Shown here piece after piece: positions 1 through 64,000 of a DNA stretch of 64,000 nt. Source of the stretch: Akkermansiaceae bacterium (GTDB taxonomy: Bacteria > Verrucomicrobiota > Verrucomicrobiia > Verrucomicrobiales > Akkermansiaceae); the NCBI GenBank assembly GCA_903906515.1, contig CAIVKO010000044.1, positions 1 to 64,000 on the forward strand, in the 5' to 3' direction. Position 1 is the stretch's first letter. Each line of letters opens with the position of its first letter. The notes beneath the pieces were generated by a model that saw only the letters and a list, made by a program, of their open reading frames with translations, did no database searches and was not told the DNA's origin. A program made the position numbers and the translations under genes.

Positions 1-7
1 CCAGTTC

Positions 8-964
8 TTGCCGGATGTCCGCCGGAGTGCTTGGCTGTCCGCAGTGAGCGACCATCAGGAAAAACGATTGCTGAAAGGAGTTTCCCGCTCGTTTTATCTT
101 TCGCTGCGCCTGCTGCCCAAACCCATGCGCGAGGCCGCCGGTCTCGGATATTTGCTGGCACGCACCAGTGACACCTTGGCCGATACGGCCACCATTCCCA
201 CGGAATCCCGTTTGGCCTGCCTCGATGGATTCGCCCAGTCCGTCGCCAGTGACGCCCCGCTCGCGCGCTGGCCTGTTCAGGTTTTGAATGCCGTGGCGGA
301 TGCCAGCGAGCGACATTTGCTGGAATGCGCTGCGGATCTTATCGAGTGGCTGCGCCGCCTGCCCGAAGGCGAGGCGTCCTTAGTGCGGGAAGTCGTGAAA
401 ATCATCATTGGCGGCCAGCAGTTGGACTTACGCCGTTTCGCGGATGCGGAAAACGGTCGTATCACCGCCTTGCCTGATGACGCGGCTCTCGATGACTACA
501 CCTGGCGTGTCGCGGGATGCGTGGGTGCGTTCTGGACCAAACTCGGATTCCTCACCCTCGGCGGAAAGTTTTCAAGAACTCCCGAATCAGAACTGATAGA
601 TCTCGGTATCAACTATGGCAAAGGCTTGCAACTCGTGAACATCCTGCGGGATCTTCCGGCTGATCTCGCGAACGGTCGTTGTTACCTGCCGGTCCGTGAT
701 CCACACGATTCTGTAAGTTTGTTAGAGTTGCATCAACAATGGCTGGCACGCGCGGCTGAAAAGATCGACGCGGGATTCCAATATGCGAAAACCCTCCGCT
801 CCAGCAGGCTGCGATCTGCCAGCGTTCTGCCGGCGATGATCGCCCGGGAAACCCTGGCCCTCATGCGCAGCGCGGATTGGTCCACCTTGAATGCCCGTGT
901 CAAAGTATCACGATCGCAAGTCTATCTTGCGTTGCTGCGTGCGATGGTAGGCCGGGTCGGATAA
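8..964 (+). CDS. squalene/phytoene synthase family protein (start may lie upstream of the window)
   Basis: ORF with trans-isoprenyl synthase motifs: ARTSDTLADT and GKGLQLVNILRDLPADLANGRCYLP. Confidence 0.88.
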   Translation: MPDVRRSAWLSAVSDHQEKRLLKGVSRSFYLSLRLLPKPMREAAGLGYLLARTSDTLADTATIPTESRLACLDGFAQSVASDAPLARWPVQVLNAVADASERHLLECAADLIEWLRRLPEGEASLVREVVKIIIGGQQLDLRRFADAENGRITALPDDAALDDYTWRVAGCVGAFWTKLGFLTLGGKFSRTPESELIDLGINYGKGLQLVNILRDLPADLANGRCYLPVRDPHDSVSLLELHQQWLARAAEKIDAGFQYAKTLRSSRLRSASVLPAMIARETLALMRSADWSTLNARVKVSRSQVYLALLRAMVGRVG

Positions 965-1033
965 GATGGGTGTGTCGTTTTTCCCATCACTTTCCGGTTT
1001 CCAAGCCTGCCGCGAGCCACTACGCTCCGCCTT

Positions 1034-2257
1034 ATGAAATGCATGTGTCTATGGATTGGGCTCGGATCGTTGGTATCGGCGGCCCCGGCGGCTCCGCCTG
1101 ATCCCGAGGATGCGGCGTATCCGGCGATCAAGCGGTTGATCGAGGTGATGGACACCGTGCGCAAGAGGCACCCGGATGTGGACCGCTTGGCGTATGACCG
1201 TCTGGTGAATCACGCGCTCGAAGGCATGTTGGCGAGTCTGGATCCGCATTCATCGTTCATCCATCCGGAAATGGCGGCGAGGATGCGCGACAATCCGGCG
1301 ATGAATCCGGAGGTGGTTTCGTTAGGGATGGTGTTCGGATTGCGCGACGACGGGGCTTATGTGTCATCGGTCATTCCGCAAGGTCCTGCGGCGGTGGTAG
1401 GTGTGTTGCCTGGGTCGGCATTGTTGGAAATCGATGGCCGCAAGATCGAAGGCGCGGATTTTTCCGATTGGATCGGAGCACTGCGGAAGCCTGCCGGTGT
1501 CGTGACCCGCTTGCGGCTCAAGTCGCCCGCATCACCGCGCCCGGAGGAGGTGGAGTTGACGCATCGCTGGGTCGAAGAACGTTCGGTGACGGAAACGAAG
1601 ATAGCGGATAAGGCGAAGGGGATCGGTTATGTGAGGTTGTCGACCTTCGGTTCCGGATGCGCCCGCGAGATGGAAGCCGCACTCGATGAGCTTGAGGACG
1701 GTGGTATGAAATCACTCGTTCTTGACCTGAGAGGCAATGGTGGCGGCGACCTCGGGGAAACCGTGAAAATCCTCGGTTTGTTCGTGCCGCCGGAGACCGT
1801 GGTGGTGACCACTCGCGGCCGCGATGAAGACGCTACTTCGGAAATGAAGACTCCGGCGCGGCAACGTAGAAAACGTTCATATCCCATGGTGGTCCTCATC
1901 GATCAAATGTCGGCATCCGCGTCGGAACTCACTGCCGGTGCGCTCCAGGATTTGAAGCGCGCCACGATTCTCGGCGAGATCAGTTATGGCAAAGGCTCGG
2001 TGCAGAACATCATCCCCATGGGCGGCGGCACCGCTTTGCGTCTAACCATCGCCACCTATCATACGCCCTCAGGTAGGACACCACACCATAAAGGCATCAC
2101 ACCGGATGTCCCGGTCACCCTTGGCGAGAAGGATCGGACACAGTTCCAAAACCGCTGCCGGATCGGCACACTCACTCCGGAGCAGCGCAAGGAAAACGAA
2201 GCATGGGACGATCCGGTGATGAAGGCGGCTATTGGGGAGTTGGAAAAAAGCCGGTGA
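1034..2257 (+). CDS. S41 family (C-terminal processing) peptidase with PDZ domain
   Basis: SLDPHSSFI, PDZ-like segment, SASASELTAGALQD and GKGSVQ motifs. Confidence 0.88.
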   Translation: MKCMCLWIGLGSLVSAAPAAPPDPEDAAYPAIKRLIEVMDTVRKRHPDVDRLAYDRLVNHALEGMLASLDPHSSFIHPEMAARMRDNPAMNPEVVSLGMVFGLRDDGAYVSSVIPQGPAAVVGVLPGSALLEIDGRKIEGADFSDWIGALRKPAGVVTRLRLKSPASPRPEEVELTHRWVEERSVTETKIADKAKGIGYVRLSTFGSGCAREMEAALDELEDGGMKSLVLDLRGNGGGDLGETVKILGLFVPPETVVVTTRGRDEDATSEMKTPARQRRKRSYPMVVLIDQMSASASELTAGALQDLKRATILGEISYGKGSVQNIIPMGGGTALRLTIATYHTPSGRTPHHKGITPDVPVTLGEKDRTQFQNRCRIGTLTPEQRKENEAWDDPVMKAAIGELEKSR

Positions 2258-2420
2258 GCGGGCTGTTCAAGGAGCGGCGTCAAAGGACAACTTGCGAAAT
2301 GCGGCGGGGCTGCCTGCGGCTGCTAAAGTCCGACGCTCATAGAGCGCCGCTACATTGCTCCCTCGGCGAGGACGCGTTACCTGATTCTTCCTATCCCGGT
2401 AATTATTTTTCTCAAAGGCC

Positions 2421-4775
2421 CTAGTCGATGTTGATCGGGTGTGACGATCCGGCGGTGGTTTTCAATTCCCATGACTTGTCGCCATAGACGACCTTGCAGG
2501 GCTGGCCAGCTTTGGAATGGATCACGGCTTTGGTGATGCGGCCGTTTTTCCATGTGATATCGACATCAAATCCACCGCGGGCGCAAATGCCGTAGACATT
2601 GCCATCCGGCCACGACTTCGGCAGTGCGGGCAGCAGGCGGATTTCACCGGTGTGGCTTTGCAACAGCATTTCACAATAACCGGCGACCGCACCCAGATTG
2701 CCGTCGATCTGGAATGGCGGATGGGAATCGAGCAAATTCGGATAGACACCGGCACCGGACGCACCGTAGATGACCTTTGTTTCGCGAACTACGGTTAGAA
2801 GGTTGCGCAGCATTTTATAGGCGTAGTCGCCATCCCACAGCCTGGCCCAGAAATTGATTTTCCAGGCGCGGCTCCAACCGGTGCTTTTCTCACCGCGGGC
2901 TTTCAATGAAACCTCTGCCGCCTTCGCCAGATCGGGCGTGCCGGCCTTGGTGATTTGGCGACCCGGATAGAGTGCGAAGAGATGCGAAATGTGGCGGTGA
3001 TCATCCTTGGGATCGTCCTTGTCCTCTTCCCATTCCTGCAATTGTCCCCAGCGGCCGATCTTCGGCTTGAGCAGCTTGTCGCGCAGGCCGGCGATGTGAT
3101 CGCGGAATTCCTTATCGTCGCCCAGCGCGTCGGCCGCATCGATGGTATTGGTGAAGAGATCGTAGATGATTTCCTGATCGTAAGTGACGCCCTCTTCGGC
3201 AGGTCCATGCTCGGGCGACCATCCATCCGGTGTTACCAACGTGCCGTCGGGTCGGTGTTTCAGTCGGTCATCCCAGAATTGGCAGATCTCCTTGAGCACC
3301 GGATAGGCGGTTTGGCGTAGGTAGCGGATGTCACGGCTGAAGGCGAAGTGTTCCCACAGGTGCTGCGCATACCACGCGCTGCCGGGCGGGTTCCACTTCC
3401 AGAACGAAATACCGCAGGCGTTGTTCATCGTCTGGACGGTCCAGCCGCGGACATTGCCGTATTGTTTGCGCGTGTTGACCGCGCTGACCTCGCGGATGCT
3501 GTGGACGTAATCGATGAATGGCTCGTGGCACTCCGCGAGGTTGGCCACTTCGGCGGGCCAGTAGTTCATCTCGATGTTGATGTTGGAATGGTAGTCGCCG
3601 GCCCAGGCGGGCTGGTTGCTGTCGTTCCAAACTCCCTGCAGGTTCGCGGGCAAGGAACCCGGGCGCGAACAACTGATCAGCAGGTAACGGCCGAACTGGC
3701 AGAACAAGGCTTCAAGTTCGGGGTCGCTGGTCTGCTTTTCATTGTAGTCTTCGAGACGCGCCAGCGTGGTCTTGGCACGTAACTCAGGAGCGGTAGTTCC
3801 GAGGTCGATGGAAAAGCGACGGAAGATCGACTGGTAATTTTTCACATGCCGATCTAACAAATCGCCGAAGTCCCGCTTGCCTGCGGCATCCACCCTGCGT
3901 GTAACTGCCGCGTGAGGGTGCTCGCCAAGCCACTCTTTAGTGTGGTCCTGTAGGAAGTTGGTGCCTGCACCGAGAATGAGGGTTATGCGGTCGCATTTCT
4001 CGAATGCCAGATTGGCGGCAGGTACTGCGATTTTCCAGGGGTTTTCGGCGGTTGTTGTGGTGTCACCGACCGCGAGCGTACCCTTCTCATGCAACACGAG
4101 AAGTTGGGCTTCATATTCAAATCCGTTCTCCAGTTTGCCCACGGAGACGAGCATGTTGTCCTTGGCCTCGATCTTTGCCTGATGCATGTCCGCAAGCTGG
4201 ATGCGGCCGCTGCAGGTGCCGGGGCGGTCCGTTGTCAACTCGATGACGATCACTCCGTCGGGATGACTGGCGAAGGCTGTGCGTTGGTATCGCACGCCGT
4301 CAAACTCATAACTTACCCGGTGCACGGCACGGTCGATGTCCAATTCATGCCGATAGTCGGTCACCTTGGAAAAATCATGTCCGAGATGAAGCAGGATGTC
4401 GCCGAACGCCTGATAGGAGCCCATGTTCCGCTCTTCCTTATCTCCGACACCCAGCGGTGGTCTGTCACCGGCCACTCGCTCGCCGGTCCAAAGGCTGATC
4501 TCGTTGAACTGGATCCGCTCGACCTCGGTGCCGCCGAAGAGCATTGCTCCCATCGGCCCGTTGCCGATGGGTAGGGCCTCGGTCATCCATGCTTTCGCAG
4601 GACGGTCATACCAGAGGCAGCAAGTCTTTGACGGATCTGCGTGGGAGAGGGGATCTCCTGTTGTGGCACCCATGCCCGCCATGGGCTTCAAGCCTATGGC
4701 TGCCGTTGCGAGAGAAGCAGACTGCAAAAAGGACCGTCTTGAAATGTCATTGATGTGTGTGAATTTCGGTGTCAT
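2421..4775 (-). CDS. glycoside hydrolase family 95 protein (alpha-L-fucosidase-like), Tat-type leader
   Basis: N-term SRRSFLQSASLATAAIG; WYDRPAKAWMTEALPIGNGPMGAMLFGG; NINIEMNYWPAEVANL; FQIDGNLGAVAGYCEMLLQS. Confidence 0.92.
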   Translation of the reverse strand: MTPKFTHINDISRRSFLQSASLATAAIGLKPMAGMGATTGDPLSHADPSKTCCLWYDRPAKAWMTEALPIGNGPMGAMLFGGTEVERIQFNEISLWTGERVAGDRPPLGVGDKEERNMGSYQAFGDILLHLGHDFSKVTDYRHELDIDRAVHRVSYEFDGVRYQRTAFASHPDGVIVIELTTDRPGTCSGRIQLADMHQAKIEAKDNMLVSVGKLENGFEYEAQLLVLHEKGTLAVGDTTTTAENPWKIAVPAANLAFEKCDRITLILGAGTNFLQDHTKEWLGEHPHAAVTRRVDAAGKRDFGDLLDRHVKNYQSIFRRFSIDLGTTAPELRAKTTLARLEDYNEKQTSDPELEALFCQFGRYLLISCSRPGSLPANLQGVWNDSNQPAWAGDYHSNINIEMNYWPAEVANLAECHEPFIDYVHSIREVSAVNTRKQYGNVRGWTVQTMNNACGISFWKWNPPGSAWYAQHLWEHFAFSRDIRYLRQTAYPVLKEICQFWDDRLKHRPDGTLVTPDGWSPEHGPAEEGVTYDQEIIYDLFTNTIDAADALGDDKEFRDHIAGLRDKLLKPKIGRWGQLQEWEEDKDDPKDDHRHISHLFALYPGRQITKAGTPDLAKAAEVSLKARGEKSTGWSRAWKINFWARLWDGDYAYKMLRNLLTVVRETKVIYGASGAGVYPNLLDSHPPFQIDGNLGAVAGYCEMLLQSHTGEIRLLPALPKSWPDGNVYGICARGGFDVDITWKNGRITKAVIHSKAGQPCKVVYGDKSWELKTTAGSSHPINID

Positions 4776-4937
4776 CGGAATGCGAAAACTTGGTTTTTAC
4801 ACAGATTTATGACAATCATAAAATTACGGGGTGGCTTTTTGCGGTTGGTTTTTTGTGGCTTGCACACTCTGCGATCGGATGTCATAAATCACGGGCTGCC
4901 AAATGATCAGGCGCTGAGCATCCAACCCCATACACCG

Positions 4938-5036
4938 ATGAAAACAAAAGACGCAAAAAAAGAGAATAAGAAGAAGCCTTCCAAAACTCCCAAGGAGAAG
5001 AAACTCGCGAAAAAGGAAAAGAAAAACAGCAAGTAA
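4938..5036 (+). CDS. lysine-rich 32-aa microprotein (hypothetical)
   Basis: ATG at 4938: MKTKDAKKENKKKPSKTPKEKKLAKKEKKNSK*, end of the 4755..5036 ORF. Confidence 0.45.
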   Translation: MKTKDAKKENKKKPSKTPKEKKLAKKEKKNSK

Positions 5037-5037
5037 T

Positions 5038-5364
5038 CTAACATTTATCTTTCCCGAATTCGCGGATGCGTTTGAGAAACCCGTGCTCGCTGGGTTCATC
5101 TTTCGGGGCGTCCTCATAACGGGACTTGTAATAATGGGCGACGAGGTCATCGAAGTGATCGTCGCAGAATTGGGAATATTTGAGGTGTCGGTGAAAATCC
5201 ATCAAGGTCTGTCCTTCCAATCGGTGATGGCCATGGGTTTCGCACATGCGGAGAAACTCGAGGAAATATTCGGGCTGTTTGTCGCGCTCGGCCCTCACGC
5301 GGGAGGCCTTTTTCGGCGCCCATTGCCACGGAATGTGTCGCTTACGGAGAATAAAGCTCATCAT
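5038..5364 (-). CDS. hypothetical protein
   Basis: ORF 5038..5535 with a likely start at MMSFILRKRHIPWQW, downstream of the Gfo/Idh gene. Confidence 0.6.
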   Translation of the reverse strand: MMSFILRKRHIPWQWAPKKASRVRAERDKQPEYFLEFLRMCETHGHHRLEGQTLMDFHRHLKYSQFCDDHFDDLVAHYYKSRYEDAPKDEPSEHGFLKRIREFGKDKC

Positions 5365-5422
5365 CGAACCTAACAATCCAAGACCCGGAATGGCCGACCG
5401 GCAACACCATGCGTTAGGGGCA

Positions 5423-6907
5423 TCAGCCGATTTCAGGCACCTCGTATCCTTTGCGGAAGTTCGGCACATTGAACGCTTTGATGGCATCCGAACCTGAAAC
5501 AAGGCCGGTTTTAGGGTTGATCGAGACCTTGCCACCCACTGAACAAGTCACCTTGGCAAAGTCGATATTCCAGTCGTGGAGTTGCTTGTGCTGGCGTGCG
5601 ATCACATCGGCAAATATCTCGGTTTGTGGTATGGCGGATGGGATTTTCGCGAGCGGAATCTGCTCGCCTGTGCGCAGCGAGATGTTGGCATAGTGTGCCA
5701 GCGCGGCTGATTTGTGAGCCGATGAAATCGGTGCGGTGAGATCCTGGCTACGCCTTGAGCGAACCGCGTCGATGAAGTTTTGCATGTGATGTCCACCCGC
5801 ATCGCCGGGAAACTTGGCCACCTTCGTCACGCCATCAGGCCCGAGGACATAGCCGCCGCCGCGACCGCCGCGGAACTCGCCTTTTTCACCCGTAACGATA
5901 ATGGCTACACGGATGCCCTTATAGACCGCATCGACGTTGCGCGTTGGCGTCATCCACATGTTGTTGACCTCGAAAGTACACGGAATGCCATTGAGTGAAA
6001 ACGCAGCGGTCTGCATGTTCGCGGTGTTTCCTCCATCATCCCAACCGAAACGACCCCCAAAACTGTACATCTCGGATGGCAGTTCGGGATCTCCGGAAAA
6101 CCAGGCCAAGAGATCGAGTTCGTGCGGACCTTGGTTGCCAATGTCACCATTGCCGGTGTTGTAGTCCCAGTGCCAGTCGTAGTGCAAATGCGGACGGTAG
6201 ATCGGTTTGTCCTGCGCCGGGCCAAGCCACAGGTCATAATCCAATGTGGCCGGTGGCGTGATCGGTTTATCGACTTTACCAATGGACGAACGATTGCGGA
6301 AGCATGTGCCATACATCGCCGTAATCTTGCCGATGTTGCCTTCCTTGATGTATTGCAAGGCAGGGATCAATCCGGTGTCGGAGCGGTTCTGAGTGCCGGC
6401 TTGAACAATACGACCGTAGCGCTGGACCGCGGCTGCCATTTGCCGACCTGACCATGCGTCGCCGGAGACCGGTTTTTCCACATAGACATCCTTGCCGGCC
6501 TGGCAGGCGTGGATCATGTGCAGGGCGTGCCAGAAGTTCGGGCTGGCAATGATCACCGCATCGATATCCTTGCGCTCCAGCAACTTGCGGTAATCCCGAA
6601 TCTGATCGACCGTGCCACCCAGCTTTTTCGCCATCCTGGCCATGTGGTCGGTGTCGGGATCACACACTGCCACTATCCTGGCGTTTTTCGTGTGCTGCAG
6701 TTGCATTGACAGGCTGGTGCCGCGTTCACCGCATCCGATCAAACCGACCCGCACCTGCTCGTTGGCTCCCATCACATCTTGAGCCCGCAATACGGCCGCT
6801 GATGCCACAAAACCGCCGACCGTCTGCAAAAAACGGCGACGGTTCACCAATCGGAAGGAGGAATTTTCCATGCTGCGGTTACACATAGTCGACTGAATAT
6901 CTTTCAT
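5423..6907 (-). CDS. Gfo/Idh/MocA family oxidoreductase, Tat-type leader
   Basis: VRVGLIGCGERGTSLSMQLQ Rossmann motif; YVEKPVSGDAWSGRQM; leader RRRFLQTVGGFVASAAVL. Confidence 0.92.
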   Translation of the reverse strand: MKDIQSTMCNRSMENSSFRLVNRRRFLQTVGGFVASAAVLRAQDVMGANEQVRVGLIGCGERGTSLSMQLQHTKNARIVAVCDPDTDHMARMAKKLGGTVDQIRDYRKLLERKDIDAVIIASPNFWHALHMIHACQAGKDVYVEKPVSGDAWSGRQMAAAVQRYGRIVQAGTQNRSDTGLIPALQYIKEGNIGKITAMYGTCFRNRSSIGKVDKPITPPATLDYDLWLGPAQDKPIYRPHLHYDWHWDYNTGNGDIGNQGPHELDLLAWFSGDPELPSEMYSFGGRFGWDDGGNTANMQTAAFSLNGIPCTFEVNNMWMTPTRNVDAVYKGIRVAIIVTGEKGEFRGGRGGGYVLGPDGVTKVAKFPGDAGGHHMQNFIDAVRSRRSQDLTAPISSAHKSAALAHYANISLRTGEQIPLAKIPSAIPQTEIFADVIARQHKQLHDWNIDFAKVTCSVGGKVSINPKTGLVSGSDAIKAFNVPNFRKGYEVPEIG

Positions 6908-6949
6908 GATGAGGTGGTGGGGAAGGAGGCGAAGGGTTGGTGAACAAGG

Positions 6950-7110
6950 GCAGGGATCGTCATCTCCGAGCGGTCCGCTTAGGCAGGGACCGACCTCCGG
7001 GCGGTCCTGCGAATGGAAGACGAATGATTGAACATGTTCGGATTTTCAAGCTTTCCATGTGCGAATACATTCTCATCTCATTCTCTGGACCGCTCGGAGA
7101 TCGGTCCCTG
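6950..7110. repeat. interspersed palindromic repeat, copy A
   Basis: cagggatcgtcatctccgagcggtcc, then ggcagggaccgacctccgggcggtcc, then ggaccgctcggagatcggtccctgcc directly abutting the folK stop. Confidence 0.88.
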
Positions 7111-7111
7111 C

Positions 7112-7615
7112 CTACTTTTCCGTTAGCCGAACCAGCGGCGGTTCGTCGGAGCGGAGGTTTTTCAGCAGGTCGGCTATATCATGGGTCTGGCCGGGCAGGA
7201 TCAGTTCCGGGCGGATGTCGGCCAGCGGTTGCAGGACGAAGCGCCTCTCGCCAATGCGCGGGTGCGGCAGTGTCAGGGAGTCGTTGCCGATCGTTTCATC
7301 GCCGAGGTAGAGGAGGTCGATGTCGATCACGCGCGGTGCGTTGCGTTCGGCGGATGGTGCGCGGCCCAGTTTTTGTTCAATGGTGCGGGTGGTCTCTAAC
7401 AATTCCATCGCGGTGCCGGTGAAATCGATTTCGATGACGGTGTTGAGAAATTCGGGAGAGCCCGGCGGACAGAGCAGAGGTTCGGTCTGATAGACTGGGG
7501 CGGTGATGATCGGTTCACCGGCGTTGGCGATTTCACGCAGGCAGGCGCAGGCGGCCCGCAGGTTGGCGAGGCGGTCGCCGAGATTCGATCCTAGTGCGAT
7601 TCCGGCGCGGGACAT
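7112..7615 (-). CDS. folK: 2-amino-4-hydroxy-6-hydroxymethyldihydropteridine diphosphokinase
   Basis: ALGSNLGDRLANLRAA; RAPSAERNAPRVIDIDLLYLGD; LTLPHPRIGERRFVLQPLADI. Confidence 0.95.
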   Translation of the reverse strand: MSRAGIALGSNLGDRLANLRAACACLREIANAGEPIITAPVYQTEPLLCPPGSPEFLNTVIEIDFTGTAMELLETTRTIEQKLGRAPSAERNAPRVIDIDLLYLGDETIGNDSLTLPHPRIGERRFVLQPLADIRPELILPGQTHDIADLLKNLRSDEPPLVRLTEK

Positions 7616-7618
7616 GGA

Positions 7619-9070
7619 TTACTCGGTTAGGTTTTTGAGGCTGGGAATGCCGCAGTTTTTGGCGACTCGTTGGTTCGCTCCAGCCACACCGGCGGATGGG
7701 ATGATCAGCGGGCGGTTGGCACCGAACAACTCGATCACGAAAAATTTCGGGGCCTCTTTGGGATGCAACAACTCATAGGCTTGTTTGAGGTCGGTCACCT
7801 CGACGCCGTTGATTTTCTCCACCGCGAAGCCGGTGAAATCCGTGAGTTGGCTGGTGATGGGGTCGCTTTCGACACGGGTGAGGATCACGATATCGCCGTA
7901 TTTCTTGAAGAGCCCCTTGGGCACGTAGTCGGAGTAAAGACGACGCACATTGATATCGGTGAACTTGGAGGCGGCGAAGAGATTGGTGTCCAGGGGTTGG
8001 AAAACAAGACCTGCAAACACCATGTAGCGCGGTTTTTTCTCATATTGGATCGCATACATCCGCGACCAATGAAGCGGCTTGAGTTCGATCTCCACATCCA
8101 TTTCCTTGCCGTCGCGGATCAGACGTACAGCGACCTTGTCTCCGACGAATTTGCGTTCGACGATCTCGTTGAGGTTCACATTTTCACCATCGATCGTGAT
8201 CATGCCTGCGCTATCGACCGGAAGATGGTCCAAGGCGGTGATGACATCGCCCGGTTTGAGATGGCCGTCGCTGGCACTGGTAGGAACCACGTTGGTGATG
8301 AGCACGCCCACTCCATCATCCTTCAGACCCAATGCGGTGCGCATGGCCGGATTGTGGAGGGGGAAATCGGACACGCCGAGATCGGTGTATTGGTTGTAAA
8401 TGCCGTCCTCGATGTCCTTGAGAAACCTTTGGATTACAGGAGTGGGGATGATGTAGCCGGTGTTGTCTGCTTGCCGGAGCCCTTGAAATGCGACGCCCAC
8501 CACCTTGCCGTCCTGGATGACCGGGCCTCCCGAATTTCCAGGGTTGATCGCGGCATCGATTTGCACCGCCAGATGCGAATCCGCGCGCGAGTGCGAGTAG
8601 GGTTGGAAGTCGATGCGCGAGACTACGCCGCGGGTCACCGAGAGTCGGTCTCCGCCGATCGGATAGCCGATCACGCGCACTTGGGATTCCAAACTCGGGA
8701 CTTTTCCGAATTCGAACGTGGGAAACGACTCGAAGTTTTTGAAATCTTCCACCGAGAGCAGCGCCAGATCACAATCGTGGGCGATGTAATCGACCTTGGC
8801 TGGATACTTCACCGGGCTGCCATACACCGTGATCAATACACGACGTCCGTTGGAAACGACGTGGGCGTTGGTGAGGATCTTGTTTTTTCCGATAATGAAG
8901 CCGGTGCCGATGCCACCGCTGAAGCGTCCGGAGTTCCACGGCGTTTCATAGTCCGGGACCTGTGTGGCCACCTCGACCCGTAATACCGAGCGATAGACAT
9001 CCGAGGGTGCGGGTTCGGCGAAAAGTGCCGGAGCAAGGGCAAGCAGGACGGGGAAAAGGAGGTGTTGCAT
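7619..9070 (-). CDS. trypsin-like (HtrA/DegP-type) serine protease with PDZ region
   Basis: TNAHVV, DCDLALLSV, GNSGGPVI catalytic motifs; signal peptide MQHLLFPVLLALAPALFA at 9070. Confidence 0.88.
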   Translation of the reverse strand: MQHLLFPVLLALAPALFAEPAPSDVYRSVLRVEVATQVPDYETPWNSGRFSGGIGTGFIIGKNKILTNAHVVSNGRRVLITVYGSPVKYPAKVDYIAHDCDLALLSVEDFKNFESFPTFEFGKVPSLESQVRVIGYPIGGDRLSVTRGVVSRIDFQPYSHSRADSHLAVQIDAAINPGNSGGPVIQDGKVVGVAFQGLRQADNTGYIIPTPVIQRFLKDIEDGIYNQYTDLGVSDFPLHNPAMRTALGLKDDGVGVLITNVVPTSASDGHLKPGDVITALDHLPVDSAGMITIDGENVNLNEIVERKFVGDKVAVRLIRDGKEMDVEIELKPLHWSRMYAIQYEKKPRYMVFAGLVFQPLDTNLFAASKFTDINVRRLYSDYVPKGLFKKYGDIVILTRVESDPITSQLTDFTGFAVEKINGVEVTDLKQAYELLHPKEAPKFFVIELFGANRPLIIPSAGVAGANQRVAKNCGIPSLKNLTE

Positions 9071-9144
9071 GGTAACCGACGAATCTCTATGGGAATGCGA
9101 GGACACCGGCAAACGAAATCTCGGGGCTGCAATCAAACATCCGT

Positions 9145-9963
9145 GTGGAAACCCGTCCATCAATGTGCATGATCACGGGCGTGGCGGATTTCTCGATGAC
9201 ATTTTTAGGGACCGGGACTTCTGTGGGAGTGCCGGTGATTGGTTGCAAGTGTGCGGTGTGTGTGTCGGAGGATTTCCGTAACCAGCGCACGCGCTCATCC
9301 GTGCTGGTGCGGGCGGGGGAGTCGGCGGTGTTGGTGGATTCCGGGCCGGATCTTCGGGCACAGGCGCTACGCGAGGGACTGGTCGCAGTGGATGCGGTGA
9401 TTTACACCCACTCTCATCTCGATCACGTCGTGGGATTCGACGAATTGCGGGCGTTTTGTTGGAGAAAAAGTGGTCCGTTGCCTTTGTATGCCACCGAGGA
9501 ATGCATGGCGACGCTCAAGCAAATGTTCGGTTGGGCGTTTTCTCCGGAGAATGTTTACAAGGGTTATATAAAACCGGACGCGCGAATCATCGACGGTCCG
9601 TTTTTTAGTGGGGATCTAAAAATCACACCGCTGCCCGTGGAGCACGCCGCTTTGGAAACCATCGGTTTTTTGTTTGAATACCCCGGTGCCCGCCGCCTCG
9701 CCTATCTTCCGGATGTGAAACGGATCCCCGATGAAACCATGGAGCGGTTGATCGGCGTGGACGTGCTGGTCCTGGACTCGCTGCGCCCGCTGCCGCACCC
9801 GACGCATTTTTCCCTCGCCGAATCCTTGGCGGCGATCCGGTGCTCGGAGGCCCGGGAGGCATGGTTGACTCATCTGGGACATGAAAACGATCATGCGGTG
9901 TTGGAGGCGGAATTGCCCGCCGGTGTCCGCGTGTCGTGGGACGGTCTGCGGATCGACCTTTGA
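9145..9963 (+). CDS. MBL-fold metallohydrolase (PhnP/RNase Z-like); start may be the ATG at 9196
   Basis: MTFLGTGTSVGVPVIGCKCAVC; YTHSHLDHVVGFDELR. Confidence 0.85.
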   Translation: METRPSMCMITGVADFSMTFLGTGTSVGVPVIGCKCAVCVSEDFRNQRTRSSVLVRAGESAVLVDSGPDLRAQALREGLVAVDAVIYTHSHLDHVVGFDELRAFCWRKSGPLPLYATEECMATLKQMFGWAFSPENVYKGYIKPDARIIDGPFFSGDLKITPLPVEHAALETIGFLFEYPGARRLAYLPDVKRIPDETMERLIGVDVLVLDSLRPLPHPTHFSLAESLAAIRCSEAREAWLTHLGHENDHAVLEAELPAGVRVSWDGLRIDL

Positions 9964-10157
9964 CGTTAAAAGGGATATTGGGGATTGGGGGATTTGATAT
10001 TGGGGATTTGGATTCGATACGTGGCAGTAAATGCAAACTCACTTTCTGGATGAATCGAGTCGAATGTCCAAGAGATTGAAAATGAGAACCTAATCTCTCA
10101 ATTTCAAATCCCCAATTTCCTTTCAAGCTGATATTCGTCGTTCTTGCATGTCGTGCG

Positions 10158-11756
10158 ATGTCCGGTCATGTTTCCGGCCGAGTGCGTGCGTTTGCCCTGA
10201 TATTTTTCCTGCTATCCGGATGGTGCCATGCCGGAGTGGCGGCACCGGCTCCGGAATCCGTGGCCGTGCTTTACAATGCTGCGGTCCCGGAATCGCGCAA
10301 ACTCGCCGAGTTCTATCGTGAGGCCCGTGGTATTCCCGCGCAAAATCTGATCGCCTTGGAAATGCCTGTCGCAGCGGATATTACCCGCGAGGAATACGAA
10401 AAATCCATCGTCAAGCCGCTGCGGTTGGAGTTTGACCGCAGAGGCTGGTGGAAGCGTGGGAAGGATGCTGGTGGCGTTACTTTGCCGGTGATCAACCGGA
10501 TCCGCGTGCTGGTCACGATGCGCGGGGTGCCGCTCCGCATCAAACCCACCCCTAAACCCGCGCCGACCCCGGTAAAACCTGGCGCTCCCGCCACACCCCA
10601 AGACCCGATGGCGGGCCATGATGAGGCATCCGTGGACTCGGAGTTGGCGATGTTCGGGCTGGAGGGGGTGCCTACGTTAGGCGTTCTGCAGAATAAATTC
10701 TATCAATCCACGAAGTCGTTCAAGGATGTGAATCTGCCATTTCTCATCCTCACCGCCAGAATCGACGCCGCCTCATACCCGACCTGTGAGCGCATGATCC
10801 GCGATGCCGTGGAAACCGAAAAAACCGGGCTCTGGGGCATGGCTTACGTGGACATCGCTAACAAATTCCCACAAGGCGACCAGTGGCTGGAAACCGTGGT
10901 GAAGGAAAATGCGAAAACCGGGATTCCCACTGTGGTGGATCGTTTCAACGAAACGCTGCCCAAAAACTATCCGATGGAGGATGCTGCGATCTATTTCGGC
11001 TGGTATGACTGGAGCGTCAGCGGTCCGTTCCTCAATCCGGGTTTCAAATTCCGCAAGGGTGCCGTGGCCATGCACCTGCATTCCTTCAGCGCCGAGCAAC
11101 TCACCAATACCTCGAAAAACTGGAGCGCTCCATTGTTAGAGAGAGGGGCGGCAGTGACCATCGGCAATGTCTATGAACCGTATCTGCACCTGACTCATGA
11201 TTTTGGCATTCTCCAACAGCGCTTGCTGGCCGGTTACTCGTGGGTGGAGGCCTGCTGGATGGCGATGCCGGTGACGTCATGGCAGGGGGTGGTTCTTGGC
11301 GATCCTCTCTATCAGCCATTCAAGCACCTCGATGGCAGCGGCGAGCGCAGGAAAGAGGATCTGGATTTCCGCGCTCTCAGAGCAGCGACGCTTCAATGGC
11401 CGGACGACCTTTCGGAAAGGCGCAAGCAGCTTGAAAAAGCCGGAGATCGGACGAGCAGCGGTGTGTTTTACGAAGCCGTGGGACTGGATTGTCTCCAGCA
11501 CGGACTCCCCGATCAGGCAAACGCCAGTTTCCTCACGGCCAAGGCGCTTTACGTGAAATCTGCGGACAAGCTGCGCCAAGACTTCCATGGCATCGCCATC
11601 CACCGAGCCGCCGGACACAAGGACCTCGCCGTGCAGGGGCTTCATGAAGCGCTTGCCAGTTACGACGCCATCCCGGAAACCGAGGCGATCAAGGCATGGC
11701 TCGCCATCCTCGACCCGCCACCGCCGCCCGCTGCTACCGCTCCGACCGCACCATGA
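10158..11756 (+). CDS. TIGR03790 family protein, secreted
   Basis: Signal peptide; VAVLYNAAVPESRKLAEFYREARGIPAQNLI; GAAVTIGNVYEPYL. Confidence 0.75.
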   Translation: MSGHVSGRVRAFALIFFLLSGWCHAGVAAPAPESVAVLYNAAVPESRKLAEFYREARGIPAQNLIALEMPVAADITREEYEKSIVKPLRLEFDRRGWWKRGKDAGGVTLPVINRIRVLVTMRGVPLRIKPTPKPAPTPVKPGAPATPQDPMAGHDEASVDSELAMFGLEGVPTLGVLQNKFYQSTKSFKDVNLPFLILTARIDAASYPTCERMIRDAVETEKTGLWGMAYVDIANKFPQGDQWLETVVKENAKTGIPTVVDRFNETLPKNYPMEDAAIYFGWYDWSVSGPFLNPGFKFRKGAVAMHLHSFSAEQLTNTSKNWSAPLLERGAAVTIGNVYEPYLHLTHDFGILQQRLLAGYSWVEACWMAMPVTSWQGVVLGDPLYQPFKHLDGSGERRKEDLDFRALRAATLQWPDDLSERRKQLEKAGDRTSSGVFYEAVGLDCLQHGLPDQANASFLTAKALYVKSADKLRQDFHGIAIHRAAGHKDLAVQGLHEALASYDAIPETEAIKAWLAILDPPPPPAATAPTAP

Positions 11757-11774
11757 TATAGCCTGATACCGGAT

Positions 11775-13148
11775 ATGACTTACGGATATTTGTTAGAATC
11801 AGTCTGGCACCCTCCGCTCGCCTTTGCGGAGGCCATGCCCGATGCCCTGCCGCCGGAGTTGGAACTTCAGGCGCTCTGGTTCTCCGGAGCGTTTGGCCGG
11901 GACTTCCGCACCACCAACGGCAAGATCGTCCGCATCGTGCAGTTCGGCGAGTGGAACCGCAGCGCAGGCCCGGATTTCATTCAGAGCGCCGTAGAGATCG
12001 ATGGCGTGCTCCACACCGGACCGCTCGAACTCGATCCTGATTCCTCCGCATGGGAAGCGCACGGTCATTCGACCAATCCGGCATTTCGTGATGTCGTGTT
12101 GCATGTCGTTTTCCAATCCCATGCCCGACAGAATTTCATTCGCACCTGTGAGCATCGCGAGGTGCCCCAGGTGGTGATCACCGAACTCCAACTCTCCGAC
12201 GCGCTCAACCGTCCGATGCGCGAGGTTGCCATCGCTCACCCCGGGCGCTGCGTGTTTCCCTTGAAGCACCTGTCCACCGGAGCCGTCGAAAGCCTGCTCC
12301 ATGAGGCAGCCCTCCACCGTGCCAACCTCAAGGCTTCCCGCTGGTTGAAAACCGCCGACGCCCACGGGCGCGATGCCGCGTTGTTTCAATCCACCGCCGA
12401 AACCCTGGGATACCGCGGCAACTCGCTGGCTATGCGGCTCCTCGCCCAGCGCGCACCACTGGCCCTGCTCAAAACCGAGGGTGAGTCTGCGGAGGCCGTG
12501 CTTTTCGGCACTGCAGGATTTCTCGCGCCCAATCTTCACGAGCTGGCACCGCCCGATACCCGCGACTACCTTCGCCGCCTGTGGGATGCGTGGTGGAAAA
12601 GCCGCGCCCGCTTCGAAGTGATCGGGAATCGCTCCATTCCATGGAAAACCCATGGCCAGCGCCCCGCGAACCACCCTCACCGCCGGGTGGGTGCCTTGTC
12701 CGCCCTGGTCAAGGTCTGGTCTCAATACCGGCGTCTGGCTCTCGCCCGCCCGTTTTCCGCCAAACCCGTCGTCGATTTTCTCCATGCGCTCGATCACGAA
12801 TTCTGGGCCACCCGCCACACCCTGACTTCCACCGCCGCGTCCCGTAAGGTCGCTGTTTTCGGCCGTTCCCACGCCCTCGAACTGGTCGCCAACCACCTCG
12901 CGCCCCTCGCGATGACCGAGGGTGGCATGAATTTCAAGGCCTACCACAAGCTGCGCGACTCCTCGCCCAACGAAAAGGTCAAGCGTTGTTCGCTACGCCT
13001 CTTCGGTTCCAGCAAGGCCGCGCAACCATGGCTTCGCCGGGTCTGCCATCATCAGGCGTTGCTCCAGGTCTATCAGGATTTTTGTCTCGAGGATTTCTCG
13101 GATTGCATCAATTGTCCCTTCCCCGAACAACTTCTCCAGTGGAAATGA
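11775..13148 (+). CDS. DUF2851 family protein
   Basis: ELQALWFSGAFGRDFRTTNGKIVRIVQFGEWNRSAGPDFIQSAVEIDG; LFGSSKAAQPWLRRVCHHQALLQVYQDFC. Confidence 0.8.
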   Translation: MTYGYLLESVWHPPLAFAEAMPDALPPELELQALWFSGAFGRDFRTTNGKIVRIVQFGEWNRSAGPDFIQSAVEIDGVLHTGPLELDPDSSAWEAHGHSTNPAFRDVVLHVVFQSHARQNFIRTCEHREVPQVVITELQLSDALNRPMREVAIAHPGRCVFPLKHLSTGAVESLLHEAALHRANLKASRWLKTADAHGRDAALFQSTAETLGYRGNSLAMRLLAQRAPLALLKTEGESAEAVLFGTAGFLAPNLHELAPPDTRDYLRRLWDAWWKSRARFEVIGNRSIPWKTHGQRPANHPHRRVGALSALVKVWSQYRRLALARPFSAKPVVDFLHALDHEFWATRHTLTSTAASRKVAVFGRSHALELVANHLAPLAMTEGGMNFKAYHKLRDSSPNEKVKRCSLRLFGSSKAAQPWLRRVCHHQALLQVYQDFCLEDFSDCINCPFPEQLLQWK

Positions 13149-13357
13149 CCTCCCAGCTCACCATCACCCTCAACGGCTCCCCTCATTTCCTTGAGGCCCC
13201 GGTTTCCTTGGTCCGTCTGCTCGAAAGCATCGGACTGGCAGGCAAACCCGTCGTCGTCGAATTCAACGAAACCGCCGTTTTTCCAAGGGATTACGCGCAA
13301 ACCCTGGTCGAGAACGGGGCAAGGATCGAACTGGTCACTCTCGCCGCAGGCGGTTGA
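13145..13357 (+). CDS. thiS: ThiS-like sulfur carrier protein
   Basis: MTSQLTITLNGSPHFLEAPVSLVRLLESIGL...IELVTLAAGG with C-terminal GG; ATGA overlap with the preceding gene. Confidence 0.85.
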   Translation: MTSQLTITLNGSPHFLEAPVSLVRLLESIGLAGKPVVVEFNETAVFPRDYAQTLVENGARIELVTLAAGG

Positions 13358-13458
13358 TTGCAGCGAGATTTCGCCGATTTCTAAACAATCTTGAATTTTT
13401 CCCTTGCCACAACACGCCATGGGAATCCATCTTCCGCCCGCATCCGAAAGGATAAAAA

Positions 13459-13533
13459 TCCGGCGTAGCTCAGTGGCAGAGCGGGTGACTGTTAATCACT
13501 AGGTCGTTGGTTCGATCCCAACCGCCGGAGCCA
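13459..13533 (+). tRNA. tRNA-Asn (GTT anticodon), encoded CCA
   Basis: Cloverleaf TCCGGCG...CGCCGGA-G-CCA; anticodon stem GGTGA-CTGTTAA-TCACT; T-arm GTTGGTTCGATCCCAAC. Confidence 0.96.
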
Positions 13534-13537
13534 TTTT

Positions 13538-13571
13538 AAAACCTTGACCCTTAAAGGGTTGAGGTTTTTGC
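13538..13571 (+). terminator. rho-independent-like terminator after tRNA-Asn
   Basis: aaaaccttgaccctt/aaagggttgaggttttt inverted repeat ending in a T-run. Confidence 0.6.
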
Positions 13572-14091
13572 GTTTTCAGGAGTGGCGTTGGTGTAGGCAC
13601 CTGGATGCACTGAGTGTGGACAGTATTCTGCCACTTTCAGAGATCCTGCTCACAGCATTGGGGTTCTTTGTCATTCCTCGACCCGTCCGGAAAATGATTA
13701 GGCACTTTTCAGGGTCAACGGCCCGCCATGATATCAGCCCGGTCCAGCGGGCCGGGTTGGCAATCTGCGATGGAATTGATGGCTGAAAGCCCGGGATATG
13801 ACACGCCGGGTTGCCGGAGGACACCTGGATGGAACGGGCTTTCAATCCCTCCTTTTGTCGAAAGCTGTAATCCCGAAAGCTTGTGGCGAGCCTTGAATTC
13901 ACTCAGACGAACTGGCTAGGCATCCATTATCGAGCATTGACCCGCCGTGTTTTCCAAATGCCCCGCAGGCAAGGGGATGATCCTCTTGATTCCATTAGAA
14001 CAATTGGGAGTTCATGCGGGAGCGATTCAAAGGAAAATGAAATGTGATTGAAGGGCTTATGGTCCGTTAGGAGGCATGGCTTGTTGAAACC

Positions 14092-14121
14092 GAAGCTAAA
14101 TTTAACGAAGCTAAATTTAAC
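14092..14121 (+). repeat. tandem direct repeat, 2 x GAAGCTAAATTTAAC
   Basis: Two identical adjacent 15-mers about 45 bp upstream of the methyltransferase ATG. Confidence 0.9.
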
Positions 14122-14166
14122 TTGGCAAAACGTGCCATAAAGCTATGCTCAAGGTAAATCAAACAA

Positions 14167-14898
14167 ATGTCAAATGACCTCCAGGCGCAACAGATTACGT
14201 TATCTTCATCTGATTATGACCTTCGTATAACCAATCTTGCCCGATTCATTTTCAAGAAACTGCCAGTCAAGTCAGGAACATTCATGGATATCGGTGCTGG
14301 CAACGGATTGTTCCTTAAATTTTTTAAAAACAAAGGGTTTGAAGTCGAAGGAATCGAACTCGAAAAAGAGCAGGTGCACGAGATGCAAAAAGACAGCAAA
14401 CTCAAAGATGTCAAAATTCAACAAGGAGATATCACCCAATTACACGGAAATGCGGATTTCGACGTCGTCATCGCGTCTGATGTGATCGAGCATATTGAAG
14501 ATGATGTTACAGCTCTCCGGAACTTGTTCACCTTCGTGAAAATGAATGGCCACCTGATAATCACGGTGCCTGCACACATGTATCTCTATGGCAAACGAGA
14601 TGAAAAATGGGGGCATTATCGCCGATACGGAAATCGAGATTTGATAAATAAAATCAGCTTGCTTACGGACTCAAAAATCATCTCGGTTTCCCAGTGGAAT
14701 ATTTTAGGATATATCGCGTATTTTTTCTTTGAGCGAATACTGCGCCGACCAATTCGAGAAGGGTTCAGGTATAAGCGATCTCCTTTCTCGAAATTTGTCG
14801 TTTTTTTGTCTGATTCGATTTTAAAATTGGAGGAGTTAGTTGGTGGATCTCCTGTCGGGCTGACTTTAGTTGCTGTTGTGAAGAAAAAACAGGTTTGA
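14167..14898 (+). CDS. class I SAM-dependent methyltransferase
   Basis: FMDIGAGNGLFLKFFKNKGFEVEGIE; DVVIASDVIEHIEDD; AT-rich gene. Confidence 0.85.
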   Translation: MSNDLQAQQITLSSSDYDLRITNLARFIFKKLPVKSGTFMDIGAGNGLFLKFFKNKGFEVEGIELEKEQVHEMQKDSKLKDVKIQQGDITQLHGNADFDVVIASDVIEHIEDDVTALRNLFTFVKMNGHLIITVPAHMYLYGKRDEKWGHYRRYGNRDLINKISLLTDSKIISVSQWNILGYIAYFFFERILRRPIREGFRYKRSPFSKFVVFLSDSILKLEELVGGSPVGLTLVAVVKKKQV

Positions 14899-15041
14899 AA
14901 TCGTGCTCTGAAAACCCTAGGATTCACATGTGATTTACACCACGCACTTTTCTTCCCTTCTCCGATTTTCAATTCAGTTCTCTATACATAATACTTAACA
15001 GAAGTCTTTTTCTGGGAAAAAACCAATCAACTTTCGCATTC

Positions 15042-16682
15042 ATGCGATTCTGGGTCAGCCTTCTATGGAGACGCCTTGCGAGTCACGCGCTGGGATTTCA
15101 GGCTTTGATCATAGTCATCAGTGCCTTCGGAGGATTGATCTCATTCTTCATGCCATTCGGCCGCGACCATGGTAATTACGCATACGCGGGCTGGGCCTTC
15201 AATTCAGGGGCCAGGCTATACCAGGATGTTCTTTCATTCAAGCCTCCCATGACTGTATATGTCCACAGTTTTTCACAACTGGCATTCGGGCATCACGTGT
15301 GGTCCATTCGCATGCTGGACTGTGTCATTATTTCCCTTATTGCGCTAATGATTTTCAGAGTGTTATCGGCGTGTTTTTTTTCGCCAAAAACAGCATTCAT
15401 GGGGAGCTTGTTTTATCTGCTTCAATACTGGGGCTATGATTATTGGAACGCCGCACAGACGGATCACTGGGCACAGTTGCCTATTGTATTAAGTATTCTT
15501 ATAATTCTCAAGTCGAAGCCGTTGTCGTATTCCCGCTGCATGCTGAGTGGCTTTCTCGGAATGGCGGCGGTTCTTTTCAAGTATCCATTTATCATTATCT
15601 GGCTTCCGATCACGGTATTTCTTGTTGTCTCTAACATTCGTCAATACAAGACGGGCCGCCTTGTGAGGTCGGCCATAATTGCCACCGCCATGTGCATGGG
15701 TGGTGTTGTTGCATTGCTGGTATTCATGTCCCCCATGCTCTCTAAGCAAGGTTTGGCGTCTTTCATGGACGTTCAGGCGATGATGGTTGCTCCCTATGCC
15801 AAGCTGGGCATCTCATTGAGTGCGCCGGAATTGCTGTTTAAACTGCTTGGGGTCCTTTTCACCCACTCATCTCTCCTCCCTACCGGGATACTGGTATTTT
15901 TCGCCACGATTCTAGTAGTTCTGGTGAAGCGACCCAGGACTCAGGAGGATCAGCACCCAGCGATCCTCGTGCTTTCCTTCCTATGGCTGGCATGTGCTGC
16001 ACTTGCCTGCCTTGTGCAGACCAAGTTCTTCGTCTATCACTACGCGCCGATGCTGCTTCCCACGGCCATTCTCGGTGCGCTTGCATTTGATCGATTGGCC
16101 CGGCGTATCAGCCCGCCCGGCGCATCCATGAAACTATGGGTTCCGACCGTTTGCTGCGTTGCGTGGTGGTTGGTTTTCCTAGGTGATGGGCTCAGGGAGA
16201 ATCTGCGGTTTGCTTATGATGCCTGGCGGCATCCCTCGCTCCCAGCCTCTTACGACAGACTGGCAAAGGCGTCCATGCGCGACTACTCGCTTGTGGATAT
16301 CACGCTACTGGCGGATTACCTCTCTGAAAACACCAATTCTGGGGACAAGGTTTTCATCTGGGGTTTTGATCCAACGGTGAATTTCCTGGTGCGACGGTTC
16401 TCCCCGACCCGATTCATATACAATTATCCATTCCGTCTCGATCCGCACAATTCCGGATGGACTCGTGAGTTGCTCTATGACCTCCACTCCAATCCTCCTG
16501 CCAAGGTGGTTATTGCCCGTAATGATGATACCTTTCAAATCACTGGGAACACTTGCGACAGTTTGCAATTGCTGGACTTGATGCCTGAACTCTCCCAATA
16601 TCTTCAAGCCAACTACCAGAAAGAAGGACTCATCGGTTCACATTACATTCTTCTCAAACCCATTAACCTGGACAATCAATGA
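15042..16682 (+). CDS. multi-pass membrane GT-C/GT39-like glycosyltransferase
   Basis: AYAGWAFNSGARLYQDVLSFKPPMTVYVHS, many TM segments, C-terminal soluble domain. Confidence 0.7.
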   Translation: MRFWVSLLWRRLASHALGFQALIIVISAFGGLISFFMPFGRDHGNYAYAGWAFNSGARLYQDVLSFKPPMTVYVHSFSQLAFGHHVWSIRMLDCVIISLIALMIFRVLSACFFSPKTAFMGSLFYLLQYWGYDYWNAAQTDHWAQLPIVLSILIILKSKPLSYSRCMLSGFLGMAAVLFKYPFIIIWLPITVFLVVSNIRQYKTGRLVRSAIIATAMCMGGVVALLVFMSPMLSKQGLASFMDVQAMMVAPYAKLGISLSAPELLFKLLGVLFTHSSLLPTGILVFFATILVVLVKRPRTQEDQHPAILVLSFLWLACAALACLVQTKFFVYHYAPMLLPTAILGALAFDRLARRISPPGASMKLWVPTVCCVAWWLVFLGDGLRENLRFAYDAWRHPSLPASYDRLAKASMRDYSLVDITLLADYLSENTNSGDKVFIWGFDPTVNFLVRRFSPTRFIYNYPFRLDPHNSGWTRELLYDLHSNPPAKVVIARNDDTFQITGNTCDSLQLLDLMPELSQYLQANYQKEGLIGSHYILLKPINLDNQ

Positions 16683-17662
16683 CCGACAGTCGCACCACCA
16701 CCCATCAAGGCCCGGGCTTGTCCATCGTGATCCCTGCCTACAACGAAGCTGATTCCATACCTGAATTGATGTTCGAAATTCAGCAATCGATGGAGGCTCA
16801 GGATTTTCCGTGGGAAGTCATTTTTGTCGATGATGGATCTTCCGATGGAACACTAGTCGCGATGAGGGACGCCGCTCGCGGGAACAAACGCGTTACCGTT
16901 ATTCCATTTACACGGAATCAGGGGAAGAGCGCCGCTTATACCACAGCTTTCGAGATAGCGAAATACCCACTCGTTGCCACAATGGATGCCGATCTTCAGG
17001 ATGATCCGCATGAACTATCCGCAATGATCCAGCTTCTCCATAGTGGGTGGGATCTGGTGGTCGGTTACAAGCAGGGCAGGATGGGCAATGAGGCTAAAAA
17101 AGCCATTCCATCCAGGTTGTTCAACAAATGGACATCGCTGGTGTTTGGGCTGAAACTACACGATTACAATAGCGGTCTCCGTGTGATGAGGAGGGAGGTC
17201 TGCACCGATCTGGATTTATATTCCGGCCGCTATCGATTCATTCCTGCTCTTGCCCGCCTCCAGGGATTTCGTGTCACCGAACAACCGGTGCATCACCGGA
17301 AGCGGAAATTCGGCAAGTCCAAATTTGGCCCTTCACGGTTTCTCACCGGTTTGTTGGATATTTTTTCGATCCGTATCATCAGTTTGTTCAATCAGAGACC
17401 CTTCCATCTGTTTGGCAGCATTGGTTTGATTTTGTTTCTCATCGGAACAGGTCTTGCAGGGTTGACCCTTTACCGGAAAATCTGGAATCATGATTTGTTC
17501 AGCAACCATTTCGCCGCCATCATCTCTGCTGCGACTTGCGCAATCCTAGCGGTTCACTTCGCCGCCATTGGCATCATTGGAGAACTCCTGCTGGTCGTAT
17601 CAAGGCGCCAATCCAGGCGGTCAATTCAAGAAAACCACAACCTCACCGACCCTGAAGCATGA
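16679..17662 (+). CDS. glycosyltransferase family 2, polyprenyl-phosphate (DPM/GtrB-like) type
   Basis: LSIVIPAYNEADSIPELM; VIFVDDGSSDGT; MDADLQDDPHEL; C-terminal TM pair; ATGA overlap with upstream ORF. Confidence 0.9.
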   Translation: MTDSRTTTHQGPGLSIVIPAYNEADSIPELMFEIQQSMEAQDFPWEVIFVDDGSSDGTLVAMRDAARGNKRVTVIPFTRNQGKSAAYTTAFEIAKYPLVATMDADLQDDPHELSAMIQLLHSGWDLVVGYKQGRMGNEAKKAIPSRLFNKWTSLVFGLKLHDYNSGLRVMRREVCTDLDLYSGRYRFIPALARLQGFRVTEQPVHHRKRKFGKSKFGPSRFLTGLLDIFSIRIISLFNQRPFHLFGSIGLILFLIGTGLAGLTLYRKIWNHDLFSNHFAAIISAATCAILAVHFAAIGIIGELLLVVSRRQSRRSIQENHNLTDPEA

Positions 17663-18255
17663 ACCGTACATATCACTGTAAGAAATATACGGATGGGACG
17701 AAGAACCCTCTGGTGAACGCGTTGCTCAACCGTTTTATGCAAAAGGTGAAAGGCTGCATAGAGGATTTCGTCCCTCAATCTGTGTTGGATGTGGGTTGCG
17801 GGGATGGCTCTGCTCTGCACTATCTGTCGGACGCGATCCCGCAGGATTATTTAGGAATAGACATGGACGAGGACGCCCTTGCCTTATGCCGTGTCCGACA
17901 CCCATTCCGCTGTTTCCAGTCTGGAAACATCTTCGCCCTGCCCATGGAAGACGGCAGTCATCATATCGCGTTGTGTCTGGAAGTGCTGGAGCACTTGGAA
18001 GATCCCGAATGTGCCGTCCGGGAACTCCTCAGAGTCGTGGACCGCGGACTGGTCCTGTCCGTGCCATGGGAGCCATGGTTCCAACTGGGAAATTTGGCGC
18101 GTGGCAAACATATCTTCGCCTTGGGCAATCATCCCGAACATATCCATCATTGGACGCCGTCGTCCTTTGGCCGGTTCCTTCACGAAATAGACCCCAGCGC
18201 CCGTATCAAGTTTCATAACGCGTGGCCTTGGATTATCGCATCCATGGCAAAATGA
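17659..18255 (+). CDS. class I SAM-dependent methyltransferase
   Basis: VLDVGCGDGSALHYLSD; ALCLEVLEHLEDPE. Confidence 0.85.
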   Translation: MNRTYHCKKYTDGTKNPLVNALLNRFMQKVKGCIEDFVPQSVLDVGCGDGSALHYLSDAIPQDYLGIDMDEDALALCRVRHPFRCFQSGNIFALPMEDGSHHIALCLEVLEHLEDPECAVRELLRVVDRGLVLSVPWEPWFQLGNLARGKHIFALGNHPEHIHHWTPSSFGRFLHEIDPSARIKFHNAWPWIIASMAK

Positions 18256-19163
18256 ACATAGCATCTCTCAAGTCTTGGTTACGCTTTGGAGTGTCGATTC
18301 TGGTGTCCGGTTGGATTCTATATGCCCTGCTGAGTCGTCATGGAGTGGAACAGATTGTTCGTCCTATTGGAAACTTGAGCGGCGGCATGATGCTTGGTTT
18401 GATTCTAACTTTTTTGTTCACGGTATGGGCTGCAGCCTACAAAATCATGAATCTCGTGGAAATCTTTGGTGCAAGACCGCGCTTCACGCAGGTGCTCCGC
18501 AGTTTACTGGTTTCCGCCGCCTTCAACAGTATTTTGCCGGGACGACTGGGAGATCTGCACCGGATTTCCCTCTTGGCCAGAATTCCTCATCTCAAAGCGG
18601 CACCGTTCATGATCGTCTTGTTAGAGCGTTATCTGGATATCGGGGTCATCCTCGGCCTTCTCTCTACGGTCACATTCTTCAGCAGCGGTCGGCACGCACC
18701 ATGGATTGAGGGCGTCAGCCTCGGCCTTGTGATCTTTCAAGGGATTTTATGGGTGGGTCTCTCCAAGTGGTCCGGCCCTACGCCTCTCATCGCATCCCTG
18801 AATCGCATGGTGCTTGTTTGGTTGGATTGCCCCAGGCTGTATGTGAAGACCCTTGGCTGGGGAGCGCTCTCTTGGGGGCTGAACATGAGTCTGCTTACCC
18901 TGGCCCTGCACTCCTGCTTTCCTTTCGTTCCAATCCGGGATGTTGTTGCGGCGGGGGCATTGGGAGTGGCGGCGGGGCTTTCCCCCATCGGAGTCAATGG
19001 ACTAGGGGTTCGCGAAGCCGTTCTGATCTATTGTTTTCCCTTGTTGAATCCTGCCGGTGTCATTCAGGCAGGCCTGATCTACTTTGCTTTTACTGCCGTT
19101 CCTATGATCATTGCGGGCGTGGTCACTATTTCCTTGGGCCATTGGTCCAAATACAAAAATTGA
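18252..19163 (+). CDS. flippase-like / lysylphosphatidylglycerol synthase TM family (UPF0104) protein
   Basis: SILPGRLGDLHRISLLAR; GVAAGLSPIGVNGLGVREAVLIY; polytopic. Confidence 0.8.
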   Translation: MNIASLKSWLRFGVSILVSGWILYALLSRHGVEQIVRPIGNLSGGMMLGLILTFLFTVWAAAYKIMNLVEIFGARPRFTQVLRSLLVSAAFNSILPGRLGDLHRISLLARIPHLKAAPFMIVLLERYLDIGVILGLLSTVTFFSSGRHAPWIEGVSLGLVIFQGILWVGLSKWSGPTPLIASLNRMVLVWLDCPRLYVKTLGWGALSWGLNMSLLTLALHSCFPFVPIRDVVAAGALGVAAGLSPIGVNGLGVREAVLIYCFPLLNPAGVIQAGLIYFAFTAVPMIIAGVVTISLGHWSKYKN

Positions 19164-19233
19164 CATCTCCGGGAGATGTTATGTTAGATTGGTTTCATTC
19201 ATGGTCACGGTCGCTTGCACGGGAAAAGTGATA

Positions 19234-19986
19234 TCAGAGTTTCGTGCGATGCAGGAGTGAGCTTGGGAGGATGCGGATCAAGGTCATGATGAATTTCCAC
19301 CAACCGGGCAGATAGGCGACGGGTGGGGCGGATTGGATCGCGCGCCAACTTTGGGTGCCGACGGCTTCGGCCGAGCTGAAAAGCGGGCCTTTGGGAAGGT
19401 GGCTGGTCATGGGGGTGTCGGTCATGCCGGGTTTCAGGGTGACGATTTTGATTTTCCGGTGTTGGGAAAACTGGTGGCGCATGCCGGCGAGGAAGGTGTC
19501 GATGCCGGCTTTGGCCGAGCCGTAGATAAAATTGGAGCCGCGGCCACGGTCACCTGCGACGGAGCCGAACACAGCGAGCGTGCCGTGGTTTTGTTTTACG
19601 AGGATTTGGGCGCAAGCGGCGGCGATGACGGCCGGGCTGGTGAAATTGATGTGGAGCTCGGCGGCCAGTGATTCCGGGTCTCGCAGTGTGGTGTCTTGGT
19701 CAGGGAGCGATCCGTGAGCGATGAGCAGCAGGTCCCATGGATCGGATTGGGCGTTGTCGGTTAGAATTTGAAGCCAGTTGGTTTTCGGGTCCAGGAAATC
19801 GGCGACAAGCGTGGTGCATTCGGCACCGCGCGAGCGTAAATCGTTGGCGACGGATTCGAGGCGGCCAGGGTGGCGACCGATCAGCAGGAGCTTGGTCGTT
19901 TTTTCGCGGGCCATTGCCCGCAATGTCTCGATGCAAATGGCCGAGGTGGCCCCGAAAATGGCGGCATGATAAGGGCGGGTGCTCAT
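19234..19986 (-). CDS. SDR oxidoreductase, DprE2-like (decaprenylphospho-2-keto-ribose reductase family)
   Basis: AAIFGATSAICIETLRAMA; GSVAGDRGRGSNFIYGSAKAGIDTFLAGMRHQF; immediately follows DprE1-like gene. Confidence 0.75.
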   Translation of the reverse strand: MSTRPYHAAIFGATSAICIETLRAMAREKTTKLLLIGRHPGRLESVANDLRSRGAECTTLVADFLDPKTNWLQILTDNAQSDPWDLLLIAHGSLPDQDTTLRDPESLAAELHINFTSPAVIAAACAQILVKQNHGTLAVFGSVAGDRGRGSNFIYGSAKAGIDTFLAGMRHQFSQHRKIKIVTLKPGMTDTPMTSHLPKGPLFSSAEAVGTQSWRAIQSAPPVAYLPGWWKFIMTLIRILPSSLLHRTKL

Positions 19987-21293
19987 GACGGGGTGGTGGC
20001 TGAGGTCATTCGTTTCCAGAAATCTGACGAGAATTTCGTGTCGAGGAAGGACTTGAAGGATTCAAGTTGTGGATAGGTCTGCGAGAAATCCCGGGCATTC
20101 ATGCGAGCATCCTTGGCGGGGTAGAGCCGGCCGTGGCAGGCGCGCACGATTTCATCGAGTTGGAGGAAGAGGTCGCGGGTGGCAGGGTCACGTTGTGGGA
20201 AATCGAGTGCGAGGGTGATGCCCGGCTGAGGGAATGAAAGCATGCCGGGGGAGGGGACATCGCCGAAGGTTTTGAGGACGGCGAGGAAGGATGCCTGACC
20301 GGACGCGGCTATTTTGGTTAGAATTTGTTTCATGGGCTCCGTGCCCGCTGCGGTGGGGGTGACGCACTGGTATTGATAGAATCCGGGTTTGCCGTAGATG
20401 CGATTCCATTCGTTGACGCCGTCGAGTGGATAGAAAAACGGGGCGTAGTGTTGATGCAGCGTTTTCGTTTTTCCGAGAAAGCGTCGATAATACAGAGTGT
20501 TGAACGCTTGGACGGTGAAGCGGTTCAATGTGAACCCGGGCATTTCGAAGGGCGCGGTCAGGCGGGCCGTGCGGTGGGTGCTGAGATCACCACGGTCGCT
20601 CCATTTGCCACGGATGAAGATGCCGCGTCCGAGTGAATTGCCGCTGGCAACGCAGTCGATCCACGCCACGGTGTGCTCCCATGTTTCGGAGGACGACGCG
20701 GAAATCTCCATGAATTCGTCCAAGCCGCAGAAGCGGGTGAGTTCGACATCCAGATGGGCGGAGCGGATGGGGACGAGTTGGATTTCCGCTGAGGTGATCA
20801 GGCCGGTGAGTCCGAGGCCGCCGATGGTTGCGGCCAGCATCGGGTCACCGGGGCGGAGGGTATGGCGCGAGCCGTCCGAGCGGAGCAGGTCAAGCATGCG
20901 CACGTGATTGCCGAAACAACCGGCGCTGTGATGGTTTTTTCCATGGACGTCATTGGCGATGGCTCCGCCGAGGGTGATTTGGGAGGTGCCGGGAGTGGTG
21001 GGGAGAAACCAGCCTTTTGGCACGCAGAATCGGAGGATGGCGGCCAAGGTGATGCCTGATTCCGCGCGCAGGATGCCTGTTTGTGGATCGAAGTGCTGAA
21101 TGCGGTCCAGAAATCGGGTTTCAATCATCGTGCCGCCGTCCAGCAGGCAGCTATCGCCGTAGGATCGGCCCAGTCCGTAGGCGAGAAACGGGCCGGTGCC
21201 TGGGAGATCATTGGGAATCCATGCCGGAGCAAGCAGTTTCGCGGTGGCAGGTCTGAGTTTTCCCCATGAGTGAAATGTTTTCGTGGCGGTCAT
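19983..21293 (-). CDS. FAD-binding oxidoreductase, DprE1-like (decaprenylphosphoryl-ribose 2-epimerase subunit)
   Basis: PFLAYGLGRSYGDSCLLDGGTMIETRFLDRI; GSRHTLRPGDPMLAATIGGLGLTGLI; start MTATKTFHSWGKLR overlaps upstream stop (ATGA). Confidence 0.78.
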   Translation of the reverse strand: MTATKTFHSWGKLRPATAKLLAPAWIPNDLPGTGPFLAYGLGRSYGDSCLLDGGTMIETRFLDRIQHFDPQTGILRAESGITLAAILRFCVPKGWFLPTTPGTSQITLGGAIANDVHGKNHHSAGCFGNHVRMLDLLRSDGSRHTLRPGDPMLAATIGGLGLTGLITSAEIQLVPIRSAHLDVELTRFCGLDEFMEISASSSETWEHTVAWIDCVASGNSLGRGIFIRGKWSDRGDLSTHRTARLTAPFEMPGFTLNRFTVQAFNTLYYRRFLGKTKTLHQHYAPFFYPLDGVNEWNRIYGKPGFYQYQCVTPTAAGTEPMKQILTKIAASGQASFLAVLKTFGDVPSPGMLSFPQPGITLALDFPQRDPATRDLFLQLDEIVRACHGRLYPAKDARMNARDFSQTYPQLESFKSFLDTKFSSDFWKRMTSATTPS

Positions 21294-22747
21294 GGCGATG
21301 GAATGGGCGAGGCGAGCAGAACACAAGCAAGGGCAAAGGCGGCAATCAGCCAGGTGCTGCGGTCCTTGATGGCGAAAACGACCGGGTCGTCGTGCATGAT
21401 GCCGCGTTTGGTGAGGAACCAGACGCGGGTGATCCAGTAAAGGGCGGCGACACAGACGCCCCAGAACCATTCCGGGTGGTGGTAGAGGGCTGTCACTTGG
21501 GTGCTGTTGGAGTAAAGACCAAGGACCACGATCGAGGCGATACCGGTGGAAATGCCGAATTCGGACACCATGGGCAGGTCTTCCTGATGGTATCCGCGTC
21601 CTGGCAAGAGGGATTCGTTACCAGTTGCCGTCGTGCGGCGGAGTTCCACAAACCGTTTCATGGCCGCGAGCGAAAGGAAGAAGAGGAAGGTGAAGGCAAA
21701 GAGCCAGAACGAGACGACTGCCAGGGAGATTACGATGCCCGCCACGATGCGTGAGAGATAGAGCAAGGCCAGAACGAAGATGTCCGCGATGGCGATGCGC
21801 TTGAGTACCAGTGAATAGGCGAGCGTGGTGATGATGTAGCCGAAAAGAAGAAGCCCGAACTGCCATTTCAGATAAAACGCGCCACCCAGGCCTGCGGCAA
21901 CGAGCAGCAGGGAGACGGAAATCAGACGGTGCACGGAAGTCCTGCCTGAGGCTGCCATGCGGTCTTTTTTGGTGGCATGTGAGCGGTCGTGATCCATGTC
22001 TAACAAATCATTCCAGATATACGTTCCGGATGCGCAGAGGCTGATTGCGAGGAACGCGGCGGTGAGGCCCGCCAGTTGCCATGGTTCGTTGAAATGGTGG
22101 CCGACAAGAAACGGCACGGCGATCAGCAGGTTTTTCGACCATTGGTGGATGCGCAGCGCCCTGACCCAGTCTTTCCACGTGGTGCGACCGCCCGTTGGGA
22201 TGACGCGTTCCACGTCAAACATGGATGACCATCGTTTCACCAGGCGCTTGGAGCGCTGGACGACGATGGCTTTTCTAGCGACCTGCCAAACGGCTTCGTC
22301 GGCAGTGGAGTCTCCTGCATAGTCGAATCCCTTGTTGCCGTAGCGTTCCACAAGGGCCTTGGCTTTTGCGGAGCCCTTGAGATTGATCGTGTCATCGCTG
22401 GCGAGAACGTCATCGAAGGGGAACGTCTGAAGGATAGGCCCTAGAAACGAGCGGTGCGCGGCGGTGGCCAGCACGATTTTGCGACCTTTGGATTTTTCCT
22501 CGTATAGGAAAGTCAGGAGACGTTGGTTGAGAGGAGGAGCGAGAACAGGAGGAGGAGCGTGCTGGGTAAGCCGGGATTTGAGGATATGTCTGCCTGATAA
22601 CAACCACCATGGGATGTGCAGCAGGCGCGCGGGCTTGCTGCGGATGAGGCGCAGGATCGCATCCCACATCATGTCGCCGCGGATGAATGTGCCATCGAGA
22701 TCCACGCAAAGCGGAACGGTGGGTGTGTTGGTTTGTTGATCAGGCAT
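21290..22747 (-). CDS. HAD-phosphatase-like domain fused to UbiA prenyltransferase (decaprenyl-phosphate phosphoribosyltransferase-like)
   Basis: N-term CVDLDGTFIRGD and DYAGDSTADEAVW (HAD); NDLLDMDHDRSHATKKDRMAASGRTS (UbiA DxxxD motif). Confidence 0.82.
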   Translation of the reverse strand: MPDQQTNTPTVPLCVDLDGTFIRGDMMWDAILRLIRSKPARLLHIPWWLLSGRHILKSRLTQHAPPPVLAPPLNQRLLTFLYEEKSKGRKIVLATAAHRSFLGPILQTFPFDDVLASDDTINLKGSAKAKALVERYGNKGFDYAGDSTADEAVWQVARKAIVVQRSKRLVKRWSSMFDVERVIPTGGRTTWKDWVRALRIHQWSKNLLIAVPFLVGHHFNEPWQLAGLTAAFLAISLCASGTYIWNDLLDMDHDRSHATKKDRMAASGRTSVHRLISVSLLLVAAGLGGAFYLKWQFGLLLFGYIITTLAYSLVLKRIAIADIFVLALLYLSRIVAGIVISLAVVSFWLFAFTFLFFLSLAAMKRFVELRRTTATGNESLLPGRGYHQEDLPMVSEFGISTGIASIVVLGLYSNSTQVTALYHHPEWFWGVCVAALYWITRVWFLTKRGIMHDDPVVFAIKDRSTWLIAAFALACVLLASPIPSP

Positions 22748-22767
22748 GGGAAGTTTGGTCCGTGCTG

Positions 22768-24528
22768 TCAGGGGGCGGATGAGCGGGATTTATCCTTAAC
22801 GATTTTCAGCAATTCCGACAAGTTCGGATCGTTTGGATAGAGTGCGGCGGCTTTGGTTGCCGCGCGCAAGGCGTCATCCCACTTCTTTTGGGCGAGGTAA
22901 CAATCGACATGCATGTAGATCGCCGAAAGGTGACAGGTGCTTTTCGGGTTTTCCAATAGTTTCAGCAGGGTTTCCCGCACCAGGTGGCGTTTATCCTCCT
23001 GGGAAAAGTAGGTGTAGGCGAGATAGTAGCGGGAATAGTCGCTGATGGGCGAGTTTTCCTGGCTGTTGTGGATGGCATCCAGCAGGCGCTTTTCCGCTTC
23101 CTGATAGTTTTTCCTATCGAAAGCCACGCGTCCGAGGACCATGCTGGTGTTGCCGAACCAAGGTGCGGTTGCATAAGATTTCAAGGCCAACTCCTGTGCC
23201 TCTTGCAGGTGCCCACTGAGGAGTAGCTCCCTGGCGACGAAAGTTTGGGCATGGAATTGTCCTGTCCGGGTGAGGTCACAACGCACGAACAATTCCATAG
23301 GGTGCGACCACAAGTCTGCTTGTAGCCAAAACAGCGGAATACACAGGGTTCTCCAGAGTGCGCCGATGCATAGCAGGGTGCCGACGATCAGTTTGTGCGA
23401 GGATTCCGGGTTTTCAGACTCACGCTTGCACCACTCCACCAAGGCTTTCGCGAAGCCTGCGAGGGCGATGGCCAGTCCAAGTCCGGGAAAGACCACATAG
23501 TAGTCGGCGATCGGCCCGACCCGGATGGGAATGAAATTGCATGAAGGAAAGCTGGTGGCGAGAAACCACAACAATCCGCAAGCGATCCATGGCTGCCGCC
23601 GCCAACAGAAATAGATCAGGCCGATGATAGAGAGCAACCAGGTCCAGGCAGCTGCCAATTCCCACGATGAAGCAGAGATGCCCCATAGATACGTGCCGAA
23701 AATTTCGATCCGTCCAAGAGGCATGAGCCACATGCTGAAGTGTTTCCAAAGAAACCACGGGGCCGAAATACTGATCTGCCATGCCGGACTGTCCGGAATG
23801 AATCCTGAATTGGTATATACGGAAAATCTGAAACCCAGCTGGGTGCGCAGGATCAAATAAATCACGGTGACTACGGCCAACAGCCCGTAGCGCATCATTG
23901 TCTTGCGCGTGAAAAGTGATCGCCGCCGTATGGCGTCTGTCAGCACGCACAATGCGGGGACTGCGACTGCGGTTTCGTAGCAAGTTTGTGAGAGGAACAA
24001 AAACAGACAGGCCAGAAAAGTGGATTTTCCGAAGCGGTCCGCTCCGGCTTGTGCGACATCGTGGAAATAGAGGCACGCACAAGCTAACAGAACGGCGAGG
24101 CTGATATTGGCGCAGCTCATCCAGATCACCGTGCTGACCTGGGTGGGGCTGGTGGCCCACATCGCCACCGCGACGAATGCCCAGAGCGGAGACTCCAGGA
24201 GCCGCCGCAGAAATAAATAGATCACAGGGATGGCGGCAAGGTAGAGCGCGAGTCCTAAAACGTGCCATTGGAATACGGGGCGACCATCCATTCCATAAAA
24301 AATGATGTTTTTGATCGGGCGGAACAGGCCATAGACATCGGGTTTGAAACAGTCCTGCCAAGACGTGAACGTGTGGATGTGATTCAGTTCGTCCAGATCA
24401 TCCAGCAGCATCGGGGAACTCATGCCCGGCCACGCGATCAGACAGACCAGAGCGAGCAGAAGCAAAAGGAAGATAGCTTCTTTACAACCAGAGGCGTCAT
24501 GTTTGGCTGGGTTCGGACAGGAAATCAT
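22768..24528 (-). CDS. polytopic membrane protein with C-terminal TPRs (TMTC/GT-C-like)
   Basis: LLDDLDELNHIHTF; FRPIKNIIFYGMDGRPVFQWHVLGLALYL; TPR-like C-term AEKRLLDAIHNSQENSP. Confidence 0.65.
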   Translation of the reverse strand: MISCPNPAKHDASGCKEAIFLLLLLALVCLIAWPGMSSPMLLDDLDELNHIHTFTSWQDCFKPDVYGLFRPIKNIIFYGMDGRPVFQWHVLGLALYLAAIPVIYLFLRRLLESPLWAFVAVAMWATSPTQVSTVIWMSCANISLAVLLACACLYFHDVAQAGADRFGKSTFLACLFLFLSQTCYETAVAVPALCVLTDAIRRRSLFTRKTMMRYGLLAVVTVIYLILRTQLGFRFSVYTNSGFIPDSPAWQISISAPWFLWKHFSMWLMPLGRIEIFGTYLWGISASSWELAAAWTWLLSIIGLIYFCWRRQPWIACGLLWFLATSFPSCNFIPIRVGPIADYYVVFPGLGLAIALAGFAKALVEWCKRESENPESSHKLIVGTLLCIGALWRTLCIPLFWLQADLWSHPMELFVRCDLTRTGQFHAQTFVARELLLSGHLQEAQELALKSYATAPWFGNTSMVLGRVAFDRKNYQEAEKRLLDAIHNSQENSPISDYSRYYLAYTYFSQEDKRHLVRETLLKLLENPKSTCHLSAIYMHVDCYLAQKKWDDALRAATKAAALYPNDPNLSELLKIVKDKSRSSAP

Positions 24529-24719
24529 GGTGTTTTAAGGCGCTTGATCCCAGCGAATCAATGTTTGGGGTAAATGCAAGGAATTTGGGAACAATGGCAG
24601 GGAAAATGCTTGCAAATCGTGTTTAAGAAGATTGCATCCCCCCCGGTCACTTGAAACTGAAAACGCGAATCTCCTCTTTCTTCATACTGAAAAACTTCAA
24701 ACATCAAACTCGATAAAAA

Positions 24720-26216
24720 ATGGGCAAACCAACAGGATTCAAGGAGATCGCACGCAAGACCGATGCTGAAACCGCGCCACTCGAACGCCTCAAACACTGG
24801 CGGGAGTTCAAGGTTCATGGGGATGAGGCGGAACGCCGTGCCCAAGGTGCGCGCTGCATGGATTGCGGTACGCCGTTCTGCCACACTGGCCACATGGTTT
24901 CCGGGATGGCCAGCGGTTGCCCGATCAACAACCTGATCCCTGAGTGGAACGACCTCATTTTCCGTGGCCGATGGAAGGAAGCGCTCGAACGCCTCCACAA
25001 GACCAATAATTTCCCCGAATTTACCGGTCGCGTCTGCCCCGCTCCCTGTGAAGGTTCCTGCGTGCTCGGAGTGATCCAACCGCCCGTCACCATTAAAAAC
25101 AACGAGTGCGCCATCACCGACAGAGGGTGGGAGGAAGGCTGGGTCACCGCAAAAATCCCGCAAAAACGCACCGGCAGGAAAGTCGCTGTCATCGGTTCAG
25201 GCCCGGCGGGTCTCGCCTGTGCGGACCAACTCAACCAGGCCGGCCACAAGGTCACCGTTTTCGAGCGCGAGGACCGCATCGGCGGACTCCTCATGTATGG
25301 CATCCCCAACATGAAGTTGGAAAAAGAAGAAGTCGTCACCCGCCGCGTGAATCTCATGCAGGAAGAGGGCGTTGATTTCATCACCGGCGTTTTCGTCGGC
25401 AAGGACAAGAAATGGACCGCTGCCCGCCTTCGCGGGGAGTTTGACGCCGTGGTCCTTTGCTGCGGTGCCACGCTTGGCCGCGATCTGCCGATCGATGGCC
25501 GTGATGCCAAAGGCGTTTACCTCGCCATGGAATTTCTCACGGAAAACACCCGCTACCAACTCGACCACAAGTTCGATGGCTCCAACCCCGCCCTCAATGC
25601 GACCGGCCTGGATGTCGTGGTCATCGGGGGTGGCGACACCGGCACCGACTGCGTGGGCACCAGCCTGCGCCATGGATGCAAGAGCGTGGTGCAGTTGGAA
25701 ATCATGCCTATGCCGCCGATGGAGCGCGCTGCCAACAATCCGTGGCCGGAGTGGCCCAAGGTTTACAAGATGGATTACGGCCAGGAAGAAGCCGCCGCCG
25801 TGCAAGGTGGCGATCCCCGCCAGTATCTCGTGCAGACGAAACGTTTCGTCAAAGACGATGCCGGGAATCTATCAGGTCTCGAAATCTGTGAGATCGAGTG
25901 GGCCAAGGACGATCAAGGTCGTTTTGTTCCGAAGGAAAAGCCAGGCACGGCACGGGTCATCCCGGCGCAGCTTGCGCTGCTGGCCATGGGTTTCCTCGGA
26001 CCCGAGCAGGAGGTTGTCCAACAATTCGCCCTTGAAACCGACGCGCGCTCCAACGTGAAGGCGGAGCACGGCAAGTTTGCCACCAACATCCCGGGCGTCT
26101 TCGCCGCCGGTGACATGCGCCGTGGCCAATCGCTCGTCGTCTGGGCCATCAACGAAGGCCGCGGCGCCGCCCGCGAGTGCGACCGCTTCCTGATGGGGAA
26201 CACCCAACTGCCCTGA
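24720..26216 (+). CDS. gltD: glutamate synthase small subunit (GltD-type NADPH oxidoreductase)
   Basis: [79 protein letters not shown]. Confidence 0.93.
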
Positions 26217-26241
26217 GGTGGCCGTCTGAATAGGCGGAAAT

Positions 26242-26320
26242 GGCAGGGACCGACCTCCGGGCGGTCCAGAGCGCATTCGCCACCCATGCACCGGACCGCC
26301 CCGGAGGTCGGATCCCTGCC
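26242..26320. repeat. interspersed palindromic repeat, copy B (GGCAGGGACCGACCTCCGGGCGGTCC ... GGACCGCCCCGGAGGTCGGATCCCTGCC)
   Basis: Long inverted repeat between gltD and PPIase; same arms at 6993-7108 and 55398-55574; followed by a T-run. Confidence 0.9.
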
Positions 26321-26378
26321 ATATTTTTTGAACGGGTAGGAGTTGCCATGGGCGTGGTTTCGGTGTTACCTGCCGCAC

Positions 26379-26879
26379 ATGTCCGATATCAAAATCACTG
26401 TTCACACCACCGCCGGAGACATCGAAGCCACGCTTTATGCGTCCAAGGCTCCTCTCACCTGTGCGAATTTCCTCAATCTCGCCCGCCGGGGATACTATGA
26501 CAACATCGCGTTCCATCGCGTGATCGCCGATTTCATGATCCAAGGAGGCGATCCCACCGGAACCGGTCGCGGAGGTCCTGGATACAAGTTTGCTGATGAG
26601 TTCCACTCCGAACTCCGCCACCGTTCTCCGGGCATTTTCTCGATGGCCAATGCCGGCCCCGGCACCAACGGTTCCCAGTTCTTTATCACCCACTGTGCCA
26701 CTCCCCATCTCGATGGCAAACACTCGGTCTTCGGCCAAGTCACCAATGGCCAACACGTCGTCGATGCTGTCAAACAAGGTGACAAGATCACCTCCATCAC
26801 CATTCACGACGATACCACCTCACTCTTCGAATCCCAGAAGGATTCGGTGGAACATTGGAACTCGGTTCTGGATCGCTGA
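26379..26879 (+). CDS. cyclophilin-type peptidyl-prolyl cis-trans isomerase
   Basis: GYYDNIAFHRVIADFMIQGGDPTGTGRGGPGYKFADEF; NAGPGTNGSQFFITH. Confidence 0.95.
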   Translation: MSDIKITVHTTAGDIEATLYASKAPLTCANFLNLARRGYYDNIAFHRVIADFMIQGGDPTGTGRGGPGYKFADEFHSELRHRSPGIFSMANAGPGTNGSQFFITHCATPHLDGKHSVFGQVTNGQHVVDAVKQGDKITSITIHDDTTSLFESQKDSVEHWNSVLDR

Positions 26880-26923
26880 GGCCGCCTGTTGAGGGCTTTT
26901 TTCACTAACAAAACACCACGCTG

Positions 26924-28012
26924 ATGTCCGAATTCCTCATCATTCCCCGTGCCGATCACGATGCCTTGGTTTCCCGTGCCTATCAGGCCCGCGGCTACAC
27001 CGCAGCGGAAGCCGCTGAAGGAGCCAAGCTGGCCGCCGAAGCCGCCCGCCACGGCATCCGTACTCACCACGCACTCAAGGCGCTGCACCTCGACCACCTG
27101 TTTGGTTCCGCCACCGGCGGCTGTGTGCCCGGCGCGGAAATCGAGGTTCTTCCATCCCGCTTCCCCGCGTCAGAGCGATGGAATGCTAACAAGAAGCTCG
27201 GTCAGTCGGTGGCCTATCAGGCGATCGACCGTGCCATTGAGTTGGCGGATCAATATGGAATCGCCCAGATCGCGGTGGACAATGCGTTTCACTACCTCTG
27301 GGGTGGCGGATACGTGATGGAGGCTGCGGAGCGCGGGTATTACGCATACACCAACTGCACCTCGGCTTTGGCGGAGGTGGTTCCCTTCGGTGGAGTCTTC
27401 CCGACACTGGGAACCAACCCGCATTCGTGGGGAATCCCTGCCGCCGCGCCGGGCGCATTTCCAATCGTCATGGATTGGGCGACGTCGACCGTGGCGATGG
27501 GACGCGTGCAGGCGCTCAAACGCGAGGGTAAATCCCTGCCACCCGGAGCGGCAGTGGATGCCCACGGTCATGCCACCACGGATCCTTCGCAAGTCGCGGC
27601 GCTGCTTCCCTTCGGCGGCCACAAAGGATATGGCATGTGCCTGCTCAACGAGATTTTCGGCGGCCTCATCGGCGGATCGTTGCCCACGCTTCGCGGTCGG
27701 CAACTGCCATCGGCGGACGAGAAGAACACCCCGGTTTTCTATTTCCAAGTGATTCATCCCGATGCGCTTTCCGGTGGGGCATTTGCCTGCGGACGGAGCC
27801 AGAAGGAAAATCTGAAAGCCGTGCTGGAGGATATCCTCGGACATGGCAACCAGGGCGCGATGTTGCCCGGTCAGATCGAAGGCGGATTCCGCAAGCGTTC
27901 CGATGCTTCCGGCGGTCTGCTCTTCACCGATGCGGAAGTCGCCGAATTTAATGAAATCGCCGCAGAGTTGGGCATGAAGGCTTGGGATACCGCCACACTG
28001 CCGCGCGCTTGA
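26924..28012 (+). CDS. Ldh family (malate/L-lactate) oxidoreductase
   Basis: GIRTHHALKALHL; NPHSWGIPAAAPGAFPIVMDWATSTVAMGRVQ; PFGGHKGYGMCLLNEIFGGLIGG. Confidence 0.85.
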   Translation: MSEFLIIPRADHDALVSRAYQARGYTAAEAAEGAKLAAEAARHGIRTHHALKALHLDHLFGSATGGCVPGAEIEVLPSRFPASERWNANKKLGQSVAYQAIDRAIELADQYGIAQIAVDNAFHYLWGGGYVMEAAERGYYAYTNCTSALAEVVPFGGVFPTLGTNPHSWGIPAAAPGAFPIVMDWATSTVAMGRVQALKREGKSLPPGAAVDAHGHATTDPSQVAALLPFGGHKGYGMCLLNEIFGGLIGGSLPTLRGRQLPSADEKNTPVFYFQVIHPDALSGGAFACGRSQKENLKAVLEDILGHGNQGAMLPGQIEGGFRKRSDASGGLLFTDAEVAEFNEIAAELGMKAWDTATLPRA

Positions 28013-28053
28013 TGCAGGCTGCGGGCAAGATGCCCGCGCCACTTTTTACATCC

Positions 28054-28635
28054 ATGACAAAAGGCACCTTCATCGTCCTCGATGGTATCGACGGCACTGG
28101 AAAATCCACCCAGGCGCGCAGGCTCGGTGATTGGTTTATTTCACAAGGCCGCGAGGTCGTCATCAGTTGGGAACCCACCGACGGTCCGTGGGGTGCGAAA
28201 CTCCGTGCGTCCGCTTCATCCGGTCGTCTCTCGCCGGAGGACGAACTCCAGTATTTCCTCAACGACCGTCGGCAACATGTGGAGGAACTGATCGTTCCAT
28301 CGCTTGCAGTCGGCAAAGTCGTGATCTTGGATCGTTATTATTTCTCGACGATGGCCTACCAAGGAGCGCGCGGTTTGGATCCTGCGGAAATCCGGATTCT
28401 CAACGAGCAATTCGCCCCGGTGCCGGATCTACTGCTCATTCTCGATCTCGATGTGGATGCTGCTCTCGGACGCATTCGTGCGCGCGGCGACATCGCCAAT
28501 GAATTCGAAAAACGCGAGAGCCTCGAACGCTGCCGCGAAATCTTTCTTTCGCTTAAGGACGAGCCGTTCGCCCGCATCATCGACTCCAGCGGTTCTCTCG
28601 ATGAAGTCGAAGCCCGCATCCGGCAGGCGATGTAG
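28054..28635 (+). CDS. tmk: thymidylate kinase
   Basis: GTFIVLDGIDGTGKSTQARRLGDWF; DRYYFSTMAYQGARG. Confidence 0.92.
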   Translation: MTKGTFIVLDGIDGTGKSTQARRLGDWFISQGREVVISWEPTDGPWGAKLRASASSGRLSPEDELQYFLNDRRQHVEELIVPSLAVGKVVILDRYYFSTMAYQGARGLDPAEIRILNEQFAPVPDLLLILDLDVDAALGRIRARGDIANEFEKRESLERCREIFLSLKDEPFARIIDSSGSLDEVEARIRQAM

Positions 28636-28637
28636 AA

Positions 28638-29804
28638 TCAATGCTCGCGGCAGAACTGCTCGAAGCGGGTCAAGCCTTCGTTGAGCACGTCCAGCGTGGT
28701 GCAGTAGCTCAGGCGGATGCCTTCGTCGTAGCCGAAGGCAACGCCCGGTACCGCCGCCACCTTGTAGCGTGAGAGCAGTTTGTCGCAAAGATTGAGCGAC
28801 TTGAGGCCGGTGTTGCCGGTGTAAACGAAGAAGTAGAAGGCACCTTGTGGCTCGACCACGCGGATGTTCGGGATCGCCTTGAGACGGGATAGCACGAATT
28901 GGCGCTTGACGTCGTATTCGCAGCGGAGGTCCTCGATGAATGATTGATCACCCTGTAATGCGGCGAGTGCTCCGTATTGGGAGAAGGTGTTGGCGTTGGA
29001 GATCGTGTGATTCTGGATCTTGTCGATCGCATCGGCCAGCGGCTTGGGAGCTGCGGTGTAGCCGAGACGCCAGCCGGTCATCGAGTAGGCTTTCGAGAAC
29101 CCGTTGACGGTGATGGTGAGATTGTAAAGTTCGTCGCTCAGAGAGGCGATCGAGACGTGCTTGGCTTCGCCGTAAACCAGTTTTTCGTAGATTTCGTCGG
29201 AAAGAATGACGATGTCTTCTTCGAGCGCGATATCACCCAGGGCGCGGAGTTCGGCTTCGGTATAAACCGCGCCGGTCGGGTTGCCGGGGGTGTTGAGGAT
29301 GACCATCTTGGTCGCCGGGGTCATGGCTTCCTCGAACTGCTGCGGAGTCATTTTCCAACCGGTGGATTCCTTGGTGTCCACGATCACCGGGATACCACCG
29401 GCGAGACGAACCATTTCCGGATAAGAAACCCAGAACGGTGAGGGAATGATCACCTCGTCACCTTCTTCGATCACGGCGAGGATGGCATTGAAACAGGCCA
29501 TTTTCGCTCCACCGGTCACGCAGATCTGGTTGGGGGCGTATTTCAGATTGTTATCGATCAGGAGCTTTGCGGCAAGGGCCTCACGGAGTTCCGGGATGCC
29601 GCCGGCAGGCGTGTATTTCGTGTGTCCATCGCGGAGCGCCTGGATGGCGGCCTCCTTGATGAAATCCGGGGTGTCCACTTCCGGTTCACCACCGGCGAGT
29701 GCGTAAACCTCTTCGCCTTTGGCGATCATGGCTTTGGCCTGGGCGGTGACGGCCAGAGTGAGGGATGGAGAAACCTTGGCAATACGGGATGAGATGCTGT
29801 CCAT
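28638..29804 (-). CDS. pyridoxal-phosphate-dependent aminotransferase (aspartate aminotransferase-like)
   Basis: NTPGNPTGAVYTEAEL; SDEIYEKLVYG; NGFSKAYSMTGWRLGYTAAP. Confidence 0.93.
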   Translation of the reverse strand: MDSISSRIAKVSPSLTLAVTAQAKAMIAKGEEVYALAGGEPEVDTPDFIKEAAIQALRDGHTKYTPAGGIPELREALAAKLLIDNNLKYAPNQICVTGGAKMACFNAILAVIEEGDEVIIPSPFWVSYPEMVRLAGGIPVIVDTKESTGWKMTPQQFEEAMTPATKMVILNTPGNPTGAVYTEAELRALGDIALEEDIVILSDEIYEKLVYGEAKHVSIASLSDELYNLTITVNGFSKAYSMTGWRLGYTAAPKPLADAIDKIQNHTISNANTFSQYGALAALQGDQSFIEDLRCEYDVKRQFVLSRLKAIPNIRVVEPQGAFYFFVYTGNTGLKSLNLCDKLLSRYKVAAVPGVAFGYDEGIRLSYCTTLDVLNEGLTRFEQFCREH

Positions 29805-30060
29805 TGTTGATCGAGAATAAGGTATGAGTCCGCATGACCGGGGAAGGGAGAAGTTGGTCGTCCCGACACCCGGTGAAGCGGGCGCTTTTGTGGGGCTTCA
29901 CCCATGGTGTGGCAAGCGAAATGGTGAGCCTTTTCATCCGGAGGCCGGAATGGCGTGAAAAATGACCGAATTTTCCCTTAGGTCCCTGGTTTTTTATGCG
30001 AAAGAGATTGCTGGAATTTCCCTGTCAAAATGTTAAAAGGCAGCCGCACCCGCAAAAAAC

Positions 30061-30210
30061 ATGAAAATCCTGCTCCTCATCCCTGTTCTTGGTCTCGCTC
30101 TGCTTTCCATCAGTTGCCGTGTCACTCCGCCGCTCGATCCGATGACGATGAATCCCTCCGACCGTTGCTCAGCACCAGGTGTCACCGTCGTTCATTACTC
30201 CGGAAAATAA
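30061..30210 (+). CDS. small putative lipoprotein (49 aa)
   Basis: MKILLLIPVLGLALLSISCRVTPPLDPMTMNPSDRCSAPGVTVVHYSGK*; lipobox-like LSISC. Confidence 0.55.
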   Translation: MKILLLIPVLGLALLSISCRVTPPLDPMTMNPSDRCSAPGVTVVHYSGK

Positions 30211-30227
30211 TCCAATTCGTGTCTTAT

Positions 30228-31616
30228 TCAGGCGAACATCCCGCGTCCAGCGAGATGGCGGAGCCATGGTTCGTAGGCGAGTTCCGGGCAAAGGGTTCTT
30301 GAGAAAGCCGCGAGATCCACGCGATTTTTCGATCCGTCCATCGCCGCCAAAACCGAGTAATGGTCGGTTGGAAATGAACAGGGCCGGTGCCAGATGTCCA
30401 CCAATGGCAACCTGCGGCGCGCGCATTCCAACCGGAATGGATTGAGTTTAAAGAATTCAGGAACCTCGGGATCAAACCAAACCGGCTCAATCCGCGGTAG
30501 GATCCAGCCACGATGGATGCCATCGTAAATGCGCCGTGAAATGTCTCTCCAATCGCTGCCGGGCATCATTTGCTCCAGACCCGCCAGCGAGAGGCACAAG
30601 GGGTCATTGAAGGCAATCGCACGGTGGATTTTCCGGTCGGTCGCATTTGCCGGTTCCGGACCCGTGCGGGCGGATAACTCGAACACCCGCTCCAGAGATA
30701 CCCGATCCGCCACCTTCGCATCCGCTCGGCACAGTGCGCCGGAGCGGAATGTCCTGCCGGCGGCGACATCGACCGCCAATTGGAATGCCAGAGGATTCGG
30801 CGATTCGCGGCGGAGTTTTTCCAGAACCACCGGATCCAGATCCTGCGGGAGGTTCAGGCCGGGATCGGACTCGCCCAACCAGCGCAATCCTCTATCCGCA
30901 GAGGCGCGCACGAAGCGGTCGAAGGACCACGGGTCATTGATCGGAGCAAAGTCGTCAAATGCCAGAATATCCGGACCTTTGGCCAACATGTCATCGATGA
31001 TACGCAACTCCGGAGAACCCTCTTCCGTGACCGAACGCAGGATTGCCAGCGCTGCCATCAGATCCTCCGCGCCGGCCTGTTGGATGGCACGCGTTTTTTC
31101 AATCACCGGGAAACGCTCGCGCCAGCCACATTCGAGATTGAAACTGATCGTCGCCACGCCCGATGGCGCGAGATGACGCGCGCAGAAATCCAATAACGCC
31201 AACTTCACCTCGTCCGGCACCCATGAGAAAAATCCGTGTGCGATGATGTAATCAAAACCGCCGTCCTCAGGCTCGAAACCAATCAGATCTGCGGCAAGGA
31301 ATTCGATGTTTTCCAGCCGGGCCGCGGTTGCGAGTTCCCGCGCTTGAGCGATGGATCTTTCAGTTAGATCAATCCCGGTGAACCGGCTATCCGGCCAGCG
31401 CATGGCCAGAGGAATCAGATTGTGGCCGCTGCAGCAGCCAATCTCCAGAATCCTCGCCTCTGCCGGATGACATGCATCCAGTCCGCCTAACATGGCCGCC
31501 ACCGCACTCACCGCAGGATCCGTGAGAGGATGGCTCATCGCCGGATAGACCCGTGTTTCATGCACATCAAGCGCCGCAAGCGGTTCGTGGTCCGGGTTTG
31601 GTGGAAACGGATTCAA
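30228..31616 (-). CDS. class I SAM-dependent methyltransferase with methyltransferase regulatory domain
   Basis: ARILEIGCCSGHNLIPLAMRWPDSRFTGIDLTERSI; DYIIAHGFFSWVPDEVK. Confidence 0.8.
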   Translation of the reverse strand: MNPFPPNPDHEPLAALDVHETRVYPAMSHPLTDPAVSAVAAMLGGLDACHPAEARILEIGCCSGHNLIPLAMRWPDSRFTGIDLTERSIAQARELATAARLENIEFLAADLIGFEPEDGGFDYIIAHGFFSWVPDEVKLALLDFCARHLAPSGVATISFNLECGWRERFPVIEKTRAIQQAGAEDLMAALAILRSVTEEGSPELRIIDDMLAKGPDILAFDDFAPINDPWSFDRFVRASADRGLRWLGESDPGLNLPQDLDPVVLEKLRRESPNPLAFQLAVDVAAGRTFRSGALCRADAKVADRVSLERVFELSARTGPEPANATDRKIHRAIAFNDPLCLSLAGLEQMMPGSDWRDISRRIYDGIHRGWILPRIEPVWFDPEVPEFFKLNPFRLECARRRLPLVDIWHRPCSFPTDHYSVLAAMDGSKNRVDLAAFSRTLCPELAYEPWLRHLAGRGMFA

Positions 31617-31650
31617 GCGCTGCGGGTGGGAGTGATTGCGAAATGGCAGG

Positions 31651-33051
31651 TTACTTCCCGCTCCATCCGCCGCCGAGGGCTTTGGCTAGAGCGGCCAGAG
31701 TGATGCGTTGTTGGGCTTCGATCTGGGCCAGCACCAGTTGCACACGGAGGACAGTCCGATCCGCTTCGACCACTTCCAGATAACTGCTGATGCCTTTGTC
31801 GTAGCGGTCCTTTGAAATGCGCTGGGTATCTCTGGCGCTCGCGAGTGCTTGGTTCAACGCGCTGCGGGAACCGGCCAGTCCCTTGAGATCCACGAGTGCG
31901 TCCTCCACTTCCCGGAGTGCGACGAGCAGGGTGTTCTTGTAGGTGGCCAGCGCTTCATCTCGGCGGCTGATCGCGGCCTGGAAGTTGGCTTTGTTCGTGC
32001 CGCCGTCAAAGATGGGCGCGGCCACTCCGGCACCGAGGGAAAGAATGCGGTTTTCCCAGTTGAGGAAATTCGATGCGCTCAGCGACTCCAGTCCACCACC
32101 CGCGATGAGGTTGAAATTCGGATAGAACGCGGCCTCGGCCACGCCGATGCGGGCATTCGCCGCGCGCAGGTTTTGTTCGGCAGCACGGACGTCCGGACGG
32201 CGGTTGAGGACTTCCGCAGGCAACCCGGCGCGGATCGATGGGAGTGAGTTGTTAGGTTCGCGGTTGGATACGGAGAAATCCGAGGGTCGGCTTCCGCACA
32301 GCACCGCCAGCGCGTGTTCCGCTGAACCACGCTGACGTTCGATCTGGGCGAGGTCGTTTTTCGCAAGTTCCAACTCGGTGCGTGCCTGGCTGGTGGATAG
32401 TCCGTCGATCAACCCCGCGTCCGCCTTGCTTTTCTGCAGGTCCAGTGTGCTCTGGCGGCTCCGGATGGTTTCCACAATCACGGATTTCTGGGCATCGAGT
32501 CCACGCAGCAGGAAATATTGGCGGGCAACCTCTGTCGCCACACCGAGCCGCAGCGAATCCCACAGCGCTTCACTGGCCGCAGCCTGCGCGGTGGATGCCT
32601 CGATCAGGCGTTTGTTGCGCCCCCACAGATCCGGATCGTATGCGAGATCGAAGGATCCGCGGTAATGCTGGGAACTGAGATCGACGGAAATTCCGGGTGG
32701 CAATTGTGATCCCACGGTATCTCTTGAAGCACGTGAAACACCGGCGGAACCATTCAGATCGAGTGTGGGAAACATGCGTGCGCGGTCCACCCCGACAAGT
32801 GCGCGGGCGGTATCCACGCGGGCCTTGGCCGCTGCGAGGTCGTTGTTGTTCGATAACGCGCGATCCACCAACCGTGTGAGTTCCCGATCATTGAAAAGCC
32901 GCCACCAATTGTCAGGCAGACGAGTCCCCGCAGTCGCCCGGGTTTCCTTCCACTTCGAACCGCCGGTGTCGCCCGGAGTTTGGAAATCCGGCCCCAAAAC
33001 GCAGGAAGCAAGTAGCAGCGAGGCGGGTAGAATCAAGTGGCGGAATTTCAT
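31651..33051 (-). CDS. efflux outer-membrane lipoprotein, TolC/NodT (OprM) family
   Basis: Lipobox LLLASCVLGPDF; GLPAEVLNRRPDVRAAEQNLRAANARIGVAEAAFYPN. Confidence 0.92.
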   Translation of the reverse strand: MKFRHLILPASLLLASCVLGPDFQTPGDTGGSKWKETRATAGTRLPDNWWRLFNDRELTRLVDRALSNNNDLAAAKARVDTARALVGVDRARMFPTLDLNGSAGVSRASRDTVGSQLPPGISVDLSSQHYRGSFDLAYDPDLWGRNKRLIEASTAQAAASEALWDSLRLGVATEVARQYFLLRGLDAQKSVIVETIRSRQSTLDLQKSKADAGLIDGLSTSQARTELELAKNDLAQIERQRGSAEHALAVLCGSRPSDFSVSNREPNNSLPSIRAGLPAEVLNRRPDVRAAEQNLRAANARIGVAEAAFYPNFNLIAGGGLESLSASNFLNWENRILSLGAGVAAPIFDGGTNKANFQAAISRRDEALATYKNTLLVALREVEDALVDLKGLAGSRSALNQALASARDTQRISKDRYDKGISSYLEVVEADRTVLRVQLVLAQIEAQQRITLAALAKALGGGWSGK

Positions 33052-33232
33052 GATGGTGAGGGAGTGACACCCGTAATTGGACGCACGATCAGTGGATCAC
33101 CGGAGGCCGGGCCTTTCGGAAATCTGGGCGATCATAACGGCAAGCGTCGCCATTCGCAACACGCGACACTCGTCATATTCAGAATTTTTTTCCAATGGTA
33201 GCGATTCAAAACCCCTTCTCATCCCTAAACGA

Positions 33233-33261
33233 AACGCCCCACCAGTCACTGGCGGGGCGTT
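33233..33261 (-). terminator. hairpin downstream of pyrG
   Basis: aacgccccaccag-tca-ctggcggggcgtt, followed by a T-rich stretch on the minus strand. Confidence 0.6.
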
Positions 33262-33317
33262 GGTTGATTCAAAACGATCTTCCGGTATCTCAGAAGTAGC
33301 TAGCCGCTATAGCCGTA

Positions 33318-34931
33318 TCAATGCTGTGAATGTTCGAGAGCGGCGGCGACAAAGCCAGCGAAGAGAGGATGCGGGTGGTTGGGCTTGGATTGGAATTCCG
33401 GGTGGAATTGTGCGCCCAGATAGAACGGATGGTTCGGGAGCTCCACGATCTCGACGAGACCCGCTTCCGCGGAGACGGATGAGATCACCAGGCCGGCATC
33501 CTGGAGGCGGTCCTGATAGTCGGAGTTGAGTTCGTAGCGGTGGCGGTGGCGTTCGTGGATGCGGTCCTTGTTGCCGTATAGATCGGATGCCCTGGTGCCG
33601 GTAAATAGAATCGACTCGCATGATCCCAGACGCATGGTGGCTCCCATATCCTCGATTCCCTTCTGTTCTTCTTGCAGGCAGATCACAGGATGCTTGGTGG
33701 TTTTATCGAACTCCGTGGAGTTCGCGCCCTTGAGGCCGCAGACATTGCGTGCAAATTCGATGGTGGCGATCTGCATGCCGAGACAAATGCCGAAGTATGG
33801 GATCTTCTTTTCCCGCGCGTATTTGGCGGAAAGAATTTTTCCTTCTGTGCCACGGTCGCCGAATCCTCCGGGGACCAGAATGCCATCCACATCGCCGATG
33901 ACGGCCTTGGCTCCCTGTTCCTCGACCGATTCTGTGTCCACGCGGATGATCTTGACCTTGGTGTCGTGGTGGGCACCGGCGTGAATCAGCGACTCATAAA
34001 TGGATTTGTAGGCGTCCTGGAGCTCGATGTATTTCCCGGCGACGGCGATGGTGACCGTGTGTTTCGGGTGGATCACGCGTTGCACGAAGCGTTCCCAATC
34101 GTCCAGCGCGGGTGAGGGCGTGTGGCCGAGGCCGAGTTTGTCCACGACGAGGCGATCGATCTTGTCGCGGCGGAGGTCGAGCGGGCATTCGTAAATCGTG
34201 TGGGCCACATCGCGGAAGGCGACGACGTTCTTGCGCTCGACGTTGCAGAACATGGCGATTTTCTTCCGGTTTTCCTCATCAAGATCCGCCTCGGTGCGGC
34301 AGATGATAATGTCCGGTTGGATACCGATTTCGCGGAGTTTGGCGACCGATTGCTGGGTGGGTTTGGTTTTCACTTCGCCGGCTGCTTTGATGTAGGGCAG
34401 CAGGGTGACGTGGATGAAGCAGACGTGCTCCTTGCCGACTTCCAGCGCGTATTGGCGCAACGCTTCGAGAAACAACAGGCCTTCCATGTCGCCAACGGTG
34501 CCGCCGATCTCGGTGATCAACACATCCACGTCCGGATTATTGTCGGTAACCATGCGGATGCGGTTCTTGATCTCGTCGGTCACGTGCGGGATGAACTGCA
34601 CGGTTTTACCCAAATACTCGCCGCGGCGCTCCTTCTTGATCACCGAGTCAAACACCTGGCCCGAGGTCAGGTTGTTGATGCGCGAAAGTACACCCGAGGT
34701 GAAACGCTCGTAATGGCCAAGGTCGAGATCCGTTTCCGCACCATCATCGAGCACATAGACCTCGCCGTGCTGATAGGGCGACATCGTGCCCGGATCGACA
34801 TTGAGATAGGGATCAAACTTCTGCATGAGCACCTTGAGGCCGCGGTGTTCCAGCAGGGTGCCGATGGATGCTGCGGCAAGGCCCTTGCCGAGTGAGGAGA
34901 CAACGCCGCCGGTGACAAAGATGTATTTCAT
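33318..34931 (-). CDS. pyrG: CTP synthase
   Basis: [42 protein letters not shown]. Confidence 0.98.
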
Positions 34932-34955
34932 AAAAAGTTTGTTAGTTTGAAGTGT

Positions 34956-35714
34956 TCAGTTTTCAGCGGCAAGCAGTCGTTCGATTTCTCGGGCTTGTTC
35001 GGGAGTATCGACACCGGGTGAGGTATCGGAGGTGAGAATGACCTTGATGGACGCGCCGTTTTCCAAGGCGCGGAGTTGTTCGAGCGACTCCGCAGTTTCC
35101 AAGGGCGATGGAGGCCAGGTGACGAAGCATTCCAAAAATCCACGGCTGTAGGCATAGATGCCCTTGTGGCGCAGGACCGGTAGACCGGGCACCTCGTTGC
35201 GGAAAAACGGCAGCGGCGAGCGGGAAAAATAAAGCGCCCTACCATCGAGAGCGGTGACCACTTTCACCACGTTGGGATCTTGAACCGCGGAATCCGACGG
35301 GGAGAGCGGATTGGCGGCGGTGGCCATGTCCAGTGTGGAATCCTCGACCATGGCCGTCGCCAGCTGGTCGATCAGCGCGGGGTCGATCAGTGGTTCGTCG
35401 CCCTGGATGTTGATGATGAGGGTCGCCTGCGGCACGGAGCGGACCGCCTCGGCGATGCGATCGGTGCCGGTCGGGTGTGCGGACGAGGTCATCACCGCCT
35501 TACCGCCGAAACCAATGACCGCATCGAAAATCCGCGAGTCATCGGTGGCGACGAGGATTTCATCCAATTTTGCGCAGCGCAGGCAGCGTTCCCATACGTG
35601 TTGGATCAACGGTTTGCCGGCGATGAGATGGAGCGGTTTGCCGGGGAAGCGGCTTGAGCCCCAGCGTGCCGGAAGGACTCCTAGAATGTGATGGTTGGAT
35701 GATGATTGTGCCAC
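34956..35714 (-). CDS. kdsB: 3-deoxy-manno-octulosonate cytidylyltransferase (probable GTG start at 35714)
   Basis: ILGVLPARWGSSRFPGKPLHLIAGKPLIQHVWER; IINIQGDEPLI. Confidence 0.93.
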   Translation of the reverse strand: MAQSSSNHHILGVLPARWGSSRFPGKPLHLIAGKPLIQHVWERCLRCAKLDEILVATDDSRIFDAVIGFGGKAVMTSSAHPTGTDRIAEAVRSVPQATLIINIQGDEPLIDPALIDQLATAMVEDSTLDMATAANPLSPSDSAVQDPNVVKVVTALDGRALYFSRSPLPFFRNEVPGLPVLRHKGIYAYSRGFLECFVTWPPSPLETAESLEQLRALENGASIKVILTSDTSPGVDTPEQAREIERLLAAEN

Positions 35715-35835
35715 GCCTGCAAAAGGTTGGGCGAGCGTAAGACAGAGAACCACCGGTGGACAAGAGCGGTTTCCGGAAAATTTCCTTTTTAGAGACAAAC
35801 CGTGACTCGGCAACGAAAAACAGCGGATTCCATGA

Positions 35836-36525
35836 TTGCCGGAACGCCCGATGCGGCTAGGATGCCGCCTCCCGAGGTTTTCAGGCGGGTATCTGCTCAA
35901 GGCTTACATCCAGCAATCCAATGCGGACATCGCTGCCGCCGCGACCACGCTTTGTCAGTTGCTGACGTTTGAACCGAACAACGGATCCGCTCACTCGAAC
36001 CTCGGCTATTGTTATCTTTTCACAGGGCAACAGGAACTCGCCCGCAAACACCTCAGGCTCGGCAGACAATACAATCCCGATATGGTCAACTGCCTGAGCC
36101 TCGCGGAAGCGTGCCGCATGGGTGGTGATACCAAGGAAACATCGAACCTGCTGGACGGAATGGAACGGACTCTCGCGATCCCGGGCATTGAAGATGAATG
36201 TTTCACGGGCGGCGAATGGCTCTGGAATTACCTGCCGGAAAAGGCAGGCGATACCGAATCCCAGCGCAACACGATCCGCTGTTACACCATGGACCATAAA
36301 CGTGCCATTCTCCGCATCAGCCAAGGCATGCTCAAAGCCGGTAGCGGTGAATACGGGCCCGCCTTGGAAAAATTCCGCGAGTGTCTCAAGCTGGAACCGC
36401 TCTACCGCTCGTTCCTCGCAAATAAACTCCGCGCCACCGCAGTCTGCGGTAAAAACATCACCCCGGAACGCCAGGCATGGATGCAGGCCGTCGCCGCGAA
36501 ACTCGACGACCAAGAGAATCTCTGA
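35836..36525 (+). CDS. tetratricopeptide repeat protein (start uncertain)
   Basis: ALCQLLTFEPNNGSAHSNLGYCYLFTGQQELARKHLRLG TPR-like. Confidence 0.65.
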   Translation: MPERPMRLGCRLPRFSGGYLLKAYIQQSNADIAAAATTLCQLLTFEPNNGSAHSNLGYCYLFTGQQELARKHLRLGRQYNPDMVNCLSLAEACRMGGDTKETSNLLDGMERTLAIPGIEDECFTGGEWLWNYLPEKAGDTESQRNTIRCYTMDHKRAILRISQGMLKAGSGEYGPALEKFRECLKLEPLYRSFLANKLRATAVCGKNITPERQAWMQAVAAKLDDQENL

Positions 36526-36636
36526 GAGTGCAGCCGGTTCAACCAGCTCGTTCTTATGGGTGATTTGCTATAGGTGATCAGCACCAGAACCCGTGCTGCG
36601 CTGGAGTAGGGAATCAGGAGTCGATTGCGTTCCGAC

Positions 36637-37275
36637 TCACAGCGCCGCGAGTTTTTCCACGGCTTCTTCGTCGAGGAAATCCTGGCCGTGGATGAGGTGT
36701 TCGAGCAGGGGGACCCCGGTGATGTCTTCGAGCACGCCTTTGTTGGTGATCATGGCGGTGTCGAGTTCGTCGCCGAGTTGGTTGAGGATGACGCCCGCGC
36801 AGGTGAGGCCTTTGGCGCGGATGGCGTCGAGGGTGAGCAGGATGTGATTGAGTGCGCCGAGGCGGTTGGCAGCGACGAGAATCACTGGCAGATCGAGGTC
36901 TTTTGCGAGATCGGAGACTCGGTAGTTTGCGGCAAGCGGGACAGCCCAACCGCCCACGCCTTCGACGACGACGCATGGATGGGCTGCGGCGAGGTGGTGA
37001 AATCCGGCGACGAGATCCGCGGGGTTCACGGTTCGATTTTCCAATAATCCCGCCACGTATGGAGCGACGGGAGTTATCAAATGCACCGGATTGATGTCGT
37101 CCAGAGGCAGTCCGCCGGAGGCCTCGGCGAGGAGGCGGCCATCGTCACGGTCGCCGCAGGAGACGGGTTTGTATCCGACGGCATCCACGCCGCGTTCCCG
37201 CAAAGCATTCAGAATCAGTCGTGTTACATGGGTTTTTCCGGCACCGGTATCGGTTCCCGTCACAAAGAAGCTCAT
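36637..37275 (-). CDS. bioD: dethiobiotin synthase
   Basis: MSFFVTGTDTGAGKTHVTRLILNALRERG; VVEGVGGWAVPL. Confidence 0.92.
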   Translation of the reverse strand: MSFFVTGTDTGAGKTHVTRLILNALRERGVDAVGYKPVSCGDRDDGRLLAEASGGLPLDDINPVHLITPVAPYVAGLLENRTVNPADLVAGFHHLAAAHPCVVVEGVGGWAVPLAANYRVSDLAKDLDLPVILVAANRLGALNHILLTLDAIRAKGLTCAGVILNQLGDELDTAMITNKGVLEDITGVPLLEHLIHGQDFLDEEAVEKLAAL

Positions 37276-37369
37276 GCACAAGAGGTGGGCTTTCAGGCGG
37301 CGGCGGTCAAGACGGAGAAATGACAATTTTTCTTTTGTCGCGGGGGATTCGTCTCCATGGTTTCGCCAG

Positions 37370-38983
37370 ATGACAGCGGATTTTCTGGTGATTGGTGCCG
37401 GCGTGGCCGGATTGTCTTTTGCATTGCGGGCTGCCCGCCATGGTTCGGTGATCGTTCTGACCAAGGGTGACGTCTATGAATCCAATACGGCGTGGGCGCA
37501 GGGTGGAATTGCCTCGGTATTGGAGGAAAGCCAGAGGGATGTCGGGGATTCCGAGGAAAGCCATGTGGCAGACACCCTGGACGCGGGCGCGGGGCTGTGC
37601 CGGGAGAGTGCGGTGCGCACGATCGTCGGGGAAGGGGTGGCGGCGATCAACGACCTCTGCCAGTATGGGGTTTCGTTCGACCGGGATAAGGATCACTTTT
37701 TGTTAGGAAAGGAAGGCGGGCACTCGCACCGGCGGATTCTCCACGCCAGGGATACGACCGGCAGGGAGGTCGCCAGGGCGTTGATAGAGACCGCGCGCAA
37801 CACACCCAATCTGACTCTGCTGGAGCATCATTTCGTGATCGATCTGATCACCTCGGCCCGGCTCGGGGCGGTGGCGGAGGATCGGGTGTTAGGTGCCTAT
37901 GTGTTGGAGAAAAAAACCGGGGAGGTGAAGGTTTTCCGCTCGGATCGTGTGATTCTCGCGGCGGGTGGTTGTGGCAAGGTCTATCTTTACACGACCAATC
38001 CCGACTCCGCGACGGGTGACGGTGTGGCGCTCGGTTGGCGGGCGGGAGCTTCGATTTCCAACATGGAATTCATCCAGTTTCATCCGACCTGTTTTTACAA
38101 TCCCGGCGCGACAGGGCCTGAGGCGCGTTCGTTTCTGGTGAGCGAGGCGGTGCGGGGCGAGGGCGGCGTGCTCATCAATGCCAAGGGAATTGATTTCACC
38201 CGCAAGATCGATCCTCGCGGATCGTTGGCTCCGCGCGACATCGTGGCGCGGGCGATCGACGGTGAGTTGAAGCGGACTGGTGCCGCCTGTGTTTATTTGG
38301 ACGTGACCCACAAGCCTCCCGGTTTCATGCGCGAACGATTTCCTTATATCTATGAGAACCTACTCAAGTTCGGCGTGGATTGCGAAAAACAACCGATCCC
38401 GGTGGTGCCGGCGGCGCACTATCAATGCGGCGGCGTGCTCACCGATGTGAATGGGAAATCCACACTCCGCGGGCTCTTCGCGGTCGGCGAGGTCGGTTGC
38501 ACCGGGCTTCACGGAGCCAACCGTTTGGCATCCAATTCATTGTTGGAGGGCAATGTGGTCGGCCGCCGTGCGCTGGATGAAATTCTGCGCCTCTATCCAC
38601 CCGGAAAAAAAATACTGAATCCACCGATGATTCCGGAGTGGGAACACGGAGACACCGCGGAGCCGGACGAGTTGGTGGTGATCTATCACAACTGGGACGA
38701 GTTGCGCCGCCTGATGTGGGACTACGTCTCCATCGTGCGGACCGACAACCGCCTGCGCCGCGCCGCGGCACGTCTGCAAAATTTGAAACGGGAAATTCGC
38801 GAGTTCTATTGGGGGCATCGCGTGAATCCCGATATCCTCGAACTCCGCAATCTTGTCGCTGTCGCCGGATTGATCGTCGAGTGCGCACTGCGTCGCAAGG
38901 AATCCCGTGGCCTGCATTATACCTCGGACCATCCGGCGACGGATGACCACTATTTATCAGATACCACGCTGCGCCGGTTTTGA
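37370..38983 (+). CDS. nadB: L-aspartate oxidase
   Basis: FLVIGAGVAGLSFALRAA; NTAWAQGGIASV; HPTCFYNPGATGPEARSFLVSEAVRGEGG; GEVGCTGLHGANRLASNSLLEG. Confidence 0.95.
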   Translation: MTADFLVIGAGVAGLSFALRAARHGSVIVLTKGDVYESNTAWAQGGIASVLEESQRDVGDSEESHVADTLDAGAGLCRESAVRTIVGEGVAAINDLCQYGVSFDRDKDHFLLGKEGGHSHRRILHARDTTGREVARALIETARNTPNLTLLEHHFVIDLITSARLGAVAEDRVLGAYVLEKKTGEVKVFRSDRVILAAGGCGKVYLYTTNPDSATGDGVALGWRAGASISNMEFIQFHPTCFYNPGATGPEARSFLVSEAVRGEGGVLINAKGIDFTRKIDPRGSLAPRDIVARAIDGELKRTGAACVYLDVTHKPPGFMRERFPYIYENLLKFGVDCEKQPIPVVPAAHYQCGGVLTDVNGKSTLRGLFAVGEVGCTGLHGANRLASNSLLEGNVVGRRALDEILRLYPPGKKILNPPMIPEWEHGDTAEPDELVVIYHNWDELRRLMWDYVSIVRTDNRLRRAAARLQNLKREIREFYWGHRVNPDILELRNLVAVAGLIVECALRRKESRGLHYTSDHPATDDHYLSDTTLRRF

Positions 38984-38990
38984 TCCTAAA

Positions 38991-39012
38991 ATCCGCAGTT
39001 GAAACTGCGGAT
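38991..39012. terminator. bidirectional hairpin between convergent nadB and PDZ gene
   Basis: ATCCGCAGTT-GA-AACTGCGGAT perfect inverted repeat 8 bp after the nadB stop. Confidence 0.55.
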
Positions 39013-39019
39013 GCCAAGA

Positions 39020-39859
39020 TTACTTTCCCTGCGGTGATTTTTCCTGTGGTTTTCCGCCTGAGAGTTTCAGCATCACCCGGCTGGAGTCGAAGATTTTTTC
39101 CAAATTCAGATCCTTCAATCGCAGGGCGACTTCCGGGGGGGCGGCTTTCTTATCCTCTTCGGTATTCCATGGTCCTGACCAAGTGACCTTGTTTGCCTTG
39201 TCACGCATGGTGATTTCCCGGTTCTTTTTGTTGGATTTCATTTCGACGCTTCCCTGGGCATCCATCATGTGAATCGATGAGCCGATCTGGATTTCCATAC
39301 CATCATTGCCAGGAGTATCTCCGGCGGCGGGTGTTTCGAAGCGCAGGATGCCATCGGCTTTTTCAGATCCCGTGCCATTGGCCAGATCCTTGAGCATCGC
39401 ATCAAGCGGGATGGAGCGCACCGGGCCCATTCCGGCAGGATGTGCATCCAGCGTCACATCATACTCCGCAGGGTTGCCTTTTTGAATCAGTGTCAAATGG
39501 ACGGAATCGCCGGGTTTTTGAGTCGCTAAAGCTTTGGTTAGATCTGCAGGTGCGCCGAGGTTCAGGCCGTTGATGCGGGTGATGATGTCGTTGACGGCAA
39601 GGCCCGCCTTGGCGGCCGGTCCTTGTGGGGCCAAGGCATGGATGGCAATGCCTTGGCCTGCGGGCAATCCCAGTTGCTCGGTGATGATTTTGGAGATTGG
39701 CGCGGTGACCACTCCGAGAAAAGCGGCGGGTTTGGGATCGACCGGCTTGGTATTGCCGCCGGATTCGGGTGCCGCGTTGTCAGGCGGAGTTCCGAATGCG
39801 GAAACCGTGCCGAGCAACAATGCCGCGACGCCGGTTTTGATTATGGAGAGTGGTTTCAT
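39020..39859 (-). CDS. secreted PDZ-domain protein (paralog 1)
   Basis: FLGVVTAPISKIITEQLGLPAGQGIAIHALAPQGPAAKAGLAVNDIITRINGLNLG. Confidence 0.82.
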   Translation of the reverse strand: MKPLSIIKTGVAALLLGTVSAFGTPPDNAAPESGGNTKPVDPKPAAFLGVVTAPISKIITEQLGLPAGQGIAIHALAPQGPAAKAGLAVNDIITRINGLNLGAPADLTKALATQKPGDSVHLTLIQKGNPAEYDVTLDAHPAGMGPVRSIPLDAMLKDLANGTGSEKADGILRFETPAAGDTPGNDGMEIQIGSSIHMMDAQGSVEMKSNKKNREITMRDKANKVTWSGPWNTEEDKKAAPPEVALRLKDLNLEKIFDSSRVMLKLSGGKPQEKSPQGK

Positions 39860-39985
39860 CGAATCATCTGATGAGCGTGGAAACCACTGTCATTTGTCTT
39901 GAAAAGATCAACCCGCAACCGGAATGGCCGGGTGCGGGTGATCTGCCATGAAACCGCCTTTGTTGGGAGGTTGATGCCCGATTGT

Positions 39986-41140
39986 TTACTGCGGGCCGTC
40001 ACCATCACCGTCTCCGGCGGGTTTTTTATCACCATTCAGATTGGGGTTCAACAGGTCCGGAGTAATTTCCACCATGCCACCCACCGCTCCGGCGCCATCC
40101 ATATTGAGGCGTTTGATTCTATCGCGGACGTTCTCGGGAGCTGCGGCTTTGTCCTGCTCCGTATCCCACGGGCCGGTCCATGTGACCTTGCCATTTTTAT
40201 CGCTCAGGGTGACTTCTTTACCGCCATTGGTGGATTTCATTTCGACGCTGCCCTCGCCGTCCATCATGCGGGTGCGGGAGCTGGATTGGAAGTCGGGCAT
40301 TGCGCCGAATCCTTTCAGCTCACGCATTTTTCTCATTTGTTTTCTCATCTCCTCGATGTTTTTCGGTGCGATCGCGTCCGGATTCAAATCGCCAAATTGG
40401 AGTTGGATGCCGCCGAGGTTTCCTCTGATGGCCCTGCGGATGCGGTCTGCCATTTCCTTGGGGACTCCATCGAGTGGAAGTCCCTCGATGAGTGGATTGG
40501 GTTGGAGGTTGTCGATCCCCTCGGGACGTGTGTCGAGCTTGACGTCCAAGCCCGATTTTTTGCCCTTGTGGATCATTTCAAGATGGAGGGTATCGCCGGG
40601 TTTTTTGCTGGTGACGATTTGGCTGAGTTCTTCGTGGGAACCCACGGGTTTGTCGCCCACCCGGGTGATGATGTCATTGACGGCGATGCCGGCCTTGGCG
40701 GCGGGGCCGTCCGGAGCCACCATTTGCACGGCGACTCCCTCGCTATCCTTGAGACCGAGGTGCCCGGCAAGCATGTCGGGCACCGGGGCGACGAGGACGC
40801 CGAGGTAGGCGACATTCTCCTTTTTCTCTGCCACGTTCTTTTCCGCGGCGTTGTCCGGTTTAGGGTCATCATTGACAGCGCTATCCGCTACTGCTGGGGG
40901 GCGCGCGTCATCCACAGGTGCATCAATGGCAAATGCAGGCGAGATCATAAACGCCGCCATAGCCGTGGTGATAATGGGTGTCGTTTTCATGGTTGTTTTT
41001 GTGAGTGGTGAATTGATTTCATCAGGATAGCGCTGCGGAAGGAGGGTTTGTCTTGAAAAAGAATTCCTGCTCGACCATGTGTTCAGCAGGGAGAATTGAC
41101 CGGGGCGTTTGTCTGAAATATTGACTGATTCTTGAATCAC
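39986..41140 (-). CDS. secreted PDZ-domain protein (paralog 2); likely start MKTTPIITTAMAAFMISPAFA
   Basis: YLGVLVAPVPDMLAGHLGLKDSEGVAVQMVAPDGPAAKAGIAVNDIITRVGDKPVG. Confidence 0.82.
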   Translation of the reverse strand: MIQESVNISDKRPGQFSLLNTWSSRNSFSRQTLLPQRYPDEINSPLTKTTMKTTPIITTAMAAFMISPAFAIDAPVDDARPPAVADSAVNDDPKPDNAAEKNVAEKKENVAYLGVLVAPVPDMLAGHLGLKDSEGVAVQMVAPDGPAAKAGIAVNDIITRVGDKPVGSHEELSQIVTSKKPGDTLHLEMIHKGKKSGLDVKLDTRPEGIDNLQPNPLIEGLPLDGVPKEMADRIRRAIRGNLGGIQLQFGDLNPDAIAPKNIEEMRKQMRKMRELKGFGAMPDFQSSSRTRMMDGEGSVEMKSTNGGKEVTLSDKNGKVTWTGPWDTEQDKAAAPENVRDRIKRLNMDGAGAVGGMVEITPDLLNPNLNGDKKPAGDGDGDGPQ

Positions 41141-41173
41141 CGACTGCCGGTGATTTGTGCGCCGAGTTCATAG

Positions 41174-41365
41174 GGCAAGATCGTCAACCGTCGTTTCGTG
41201 CCAGCGCCGACGGATCTGATAGAGTCATGGCGTGTGGCGGCAGCCATGGTGGAAGACTTCCGGGAACGATTGGCCGGTGATGAGCGGGCCACCCCGTCGT
41301 TCGGATACATCGCGGAGAATGCTTTGGGTGTGGTGTGGAAGTTGATGCGTCGTAATGGCGTTTGA
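41174..41365 (+). pseudogene. possible gene remnant / short ORF (63 codons, no clear start)
   Basis: Open frame from TAG at 41171 to TGA at 41363: GKIVNRRFVPAPTDLIESWRVAAAMVEDFRERLAGDERATPSFGYIAENALGVVWKLMRRNGV*. Confidence 0.3.
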
Positions 41366-41509
41366 TGTAAATTGTTCCAAAGATTCGTGTGCCCCGTGCG
41401 TTGTGTCTTGCCGTGACCCGTGATGCCTCTGATAGGCCGGTGTTGCAGACGGGCCAAATGGAAGCCTCGCTTCCATATCGCGGAAGAATTCTATCCAACC
41501 CACACCATC

Positions 41510-44500
41510 ATGCACATGAACCATCGCCATGCATTGTTTGCCGGAGCTTTGATGCTCCTCGCCGCCCCGCTCATCTTCGCTCAGGAAAATGGGAAAGTCA
41601 CCGAGGGTCGTCTTGACGCCACTGGCTCGAATGGTCAGGCGCTCGGTGTTTGTCCGCTCAAGCATACCACGGTCGAGGCTGAAATCAGCGGCACGATTGC
41701 GCAGGTGACAGTGACCCAGCAGTTCCACAATCCCTATCAGGATAAAATCGAGGCCATTTATGTGTTTCCGCTGCATCAGAACTCGGCAGTCGATGACATG
41801 ACCATGACGGTCGGGGATCGCGTGGTGAAGGGTGTCATCAAGGAGCGCGGCGAGGCCGCAAAGATTTACAATGAGGCTAAAACCAAGGGGAAAGTCGCGT
41901 CTCTCCTTGATCAGGAACGTCCGAATATTTTCACGCAGTCGGTGGCTAACATCGAACCCGGTCAAGAAGTCACTATCACCACCCGGTATTCACAAACGCT
42001 GGATTGGAAGGACGGACGCTACGCATTCGATTTTCCAACCGTCGTCGGGCCGCGTTACATCCCCGGCGGGGAAAGCAGCACTCCTTCGTTTTTCCGAAAA
42101 CCACAACCGAAACGCGGACCTGCCGGTGAGCCGCCAGTGGTCAACCCGAATCCGATGCCGCCCACCGCGCAAGTGCCGGATGCCAACCGCATCACCCCGC
42201 CCATAGTCGAAGAAGGTTACCGCGCCGGTCATGACATTTCCATCACGGTGAGGATTCACGCCGGTTTGCCCATTTCAGACCTGAAATCCGCCCTGCACGA
42301 AATCAAGATCGAGAACCCGGATGGTGACCCTGCATGCGCGGTGGTCAGGCTGTCCGAGAAGTCTGTCATACCTAACAAAGATTTTGCGATCAGCTACCGC
42401 ACCGCTGGTGACAAAATCACCGACGCCGTGCTCACACACACCGACGAACGCGGGAAATTCTTCACCTTGGTTCTGCAGCCACCCGCCCGCGTGAAGCAGG
42501 ACGAGGTGGTGCCGCGTGAACTGATCTTCGTGCTCGATACGAGTGGGTCCATGACCGGGTTCCCGATCGAAACCTCGAAAGCCATGATGCGGCGGGCAAT
42601 TGCCAATCTTCGTCCGTTAGATCGTTTCAATCTGGTGAAATTTGCGGGCGATTGCGCGATCCTCTTTCCCAATCCTGTCGAAAACACCGAGGAAAACAGG
42701 CATCAGGCACTAGGATTCATCGATAACCTACACGGCTCGGGCGGCACCGAAATGATGAAGGCCATCAACACCGCGCTAGGTGCCGAGCATGATCCTCACA
42801 AGGTCCGGATCGTCTGTTTTCTCACAGATGGATATGTCGGTAACGACATGGAAATCGTCGCAGCGGTCAAGAAACATGCTGGAATCTCACGCGTGTTTTC
42901 GTTCGGGATCGGCGATTCCGTAAACCGTTTCCTTTTGGATGAGATGGCGCACGCGGGTCGTGGCGAAGCCCACTACGTTCTCAATCATGAAGAGGCGAAA
43001 AAATCCGCCGATACATTCTACGAGCGGATCGATGCCCCGGTTCTCACCGATATCACTCTTGATTTCGGCGGACTCGCGGTCGAGGAGGTCTATCCACAGA
43101 GCATCGGCGATCTCTTCGCTGCCAAACCGGTGGTGGTCAAAGGCCGCTACAGCAAGGCCGGCACGGGAGTCATCAAGCTCAAGGGCAGCAACGCCGCCGG
43201 CAGCTATGAGAGGGAGCTCACCGTGACATTGCCCGAGGAATTTCCGGAGAATCAAGTCCTAGCCTCGCAATGGGCACGTGCGAAGGTGGAGCACCTGATG
43301 ATGCAGGACATGGGGGGGCTGCAACAGGGAAAGATGAAAGACTCTTTGAAGGAGGATATCATCAAACTTGGAATCAACTATCATCTAATGACTCAATTCA
43401 CGAGTTTCGTGGCGGTTGAGGAACAACGCGTCACCGAAGGAGGTGTGCCGCGCACGATCCAGGTGCCCATCGAGATGCCGGAAGGCGTGAGTTATTCCGG
43501 TGTCTTTGGAAATGCGACGTCGAATAAAAAATTATTCGGCCTCATTGGAAGTAGTGGCTTCAGCGGTGGTAATGGCTACGGTGGAGGTAAGGGTTTTGGA
43601 GCAGGTTTGGGTGGTGGCGGTGGCAGCGGGTCCGGACTCAGCATCCCACAGACATGCACAAAGCGTTTTTCGAAAGCAGACCGGCTTCAACGGCTTAATG
43701 AAAACGGAGGAAGTTTGGCTTGTGAAGAAGCCGTGGTGAAGTCACTGGACTGGCTCAAGAGCCACCAGAACAAGGACGGCAGTTGGTGCGCCAGCAAACC
43801 TACCTCCATGACCGCCATGGCTCTTCTAACCTATCTCGGCCACGCCGAGACTCCGATATCCGAGCAATACGGCGAGACTGTTTTGAAAGCGGTGGTTTTT
43901 CTCATTGAAAAATCCGCGAAGAACCAAGGCAAACTTGCGGATGATCTCAACGACACGCGTTGGCCCTATGAACATGCGGTTGCCACTTTTGCCCTTGCCG
44001 AGGCTTGTGCCGACTCAAAGCAACTTTTAATCCAAATTCCCGGTATCGAAGACGCAGTCCGCAAGGCCGGCCAATGGATCATCGATCATCCAGCTCAAGA
44101 CAGTAGCGATGTTTTGTTAATCGGTGCGCAACTCCAGGCTCTCAAAGCCTGTTCGCAAAACAAAATTCCATTCAAAGGACTAACAGAATGCATCAAGATA
44201 GGACTTGTCTCAATTCAAACCCGTCAGAATGCCGACGGTTCCATCGGTCGAGATACCAAGGGGGATGTCAAAAACATTTTCTGTCTCACCGGTGCCGGTG
44301 CCCTAGGCTATCAACAGTGGAGCAAGGGTGCGAAGGTATCCGGCAAAGCCTGCCATTATCTTGCGAAAAACAGCAAATTCGCATGGAGTGCCGCGGATGC
44401 GGATCTGCCGGCGCTTCATGTCAATGCCCAGGCCATGCTGAACCATGGCGGAAAAGAATGGACCGATTTCAATGCCATGTTCCTGCCAGAGGTGCTTGCT

Positions 44501-44671
44501 GCCCGGAATCAGGACGGCACATTCAAGGATGTCGGGGGAGCTTCCGCTGCCATGCCTCTCGCGGTTAGCCAGCAGTTTCGTGGCGAAGGCGAACTAGCGG
44601 TTCATTACCGCACCTGCCTCGCCACCCTCATCCTCGAAGTGTATTACCGCGATATCCCGAAGCCCGAATGA
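41510..44671 (+). CDS. VIT domain + vWA domain protein with Gly-rich linker and C-terminal terpenoid cyclase/prenyltransferase-like toroid repeats
   Basis: Signal peptide; VTVTQQFHNPYQDKIEAIYVFPLHQNSAVDDM (VIT); ELIFVLDTSGSMTGFPIETSK (vWA/MIDAS); SLDWLKSHQNKDGSWCAS and QTRQNADGSIG toroid repeats. Confidence 0.88.
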   Translation: MHMNHRHALFAGALMLLAAPLIFAQENGKVTEGRLDATGSNGQALGVCPLKHTTVEAEISGTIAQVTVTQQFHNPYQDKIEAIYVFPLHQNSAVDDMTMTVGDRVVKGVIKERGEAAKIYNEAKTKGKVASLLDQERPNIFTQSVANIEPGQEVTITTRYSQTLDWKDGRYAFDFPTVVGPRYIPGGESSTPSFFRKPQPKRGPAGEPPVVNPNPMPPTAQVPDANRITPPIVEEGYRAGHDISITVRIHAGLPISDLKSALHEIKIENPDGDPACAVVRLSEKSVIPNKDFAISYRTAGDKITDAVLTHTDERGKFFTLVLQPPARVKQDEVVPRELIFVLDTSGSMTGFPIETSKAMMRRAIANLRPLDRFNLVKFAGDCAILFPNPVENTEENRHQALGFIDNLHGSGGTEMMKAINTALGAEHDPHKVRIVCFLTDGYVGNDMEIVAAVKKHAGISRVFSFGIGDSVNRFLLDEMAHAGRGEAHYVLNHEEAKKSADTFYERIDAPVLTDITLDFGGLAVEEVYPQSIGDLFAAKPVVVKGRYSKAGTGVIKLKGSNAAGSYERELTVTLPEEFPENQVLASQWARAKVEHLMMQDMGGLQQGKMKDSLKEDIIKLGINYHLMTQFTSFVAVEEQRVTEGGVPRTIQVPIEMPEGVSYSGVFGNATSNKKLFGLIGSSGFSGGNGYGGGKGFGAGLGGGGGSGSGLSIPQTCTKRFSKADRLQRLNENGGSLACEEAVVKSLDWLKSHQNKDGSWCASKPTSMTAMALLTYLGHAETPISEQYGETVLKAVVFLIEKSAKNQGKLADDLNDTRWPYEHAVATFALAEACADSKQLLIQIPGIEDAVRKAGQWIIDHPAQDSSDVLLIGAQLQALKACSQNKIPFKGLTECIKIGLVSIQTRQNADGSIGRDTKGDVKNIFCLTGAGALGYQQWSKGAKVSGKACHYLAKNSKFAWSAADADLPALHVNAQAMLNHGGKEWTDFNAMFLPEVLAARNQDGTFKDVGGASAAMPLAVSQQFRGEGELAVHYRTCLATLILEVYYRDIPKPE

Positions 44672-44713
44672 GGAAGAAAGCCTTTGAAGTATTACGAAAT
44701 CGCTATACAGAAA

Positions 44714-44748
44714 AAAACCCGCCCGGCTGGGAATGCCGGGCGGGTTTT
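44714..44748 (+). terminator. rho-independent terminator
   Basis: AAAACCCGCCCGGC-TGGGAAT-GCCGGGCGGGTTTT. Confidence 0.85.
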
Positions 44749-44781
44749 CTGCGTTCTGGGAGAGCAGGGAATCTACGTCGC

Positions 44782-45627
44782 TTATGGCTGGGCAGGCACG
44801 TAGAGTTCCGAGCCTTTGGCTAGAACGGTTGCTGTCGTCAGATCCAGTCCGTTCAGATCATTCAAACGTGTGACATCCGTCCCGTGGTTTGAGGCGAATT
44901 GGCCATAAGTCATTTGGCTCTCGATTCTGATGGAGCGGATTTTTTTCTCAGTGTTGGGACTGGCGGATGGTTTTGCTTCCTCCCCGGATTTGGCCTTCGC
45001 AGGTGCTGCTGCGGCCTCTGCAGTTTTTGCTGGAGTGGGAGTCGGTGTCGGGCTCGGTGTTGACTTGGCAGCGAGGATCGGAGTGGTCGTGGAATTGCCG
45101 AGTTGGACGGGACGAATCGCGGCGGTTGCAGCGTGAGCTGCTTCTGGGGCCTTGGGCTTGGGTGTCGGCTCGGCGACGGGTTCAAACGAGGCGGCTTTCC
45201 GATCCGCCGGGTAAGTGGCCATGGTATTCGTGGATTCGGACTTTTTCACTGCGGCACCGGGAAGTTTGAGACGTTGACCGGCGCGGATGATGGTGGAGGT
45301 GTTTATGCCATTGATCTTTGTCAGACTGGCTACGGAACAACCGTTGTTGCGTGCGATTTTCTCAACACTGTCTCCAGCTTTCACCACGTAGGTGCTGGAG
45401 ACTGAAGTGGAGCTTTTCTCGACTGGCGTGGCGGCTGTCGCCGTTGCTTCGGGCGTGGTCGTTGGCTTTTGGTCGCCTTGCAGTTGCTGAAGCTTTTGCT
45501 CGAGTTGGTGGATCTTCTTTTCCTGCTCACTACAGCGCGAACGCAGGGTCTCAAGCTCGGTCTTCGCCGAAACCGTCGGCATCGCAAACGCCATCGATAG
45601 TGCGGTGAACAATAGGGTTGCTTTCAT
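44782..45627 (-). CDS. LysM peptidoglycan-binding domain protein with coiled coil
   Basis: TYVVKAGDSVEKIARNNGCSVASLTKINGINTSTIIRAGQRLKLP; LRSRCSEQEKKIHQLEQKLQQLQ. Confidence 0.85.
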   Translation of the reverse strand: MKATLLFTALSMAFAMPTVSAKTELETLRSRCSEQEKKIHQLEQKLQQLQGDQKPTTTPEATATAATPVEKSSTSVSSTYVVKAGDSVEKIARNNGCSVASLTKINGINTSTIIRAGQRLKLPGAAVKKSESTNTMATYPADRKAASFEPVAEPTPKPKAPEAAHAATAAIRPVQLGNSTTTPILAAKSTPSPTPTPTPAKTAEAAAAPAKAKSGEEAKPSASPNTEKKIRSIRIESQMTYGQFASNHGTDVTRLNDLNGLDLTTATVLAKGSELYVPAQP

Positions 45628-45721
45628 GACGAGGCCAATTTTTCAAAATTATTGATAAAGATCAAGAAGAAATCAATCTTTCTTAATAAAATCCAAGAGA
45701 TTGCCCGTTAATCCAACAAAA

Positions 45722-45754
45722 AACGGGTGTTTCCGCATTGGAAACGCCCGTTTG
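45722..45754 (-). terminator. rho-independent terminator downstream of efp
   Basis: AAACGGGTGTTTCC-GCATT-GGAAACGCCCGTTT; minus strand continues into T-rich sequence. Confidence 0.8.
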
Positions 45755-45785
45755 AAATAAAACCTTAAAGTCGACTAATGAAGAA

Positions 45786-46349
45786 TCAGGCGCGGCCGAG
45801 ATAGGAATTATCCTCGGTTTTCACGTTGATTTTCTCGCCCACGTTGATGAACAGCGGCACCTGGACGATCAGCCCGGTTTGCATGGTGGCGGGTTTGTAA
45901 ACATTGTTGGCGGAATCGCCCTTCACGCCTTCAGAGGACTCGGTGACGGTCATGGTCATAGACAACGGCAGTTCGACGGAAACCACGATGCCATCGGCGA
46001 TGAGAAGAACGTAACTCTGGCCCTCGATGAGGTAATTTTTGACGTTTTCGATCAGGTCCTCGAACACCAAGGCATCTTCGTAGGTGTTGGGTTCGAGGAA
46101 ATGGTAACCACTGCTGTCCTTGTAAGAGTATTCGTGGGGATTGCGCTCGAGCACGACGCCTTCCAGCGAGTCGTTGGAGGTCATGCGGAGGTTGAAGATT
46201 TTCTTGGTTCCGACGCTGCGGATGGACATCTGGACATAGGACGCCATGCGGGGGGGCGTCTTGAGTTCGTGATCGACCACGAGACAGATTTCGTTATTGT
46301 GACGGACTGCGTGTCCTTTGCGGAGGTTGATGACGGGAGTGCTGGCCAT
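45786..46349 (-). CDS. efp: elongation factor P (Arg at the loop-tip position)
   Basis: MASTPVINLRKGHAVRHNNEICLVVDHELKTPPRMASYVQMSIRSV...KPATMQTGLIVQVPLFINVGEKINVKTEDNSYLGRA. Confidence 0.95.
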   Translation of the reverse strand: MASTPVINLRKGHAVRHNNEICLVVDHELKTPPRMASYVQMSIRSVGTKKIFNLRMTSNDSLEGVVLERNPHEYSYKDSSGYHFLEPNTYEDALVFEDLIENVKNYLIEGQSYVLLIADGIVVSVELPLSMTMTVTESSEGVKGDSANNVYKPATMQTGLIVQVPLFINVGEKINVKTEDNSYLGRA

Positions 46350-46435
46350 AATTTTGGTGGGGCGGGGATAGGGCGGGGGATGCGGGGAGGCAAGCCCGGA
46401 ATTCAAAGGAAGGCGGGTTAATCGGGAAAATCGGC

Positions 46436-46975
46436 TTAAACCGCCTGTTTTGCCACCCATGAGGCGAGTTTTCCGTCATTTTCCCCGCTGGCCCAGACGT
46501 GGCGAAGAAAATCCGCGGGGTGGATGTTGCCGTTTTTTCTCAGGAAATTCCGATCACCGCCGCAGCAGAACATCAGGTCAGGGTCGAGTTCGCCACGGAG
46601 TTTGGCCCTTGCCTTGGCGAGGATGCGAGGCAGGTAGGGGATATTTTCCAAGGTTTCGCCGAAGCCTGGGACGTTATCACGGGTGAGAAGGTTGGTGCTT
46701 TTCGTCCCTTTTTGCACGGTGAGCCAATAGTCCCTGCGGACCGCTGCAATCAACAGTGCTGTCGATAGGGAAGGGGTGCCGTCTTCACAGAAATCCTCCA
46801 CAAAATCGAAAAACTCGCGGGGCTGGCAGCCGATTTGTGCGAGAAAATCAAGATCCTCGGGCTTGTAATAGCTTGTGAAATTGCGGTTGCCGCCGCGGTA
46901 GTCAGCCACGCAGCGGTCGAAGAGTTCGAGAAATGTGTCGTTCCAAATCATGGGCAACCGGTAATCACGGATCAC
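46436..46975 (-). CDS. DUF5069-like hypothetical protein
   Basis: YLPRILAKARAKLRGELDPDLMFCCGGDRNFLRKNGNIHPADFLRHVW. Confidence 0.5.
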   Translation of the reverse strand: MIRDYRLPMIWNDTFLELFDRCVADYRGGNRNFTSYYKPEDLDFLAQIGCQPREFFDFVEDFCEDGTPSLSTALLIAAVRRDYWLTVQKGTKSTNLLTRDNVPGFGETLENIPYLPRILAKARAKLRGELDPDLMFCCGGDRNFLRKNGNIHPADFLRHVWASGENDGKLASWVAKQAV

Positions 46976-47020
46976 AGGGACGGCAACCCCTTTGTCGGAA
47001 AACCACTGGTTATACGATTT

Positions 47021-48169
47021 TCATTTACCAAACGCCTCGATCACCCTGCGCACGGCAGTGGCGGCGGGCAGGGTCTGGCCGGAAACCTGGCGTTCGATGT
47101 CCGGCAGGAGGTGTTTGACGTTTTCATTGCGGAAAAACCGGTGGCGGAGTTCCTCCTCGATCATCGAGTGCATCCATTCGATGGATTGATGTCTGCGGCG
47201 GGCATCGAAGGCTCCGGATTCCCGCGTGGTGGCGGCGAATTTACCGACGTTGGCCCACAGTGCGGCGAGTGTCTCCGGTTCGAATGCCGAACAGGTGGTG
47301 CAGCGGGTTTTCCACCCGGCGGTCGCGGGTTGCAGAAATCCGAGCACCCGGTTGTATTCGGCGCTGGCGAGTTTGGCGCGCTGCATGTTGTCGCCATCCG
47401 CTTTGTTCACAGCTAGCAGATCGGCGATTTCGATGACCCCTTTTTTCATGCCTTGCAGTTCGTCTCCGGCTCCCGCGATCATGATAAGCAGGAAAAAATC
47501 GACCATCGAGCGTACAGTCACCTCGTTTTGTCCCACGCCGACGGTTTCTACAAGGATGGTATCAAATCCGGCGGCTTCGCAGAGCAGCATGGTTTCGCGG
47601 CTCTTGCGGCCGACTCCGCCGAGTGATCCGCCCGAGGGTGATGGACGGATGTAGGCGTTCGGTTCTCTAACAAGATGTTGCATCCGGGTCTTGTCCCCCA
47701 GAATACTGCCGCCGGTCACGCTGCTGCTAGGGTCCACCGCGAGCACGGCCACACGATGTCCTTGCGAGCAAAGTTGGCAGCCGAGCGCTTCGATGAGCGT
47801 ACTTTTTCCGGCGCCGGGCACGCCGGTGATGCCGACACGGATCGAGTTTCCGGTTTTCGGAAGAATGCGGGTGAGTAACTCCTGCGCCAGAGCCTCGTGT
47901 TCCGGCAGGTTGCTTTCCACAAGGGTGATCGCACGGGAAAGAATCCCTACATCGGCAGCCAGCACGCCGCGCTCGTAGTCATCGAGCGTGAGCTTCTGAC
48001 GTTTGATCGGCTTGCGATTCGAGATTCCGGAAGTTGGTTGGACCCCGGACATGACACGACATGCGAACCGGGGATCCCCCTCGGATCCCTCCGGCACCCA
48101 ATCCGGCATCGATGCCGAGGCGGCACAGCCATGCGGATGTTCCGGGGAGTTGTTGGCGGCTGTGGTCAT
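47021..48169 (-). CDS. meaB: methylmalonyl-CoA mutase-associated GTPase MeaB/ArgK family (start uncertain)
   Basis: RVGITGVPGAGKSTLIEALG; VDPSSSVTGGSILGDKTRM; VETVGVGQNEVTVRSMVDFFLLIMIAGAGDELQGMKKGVIEIADLLAVNKAD. Confidence 0.93.
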   Translation of the reverse strand: MTTAANNSPEHPHGCAASASMPDWVPEGSEGDPRFACRVMSGVQPTSGISNRKPIKRQKLTLDDYERGVLAADVGILSRAITLVESNLPEHEALAQELLTRILPKTGNSIRVGITGVPGAGKSTLIEALGCQLCSQGHRVAVLAVDPSSSVTGGSILGDKTRMQHLVREPNAYIRPSPSGGSLGGVGRKSRETMLLCEAAGFDTILVETVGVGQNEVTVRSMVDFFLLIMIAGAGDELQGMKKGVIEIADLLAVNKADGDNMQRAKLASAEYNRVLGFLQPATAGWKTRCTTCSAFEPETLAALWANVGKFAATTRESGAFDARRRHQSIEWMHSMIEEELRHRFFRNENVKHLLPDIERQVSGQTLPAATAVRRVIEAFGK

Positions 48170-48193
48170 CAGGATTATTTCGGTTTGCGAGTC

Positions 48194-50116
48194 TCACCGC
48201 TGCGCGGAGTCCGCTTCGATCCATGACCAGAGTTTGGCAAGTCCTTCACCAACTCGTGATTTGTTAGTTGCTAGATCGCCGCCGGGAGATGATTTTCCGA
48301 AAAGGTAGAACTTGATCTTCGGTTCGGTCCCTGACGGACGCACGGCGAAGGAGCGACCGTCTTCAAGATCAACAAACAACATCTTTTCCTTCGGCAGCAG
48401 ATCGCCTTCCTGATCGTAGAGATCCTGCCGGGCGAAATCTCGGACGCGGACGACGGCGGAACCATCGACAACGGTCGGCGGATTCTCGGCATAGGAATTG
48501 GCAAGCGCCTGGATTTTTACCGCACCATCGGCACCTTCCATGACAAGGGACTTGCCGATTTCCTGATAGTAGCCGTATTCCGAGTAAATGTCATCCATTA
48601 GATCGGGGATGGTTTTACTAACCGATTTCGCGTAAGCGGCGACTTCCGCAAACATGAGAGTGGCACCATTGGCGTCTTTATCTCGCACGGCATCGGAGCC
48701 GAGATAGCCGTAGCTTTCTTCGCCGCCGAAGACGAAGAAACGCGAGTATTCAAGCCGCAGCAGGCGGGTTTGTTCCTCGGTGAGCGCGCGGTAATCGCCT
48801 TTTTTCCCTGCGGGGATGGCATCCTCATATTTGCGCAGTTTTCCGGCGATGTATTTGAAACCGGTGAGGGTATCGACGATTCCGACGCCGAATCCATCGG
48901 CGATCGAGCGCTGGAGCTCGGTGGTGACGAAGGTTTTGACGAGCACGGCCCGGCTGCGGTTCGCGTCGCTGAGCCAGCCGAGTTCAAAGCAGGTTTTCAA
49001 TCGATACCATGCCATCAGCGAGCCGATCTGGTTGCCGGTGAGAAGAACCATTTTGCCGCTGGAATCACGGACGGCCACGCCCATGCGGTCGGCATCGGGG
49101 TCGGTGCCGATGACGATTTCCGCACCGGAAAGTTCGGCGAGGTCGATCGCCATCTTCAACGCAGGTGCGTTTTCCGGGTTCGGCGATTCCACGGTCGGAA
49201 AGCGTCCGTCCTGAATGTCCTGTTCAGGAACAGTTAGAACATCAAAACCAAAACCGCGGAGCATGGGAACGTTGATATGTCCGCCGGTGCCGTGGAGATT
49301 GGTAAAAACCACCTTGGTGGACGCACCATCTAACAACGATGGCTGGAGCAGCAGGGTTTTGATCCGGGCGACGTAGCAATCATCCATTTCCGCACCGAGA
49401 ATGGTGATGGTGCCACGCTGCTCCGGCGGAAGGGGTTCGTAGTGCTCCGACGTGATGGCGTTCACCTCACGAACGATGGCCGATGCATGGGGATCCACGA
49501 TTTGTGCGCCATCGTTGAAGTAGGCTTTGAAACCGTTGTCATGCGGCGGATTGTGGCTTGCTGTGAGGACCACCCCGGCATCGGCGCGCAATTCCCGGAC
49601 CGCGAACGATAACTGCGGTGTCGAGCGCGGACCCTCGAACAAATAGGCGTCACATCCAAGATCCGAGCAAACCTTCGCGCAAAACTCGGCGAAATCCCTC
49701 GAAAAGTGGCGCGTGTCATGGGCGAAGACCAGCAAGGGCTTGCGGTTGGGGCCGGCGAACTCCCTAGCATAGGCGATCAAACCGCGGACGGCGCGGCTGA
49801 CATTGTAAAAGTTCATGGTCGCGGTGCCGACACACGGGTGCTCCGGGCGATCATTCGGGCCGCCGATTCCTTGTTCGACCTTGGTGACCACTCGTCCGAT
49901 CGTGCGGCCGCGCAATCCCCCCGTGCCAAACGCGAGGGTTTTGAAGAATCGGTCGTTGAGTTCATCCCACGCGCCGGCGGAGACAAGCTCTTTAATCGCC
50001 GTTGCCGCCACTTCACTGGTGGTCCCGGCGAGCAGCGAGAGAATGTTGGATTTCGAAGATGCCAGCAGGCTACCGCTGGCAACGGCCGAAGACATGGATG
50101 ATTCAAGACGGTTCAT
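48194..50116 (-). CDS. phospho-sugar mutase (phosphoglucomutase/phosphomannomutase family)
   Basis: LAFGTGGLRGRTIG; GVVLTASHNPPHDNGFKAYFNDGAQI; GTDPDADRMGVAV; RPSGTEPKIKFY; start MNRLESSM at 50116. Confidence 0.93.
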   Translation of the reverse strand: MNRLESSMSSAVASGSLLASSKSNILSLLAGTTSEVAATAIKELVSAGAWDELNDRFFKTLAFGTGGLRGRTIGRVVTKVEQGIGGPNDRPEHPCVGTATMNFYNVSRAVRGLIAYAREFAGPNRKPLLVFAHDTRHFSRDFAEFCAKVCSDLGCDAYLFEGPRSTPQLSFAVRELRADAGVVLTASHNPPHDNGFKAYFNDGAQIVDPHASAIVREVNAITSEHYEPLPPEQRGTITILGAEMDDCYVARIKTLLLQPSLLDGASTKVVFTNLHGTGGHINVPMLRGFGFDVLTVPEQDIQDGRFPTVESPNPENAPALKMAIDLAELSGAEIVIGTDPDADRMGVAVRDSSGKMVLLTGNQIGSLMAWYRLKTCFELGWLSDANRSRAVLVKTFVTTELQRSIADGFGVGIVDTLTGFKYIAGKLRKYEDAIPAGKKGDYRALTEEQTRLLRLEYSRFFVFGGEESYGYLGSDAVRDKDANGATLMFAEVAAYAKSVSKTIPDLMDDIYSEYGYYQEIGKSLVMEGADGAVKIQALANSYAENPPTVVDGSAVVRVRDFARQDLYDQEGDLLPKEKMLFVDLEDGRSFAVRPSGTEPKIKFYLFGKSSPGGDLATNKSRVGEGLAKLWSWIEADSAQR

Positions 50117-50218
50117 GACGACCGCGATCATAGGAAAACACCCCTCCATGGCAATGACGGACTCACATGTCGGACCTACTTTCAGCCCCGGTCCGTATCG
50201 CAGGTAAAAAACTGTTAG

Positions 50219-50250
50219 CAAATCCTGCTGACGTACGTCAGCAGGATTTG
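50219..50250. repeat. perfect 32-bp palindrome CAAATCCTGCTGACGT|ACGTCAGCAGGATTTG
   Basis: Each 16-nt half is the exact reverse complement of the other. Confidence 0.95.
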
Positions 50251-50544
50251 TGAGGGCTGCCGCAGGTGGGGTAGGGGAATTGTTCGATTCGGGCGTCGGG
50301 TTGAACTGGGAAATACGAAGCAATTTTCAAATACCGAGGTTAATGATTTGGGTCGGATGAAAAAATTCAAGGAACGGCGAAACGTGTTCGCCGATGTCCA
50401 TGAGCTGGCAATGAGTATCAGCGAAGCGCTTTCCATTGTCCCTTCATCCGCGTGGGCGATCAAGCATCGCCCTTCCTTGGAATAAGCGCCCTGCTCCCGT
50501 GATGATTTTCACACCGCATTGCCATGCTTGTGGAGCGAACGCAG

Positions 50545-50577
50545 AAAATCCCTGCCACGCTGGGTGACAGGGATTTT
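50545..50577 (-). terminator. hairpin downstream of mdh
   Basis: AAAATCCCTG...CAGGGATTTT. Confidence 0.6.
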
Positions 50578-50600
50578 CGAGAACGGGAACTCACAAGCGA

Positions 50601-51593
50601 TCAGCCGGGGAGCAGATCTTTCACTGCATCGCGCTCTTCCTTGAGTTCGGCGATGGTGGCATCGATTTTGGCTTGGCTGAAGGCGTCGATGGGCAGGCCT
50701 TGGACGACTTCCCATTTGCCGTTTTCGGTGACCCGGATTGGCATGGAGGCCATGAGGCCTTTTTCGATGCCGTAGGAGCCATCGGAGCAAACTGCGACGG
50801 AGGTCCAATCACCGGCTGGAGTTGGAGTGATGAGGCTGCGCACGGTGTCCATGGCGGCATTCGCGGCGGAGGCGGCGGAAGATGCGCCGCGGGCCTTGAT
50901 GATGGCGGCACCGCGTTGTTGGACGGTGGAGATGAAGTCACCCTTGAGCCATTCCACGTGCGAGATCACGTCGGTGACCGGGCGGCCTTGGATTTTCGCA
51001 TTGGTGAAATCCGGGTATTGGGTGGCGGAGTGGTTGCCCCAGATGCACATGTTGGTGACTTGGGAAACATGGACGCTGGCCTTTTTGGCGATCTGGCTCT
51101 TGGCGCGGTTCTCGTCGAGGCGGGTCATGGCGAAGAAGCGGTCCTTTGGCACGCCGTCGGCATTGTTCATGGCGATGAGGGCGTTGGTGTTGCAAGGATT
51201 GCCGACGACCAGGACACGTACGTCCTTGGCGGCGTTGCGGGCGATGGCTTTACCTTGGCCGGTGAAGATCTTGCCGTTGATGCCGAGAAGGTCGCCGCGT
51301 TCCATTCCGGCCTTGCGGGGGACGGAACCGACGAGGAAGGCCCAGTTGGTGCCTTTGAAGCCTTCGTTGAGGTCCGAGGTGCCGACGACTTCGTTGAGCA
51401 GCGGGAATGCGCAGTCATCGAGTTCCATCATGACACCTTCGAGAGCGGCCATGCCGGGCTCGATTTCGATCAGGTGGAGGTTGACGGGTTGGTCAGGTCC
51501 GAAGACAAAGCCGGACGCGATGCGGAAAAGGAGGGCATAGCCGATTTGGCCAGCGGCGCCGGTGACGGAGACAGTAATTGGTGCTTTCATCAT
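50601..51593 (-). CDS. mdh: malate dehydrogenase
   Basis: [61 protein letters not shown]. Confidence 0.97.
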
Positions 51594-51789
51594 AGGGTAG
51601 GTGTAGGAGGCGGAGAAACTATGGGACTTGTGCGGCAAGGTCAACATGCAACAGCTCGAATGCGAAATCGTGCGCGGGTTTTCTGAAACGATGCGCGGCC
51701 TGATAGGATCGGCGGCCTAGCAAGTTTGAGAACGGTATGACGAGCTGGATCATGGCCCCTGACCGTAGGGATGGATCGATCCTCCGGAA

Positions 51790-52149
51790 TCACGCAGTTA
51801 AACCATTGGAAATCAATCGTTTCTGCCCCTCGTCATCCACGCTGACGAAGGTGACACGGGTGCTGAAAATCGGGTGGGGTCCGGCGTTTTCATCGACCAC
51901 GGCGACGGCGTAGGTGACACTGGTTTTGCCCTCGCGTTCGCGGATGGAAGTGATTCGGAGAATGGTTCCCTGGCGCACGCTGTGATGGAACTCGACAGTG
52001 TCCATGGCCACCGTGACAAACTGGCAATGGCGGTATTCCAGACTGGCGGCGATCCATGAGGCCTCGTCAACCCATGCGAGCAGGCGCCCACCGAAGAGGA
52101 ATCCGTATTGGTTCAAATCGCCAGGCAGAACGAGTCGATGGGTTTCCAT
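51790..52149 (-). CDS. acyl-CoA thioesterase (hotdog fold)
   Basis: METHRLVLPGDLNQYGFLFGGRLLAWVDEASWIAA. Confidence 0.88.
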   Translation of the reverse strand: METHRLVLPGDLNQYGFLFGGRLLAWVDEASWIAASLEYRHCQFVTVAMDTVEFHHSVRQGTILRITSIREREGKTSVTYAVAVVDENAGPHPIFSTRVTFVSVDDEGQKRLISNGLTA

Positions 52150-52155
52150 AGGGTG

Positions 52156-52626
52156 TTACCAGCGGCGGCTTCTCTTTTCACGGTAAAGGCCCGCATCCAG
52201 TGAGAAAGCTCCAGCACCGGAGAAAATCAGAGCGATCATTGGAATCAGATAGAGCAGGGCAGGTTCCTTGGCCATCGGAGCACCCGGACCTAAAAACCAC
52301 GGAGCACCTGAGTTGATCTGGAATGCGGCTACCACCATGGTAAATCCCAGCACGAATGCCGCAGGGCGGGTGGAAAACCCCACAATAATGAGTGCTGCCG
52401 CCACGAACTCGCCGAAGATACAGGCACCTAGACTGACTTGTTTGGACATGTGGCTGAGCGGGAAAATCTCCGCGATGGGAAACTTCTCCTTCATCGCGGA
52501 AAAGTCCCGCAGCTTTGGATAGCCGTGCCCGATGAGCATCATCAAACCGGTGAGAACCCGCAAAACCAGAATGCCCACGGATGCGGTTACATCCCGTGTG
52601 CCACAGTCAAAAAAGAATTTTTTCAT
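52156..52626 (-). CDS. DoxX family membrane protein
   Basis: VLRVLTGLMMLIGHGYPKL; EFVAAALIIVGFSTRPAAFVLGFTMVVAAF. Confidence 0.85.
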   Translation of the reverse strand: MKKFFFDCGTRDVTASVGILVLRVLTGLMMLIGHGYPKLRDFSAMKEKFPIAEIFPLSHMSKQVSLGACIFGEFVAAALIIVGFSTRPAAFVLGFTMVVAAFQINSGAPWFLGPGAPMAKEPALLYLIPMIALIFSGAGAFSLDAGLYREKRSRRW

Positions 52627-53087
52627 GAAGCTGCTGAAGTTTGGACGGAGATCGTGATACACTTGAGGCGATCGTCTCCTTCGGGCGAATGGCATTGGAT
52701 GCCGGGGAAATCCGCCAGGATATGATAGACCATGCGCCGGTAGTAGGCGTTGAGTGGTCGCATTTGATAAGGACTTCCGGTGGTTTTAACCCGTTCCGCG
52801 ATGGCGCGGATTTCCTCAGCCATCTGGTCTTCCCGCATCGTTCGGAAATGCTCGCAGTCCACCTTGAAGCGCTCCGCTTTGGGGAATTGGTGCCGCAGGA
52901 TGCGGTTGATGAGGTATTGGAGATCGTCCAGACGGTCGCCATCGCGGCCGATGAGAGTCTTGCTCTCGGAGGTGCTGATTTGCAGGCAAGGCCCGTCGTG
53001 GGTCTCTTCGACTGCGATTGTCGCCGTCACACCCAGGTGTCCGAGCATCGTATCGAGGATCTTGGTTGCTGATTCCGCCGTGGTCAT
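52623..53087 (-). CDS. Jag/KhpB-like KH-R3H RNA-binding protein
   Basis: LIGRDGDRLDDLQYLINRIL; AIAERVKTTGSPYQMRPLNAYYRRMVYHIL. Confidence 0.85.
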   Translation of the reverse strand: MTTAESATKILDTMLGHLGVTATIAVEETHDGPCLQISTSESKTLIGRDGDRLDDLQYLINRILRHQFPKAERFKVDCEHFRTMREDQMAEEIRAIAERVKTTGSPYQMRPLNAYYRRMVYHILADFPGIQCHSPEGDDRLKCITISVQTSAAS

Positions 53088-53178
53088 GGAATGAGTTTAG
53101 AGAGTTCCACGGCGGGGTCAATCACAGGCTTTTCCGATTGTGCTGGATGCTACTCCTGAAAATCGCTACTCCACCGGC

Positions 53179-53331
53179 ATGAAATCCTGTTTCGGCATGC
53201 TACTCGCGTTGGTATTTTTTGTCCTCGTGATCGGGGGCGGCGGCTTGATCTGGTATTTGAGTAAAACCGCCGAGTTTTCGCGGACAGGGGATAACCCGCC
53301 CGTGGCCATTCCGGTGGATTCGCACCGGTAA
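53179..53331 (+). CDS. small single-TM membrane protein
   Basis: MKSCFGMLLALVFFVLVIGGGGLIWYLSKTAEFSRTGDNPPVAIPVDSHR. Confidence 0.55.
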   Translation: MKSCFGMLLALVFFVLVIGGGGLIWYLSKTAEFSRTGDNPPVAIPVDSHR

Positions 53332-53393
53332 TTGGACGGTTGCCAATCCCTGCTCTTGAAAACCCGCCGGTTCGCTGCGAGAACGGGCGCGTG

Positions 53394-54542
53394 ATGAATT
53401 TCGACTTCGATACCCGGATTGTACGCCGCGGCACTGGCTGCATCAAATATGACCGCAGGCCCGAACTGGATCCATTCTGGGTGGCGGACATGGATTTTGT
53501 TTCGGCACCTGCCATTCTAGAAGCGCTCCACCGGCGGGTGGACCACGGGGTGTTCGGCTACGCCCATGCACATGAGGGTTTGAACGAAGCCATAATCACC
53601 TACCTGGCGGAACGACGTGGTGCGAAGGTTCCGGTGGAACACATTGTCCACCTCGGCGGCCTTGTCCCCGCGTTGTCTCTCACCGCCCGCGCATTCTGCA
53701 AGCCGGGTGAGGCGATGATGACCTGCACTCCTATCTATCCGCCATTTTTGGGTGTCCATCATGATGCCGGTGCGCGGTTGATCACGGTGGATTACAAGCT
53801 GATAGATAGCGTGTGGGAATTCGATTGGGACGCCATGGAAAAAGCAGTCACCCCGGACACGCGAATTTTCCTGCTTTGCAATCCGCAAAACCCGCTCGGC
53901 CGGGTGTTTTCAAAAGAAGAGATCACACGCCTGGCAGACTTCTGTGATCGTCACGACCTAGTGTTGGTTTCCGACGAGATTCACTGCGATCTCATCATGG
54001 ATGAATCTCGCACGCCACATTTCTCCGCGCTGAATCTTCCGGAGTGTTTCGCCGGACGCACGATCACACTGCTCTCGCCAAGCAAGACATGGAATATCGC
54101 CGGTCTTGGATATGCCTATGCGGTGATCGGCGACGACGGATTGCGCCGCGGGTTCAACGCCGCTCGCGGACATACCCTGGCGGAAATCAACGCCCTTTCT
54201 TATTTTGCCGCAGAAGCCGCCTATCGACACGGCGAACCCTGGCGTCGTGAATTGATCGGATATCTGAAGAAAAACCGCGACACGCTCGTGGATTTTATCA
54301 ACTCCCGTTGCCCCGGCATGTCGGTGTTGCCCGGTGATGCCACTTATCTCGCGTGGATCGACGCCCGCGGCCTCGGCGTGGAAAATCCTGCGCTTCATTT
54401 CGAAAAGAAAGCCGGGCTATTTTTATCAGACGGAGCGTTTTTCGGCTGGACGGGATATGTCAGATTCAACTTCGGTTGCTCACATTCACGTCTGTTGGAG
54501 GGTTTGGAAAAAATCGCGGGAGCCCTTTCACAACCCTCCTGA
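53394..54542 (+). CDS. PatB/MalY-type aminotransferase (cystathionine beta-lyase-like)
   Basis: DPFWVADMDFVSAPAILEAL; LCNPQNPLGRVFSKEEI; SDEIHCDLIM; SPSKTWNIAGL. Confidence 0.92.
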   Translation: MNFDFDTRIVRRGTGCIKYDRRPELDPFWVADMDFVSAPAILEALHRRVDHGVFGYAHAHEGLNEAIITYLAERRGAKVPVEHIVHLGGLVPALSLTARAFCKPGEAMMTCTPIYPPFLGVHHDAGARLITVDYKLIDSVWEFDWDAMEKAVTPDTRIFLLCNPQNPLGRVFSKEEITRLADFCDRHDLVLVSDEIHCDLIMDESRTPHFSALNLPECFAGRTITLLSPSKTWNIAGLGYAYAVIGDDGLRRGFNAARGHTLAEINALSYFAAEAAYRHGEPWRRELIGYLKKNRDTLVDFINSRCPGMSVLPGDATYLAWIDARGLGVENPALHFEKKAGLFLSDGAFFGWTGYVRFNFGCSHSRLLEGLEKIAGALSQPS

Positions 54543-54548
54543 TCCGCT

Positions 54549-55373
54549 ATGAAATCCGCAATTCCCGTGGCGCTGACCATCGCTGGATCCGATTGCTCGG
54601 CGGGTGCCGGCATCCAGGCGGACCTCAAGACATTCCAACATTTCGGAGTGCACGGGCTCACCGCCATCACCTGTGTGGTTTCCGAGACTGCCAACATCGT
54701 GCGAGCGGTCCACCCGGTTCCCGTGGATGTCGTGGCCGACCAGATCTCGCTTCTGCTGGAGTCATTTCCCGTCCGCGCGGTGAAAACCGGCATGTTGTTT
54801 TCCGCGCCCCATGTGATCGCCGTGGCCGAGATTCTCGGCAGACACCGTGACGTGCAATTGGTGGTCGATCCGGTGATGATCGCTTCCACCGGCGACTCAT
54901 TGTTAGAACCAGATGCTGTCACGGCTTACAAATCGCTGCTGCTGCCGCTGGCCCGCGTGATCACGCCTAATCTCCATGAGGCTGATGCATTGTTAGGTGA
55001 GAAGATTCCGGATGCACAGGCGCTTGAGAGCGCGGCGCTGCGACTTTCCGCCATGTTCGGCACCGCCGTGTTGCTGAAAGGCGGGCACCTCGACGGCCCC
55101 CAGTGCATTGATTTGTTAGCCGATCAGGGAGAAATCCACCGGTTCGTAGCGGACCGGATTCCCGTCGCGGGTTCGCATGGCACGGGTTGCACGCTTTCCG
55201 CCGCCATCACGGCGCTGCTTGCTATGAATATTCCGCTTCCGCGCGCGGTGGAAATGGCAAAGGACTACCTCGGCGAAACCCTGCGGCTTTCGTATCAATT
55301 TCAATCTCCGTGTGGAGCAGAAACCCTTCACGCCCTCAATCAAGGGACGCGGTTCAACAATCGCGGGTCGTAA
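54549..55373 (+). CDS. thiD: hydroxymethylpyrimidine/phosphomethylpyrimidine kinase
   Basis: ALTIAGSDCSAGAGIQADLKTFQHFGVHGLTAITCV; VVDPVMIASTGDSLL; GSHGTGCTLSAAITALLA. Confidence 0.95.
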   Translation: MKSAIPVALTIAGSDCSAGAGIQADLKTFQHFGVHGLTAITCVVSETANIVRAVHPVPVDVVADQISLLLESFPVRAVKTGMLFSAPHVIAVAEILGRHRDVQLVVDPVMIASTGDSLLEPDAVTAYKSLLLPLARVITPNLHEADALLGEKIPDAQALESAALRLSAMFGTAVLLKGGHLDGPQCIDLLADQGEIHRFVADRIPVAGSHGTGCTLSAAITALLAMNIPLPRAVEMAKDYLGETLRLSYQFQSPCGAETLHALNQGTRFNNRGS

Positions 55374-55397
55374 CTTTCAGGTGGGGTCGCGCGCAAA

Positions 55398-55574
55398 GGC
55401 AGGGACCGGTTTGCCTAACGCCATGCGGGGAGCGCTTCGCGGATAAGCTGTGCCGCTACAAGCGGGCAAGGCATTCCGCAGCGGTTCGTGCGGATGGACA
55501 GAGAATAAACAGCCGAGCCGACACACACATTCGCATTTCATCCGCGTGGACCGCCCGGAGGTCGGGTCCCTGCC
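55398..55574. repeat. interspersed palindromic repeat, copy C
   Basis: ggcagggaccg ... ggaccgcccggaggtcgggtccctgcc between thiD and a cytochrome c gene. Confidence 0.85.
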
Positions 55575-55592
55575 TTGGTGAGCAGGGACAAA

Positions 55593-56438
55593 CTATTTCG
55601 GAGCGGTCGTTCCGGCGGCGGGAGCTGGTGCTTCCGGAGTTTTGTCTTTCTTCGCAGCAGCTGCATCGGGAGCCGTTTTGGCGAACACGGGCATCAAGGT
55701 GAGCGGGTTGACCATCGCCTTGGGGTCCAACGGTTTGCCGGGAAGATCCTTAACGTGCTCGGCGGTGAGTTCCTCGACGGTCGTCTGACCCGTCTTGGTC
55801 CGTTTTGCAGAGATCGAGAACGCGGCTTTGGCCATGTCCACCGTCACGACATCACCCTTGGTATTGCCAAAATTGTTTCTGACATAGGTCATCACCCCGG
55901 CAAGGTCTTCGGGCTTGAGGTCGTTGGTGGCGTTCTGGCTGGGCATACCGGAGGCACCGCTGTAGATTTTACCGGTGCTCATCGGGCCGTGCAGGCCGTT
56001 GAGGACGATCATCGAGAAACGCTCGGTTTCACCCAACGCCCAAGCGGAACCAACCAGTGACGGGAAGTTGTCGCCCTGGCCCTTGCCATCCGCTTGGTGG
56101 CAAGTGATGCACTTGCTGCTCCAGACTTTCTTGCCACGCGCCATGTAGGCGTCCATCGCGGCTTTGGGTGGTGGGCCTTCGTCCGATCCGCCCGGTGGGG
56201 GAGTGCGCACGTAGCCATCGCGGAAGATTTTGTTGTAATCGAAACCTTTTCCGGCACCACCGAGGATGGCACCAGCCGACACTGCCGCCAATCCGCACGC
56301 GGCGAGCACCCAAACCGAGATGGGAGCGGAGCCGGGCTTGGCGATCGGTTTTTCGCGGCCGCATGCGGCCGCCTCACGAGCCGCGCGACGCTGGATATCG
56401 GTTCCTTCAAGTTCAGGTTTCTGATTGGGCAAGGACAT
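55593..56438 (-). CDS. membrane-anchored c-type cytochrome
   Basis: WSSKCITCHQADGKGQGDNFPSLVGS CxxCH heme site; N-terminal TM. Confidence 0.88.
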   Translation of the reverse strand: MSLPNQKPELEGTDIQRRAAREAAACGREKPIAKPGSAPISVWVLAACGLAAVSAGAILGGAGKGFDYNKIFRDGYVRTPPPGGSDEGPPPKAAMDAYMARGKKVWSSKCITCHQADGKGQGDNFPSLVGSAWALGETERFSMIVLNGLHGPMSTGKIYSGASGMPSQNATNDLKPEDLAGVMTYVRNNFGNTKGDVVTVDMAKAAFSISAKRTKTGQTTVEELTAEHVKDLPGKPLDPKAMVNPLTLMPVFAKTAPDAAAAKKDKTPEAPAPAAGTTAPK

Positions 56439-56480
56439 GTGGGAAATTGGATGAAAGGTTGTGGGTTCGGAGTGGCGGCA

Positions 56481-57176
56481 TCATTCCTCCGGCGGAGCGA
56501 AGTTGAGCGCTGCGGGAACGGGGTGGTCCTTTTTCAACGAGAGCAGATAGGAAACCAGGGCCTTGGCATCCGGTCCTGGAACCATTTCCATATTTTCACC
56601 CACATCCACAGCAAGCGCGTCCGGCGAGCGATATCCCTTGATTTCCTGCTTTTCGAACAGGAAGCGATGTGGCGGGCATTTCGAATTCCACGACTGCGGA
56701 TCATTCCGCGGGTTGTAAAGATGAGCCATCAGCCAAGCGGTCGGATTGGCGGATGACGCTTCGGCGGTTTCCACACGGCGGCCGACGTTGGACAGGTCCG
56801 GGCCGATGCGCATCAAGCCGATCTGGGCGAATTTCTCGCCATTGAAGTCAAAGGCATTGGTTTCACGGCGCGTGTCACCGCGATCCGGGTCCATTTTCAA
56901 GCCTCCCCAATCCGGGCGATAAAGATCGTTGCCGGCATAAGTGGGGCGCACCAACTGGGTGTGGCAGATGTAACAACCGTTTTCCGCATAGACCCTGGCT
57001 CCATTCACCACACGACCCGTGCGTTTTGGAAAGAAGACACCGGCAGTGACCGTCTTGGCCTCCGGATAGGCGATGGGTGCCAGATCCCGCATTTTAAAAA
57101 ACGGGATCACGATGATCGCAAGCCATGCGATGCCGAAGCTGGCGGTTAGAGCGAGAATGAATGTGCGGAAGCTCAT
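56481..57176 (-). CDS. cbb3-type oxidase subunit II-like c-type cytochrome (CcoO family)
   Basis: N-terminal TM; GARVYAENGCYICHTQLVRPTYAGNDLYRPDWG. Confidence 0.88.
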   Translation of the reverse strand: MSFRTFILALTASFGIAWLAIIVIPFFKMRDLAPIAYPEAKTVTAGVFFPKRTGRVVNGARVYAENGCYICHTQLVRPTYAGNDLYRPDWGGLKMDPDRGDTRRETNAFDFNGEKFAQIGLMRIGPDLSNVGRRVETAEASSANPTAWLMAHLYNPRNDPQSWNSKCPPHRFLFEKQEIKGYRSPDALAVDVGENMEMVPGPDAKALVSYLLSLKKDHPVPAALNFAPPEE

Positions 57177-57214
57177 GTGGGGAAAATCGGGAAGTTGAAA
57201 TCTGCCATTCTACA

Positions 57215-58678
57215 TCAATGCGCTGCGGAATCCAGGGCGTCAGCGGCGTGCGGATTGGTGAGCAAGGTGGGATTGGGACCACGCCGACCGAGGCGCAGCC
57301 ACATCAAGGTGAGGTGGATGAAGAAGAAGAAGTTTGAAAGCAGGATCATGCACCAGGCGAAGGTGATGGCCACGGCGTATGCGGCTCCGGTTTGCGCTGC
57401 GGTCATCCATGGCAGCTCCCAGTTTTCCTGGTCGGTGCCCTGCAAATATCCACCGATGAGCGCTACGGCGGCCACGGTGATGATGCCATACACCGAGAAG
57501 AGGAAATGCCAGCGGATCAGCCTGCGGGAGAGCCATTCGCGGCGTGTCACGCGGGGCACGATGAAATAGGCCGCACCGAAGATCACAAAGCTAAAAAACC
57601 CATACATCGCGAGGATTTCAGCGCTGTATCCGGCCATTGAGAACTGGGAGGCCTTGAGGGTGGAATTGGGCAGATTGAGAAACACTCCGCAGATGACCAG
57701 AATGACGAGAGAGATCAACCCGGCGAAGGTGAAGCGCAGTGCGGGGCTCAGTGCGAGCGTCTCGCGGTTTGCCAGGATCGAACGCAGATTATTGACGGCC
57801 GCCGCGCAGGCTGGAATGAAGATCAATGCCGTGGCCGCTCCGCCGACGTATGGCAGGAAAATGGGAATCGGTGCACCCGCGAGTTTTTGCATCCCTGCCC
57901 ATGGGGCGATGATTGCCAGCGACCAAAAACCGATTTTTGCCAGTTGATTGCTGAAAATCGGCAAGCCCGTGACCTTGGGAGTGATATAATAAACGGTGCC
58001 GAGCGCAACCGGAGTGAAGAACAGGAACACCATGCCGGATTTGAACCAGGCGTTGATGCCCGCAGCCATCACCGGATGACCGGGAATGCAATGCAGCAGG
58101 ATATTGGCGGTGAGGTAAACCCACGGGAACCAGATCATCGCTGCGAGCAGATACCATTGCGAGATCATCGCTCCGCCCTCCGGACGAACCCGGAACTGAA
58201 TGAACGAACCAATCACGATGACCGCATAAGCGACCAACAGAACCGGCCATGCGAAGGGAGGAAACTCCATCCACGGCATCCCGGTGCCGAATCCGGCGAG
58301 AATGCCGACGACACCGATGGCGATTCCGATGTTCCAGAGGTGACCAGCGGTTAGAATCGAGCCGATCATGGAGCACTCCTTACCGGATAGGCGCGCCATC
58401 AGCCAGAGGATCATGGCAAAAGCCGCCTGCATTCCCCATCCGTAAACCAAGGTGTTGACGTGTGCGGCATAGACCCGTCCCAAACTCATGGTGGCACAAT
58501 CGCTCATGAAGTCCGGGTTATGGATCTTCACCGAGGAAATCAGCCCTAGCAGCATCGAAATCGCGAGCCATGCCGAGCCGCTCATCAGGAAAAACATCAC
58601 CGGATGACGCAGCGAGCGGTCGATCCCCGAGCGCGTCAGTGCGTCCTGGGCAGTGGAAATGGGAGTGTCTGAAGACAT
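57215..58678 (-). CDS. cbb3-type cytochrome oxidase subunit I-like protein (CcoN family) lacking canonical CuB/heme ligands
   Basis: LGRVYAAHVNTLVYGWGMQ; AWFKSGMVFLFFTPVALGTVYYITPKVTGLPIFS; FWSLAIIAPWAGMQKLAG; RLIRWHFLFSVYGI; collinear with CcoN but His ligands replaced. Confidence 0.85.
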   Translation of the reverse strand: MSSDTPISTAQDALTRSGIDRSLRHPVMFFLMSGSAWLAISMLLGLISSVKIHNPDFMSDCATMSLGRVYAAHVNTLVYGWGMQAAFAMILWLMARLSGKECSMIGSILTAGHLWNIGIAIGVVGILAGFGTGMPWMEFPPFAWPVLLVAYAVIVIGSFIQFRVRPEGGAMISQWYLLAAMIWFPWVYLTANILLHCIPGHPVMAAGINAWFKSGMVFLFFTPVALGTVYYITPKVTGLPIFSNQLAKIGFWSLAIIAPWAGMQKLAGAPIPIFLPYVGGAATALIFIPACAAAVNNLRSILANRETLALSPALRFTFAGLISLVILVICGVFLNLPNSTLKASQFSMAGYSAEILAMYGFFSFVIFGAAYFIVPRVTRREWLSRRLIRWHFLFSVYGIITVAAVALIGGYLQGTDQENWELPWMTAAQTGAAYAVAITFAWCMILLSNFFFFIHLTLMWLRLGRRGPNPTLLTNPHAADALDSAAH

Positions 58679-58705
58679 CGTTTTTAAAATGGGAAAATGG
58701 AATGA

Positions 58706-59128
58706 TCAGGGCTTGGGAGCATCCTGCCCAGTGGCCGGGGGCGTTGAGGATGGTGATTCGACGGGGGCCGGTGGTGTGGGTGCAGCGGGAGGAGGAGGAT
58801 TTGCCGCTGCAAGTTTTTTGGCGGTCGGAGAATCCGGGATCACCTGATCCGGTTTTTCCACCGGGGCGGGTTTGGCTGCTGCGAGTTTTTTTGCCATTTC
58901 CGGCATGGCCGCCTTGATCGCATCTTGGGAAAGTTCGGCCGCCTGTGCCTGATCGACTTTGGCGCGGGTTTCGTAGCGGGCTTTGGCCACTACGTCCTCC
59001 AAAGTAACGGGAGTCTTGCCGTTGAAAGACCAGACGACTGCCAGTAGCAGCGCGAATATCAAGAAGGTACCGATTCCCCACCAGAAGGTGGTGAAGCGGA
59101 TGATCGGATTGTCACGGGTAGGGTCCAT
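58706..59128 (-). CDS. small membrane protein with Ala/Pro-rich tail (hypothetical)
   Basis: One TM (FWWGIGTFLIFALLLAVVWSF) and repeated KKLAAAKP/KKLAAANP; inside the ACIII-oxidase operon. Confidence 0.75.
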   Translation of the reverse strand: MDPTRDNPIIRFTTFWWGIGTFLIFALLLAVVWSFNGKTPVTLEDVVAKARYETRAKVDQAQAAELSQDAIKAAMPEMAKKLAAAKPAPVEKPDQVIPDSPTAKKLAAANPPPPAAPTPPAPVESPSSTPPATGQDAPKP

Positions 59129-59146
59129 GTGGGAAAGAGGAGGAAA

Positions 59147-60460
59147 TCAGTTCGAGTGATTGGCGGATTCGAGGATGCGCGGATCGCGGCAGGGATAGAG
59201 CGAGTGCTGGCCGATGGCTCGCAGCAGGAAAAACAGGAAGGCCGAGCCGATGGTGACAAAGGCGAAAATATCCCCCCAGAAGGCACCGGGAATGGAGACT
59301 TGAATGTCACCGAAGACCGCCCGGTTGATGTTGCCGAGTGAGACACCGCGCTCCGGGATAGAAATCAGATAGTGGTCCAGCACGTGCATGCAAAGCGTGT
59401 AAACCGCGACGATCGCGAGCGTCTTCGGGTTTCTCTTGAGCCACGCCTGGAGCAGGACGACGAAGGGCACCACGAAGTGGCCGAAGACCAGGGCGATCAT
59501 GGCGATGTTCCAGTTGCCGGTGTTGCGGATGAGGAAATAGCGGGTTTCCTCGGTGATGCCCGCATACCAGATCAGGAAGAACTGCGAGAAGGAAACGTAG
59601 GCCCAGAAGATCGTGAAGGCCAGCATCAGCTTGCCCATGATGTGGAAATGCTCGGGTCCGGTGACGTGCTTGAGGTGGCCCTGGCTCTTCAGCCAGGTGC
59701 AGACGATCACGATCACCGCCATCGAGTTGAGTGCCGCTCCGGCAAACAGATAGACACCCCACATCGTTGAGAACCACGTGTAATCAAGGCCCATCATGAA
59801 ATCAAAACCGGTGAAGGTGATGGTGAGCGCGAAGATGATCAAGGTATAGGTCGAGTGGAAACGCGCCCTGAACAAACGCTTTGTGCCGGGATTCGGATCG
59901 GTGTCTTGATCGGTTGAGAGCTTGCGCAGGCCGATGATGACCAAGCTGAGACCGATGAAATAGAATGCCACCCGGCCGTACCAGAACGGAATGTTCATGA
60001 ACCAATGCTTGTTGAGCAACAGGTGGTTCACGTGATGGAGGTGTTCCTTGACGTCTCCTCCATGAGCGCCGCGGTGGACGTTCATCCACTCGTAGAGGAA
60101 ATGCTGCACATGCGGGCAGAACAACGGTAGACCGAACAAGAACATCCACGGATAGGTGGAGCCGAGGTTTTCATAGGTCCGCCGCACGGAGGTTCCCCAT
60201 CCTGAGTTCGAGACGTTGTGGAGCAGGGTCCAGAAACACCCGCCGATCGAGAGCGTTAGGAAAAAGTAAAATGCGAACAACCACGAGTAGGCATAGGTGC
60301 CTTGGATTTTCTCGGGGCCGAAAAACAGCAGATAAAGGCTGACGACGGTTCCGATGGCGGCGATGATCGCGGCGATGGTTTTCACCTTCGATACCTTTGA
60401 TGGTTCGAGGTGGTCGCCGTTGATGGCGATGTCTGCGGAGGTGACGTGGTGGTGAGCCAT
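59147..60460 (-). CDS. actF: Alternative Complex III subunit F (ActF, quinol:cytochrome c oxidoreductase membrane subunit)
   Basis: Position in the act operon; polytopic NrfD-like protein with LHNVSNSGWGTSVRRTYENL. Confidence 0.85.
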   Translation of the reverse strand: MAHHHVTSADIAINGDHLEPSKVSKVKTIAAIIAAIGTVVSLYLLFFGPEKIQGTYAYSWLFAFYFFLTLSIGGCFWTLLHNVSNSGWGTSVRRTYENLGSTYPWMFLFGLPLFCPHVQHFLYEWMNVHRGAHGGDVKEHLHHVNHLLLNKHWFMNIPFWYGRVAFYFIGLSLVIIGLRKLSTDQDTDPNPGTKRLFRARFHSTYTLIIFALTITFTGFDFMMGLDYTWFSTMWGVYLFAGAALNSMAVIVIVCTWLKSQGHLKHVTGPEHFHIMGKLMLAFTIFWAYVSFSQFFLIWYAGITEETRYFLIRNTGNWNIAMIALVFGHFVVPFVVLLQAWLKRNPKTLAIVAVYTLCMHVLDHYLISIPERGVSLGNINRAVFGDIQVSIPGAFWGDIFAFVTIGSAFLFFLLRAIGQHSLYPCRDPRILESANHSN

Positions 60461-60486
60461 TTCGATGGGGAATTTGCGGAGAGAAT

Positions 60487-61143
60487 TTACTTGGCCGGGG
60501 TGGCGGAGGCTTTGGCGGCCTGGAGGGTGTGGACGTAGGAGATGATCGCCCAGCGGTCCCTGACGGGGATGTTGTATCCGTAACCGCTCATGCGGCCCAT
60601 GCCGTTGGTGATGGTGTTGAACATGCGACCGTCCGGATAGGCACCCGGAGCGTGGGCGTTGAGCTTGGCGTTGACGTTGGTATTCACCGGCACGCCGAAC
60701 GATGCGGTGATGCCCTCGCCATTACCGGATGGTCCGTGGCAGACGGCGCAATAGATGTTAAAACGCTCTTGGCCACGGCGGATCAGCTCGCCAGCCGACT
60801 CTTCGGTGAGATTGAGTTCCTCCGGCATTCCATTGCCATAATAATCGCCCATCTGGCCGGTGTAATAATAACCGGTTTGGCCGCCGAATTCATACTCGGG
60901 GATGCCGCCGATGATTTTTTCACCCTGCGGATTGAACCCGCGCGGTTGAGTCTGGGTAATGGGAAGACGCGAGCCATGACCATCCGCGAAAAACGAATCG
61001 GGTTTCTGGGCGCGGACTTTGTCCTGCTCGTCCATATCCGGGAAAATCCGTACGGGCGGCTTGGCAAACTTCTGGCCGCGGAATCCGAAGATCCCGACGA
61101 CGATCAGTGCGATCATTAGGTAAGCTAGGAAAAAGTAGCGCAT
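60487..61143 (-). CDS. actE: Alternative Complex III cytochrome c subunit (ActE)
   Basis: RGQERFNIYCAVCHGPSGNGEG; GYGYNIPVRDRWAIISYVHTLQAA. Confidence 0.88.
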   Translation of the reverse strand: MRYFFLAYLMIALIVVGIFGFRGQKFAKPPVRIFPDMDEQDKVRAQKPDSFFADGHGSRLPITQTQPRGFNPQGEKIIGGIPEYEFGGQTGYYYTGQMGDYYGNGMPEELNLTEESAGELIRRGQERFNIYCAVCHGPSGNGEGITASFGVPVNTNVNAKLNAHAPGAYPDGRMFNTITNGMGRMSGYGYNIPVRDRWAIISYVHTLQAAKASATPAK

Positions 61144-61197
61144 CTGGGGTGGAAATTTGAGTATTTCAGTATTTCAGTTTTTCAGCATTTACCCTCA

Positions 61198-61752
61198 TCA
61201 GTCTTCCTCTTCGACGAGTTCGATGTTTTTTCCGCCGATCTCGGCAAGCAGGTCGCGGGTTTGATTGGGGCTGAACTGGGGATCGCGGGCTTCGATGGCG
61301 ATGAAGAATCCGTCATCGGTGGCACGGTGAAATTGCTTGCTCGCGAAGAGCGGGTGGTTCAGGCGCGGAAGTTGGATCAGTGCCAGAAGACCGAACAGCA
61401 CGGTGAAACCGGAAAACAACACCGTCAGCTCGAACATGATCGGGAAGTAGGCCGGAATAGTGAAGATGTTGGTCGGCTTTGCCTGCACGATCGTCGGATA
61501 GATGATGACCTGGGTGGAGTAAGCCAGGGAGAAAGCGGTGGCCGTGCCGGTCATGCCGCCGAAGAAGACGAACCATGGCAGGATCGAGCGCTTCATGCCC
61601 ATGGCTCCATCCAGTCCGTGGATCGGATAGGGCGAATAGCAGTCCCATTTCTTGAAGCCGGCGTCACGAACCTTCTCCGCAGCCTTGTAAAGCTGGGAGG
61701 CGTTCTTGAACTCGGCAAGGTAGCCGTAAACGCGTTTGCGGGTGGTGCTCAC
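61198..61752 (-). CDS. actD: Alternative Complex III subunit D (ActD, DUF3341)
   Basis: YGYLAEFKNASQLYKAAEKVRDAGFKKWDCYSPYPIHGLDGAMGMKRSILPWFVFFGG. Confidence 0.92.
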   Translation of the reverse strand: MSTTRKRVYGYLAEFKNASQLYKAAEKVRDAGFKKWDCYSPYPIHGLDGAMGMKRSILPWFVFFGGMTGTATAFSLAYSTQVIIYPTIVQAKPTNIFTIPAYFPIMFELTVLFSGFTVLFGLLALIQLPRLNHPLFASKQFHRATDDGFFIAIEARDPQFSPNQTRDLLAEIGGKNIELVEEED

Positions 61753-61788
61753 AATTGGAATTAGAGATTTAAGATTGGAAATTCGGGA

Positions 61789-63261
61789 TTATTTTCCGGC
61801 CAGCTCATGCTGATAGGCGGCTTCGACGATGGTGCCGGGGTCCGGATGTTCGAGATGGTCGTCATGGTGTGGATCGGACTCGCGCATCGCCCATTTGACT
61901 TCGGCGATGTTGATGCATGGCAGGAAGCGGAGGAAGAGCATGAACAATGCGAGGAAGAGTCCGATGGTGCCGATGAAAAGTAACTGGTCCTGCGGCGATG
62001 GTGAGAAGGTTTTCCAATCGCCCGGCAGCCACATGCGGGCCAGCGTGGTGACGATGATGACGAACCGCTCGAACCACATGCCGACGTTGACGAACATCGC
62101 CACGATCATGACCACCCAGAGGTTTTCACGGCAGGAACGCCACCAGAAGACCTGCGGAGAAATGACGTTGCACGTCATCATCGCGAGGTAGGCCCACCAG
62201 TAGGGACCGGCAATGCGGAACTTGAAGGCGTCCATTTCATAGATCGCACCTGAGTAGAACGCGACGAACAACTCCATCAGATAGGCATAACCGACGATCG
62301 TGCCGGTGAGCAGGATGATCTTGGCCATGTTGTCGATGTGCTTCATCGTGATCAGGTCCTGAAGTCCGTAAATAAAGCGGGCGGGCACCATGATCGTGAG
62401 CACCATGGCGAATCCGCCGAAGATGGCGCCGGCCACGAAGTAGGGTGGGAAGATCGTGGTGTGCCAACCGGGGACCACGGAGGTGGCGAAGTCGAAGGAA
62501 ACCACCGAGTGCACCGAGAGCACCAGCGGAGTGGAGAGCGCGGCTAACAGGAGATACGCCATTTCGTAGTGGCTCCACTGGCGGTTGCCACCGCGCCAAC
62601 CGAGAGAGAAAATCCCGTAGAGGATGCGGCGCAGGCCGGGCTTGCAGCGGTCGCGGATGGTGGCGAGGTCCGGAACCATGCCGAGATACCAGAAGATCAG
62701 CGAGATCGTGAAATAGGTCGAAACCGCGAACACGTCCCACAGCAGCGGGGATTTGAAGTTCTGCCAGATCGCATTGGCATTCGGCACCGGGGCCAGGAAC
62801 CAAGCGAACCACACGCGGCCGACGTGGAAAGCCGGGAAAATGCCGGCGCACATCACGGCGAAGATCGTCATGGCCTCGGCGGCGCGGTTGATCGAGGTCC
62901 GCCAGTTTTGCCGGGTTAGGAAGAGAATCGCGGAAATCAGGGTTCCGGCGTGGCCGATACCGATCCAGAACACGAAGTTGACGATCGGCCATCCCCACAT
63001 GACGCGGTTGGTGTTACCCCAGATGCCGACGCCGGTGGAAACGAGGTGGGTCAATCCTCCGCCCACGCCGATCAGCGCGATCAGTGCGGATGGGATGAAC
63101 AACAGCCACCAGATGAACGGTTGGCGGTTTTCAAGTACTCCGCAAATGCGGTCGGTAATCCAGTGATAGGAACGTCCGGAGAGGATAAGCTTTTCGCGCT
63201 CAAGCACAGGGAGTTTGACTCCTGTGTGGGGCTCATGCGCGGTGTGGGTGGTGGTAGCCAT
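61789..63261 (-). CDS. actC: Alternative Complex III subunit C (ActC, NrfD/PsrC family)
   Basis: [56 protein letters not shown]. Confidence 0.93.
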
Positions 63262-63425
63262 GTAGATAAAAAAGGAAGTGGATTGAAAAGTCGGTTAGAC
63301 AGAAGAAGAGAAGACAGAAGACAGAAGATGGGATATTCCACCCAGCTTGGTCTCCAGCTTTGGCTTGTGCTTGTGATTCATGATTTCCAGTCTTCTGTCT
63401 TATGTCTCAAAGTCTTCTGTCTTGA

Positions 63426-64000
63426 TCAGACCATGTGAATGGTGGCCTTGCCGATGAATTTGTGGTCCGGCATGTCGGGGTTCGGGTTCTTGACGCGGGC
63501 CAGATAGCCGGTGCGCGGGCGGGTGCCGATGTAGTTGAGCAGACTGTAGTTGCGCTCGAGGTTTCTGGCGCGGCCGTGTGCGGATTTCTCTTCGTCGAGA
63601 CGGTTGCCGAAGGTAATGGCGGACGCAGGGCAGGCGTCTTGGCAGGCGGTTTTCACCGAATCCACCGGGATGCGCAATGTCGCTGTGGTAACTTCCATTT
63701 CCGTGGAGAGTTTGCCGGCGACGAGAGCTTCCTGTTTCTGTCCACCCTTTTGGCGGATGACGGCATCCTTGAGACGCTGCACGCAGTAGGTGCATTTTTC
63801 CATGACGCCGCGCATGCGGACGGTGACGTTCGGATTCTTCTGGAGGTGATCCGGATCACCCACAGCCTTCACACCGAAGGGACCCCGGTTGAGGTTGTGT
63901 GGAATGAGCGGGTTGCGCTTGTTGTAATCGAAGAAATTGAAGCGACGGACCTTGTATGGGCAGTTGTTGGCGCAGTAGCGGGTACCGATGCAGCGGTTGT
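63426..64000 (-). CDS. actB: Alternative Complex III Fe-S subunit B (ActB), C-terminal part; runs off the window
   Basis: Minus-strand frame open to the window end: [25 protein letters not shown]...[13 protein letters not shown]...[14 protein letters not shown]. Confidence 0.9.

Follow-up and report, generated by a model that had tools for sequence, protein, structure and literature searches.

Alternative complex III (ACIII) is known to form supercomplexes with oxidases, in which electrons are transferred directly between c-type hemes (PMC5928083, PMC8552683). In the ACIII-aa3/caa3 supercomplexes of Flavobacterium johnsoniae and Rhodothermus marinus, ACIII is encoded beside the oxidase and physically coupled to it; their descriptions mention neither a CcoN-like nor a CcoO-like subunit. 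Non-redox accessory subunits of ACIII are known as well, namely ActG and ActH (PMC5928083), which are not described as oxidase homologs, ActG being a predicted protein with one transmembrane (TM) helix. Furthermore, a “C-type oxidase” encoded beside ACIII was noticed in Opitutaceae and methanotrophs in passages of PMC8498564 (citing Refojo 2010) and PMC6688271. The passages concerned treat it as a working enzyme; PMC8498564 lists one as an oxidase, and in genome annotations these genes are labeled cbb3-type terminal oxidases.

The window analyzed here is a stretch of 64,000 nucleotides from an Akkermansiaceae bacterium (GenBank assembly GCA_903906515.1, contig CAIVKO010000044.1). It encodes a CcoN-like protein at the same position by the act genes, which, as far as those passages describe the “C-type oxidase,” very probably belongs to the same family. 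Some members of this family are ligand-complete, whereas the window protein and its counterparts in methanotroph-like genomes have lost their ligands. The likeness to the supercomplexes of F. johnsoniae and R. marinus is that an oxidase is associated with ACIII, although here this is known from the genes, and here a ligandless CcoN/CcoO module stands between ACIII and the oxidase. Like ActG and ActH, the protein would be a non-redox accessory subunit. We think it rather probable that it is a catalytically dead subunit I (a “pseudo-oxidase”) that arose from an ACIII-adjacent CcoN-like heme-copper oxidase of Verrucomicrobiae and whose present role is that of a membrane scaffold in an enlarged ACIII. 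While the gene neighborhood is already known, no earlier report of a ligandless subunit I was found in the openly readable literature searched, so that prior notice is possible.

The ACIII gene cluster and its cytochrome partners

The genes for ActA, ActB, ActC, ActD, ActE, ActF, a one-TM protein, the CcoN-like protein, a CcoO-like protein, and a cytochrome c form a compact, contiguous cluster on the same strand (Table 1). Penta-heme ActA and the full-length ActB are encoded just beyond the window, and the last four genes are separated from one another by about 27 to 42 bases.

TABLE 1 Features of the ACIII-linked cluster, in window coordinates
Feature	Position	Strand	Remarks
Membrane-anchored mono-heme cytochrome c (CITCH)	55593..56438	(-)	Last cluster gene here; Cytochrom_C E 8.4e-12
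CcoO/FixO-like membrane-anchored mono-heme cytochrome c (CYICH)	56481..57176	(-)	FixO E 6.2e-10; axial Met position is Cys (SKCPPH)
Ligandless CcoN-like protein (pseudo-oxidase subunit I), 487 aa	57215..58678	(-)	H73 corresponds to CcoN H60, the sole kept ligand
Single-TM protein, 140 aa	58706..59128	(-)	Heme motif absent; short form of a 251-aa TM plus cytochrome c protein in relatives
ActF-position membrane subunit of ACIII	59147..60460	(-)	By position and synteny; no Pfam match
ActE, mono-heme cytochrome c of ACIII	60487..61143	(-)	Cytochrome_CBB3 match; between ActD and ActF
ActD of ACIII	61198..61752	(-)	Pfam ActD E 1e-61
ActC (NrfD-type) of ACIII	61789..63261	(-)	Pfam NrfD E 7.7e-24
ActB of ACIII, C-terminal part	63426..63998	(-)	Full protein of 1135 aa just outside the window

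The 80 best relatives in a scan of named-genome contigs all come from Verrucomicrobiota or unplaced organisms, nearly all of them Akkermansiaceae or Verrucomicrobiaceae. Their gene order is ActB-C-D-E-F-[TM]-CcoN-like-CcoO-like-cytochrome c, with an A-type CoxA at the end in 67 of the 80; in G217, CoxA is encoded downstream together with CoxC, a small subunit, and a CuA-type CoxB. The partners keep their CxxCH heme sites, as the first-pass annotation had noted for the window, in all 78 CcoO-like proteins and all 77 last cytochromes c of the relatives' loci. Most of the sister family and every ligand-complete member retain the axial Met of the CcoO-like protein, whereas every member of the window's family (the window's own protein, L004 to L006, and L083 to L137) has Cys at this position (NMPxY to CPxx), which hints at a retuned heme potential of this cytochrome. 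In many relatives (e.g., L167:10003-10758), the TM gene that precedes the CcoN-like gene encodes a TM segment plus a cytochrome c, and the short form without a heme motif found in the window occurs in others as well.

Fold and missing ligands of the CcoN-like protein

The frame of the CcoN-like gene starts with ATG and contains no internal stops. Its product matches Pfam COX1 (PF00115) with an E value of 7.9e-38 (130.9 bits against a cutoff of 34.8), and its best solved relatives in a phmmer search are all CcoN: 3mk7_A (E 4.4e-16), with which it is collinear over residues 30 to 414, and four more structures. An AlphaFold2 model built from an alignment of 54 sequences has the CcoN fold (pLDDT 87.7, pTM 0.89), and the top Foldseek matches of this model are again all CcoN (3mk7_A, TM score 0.85/0.89, rmsd 2.0 A). 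The CcoO-type mono-heme partner with its FixO domain is a further trait of C-type (cbb3) oxidases. In contrast to these likenesses, the protein scores 90 bits with the ccoN equivalog model TIGR00780, far under its cutoff of 583.

The first-pass annotation, which relied on CcoN motifs, had claimed that the ligands of CuB and of the high-spin heme and the cross-link Tyr are lost and that the first low-spin His is retained. A computed alignment (phmmer against 3mk7_A and a multiple alignment) bears out both parts, and the motif pairings were right. In Pseudomonas stutzeri CcoN numbering, H60 is the only ligand left, and the replacements are H207 to Ser, Y251 to Ala, H257 to Gln, H258 to Lys, H345 to Ala, and H347 to Ile; E323 is replaced by Cys and is missing in the ligand-complete relatives as well. 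In 3mk7, H207, H257, and H258 are the CuB ligands, Y251 is the cross-link residue, H345 is the heme b3 ligand, and H60 and H347 are the ligands of the low-spin heme b. Because H347, the second axial ligand of this heme, is replaced, only one heme-iron ligand is left in the window protein.

The three ligand-bearing helices TM6, TM7, and TM10 (residues 202 to 237, 244 to 266, and 348 to 378) contain no His at all, whereas the same helices contain on average 1.0, 2.3, and 3.2 His residues in the ligand-complete sequences. Thus, the loss does not hinge on details of the alignment, and misalignment can be rejected as its cause; likewise, neither a His triad nor a proximal His is present in the AlphaFold2 model. 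The active-site ligands are gone in all of the 80 best relatives, and the loss is therefore not due to chance. A NO reductase or another catalytic heme-copper variant is rejected as well, since the CuB His residues are all missing. Positions of the former pocket are now bulkier in the window's family (G211 is Phe, Leu, or Tyr in 54 of 62 members, and H345 is Phe, Tyr, Leu, or Met in 61 of 62), as expected for an emptied heme cavity.

As judged by homology and by its 12-TM COX1 fold, the 487-aa protein is a member of the heme-copper oxidase superfamily by descent, yet it lacks the defining features of the enzyme (three CuB His, the proximal high-spin His, and two low-spin His) and those of the cbb3 family (Tyr251 and Glu323). 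What the ligandless proteins have kept is the fold and the place in the act cluster; what they have lost is the CuB site together with the cross-link Tyr, the ligand of the high-spin heme, and one or both of those of the low-spin heme. The protein probably does not reduce oxygen.

Distribution, selection, and history of the family

Among 243 scanned genomes of the phylum, 75 gave matches, canonical CcoN and CcoNO proteins included, and the ACIII-linked CcoN-like family was confined to one class, taken as Verrucomicrobiae from the names of relatives. A ligand-complete version (HHYHHHH) exists in 18 genomes, with its act synteny unchanged in every case for which a longer stretch was at hand. In two of these genomes that are 98 to 99% complete (G001 and G147), it is the only COX1 protein, and no CydA was found in either, which suggests that the ancestral form of the family was a working oxidase. 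Glu323, a conserved residue of authentic cbb3 oxidases, is absent from the ligand-complete members (L014 to L033), and L014, the one scanned, scores 225 bits with TIGR00780, again under the cutoff; these members may represent a separate oxidase subfamily.

A maximum-likelihood tree computed without the ligand columns places all family members, including the ligand-complete ones, in a single Verrucomicrobiae clade (100/100). It implies at least three changes of ligand state: in the large clade of the window protein, in a clade of 11, and in L031, which is nested among ligand-complete sequences. A constraint that groups all ligandless sequences was rejected (approximately unbiased [AU] test, P = 0.0185), and a single loss event is thus disfavored, with long branches, L046 foremost, as a caveat. 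We interpret the changes as losses, given that the outgroups and the nested members have complete ligand sets and that a regain of six specific residues is implausible. Ligand loss is family-wide and probably occurred more than once. Two proteins that keep only H60 and H347 (L013 and L017, from G013 and G168) plausibly represent an intermediate state. In an Opitutales-type clade and in methanotroph-like genomes, H60 is mostly missing too, and the gene is nonetheless kept.

Close pairs of ligandless genes from the window's order have dN/dS values of 0.03 to 0.18; two pairs in the faster-evolving Opitutales-type clade gave 0.24 and 0.35. The low values and the intact frames lead us to reject a pseudogene for the window's clade. 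The earlier suggestion that the protein is an ACIII partner, a scaffold, or an electron-transfer element derived from an oxidase, rather than an O2 reductase, fits the ligand loss and its conservation among homologs, the purifying selection, the conserved act synteny, and an origin within a clade in which ligand-complete members persist.

All 44 genomes with a ligandless form that were examined have at least one other strongly matching COX1 protein. The genome of the window encodes a canonical CcoNO fusion with all ligands as well as cytochrome bd, so that the second, catalytic oxidase for which the first-pass annotation advised a search does exist. No COX1 besides the ligandless form and CcoNO was found in this genome, which is 96% complete, so that an aa3 oxidase could be missed; four close relatives (L095, L096, L097, and L102) likewise have the ligandless form and CcoNO only. 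Because the module is kept in these genomes lacking CoxA, it follows ACIII and not aa3, and a dependence on the neighboring aa3 oxidase is rejected.

Four genomes (G042, G054, G072, and G153) with three or four pmoA genes each encode ACIII-adjacent CcoN-like proteins with SESSHFV at the seven ligand positions, and no second CcoN-like protein was found in them. The other COX1 proteins of G042, judged by motifs, are two of A type, two of B type, and one NorB-like. This set matches the oxidases published for verrucomicrobial methanotrophs, which comprise cbb3, aa3, and ba3 and, in SolV and Phi, another ba3 (PMC8498564). In G072, actF and the CcoN-like gene are separated by a gene for NosZ, the Sec-dependent N2O reductase (TIGR04246, 957 bits; L177:10551-12533), an arrangement that agrees with M. 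caldifontis IT6, whose ACIII genes enclose a nos cluster (PMC11102522). All four are very probably Methylacidiphilum, which we regard as a strong inference. High oxygen affinity has been ascribed to the “cbb3 oxidase” encoded beside ACIII in these methanotrophs (PMC6688271). If the species assignment holds, this protein is probably not an oxidase, because the residues that reduce O2 are missing. Verrucomicrobial methanotrophs would then have one terminal oxidase fewer than reported, and conclusions about high O2 affinity (PMC6688271) need revision if the protein can bind neither CuB nor heme b3.

Possible roles and other divergent subunits

From the synteny, we infer a physical association with ACIII, and we propose a role as electron hub or scaffold. 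A heme-poor or heme-free CcoN-like platform would hold the CcoO-like protein and other TM-anchored cytochromes c beside ActE and ActA. Electrons from menaquinol would leave ACIII through ActA/ActE to these anchored c hemes and would be accepted by the aa3 oxidase whose gene directly follows the cluster in most relatives or by another oxidase, such as the CcoNO-type cbb3 here. The known ACIII-oxidase supercomplexes make such a path plausible. The fuller version of this proposal, in which a subunit I emptied of its cofactors, probably repeatedly, was kept as a structural and possibly ion-conducting ACIII subunit in a widespread module that links ACIII via c-type hemes to other oxidases, has in our estimate about an even chance of being correct. 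An oxidase core would then seem to have been converted, probably repeatedly, into a noncatalytic part of another respiratory complex. Since ligand-complete, intermediate (L013 and L017), and ligandless members are extant, the function of subunit I without cofactors can be tested.

Some redox function may have survived if one low-spin heme b is still bound by H73 and a noncanonical ligand, allowing electron transfer across or within the membrane. H73, H391, and H455 are invariant in all 62 members of the window's family, and both low-spin ligands persist in G013 and G168, but the position of H347 is Ile, Val, or Met in 62 of 62, TM10 of the window protein offers no His, and the gene has outlived H60 in most of the Opitutales-type clade and the methanotroph-like genomes; we consider this reading unlikely. 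Slightly less likely still is a cofactor-free ion-conducting or coupling subunit, in which inherited proton-path residues would serve ACIII. Y223, Y224, K228, and H384 (CcoN numbering) are kept, and most of the window's family has a conserved Gln-Lys pair in place of the two CuB His; against this, Y317, which we take to be a K-channel residue, is replaced in that family, and the Lys is kept in only 13 of 30 members of the sister family. That proton translocation by ACIII itself is reported as debated (PMC8498564) leaves some room for such a subunit.

The position of the gene between act and cox genes would also suit an assembly or maturation factor for the neighboring oxidase or for ACIII that stays outside the final complex, and such a role, like a proton or ion path, would be expected to leave traces largely similar to those of a scaffold. 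However, the CcoO-like heme partner is always kept with it and the gene persists without aa3, and no oxidase assembly factor is known to be a subunit I homolog, all of which makes this improbable. A decaying pseudogene on its way to loss might be suspected from the missing ligands and from the neighboring TM gene, which no longer has a cytochrome domain in the window's clade, but open frames throughout, the low dN/dS in the window's order, and synteny conserved across a bacterial class render it very improbable. The scaffold of an enlarged ACIII remains our preferred reading.

A few other unusual subunits were seen in the phylum. L164:3946-5379 and L165:3866-5359 encode a different, very weakly COX1-like protein that matches no NCBIfam model, and a stronger COX1 is encoded shortly downstream of it; in L164, a CuA-type COX2 gene lies between the two, and SCO-like and cytochrome b/ferredoxin-like genes follow downstream. 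The weak protein is possibly a second example of a paired, partly degenerate subunit I. L166:3947-5281 encodes a divergent COX1-like protein, followed (5146-7125) by a multi-TM domain fused to a CcoO-like domain and one more cytochrome c domain. Other lineages within the phylum (L047 to L052) have a ligand-complete CcoN-like/CcoO-like pair behind a protein of 584 to 606 aa that matches the ActE query and is possibly a fused multidomain cytochrome.
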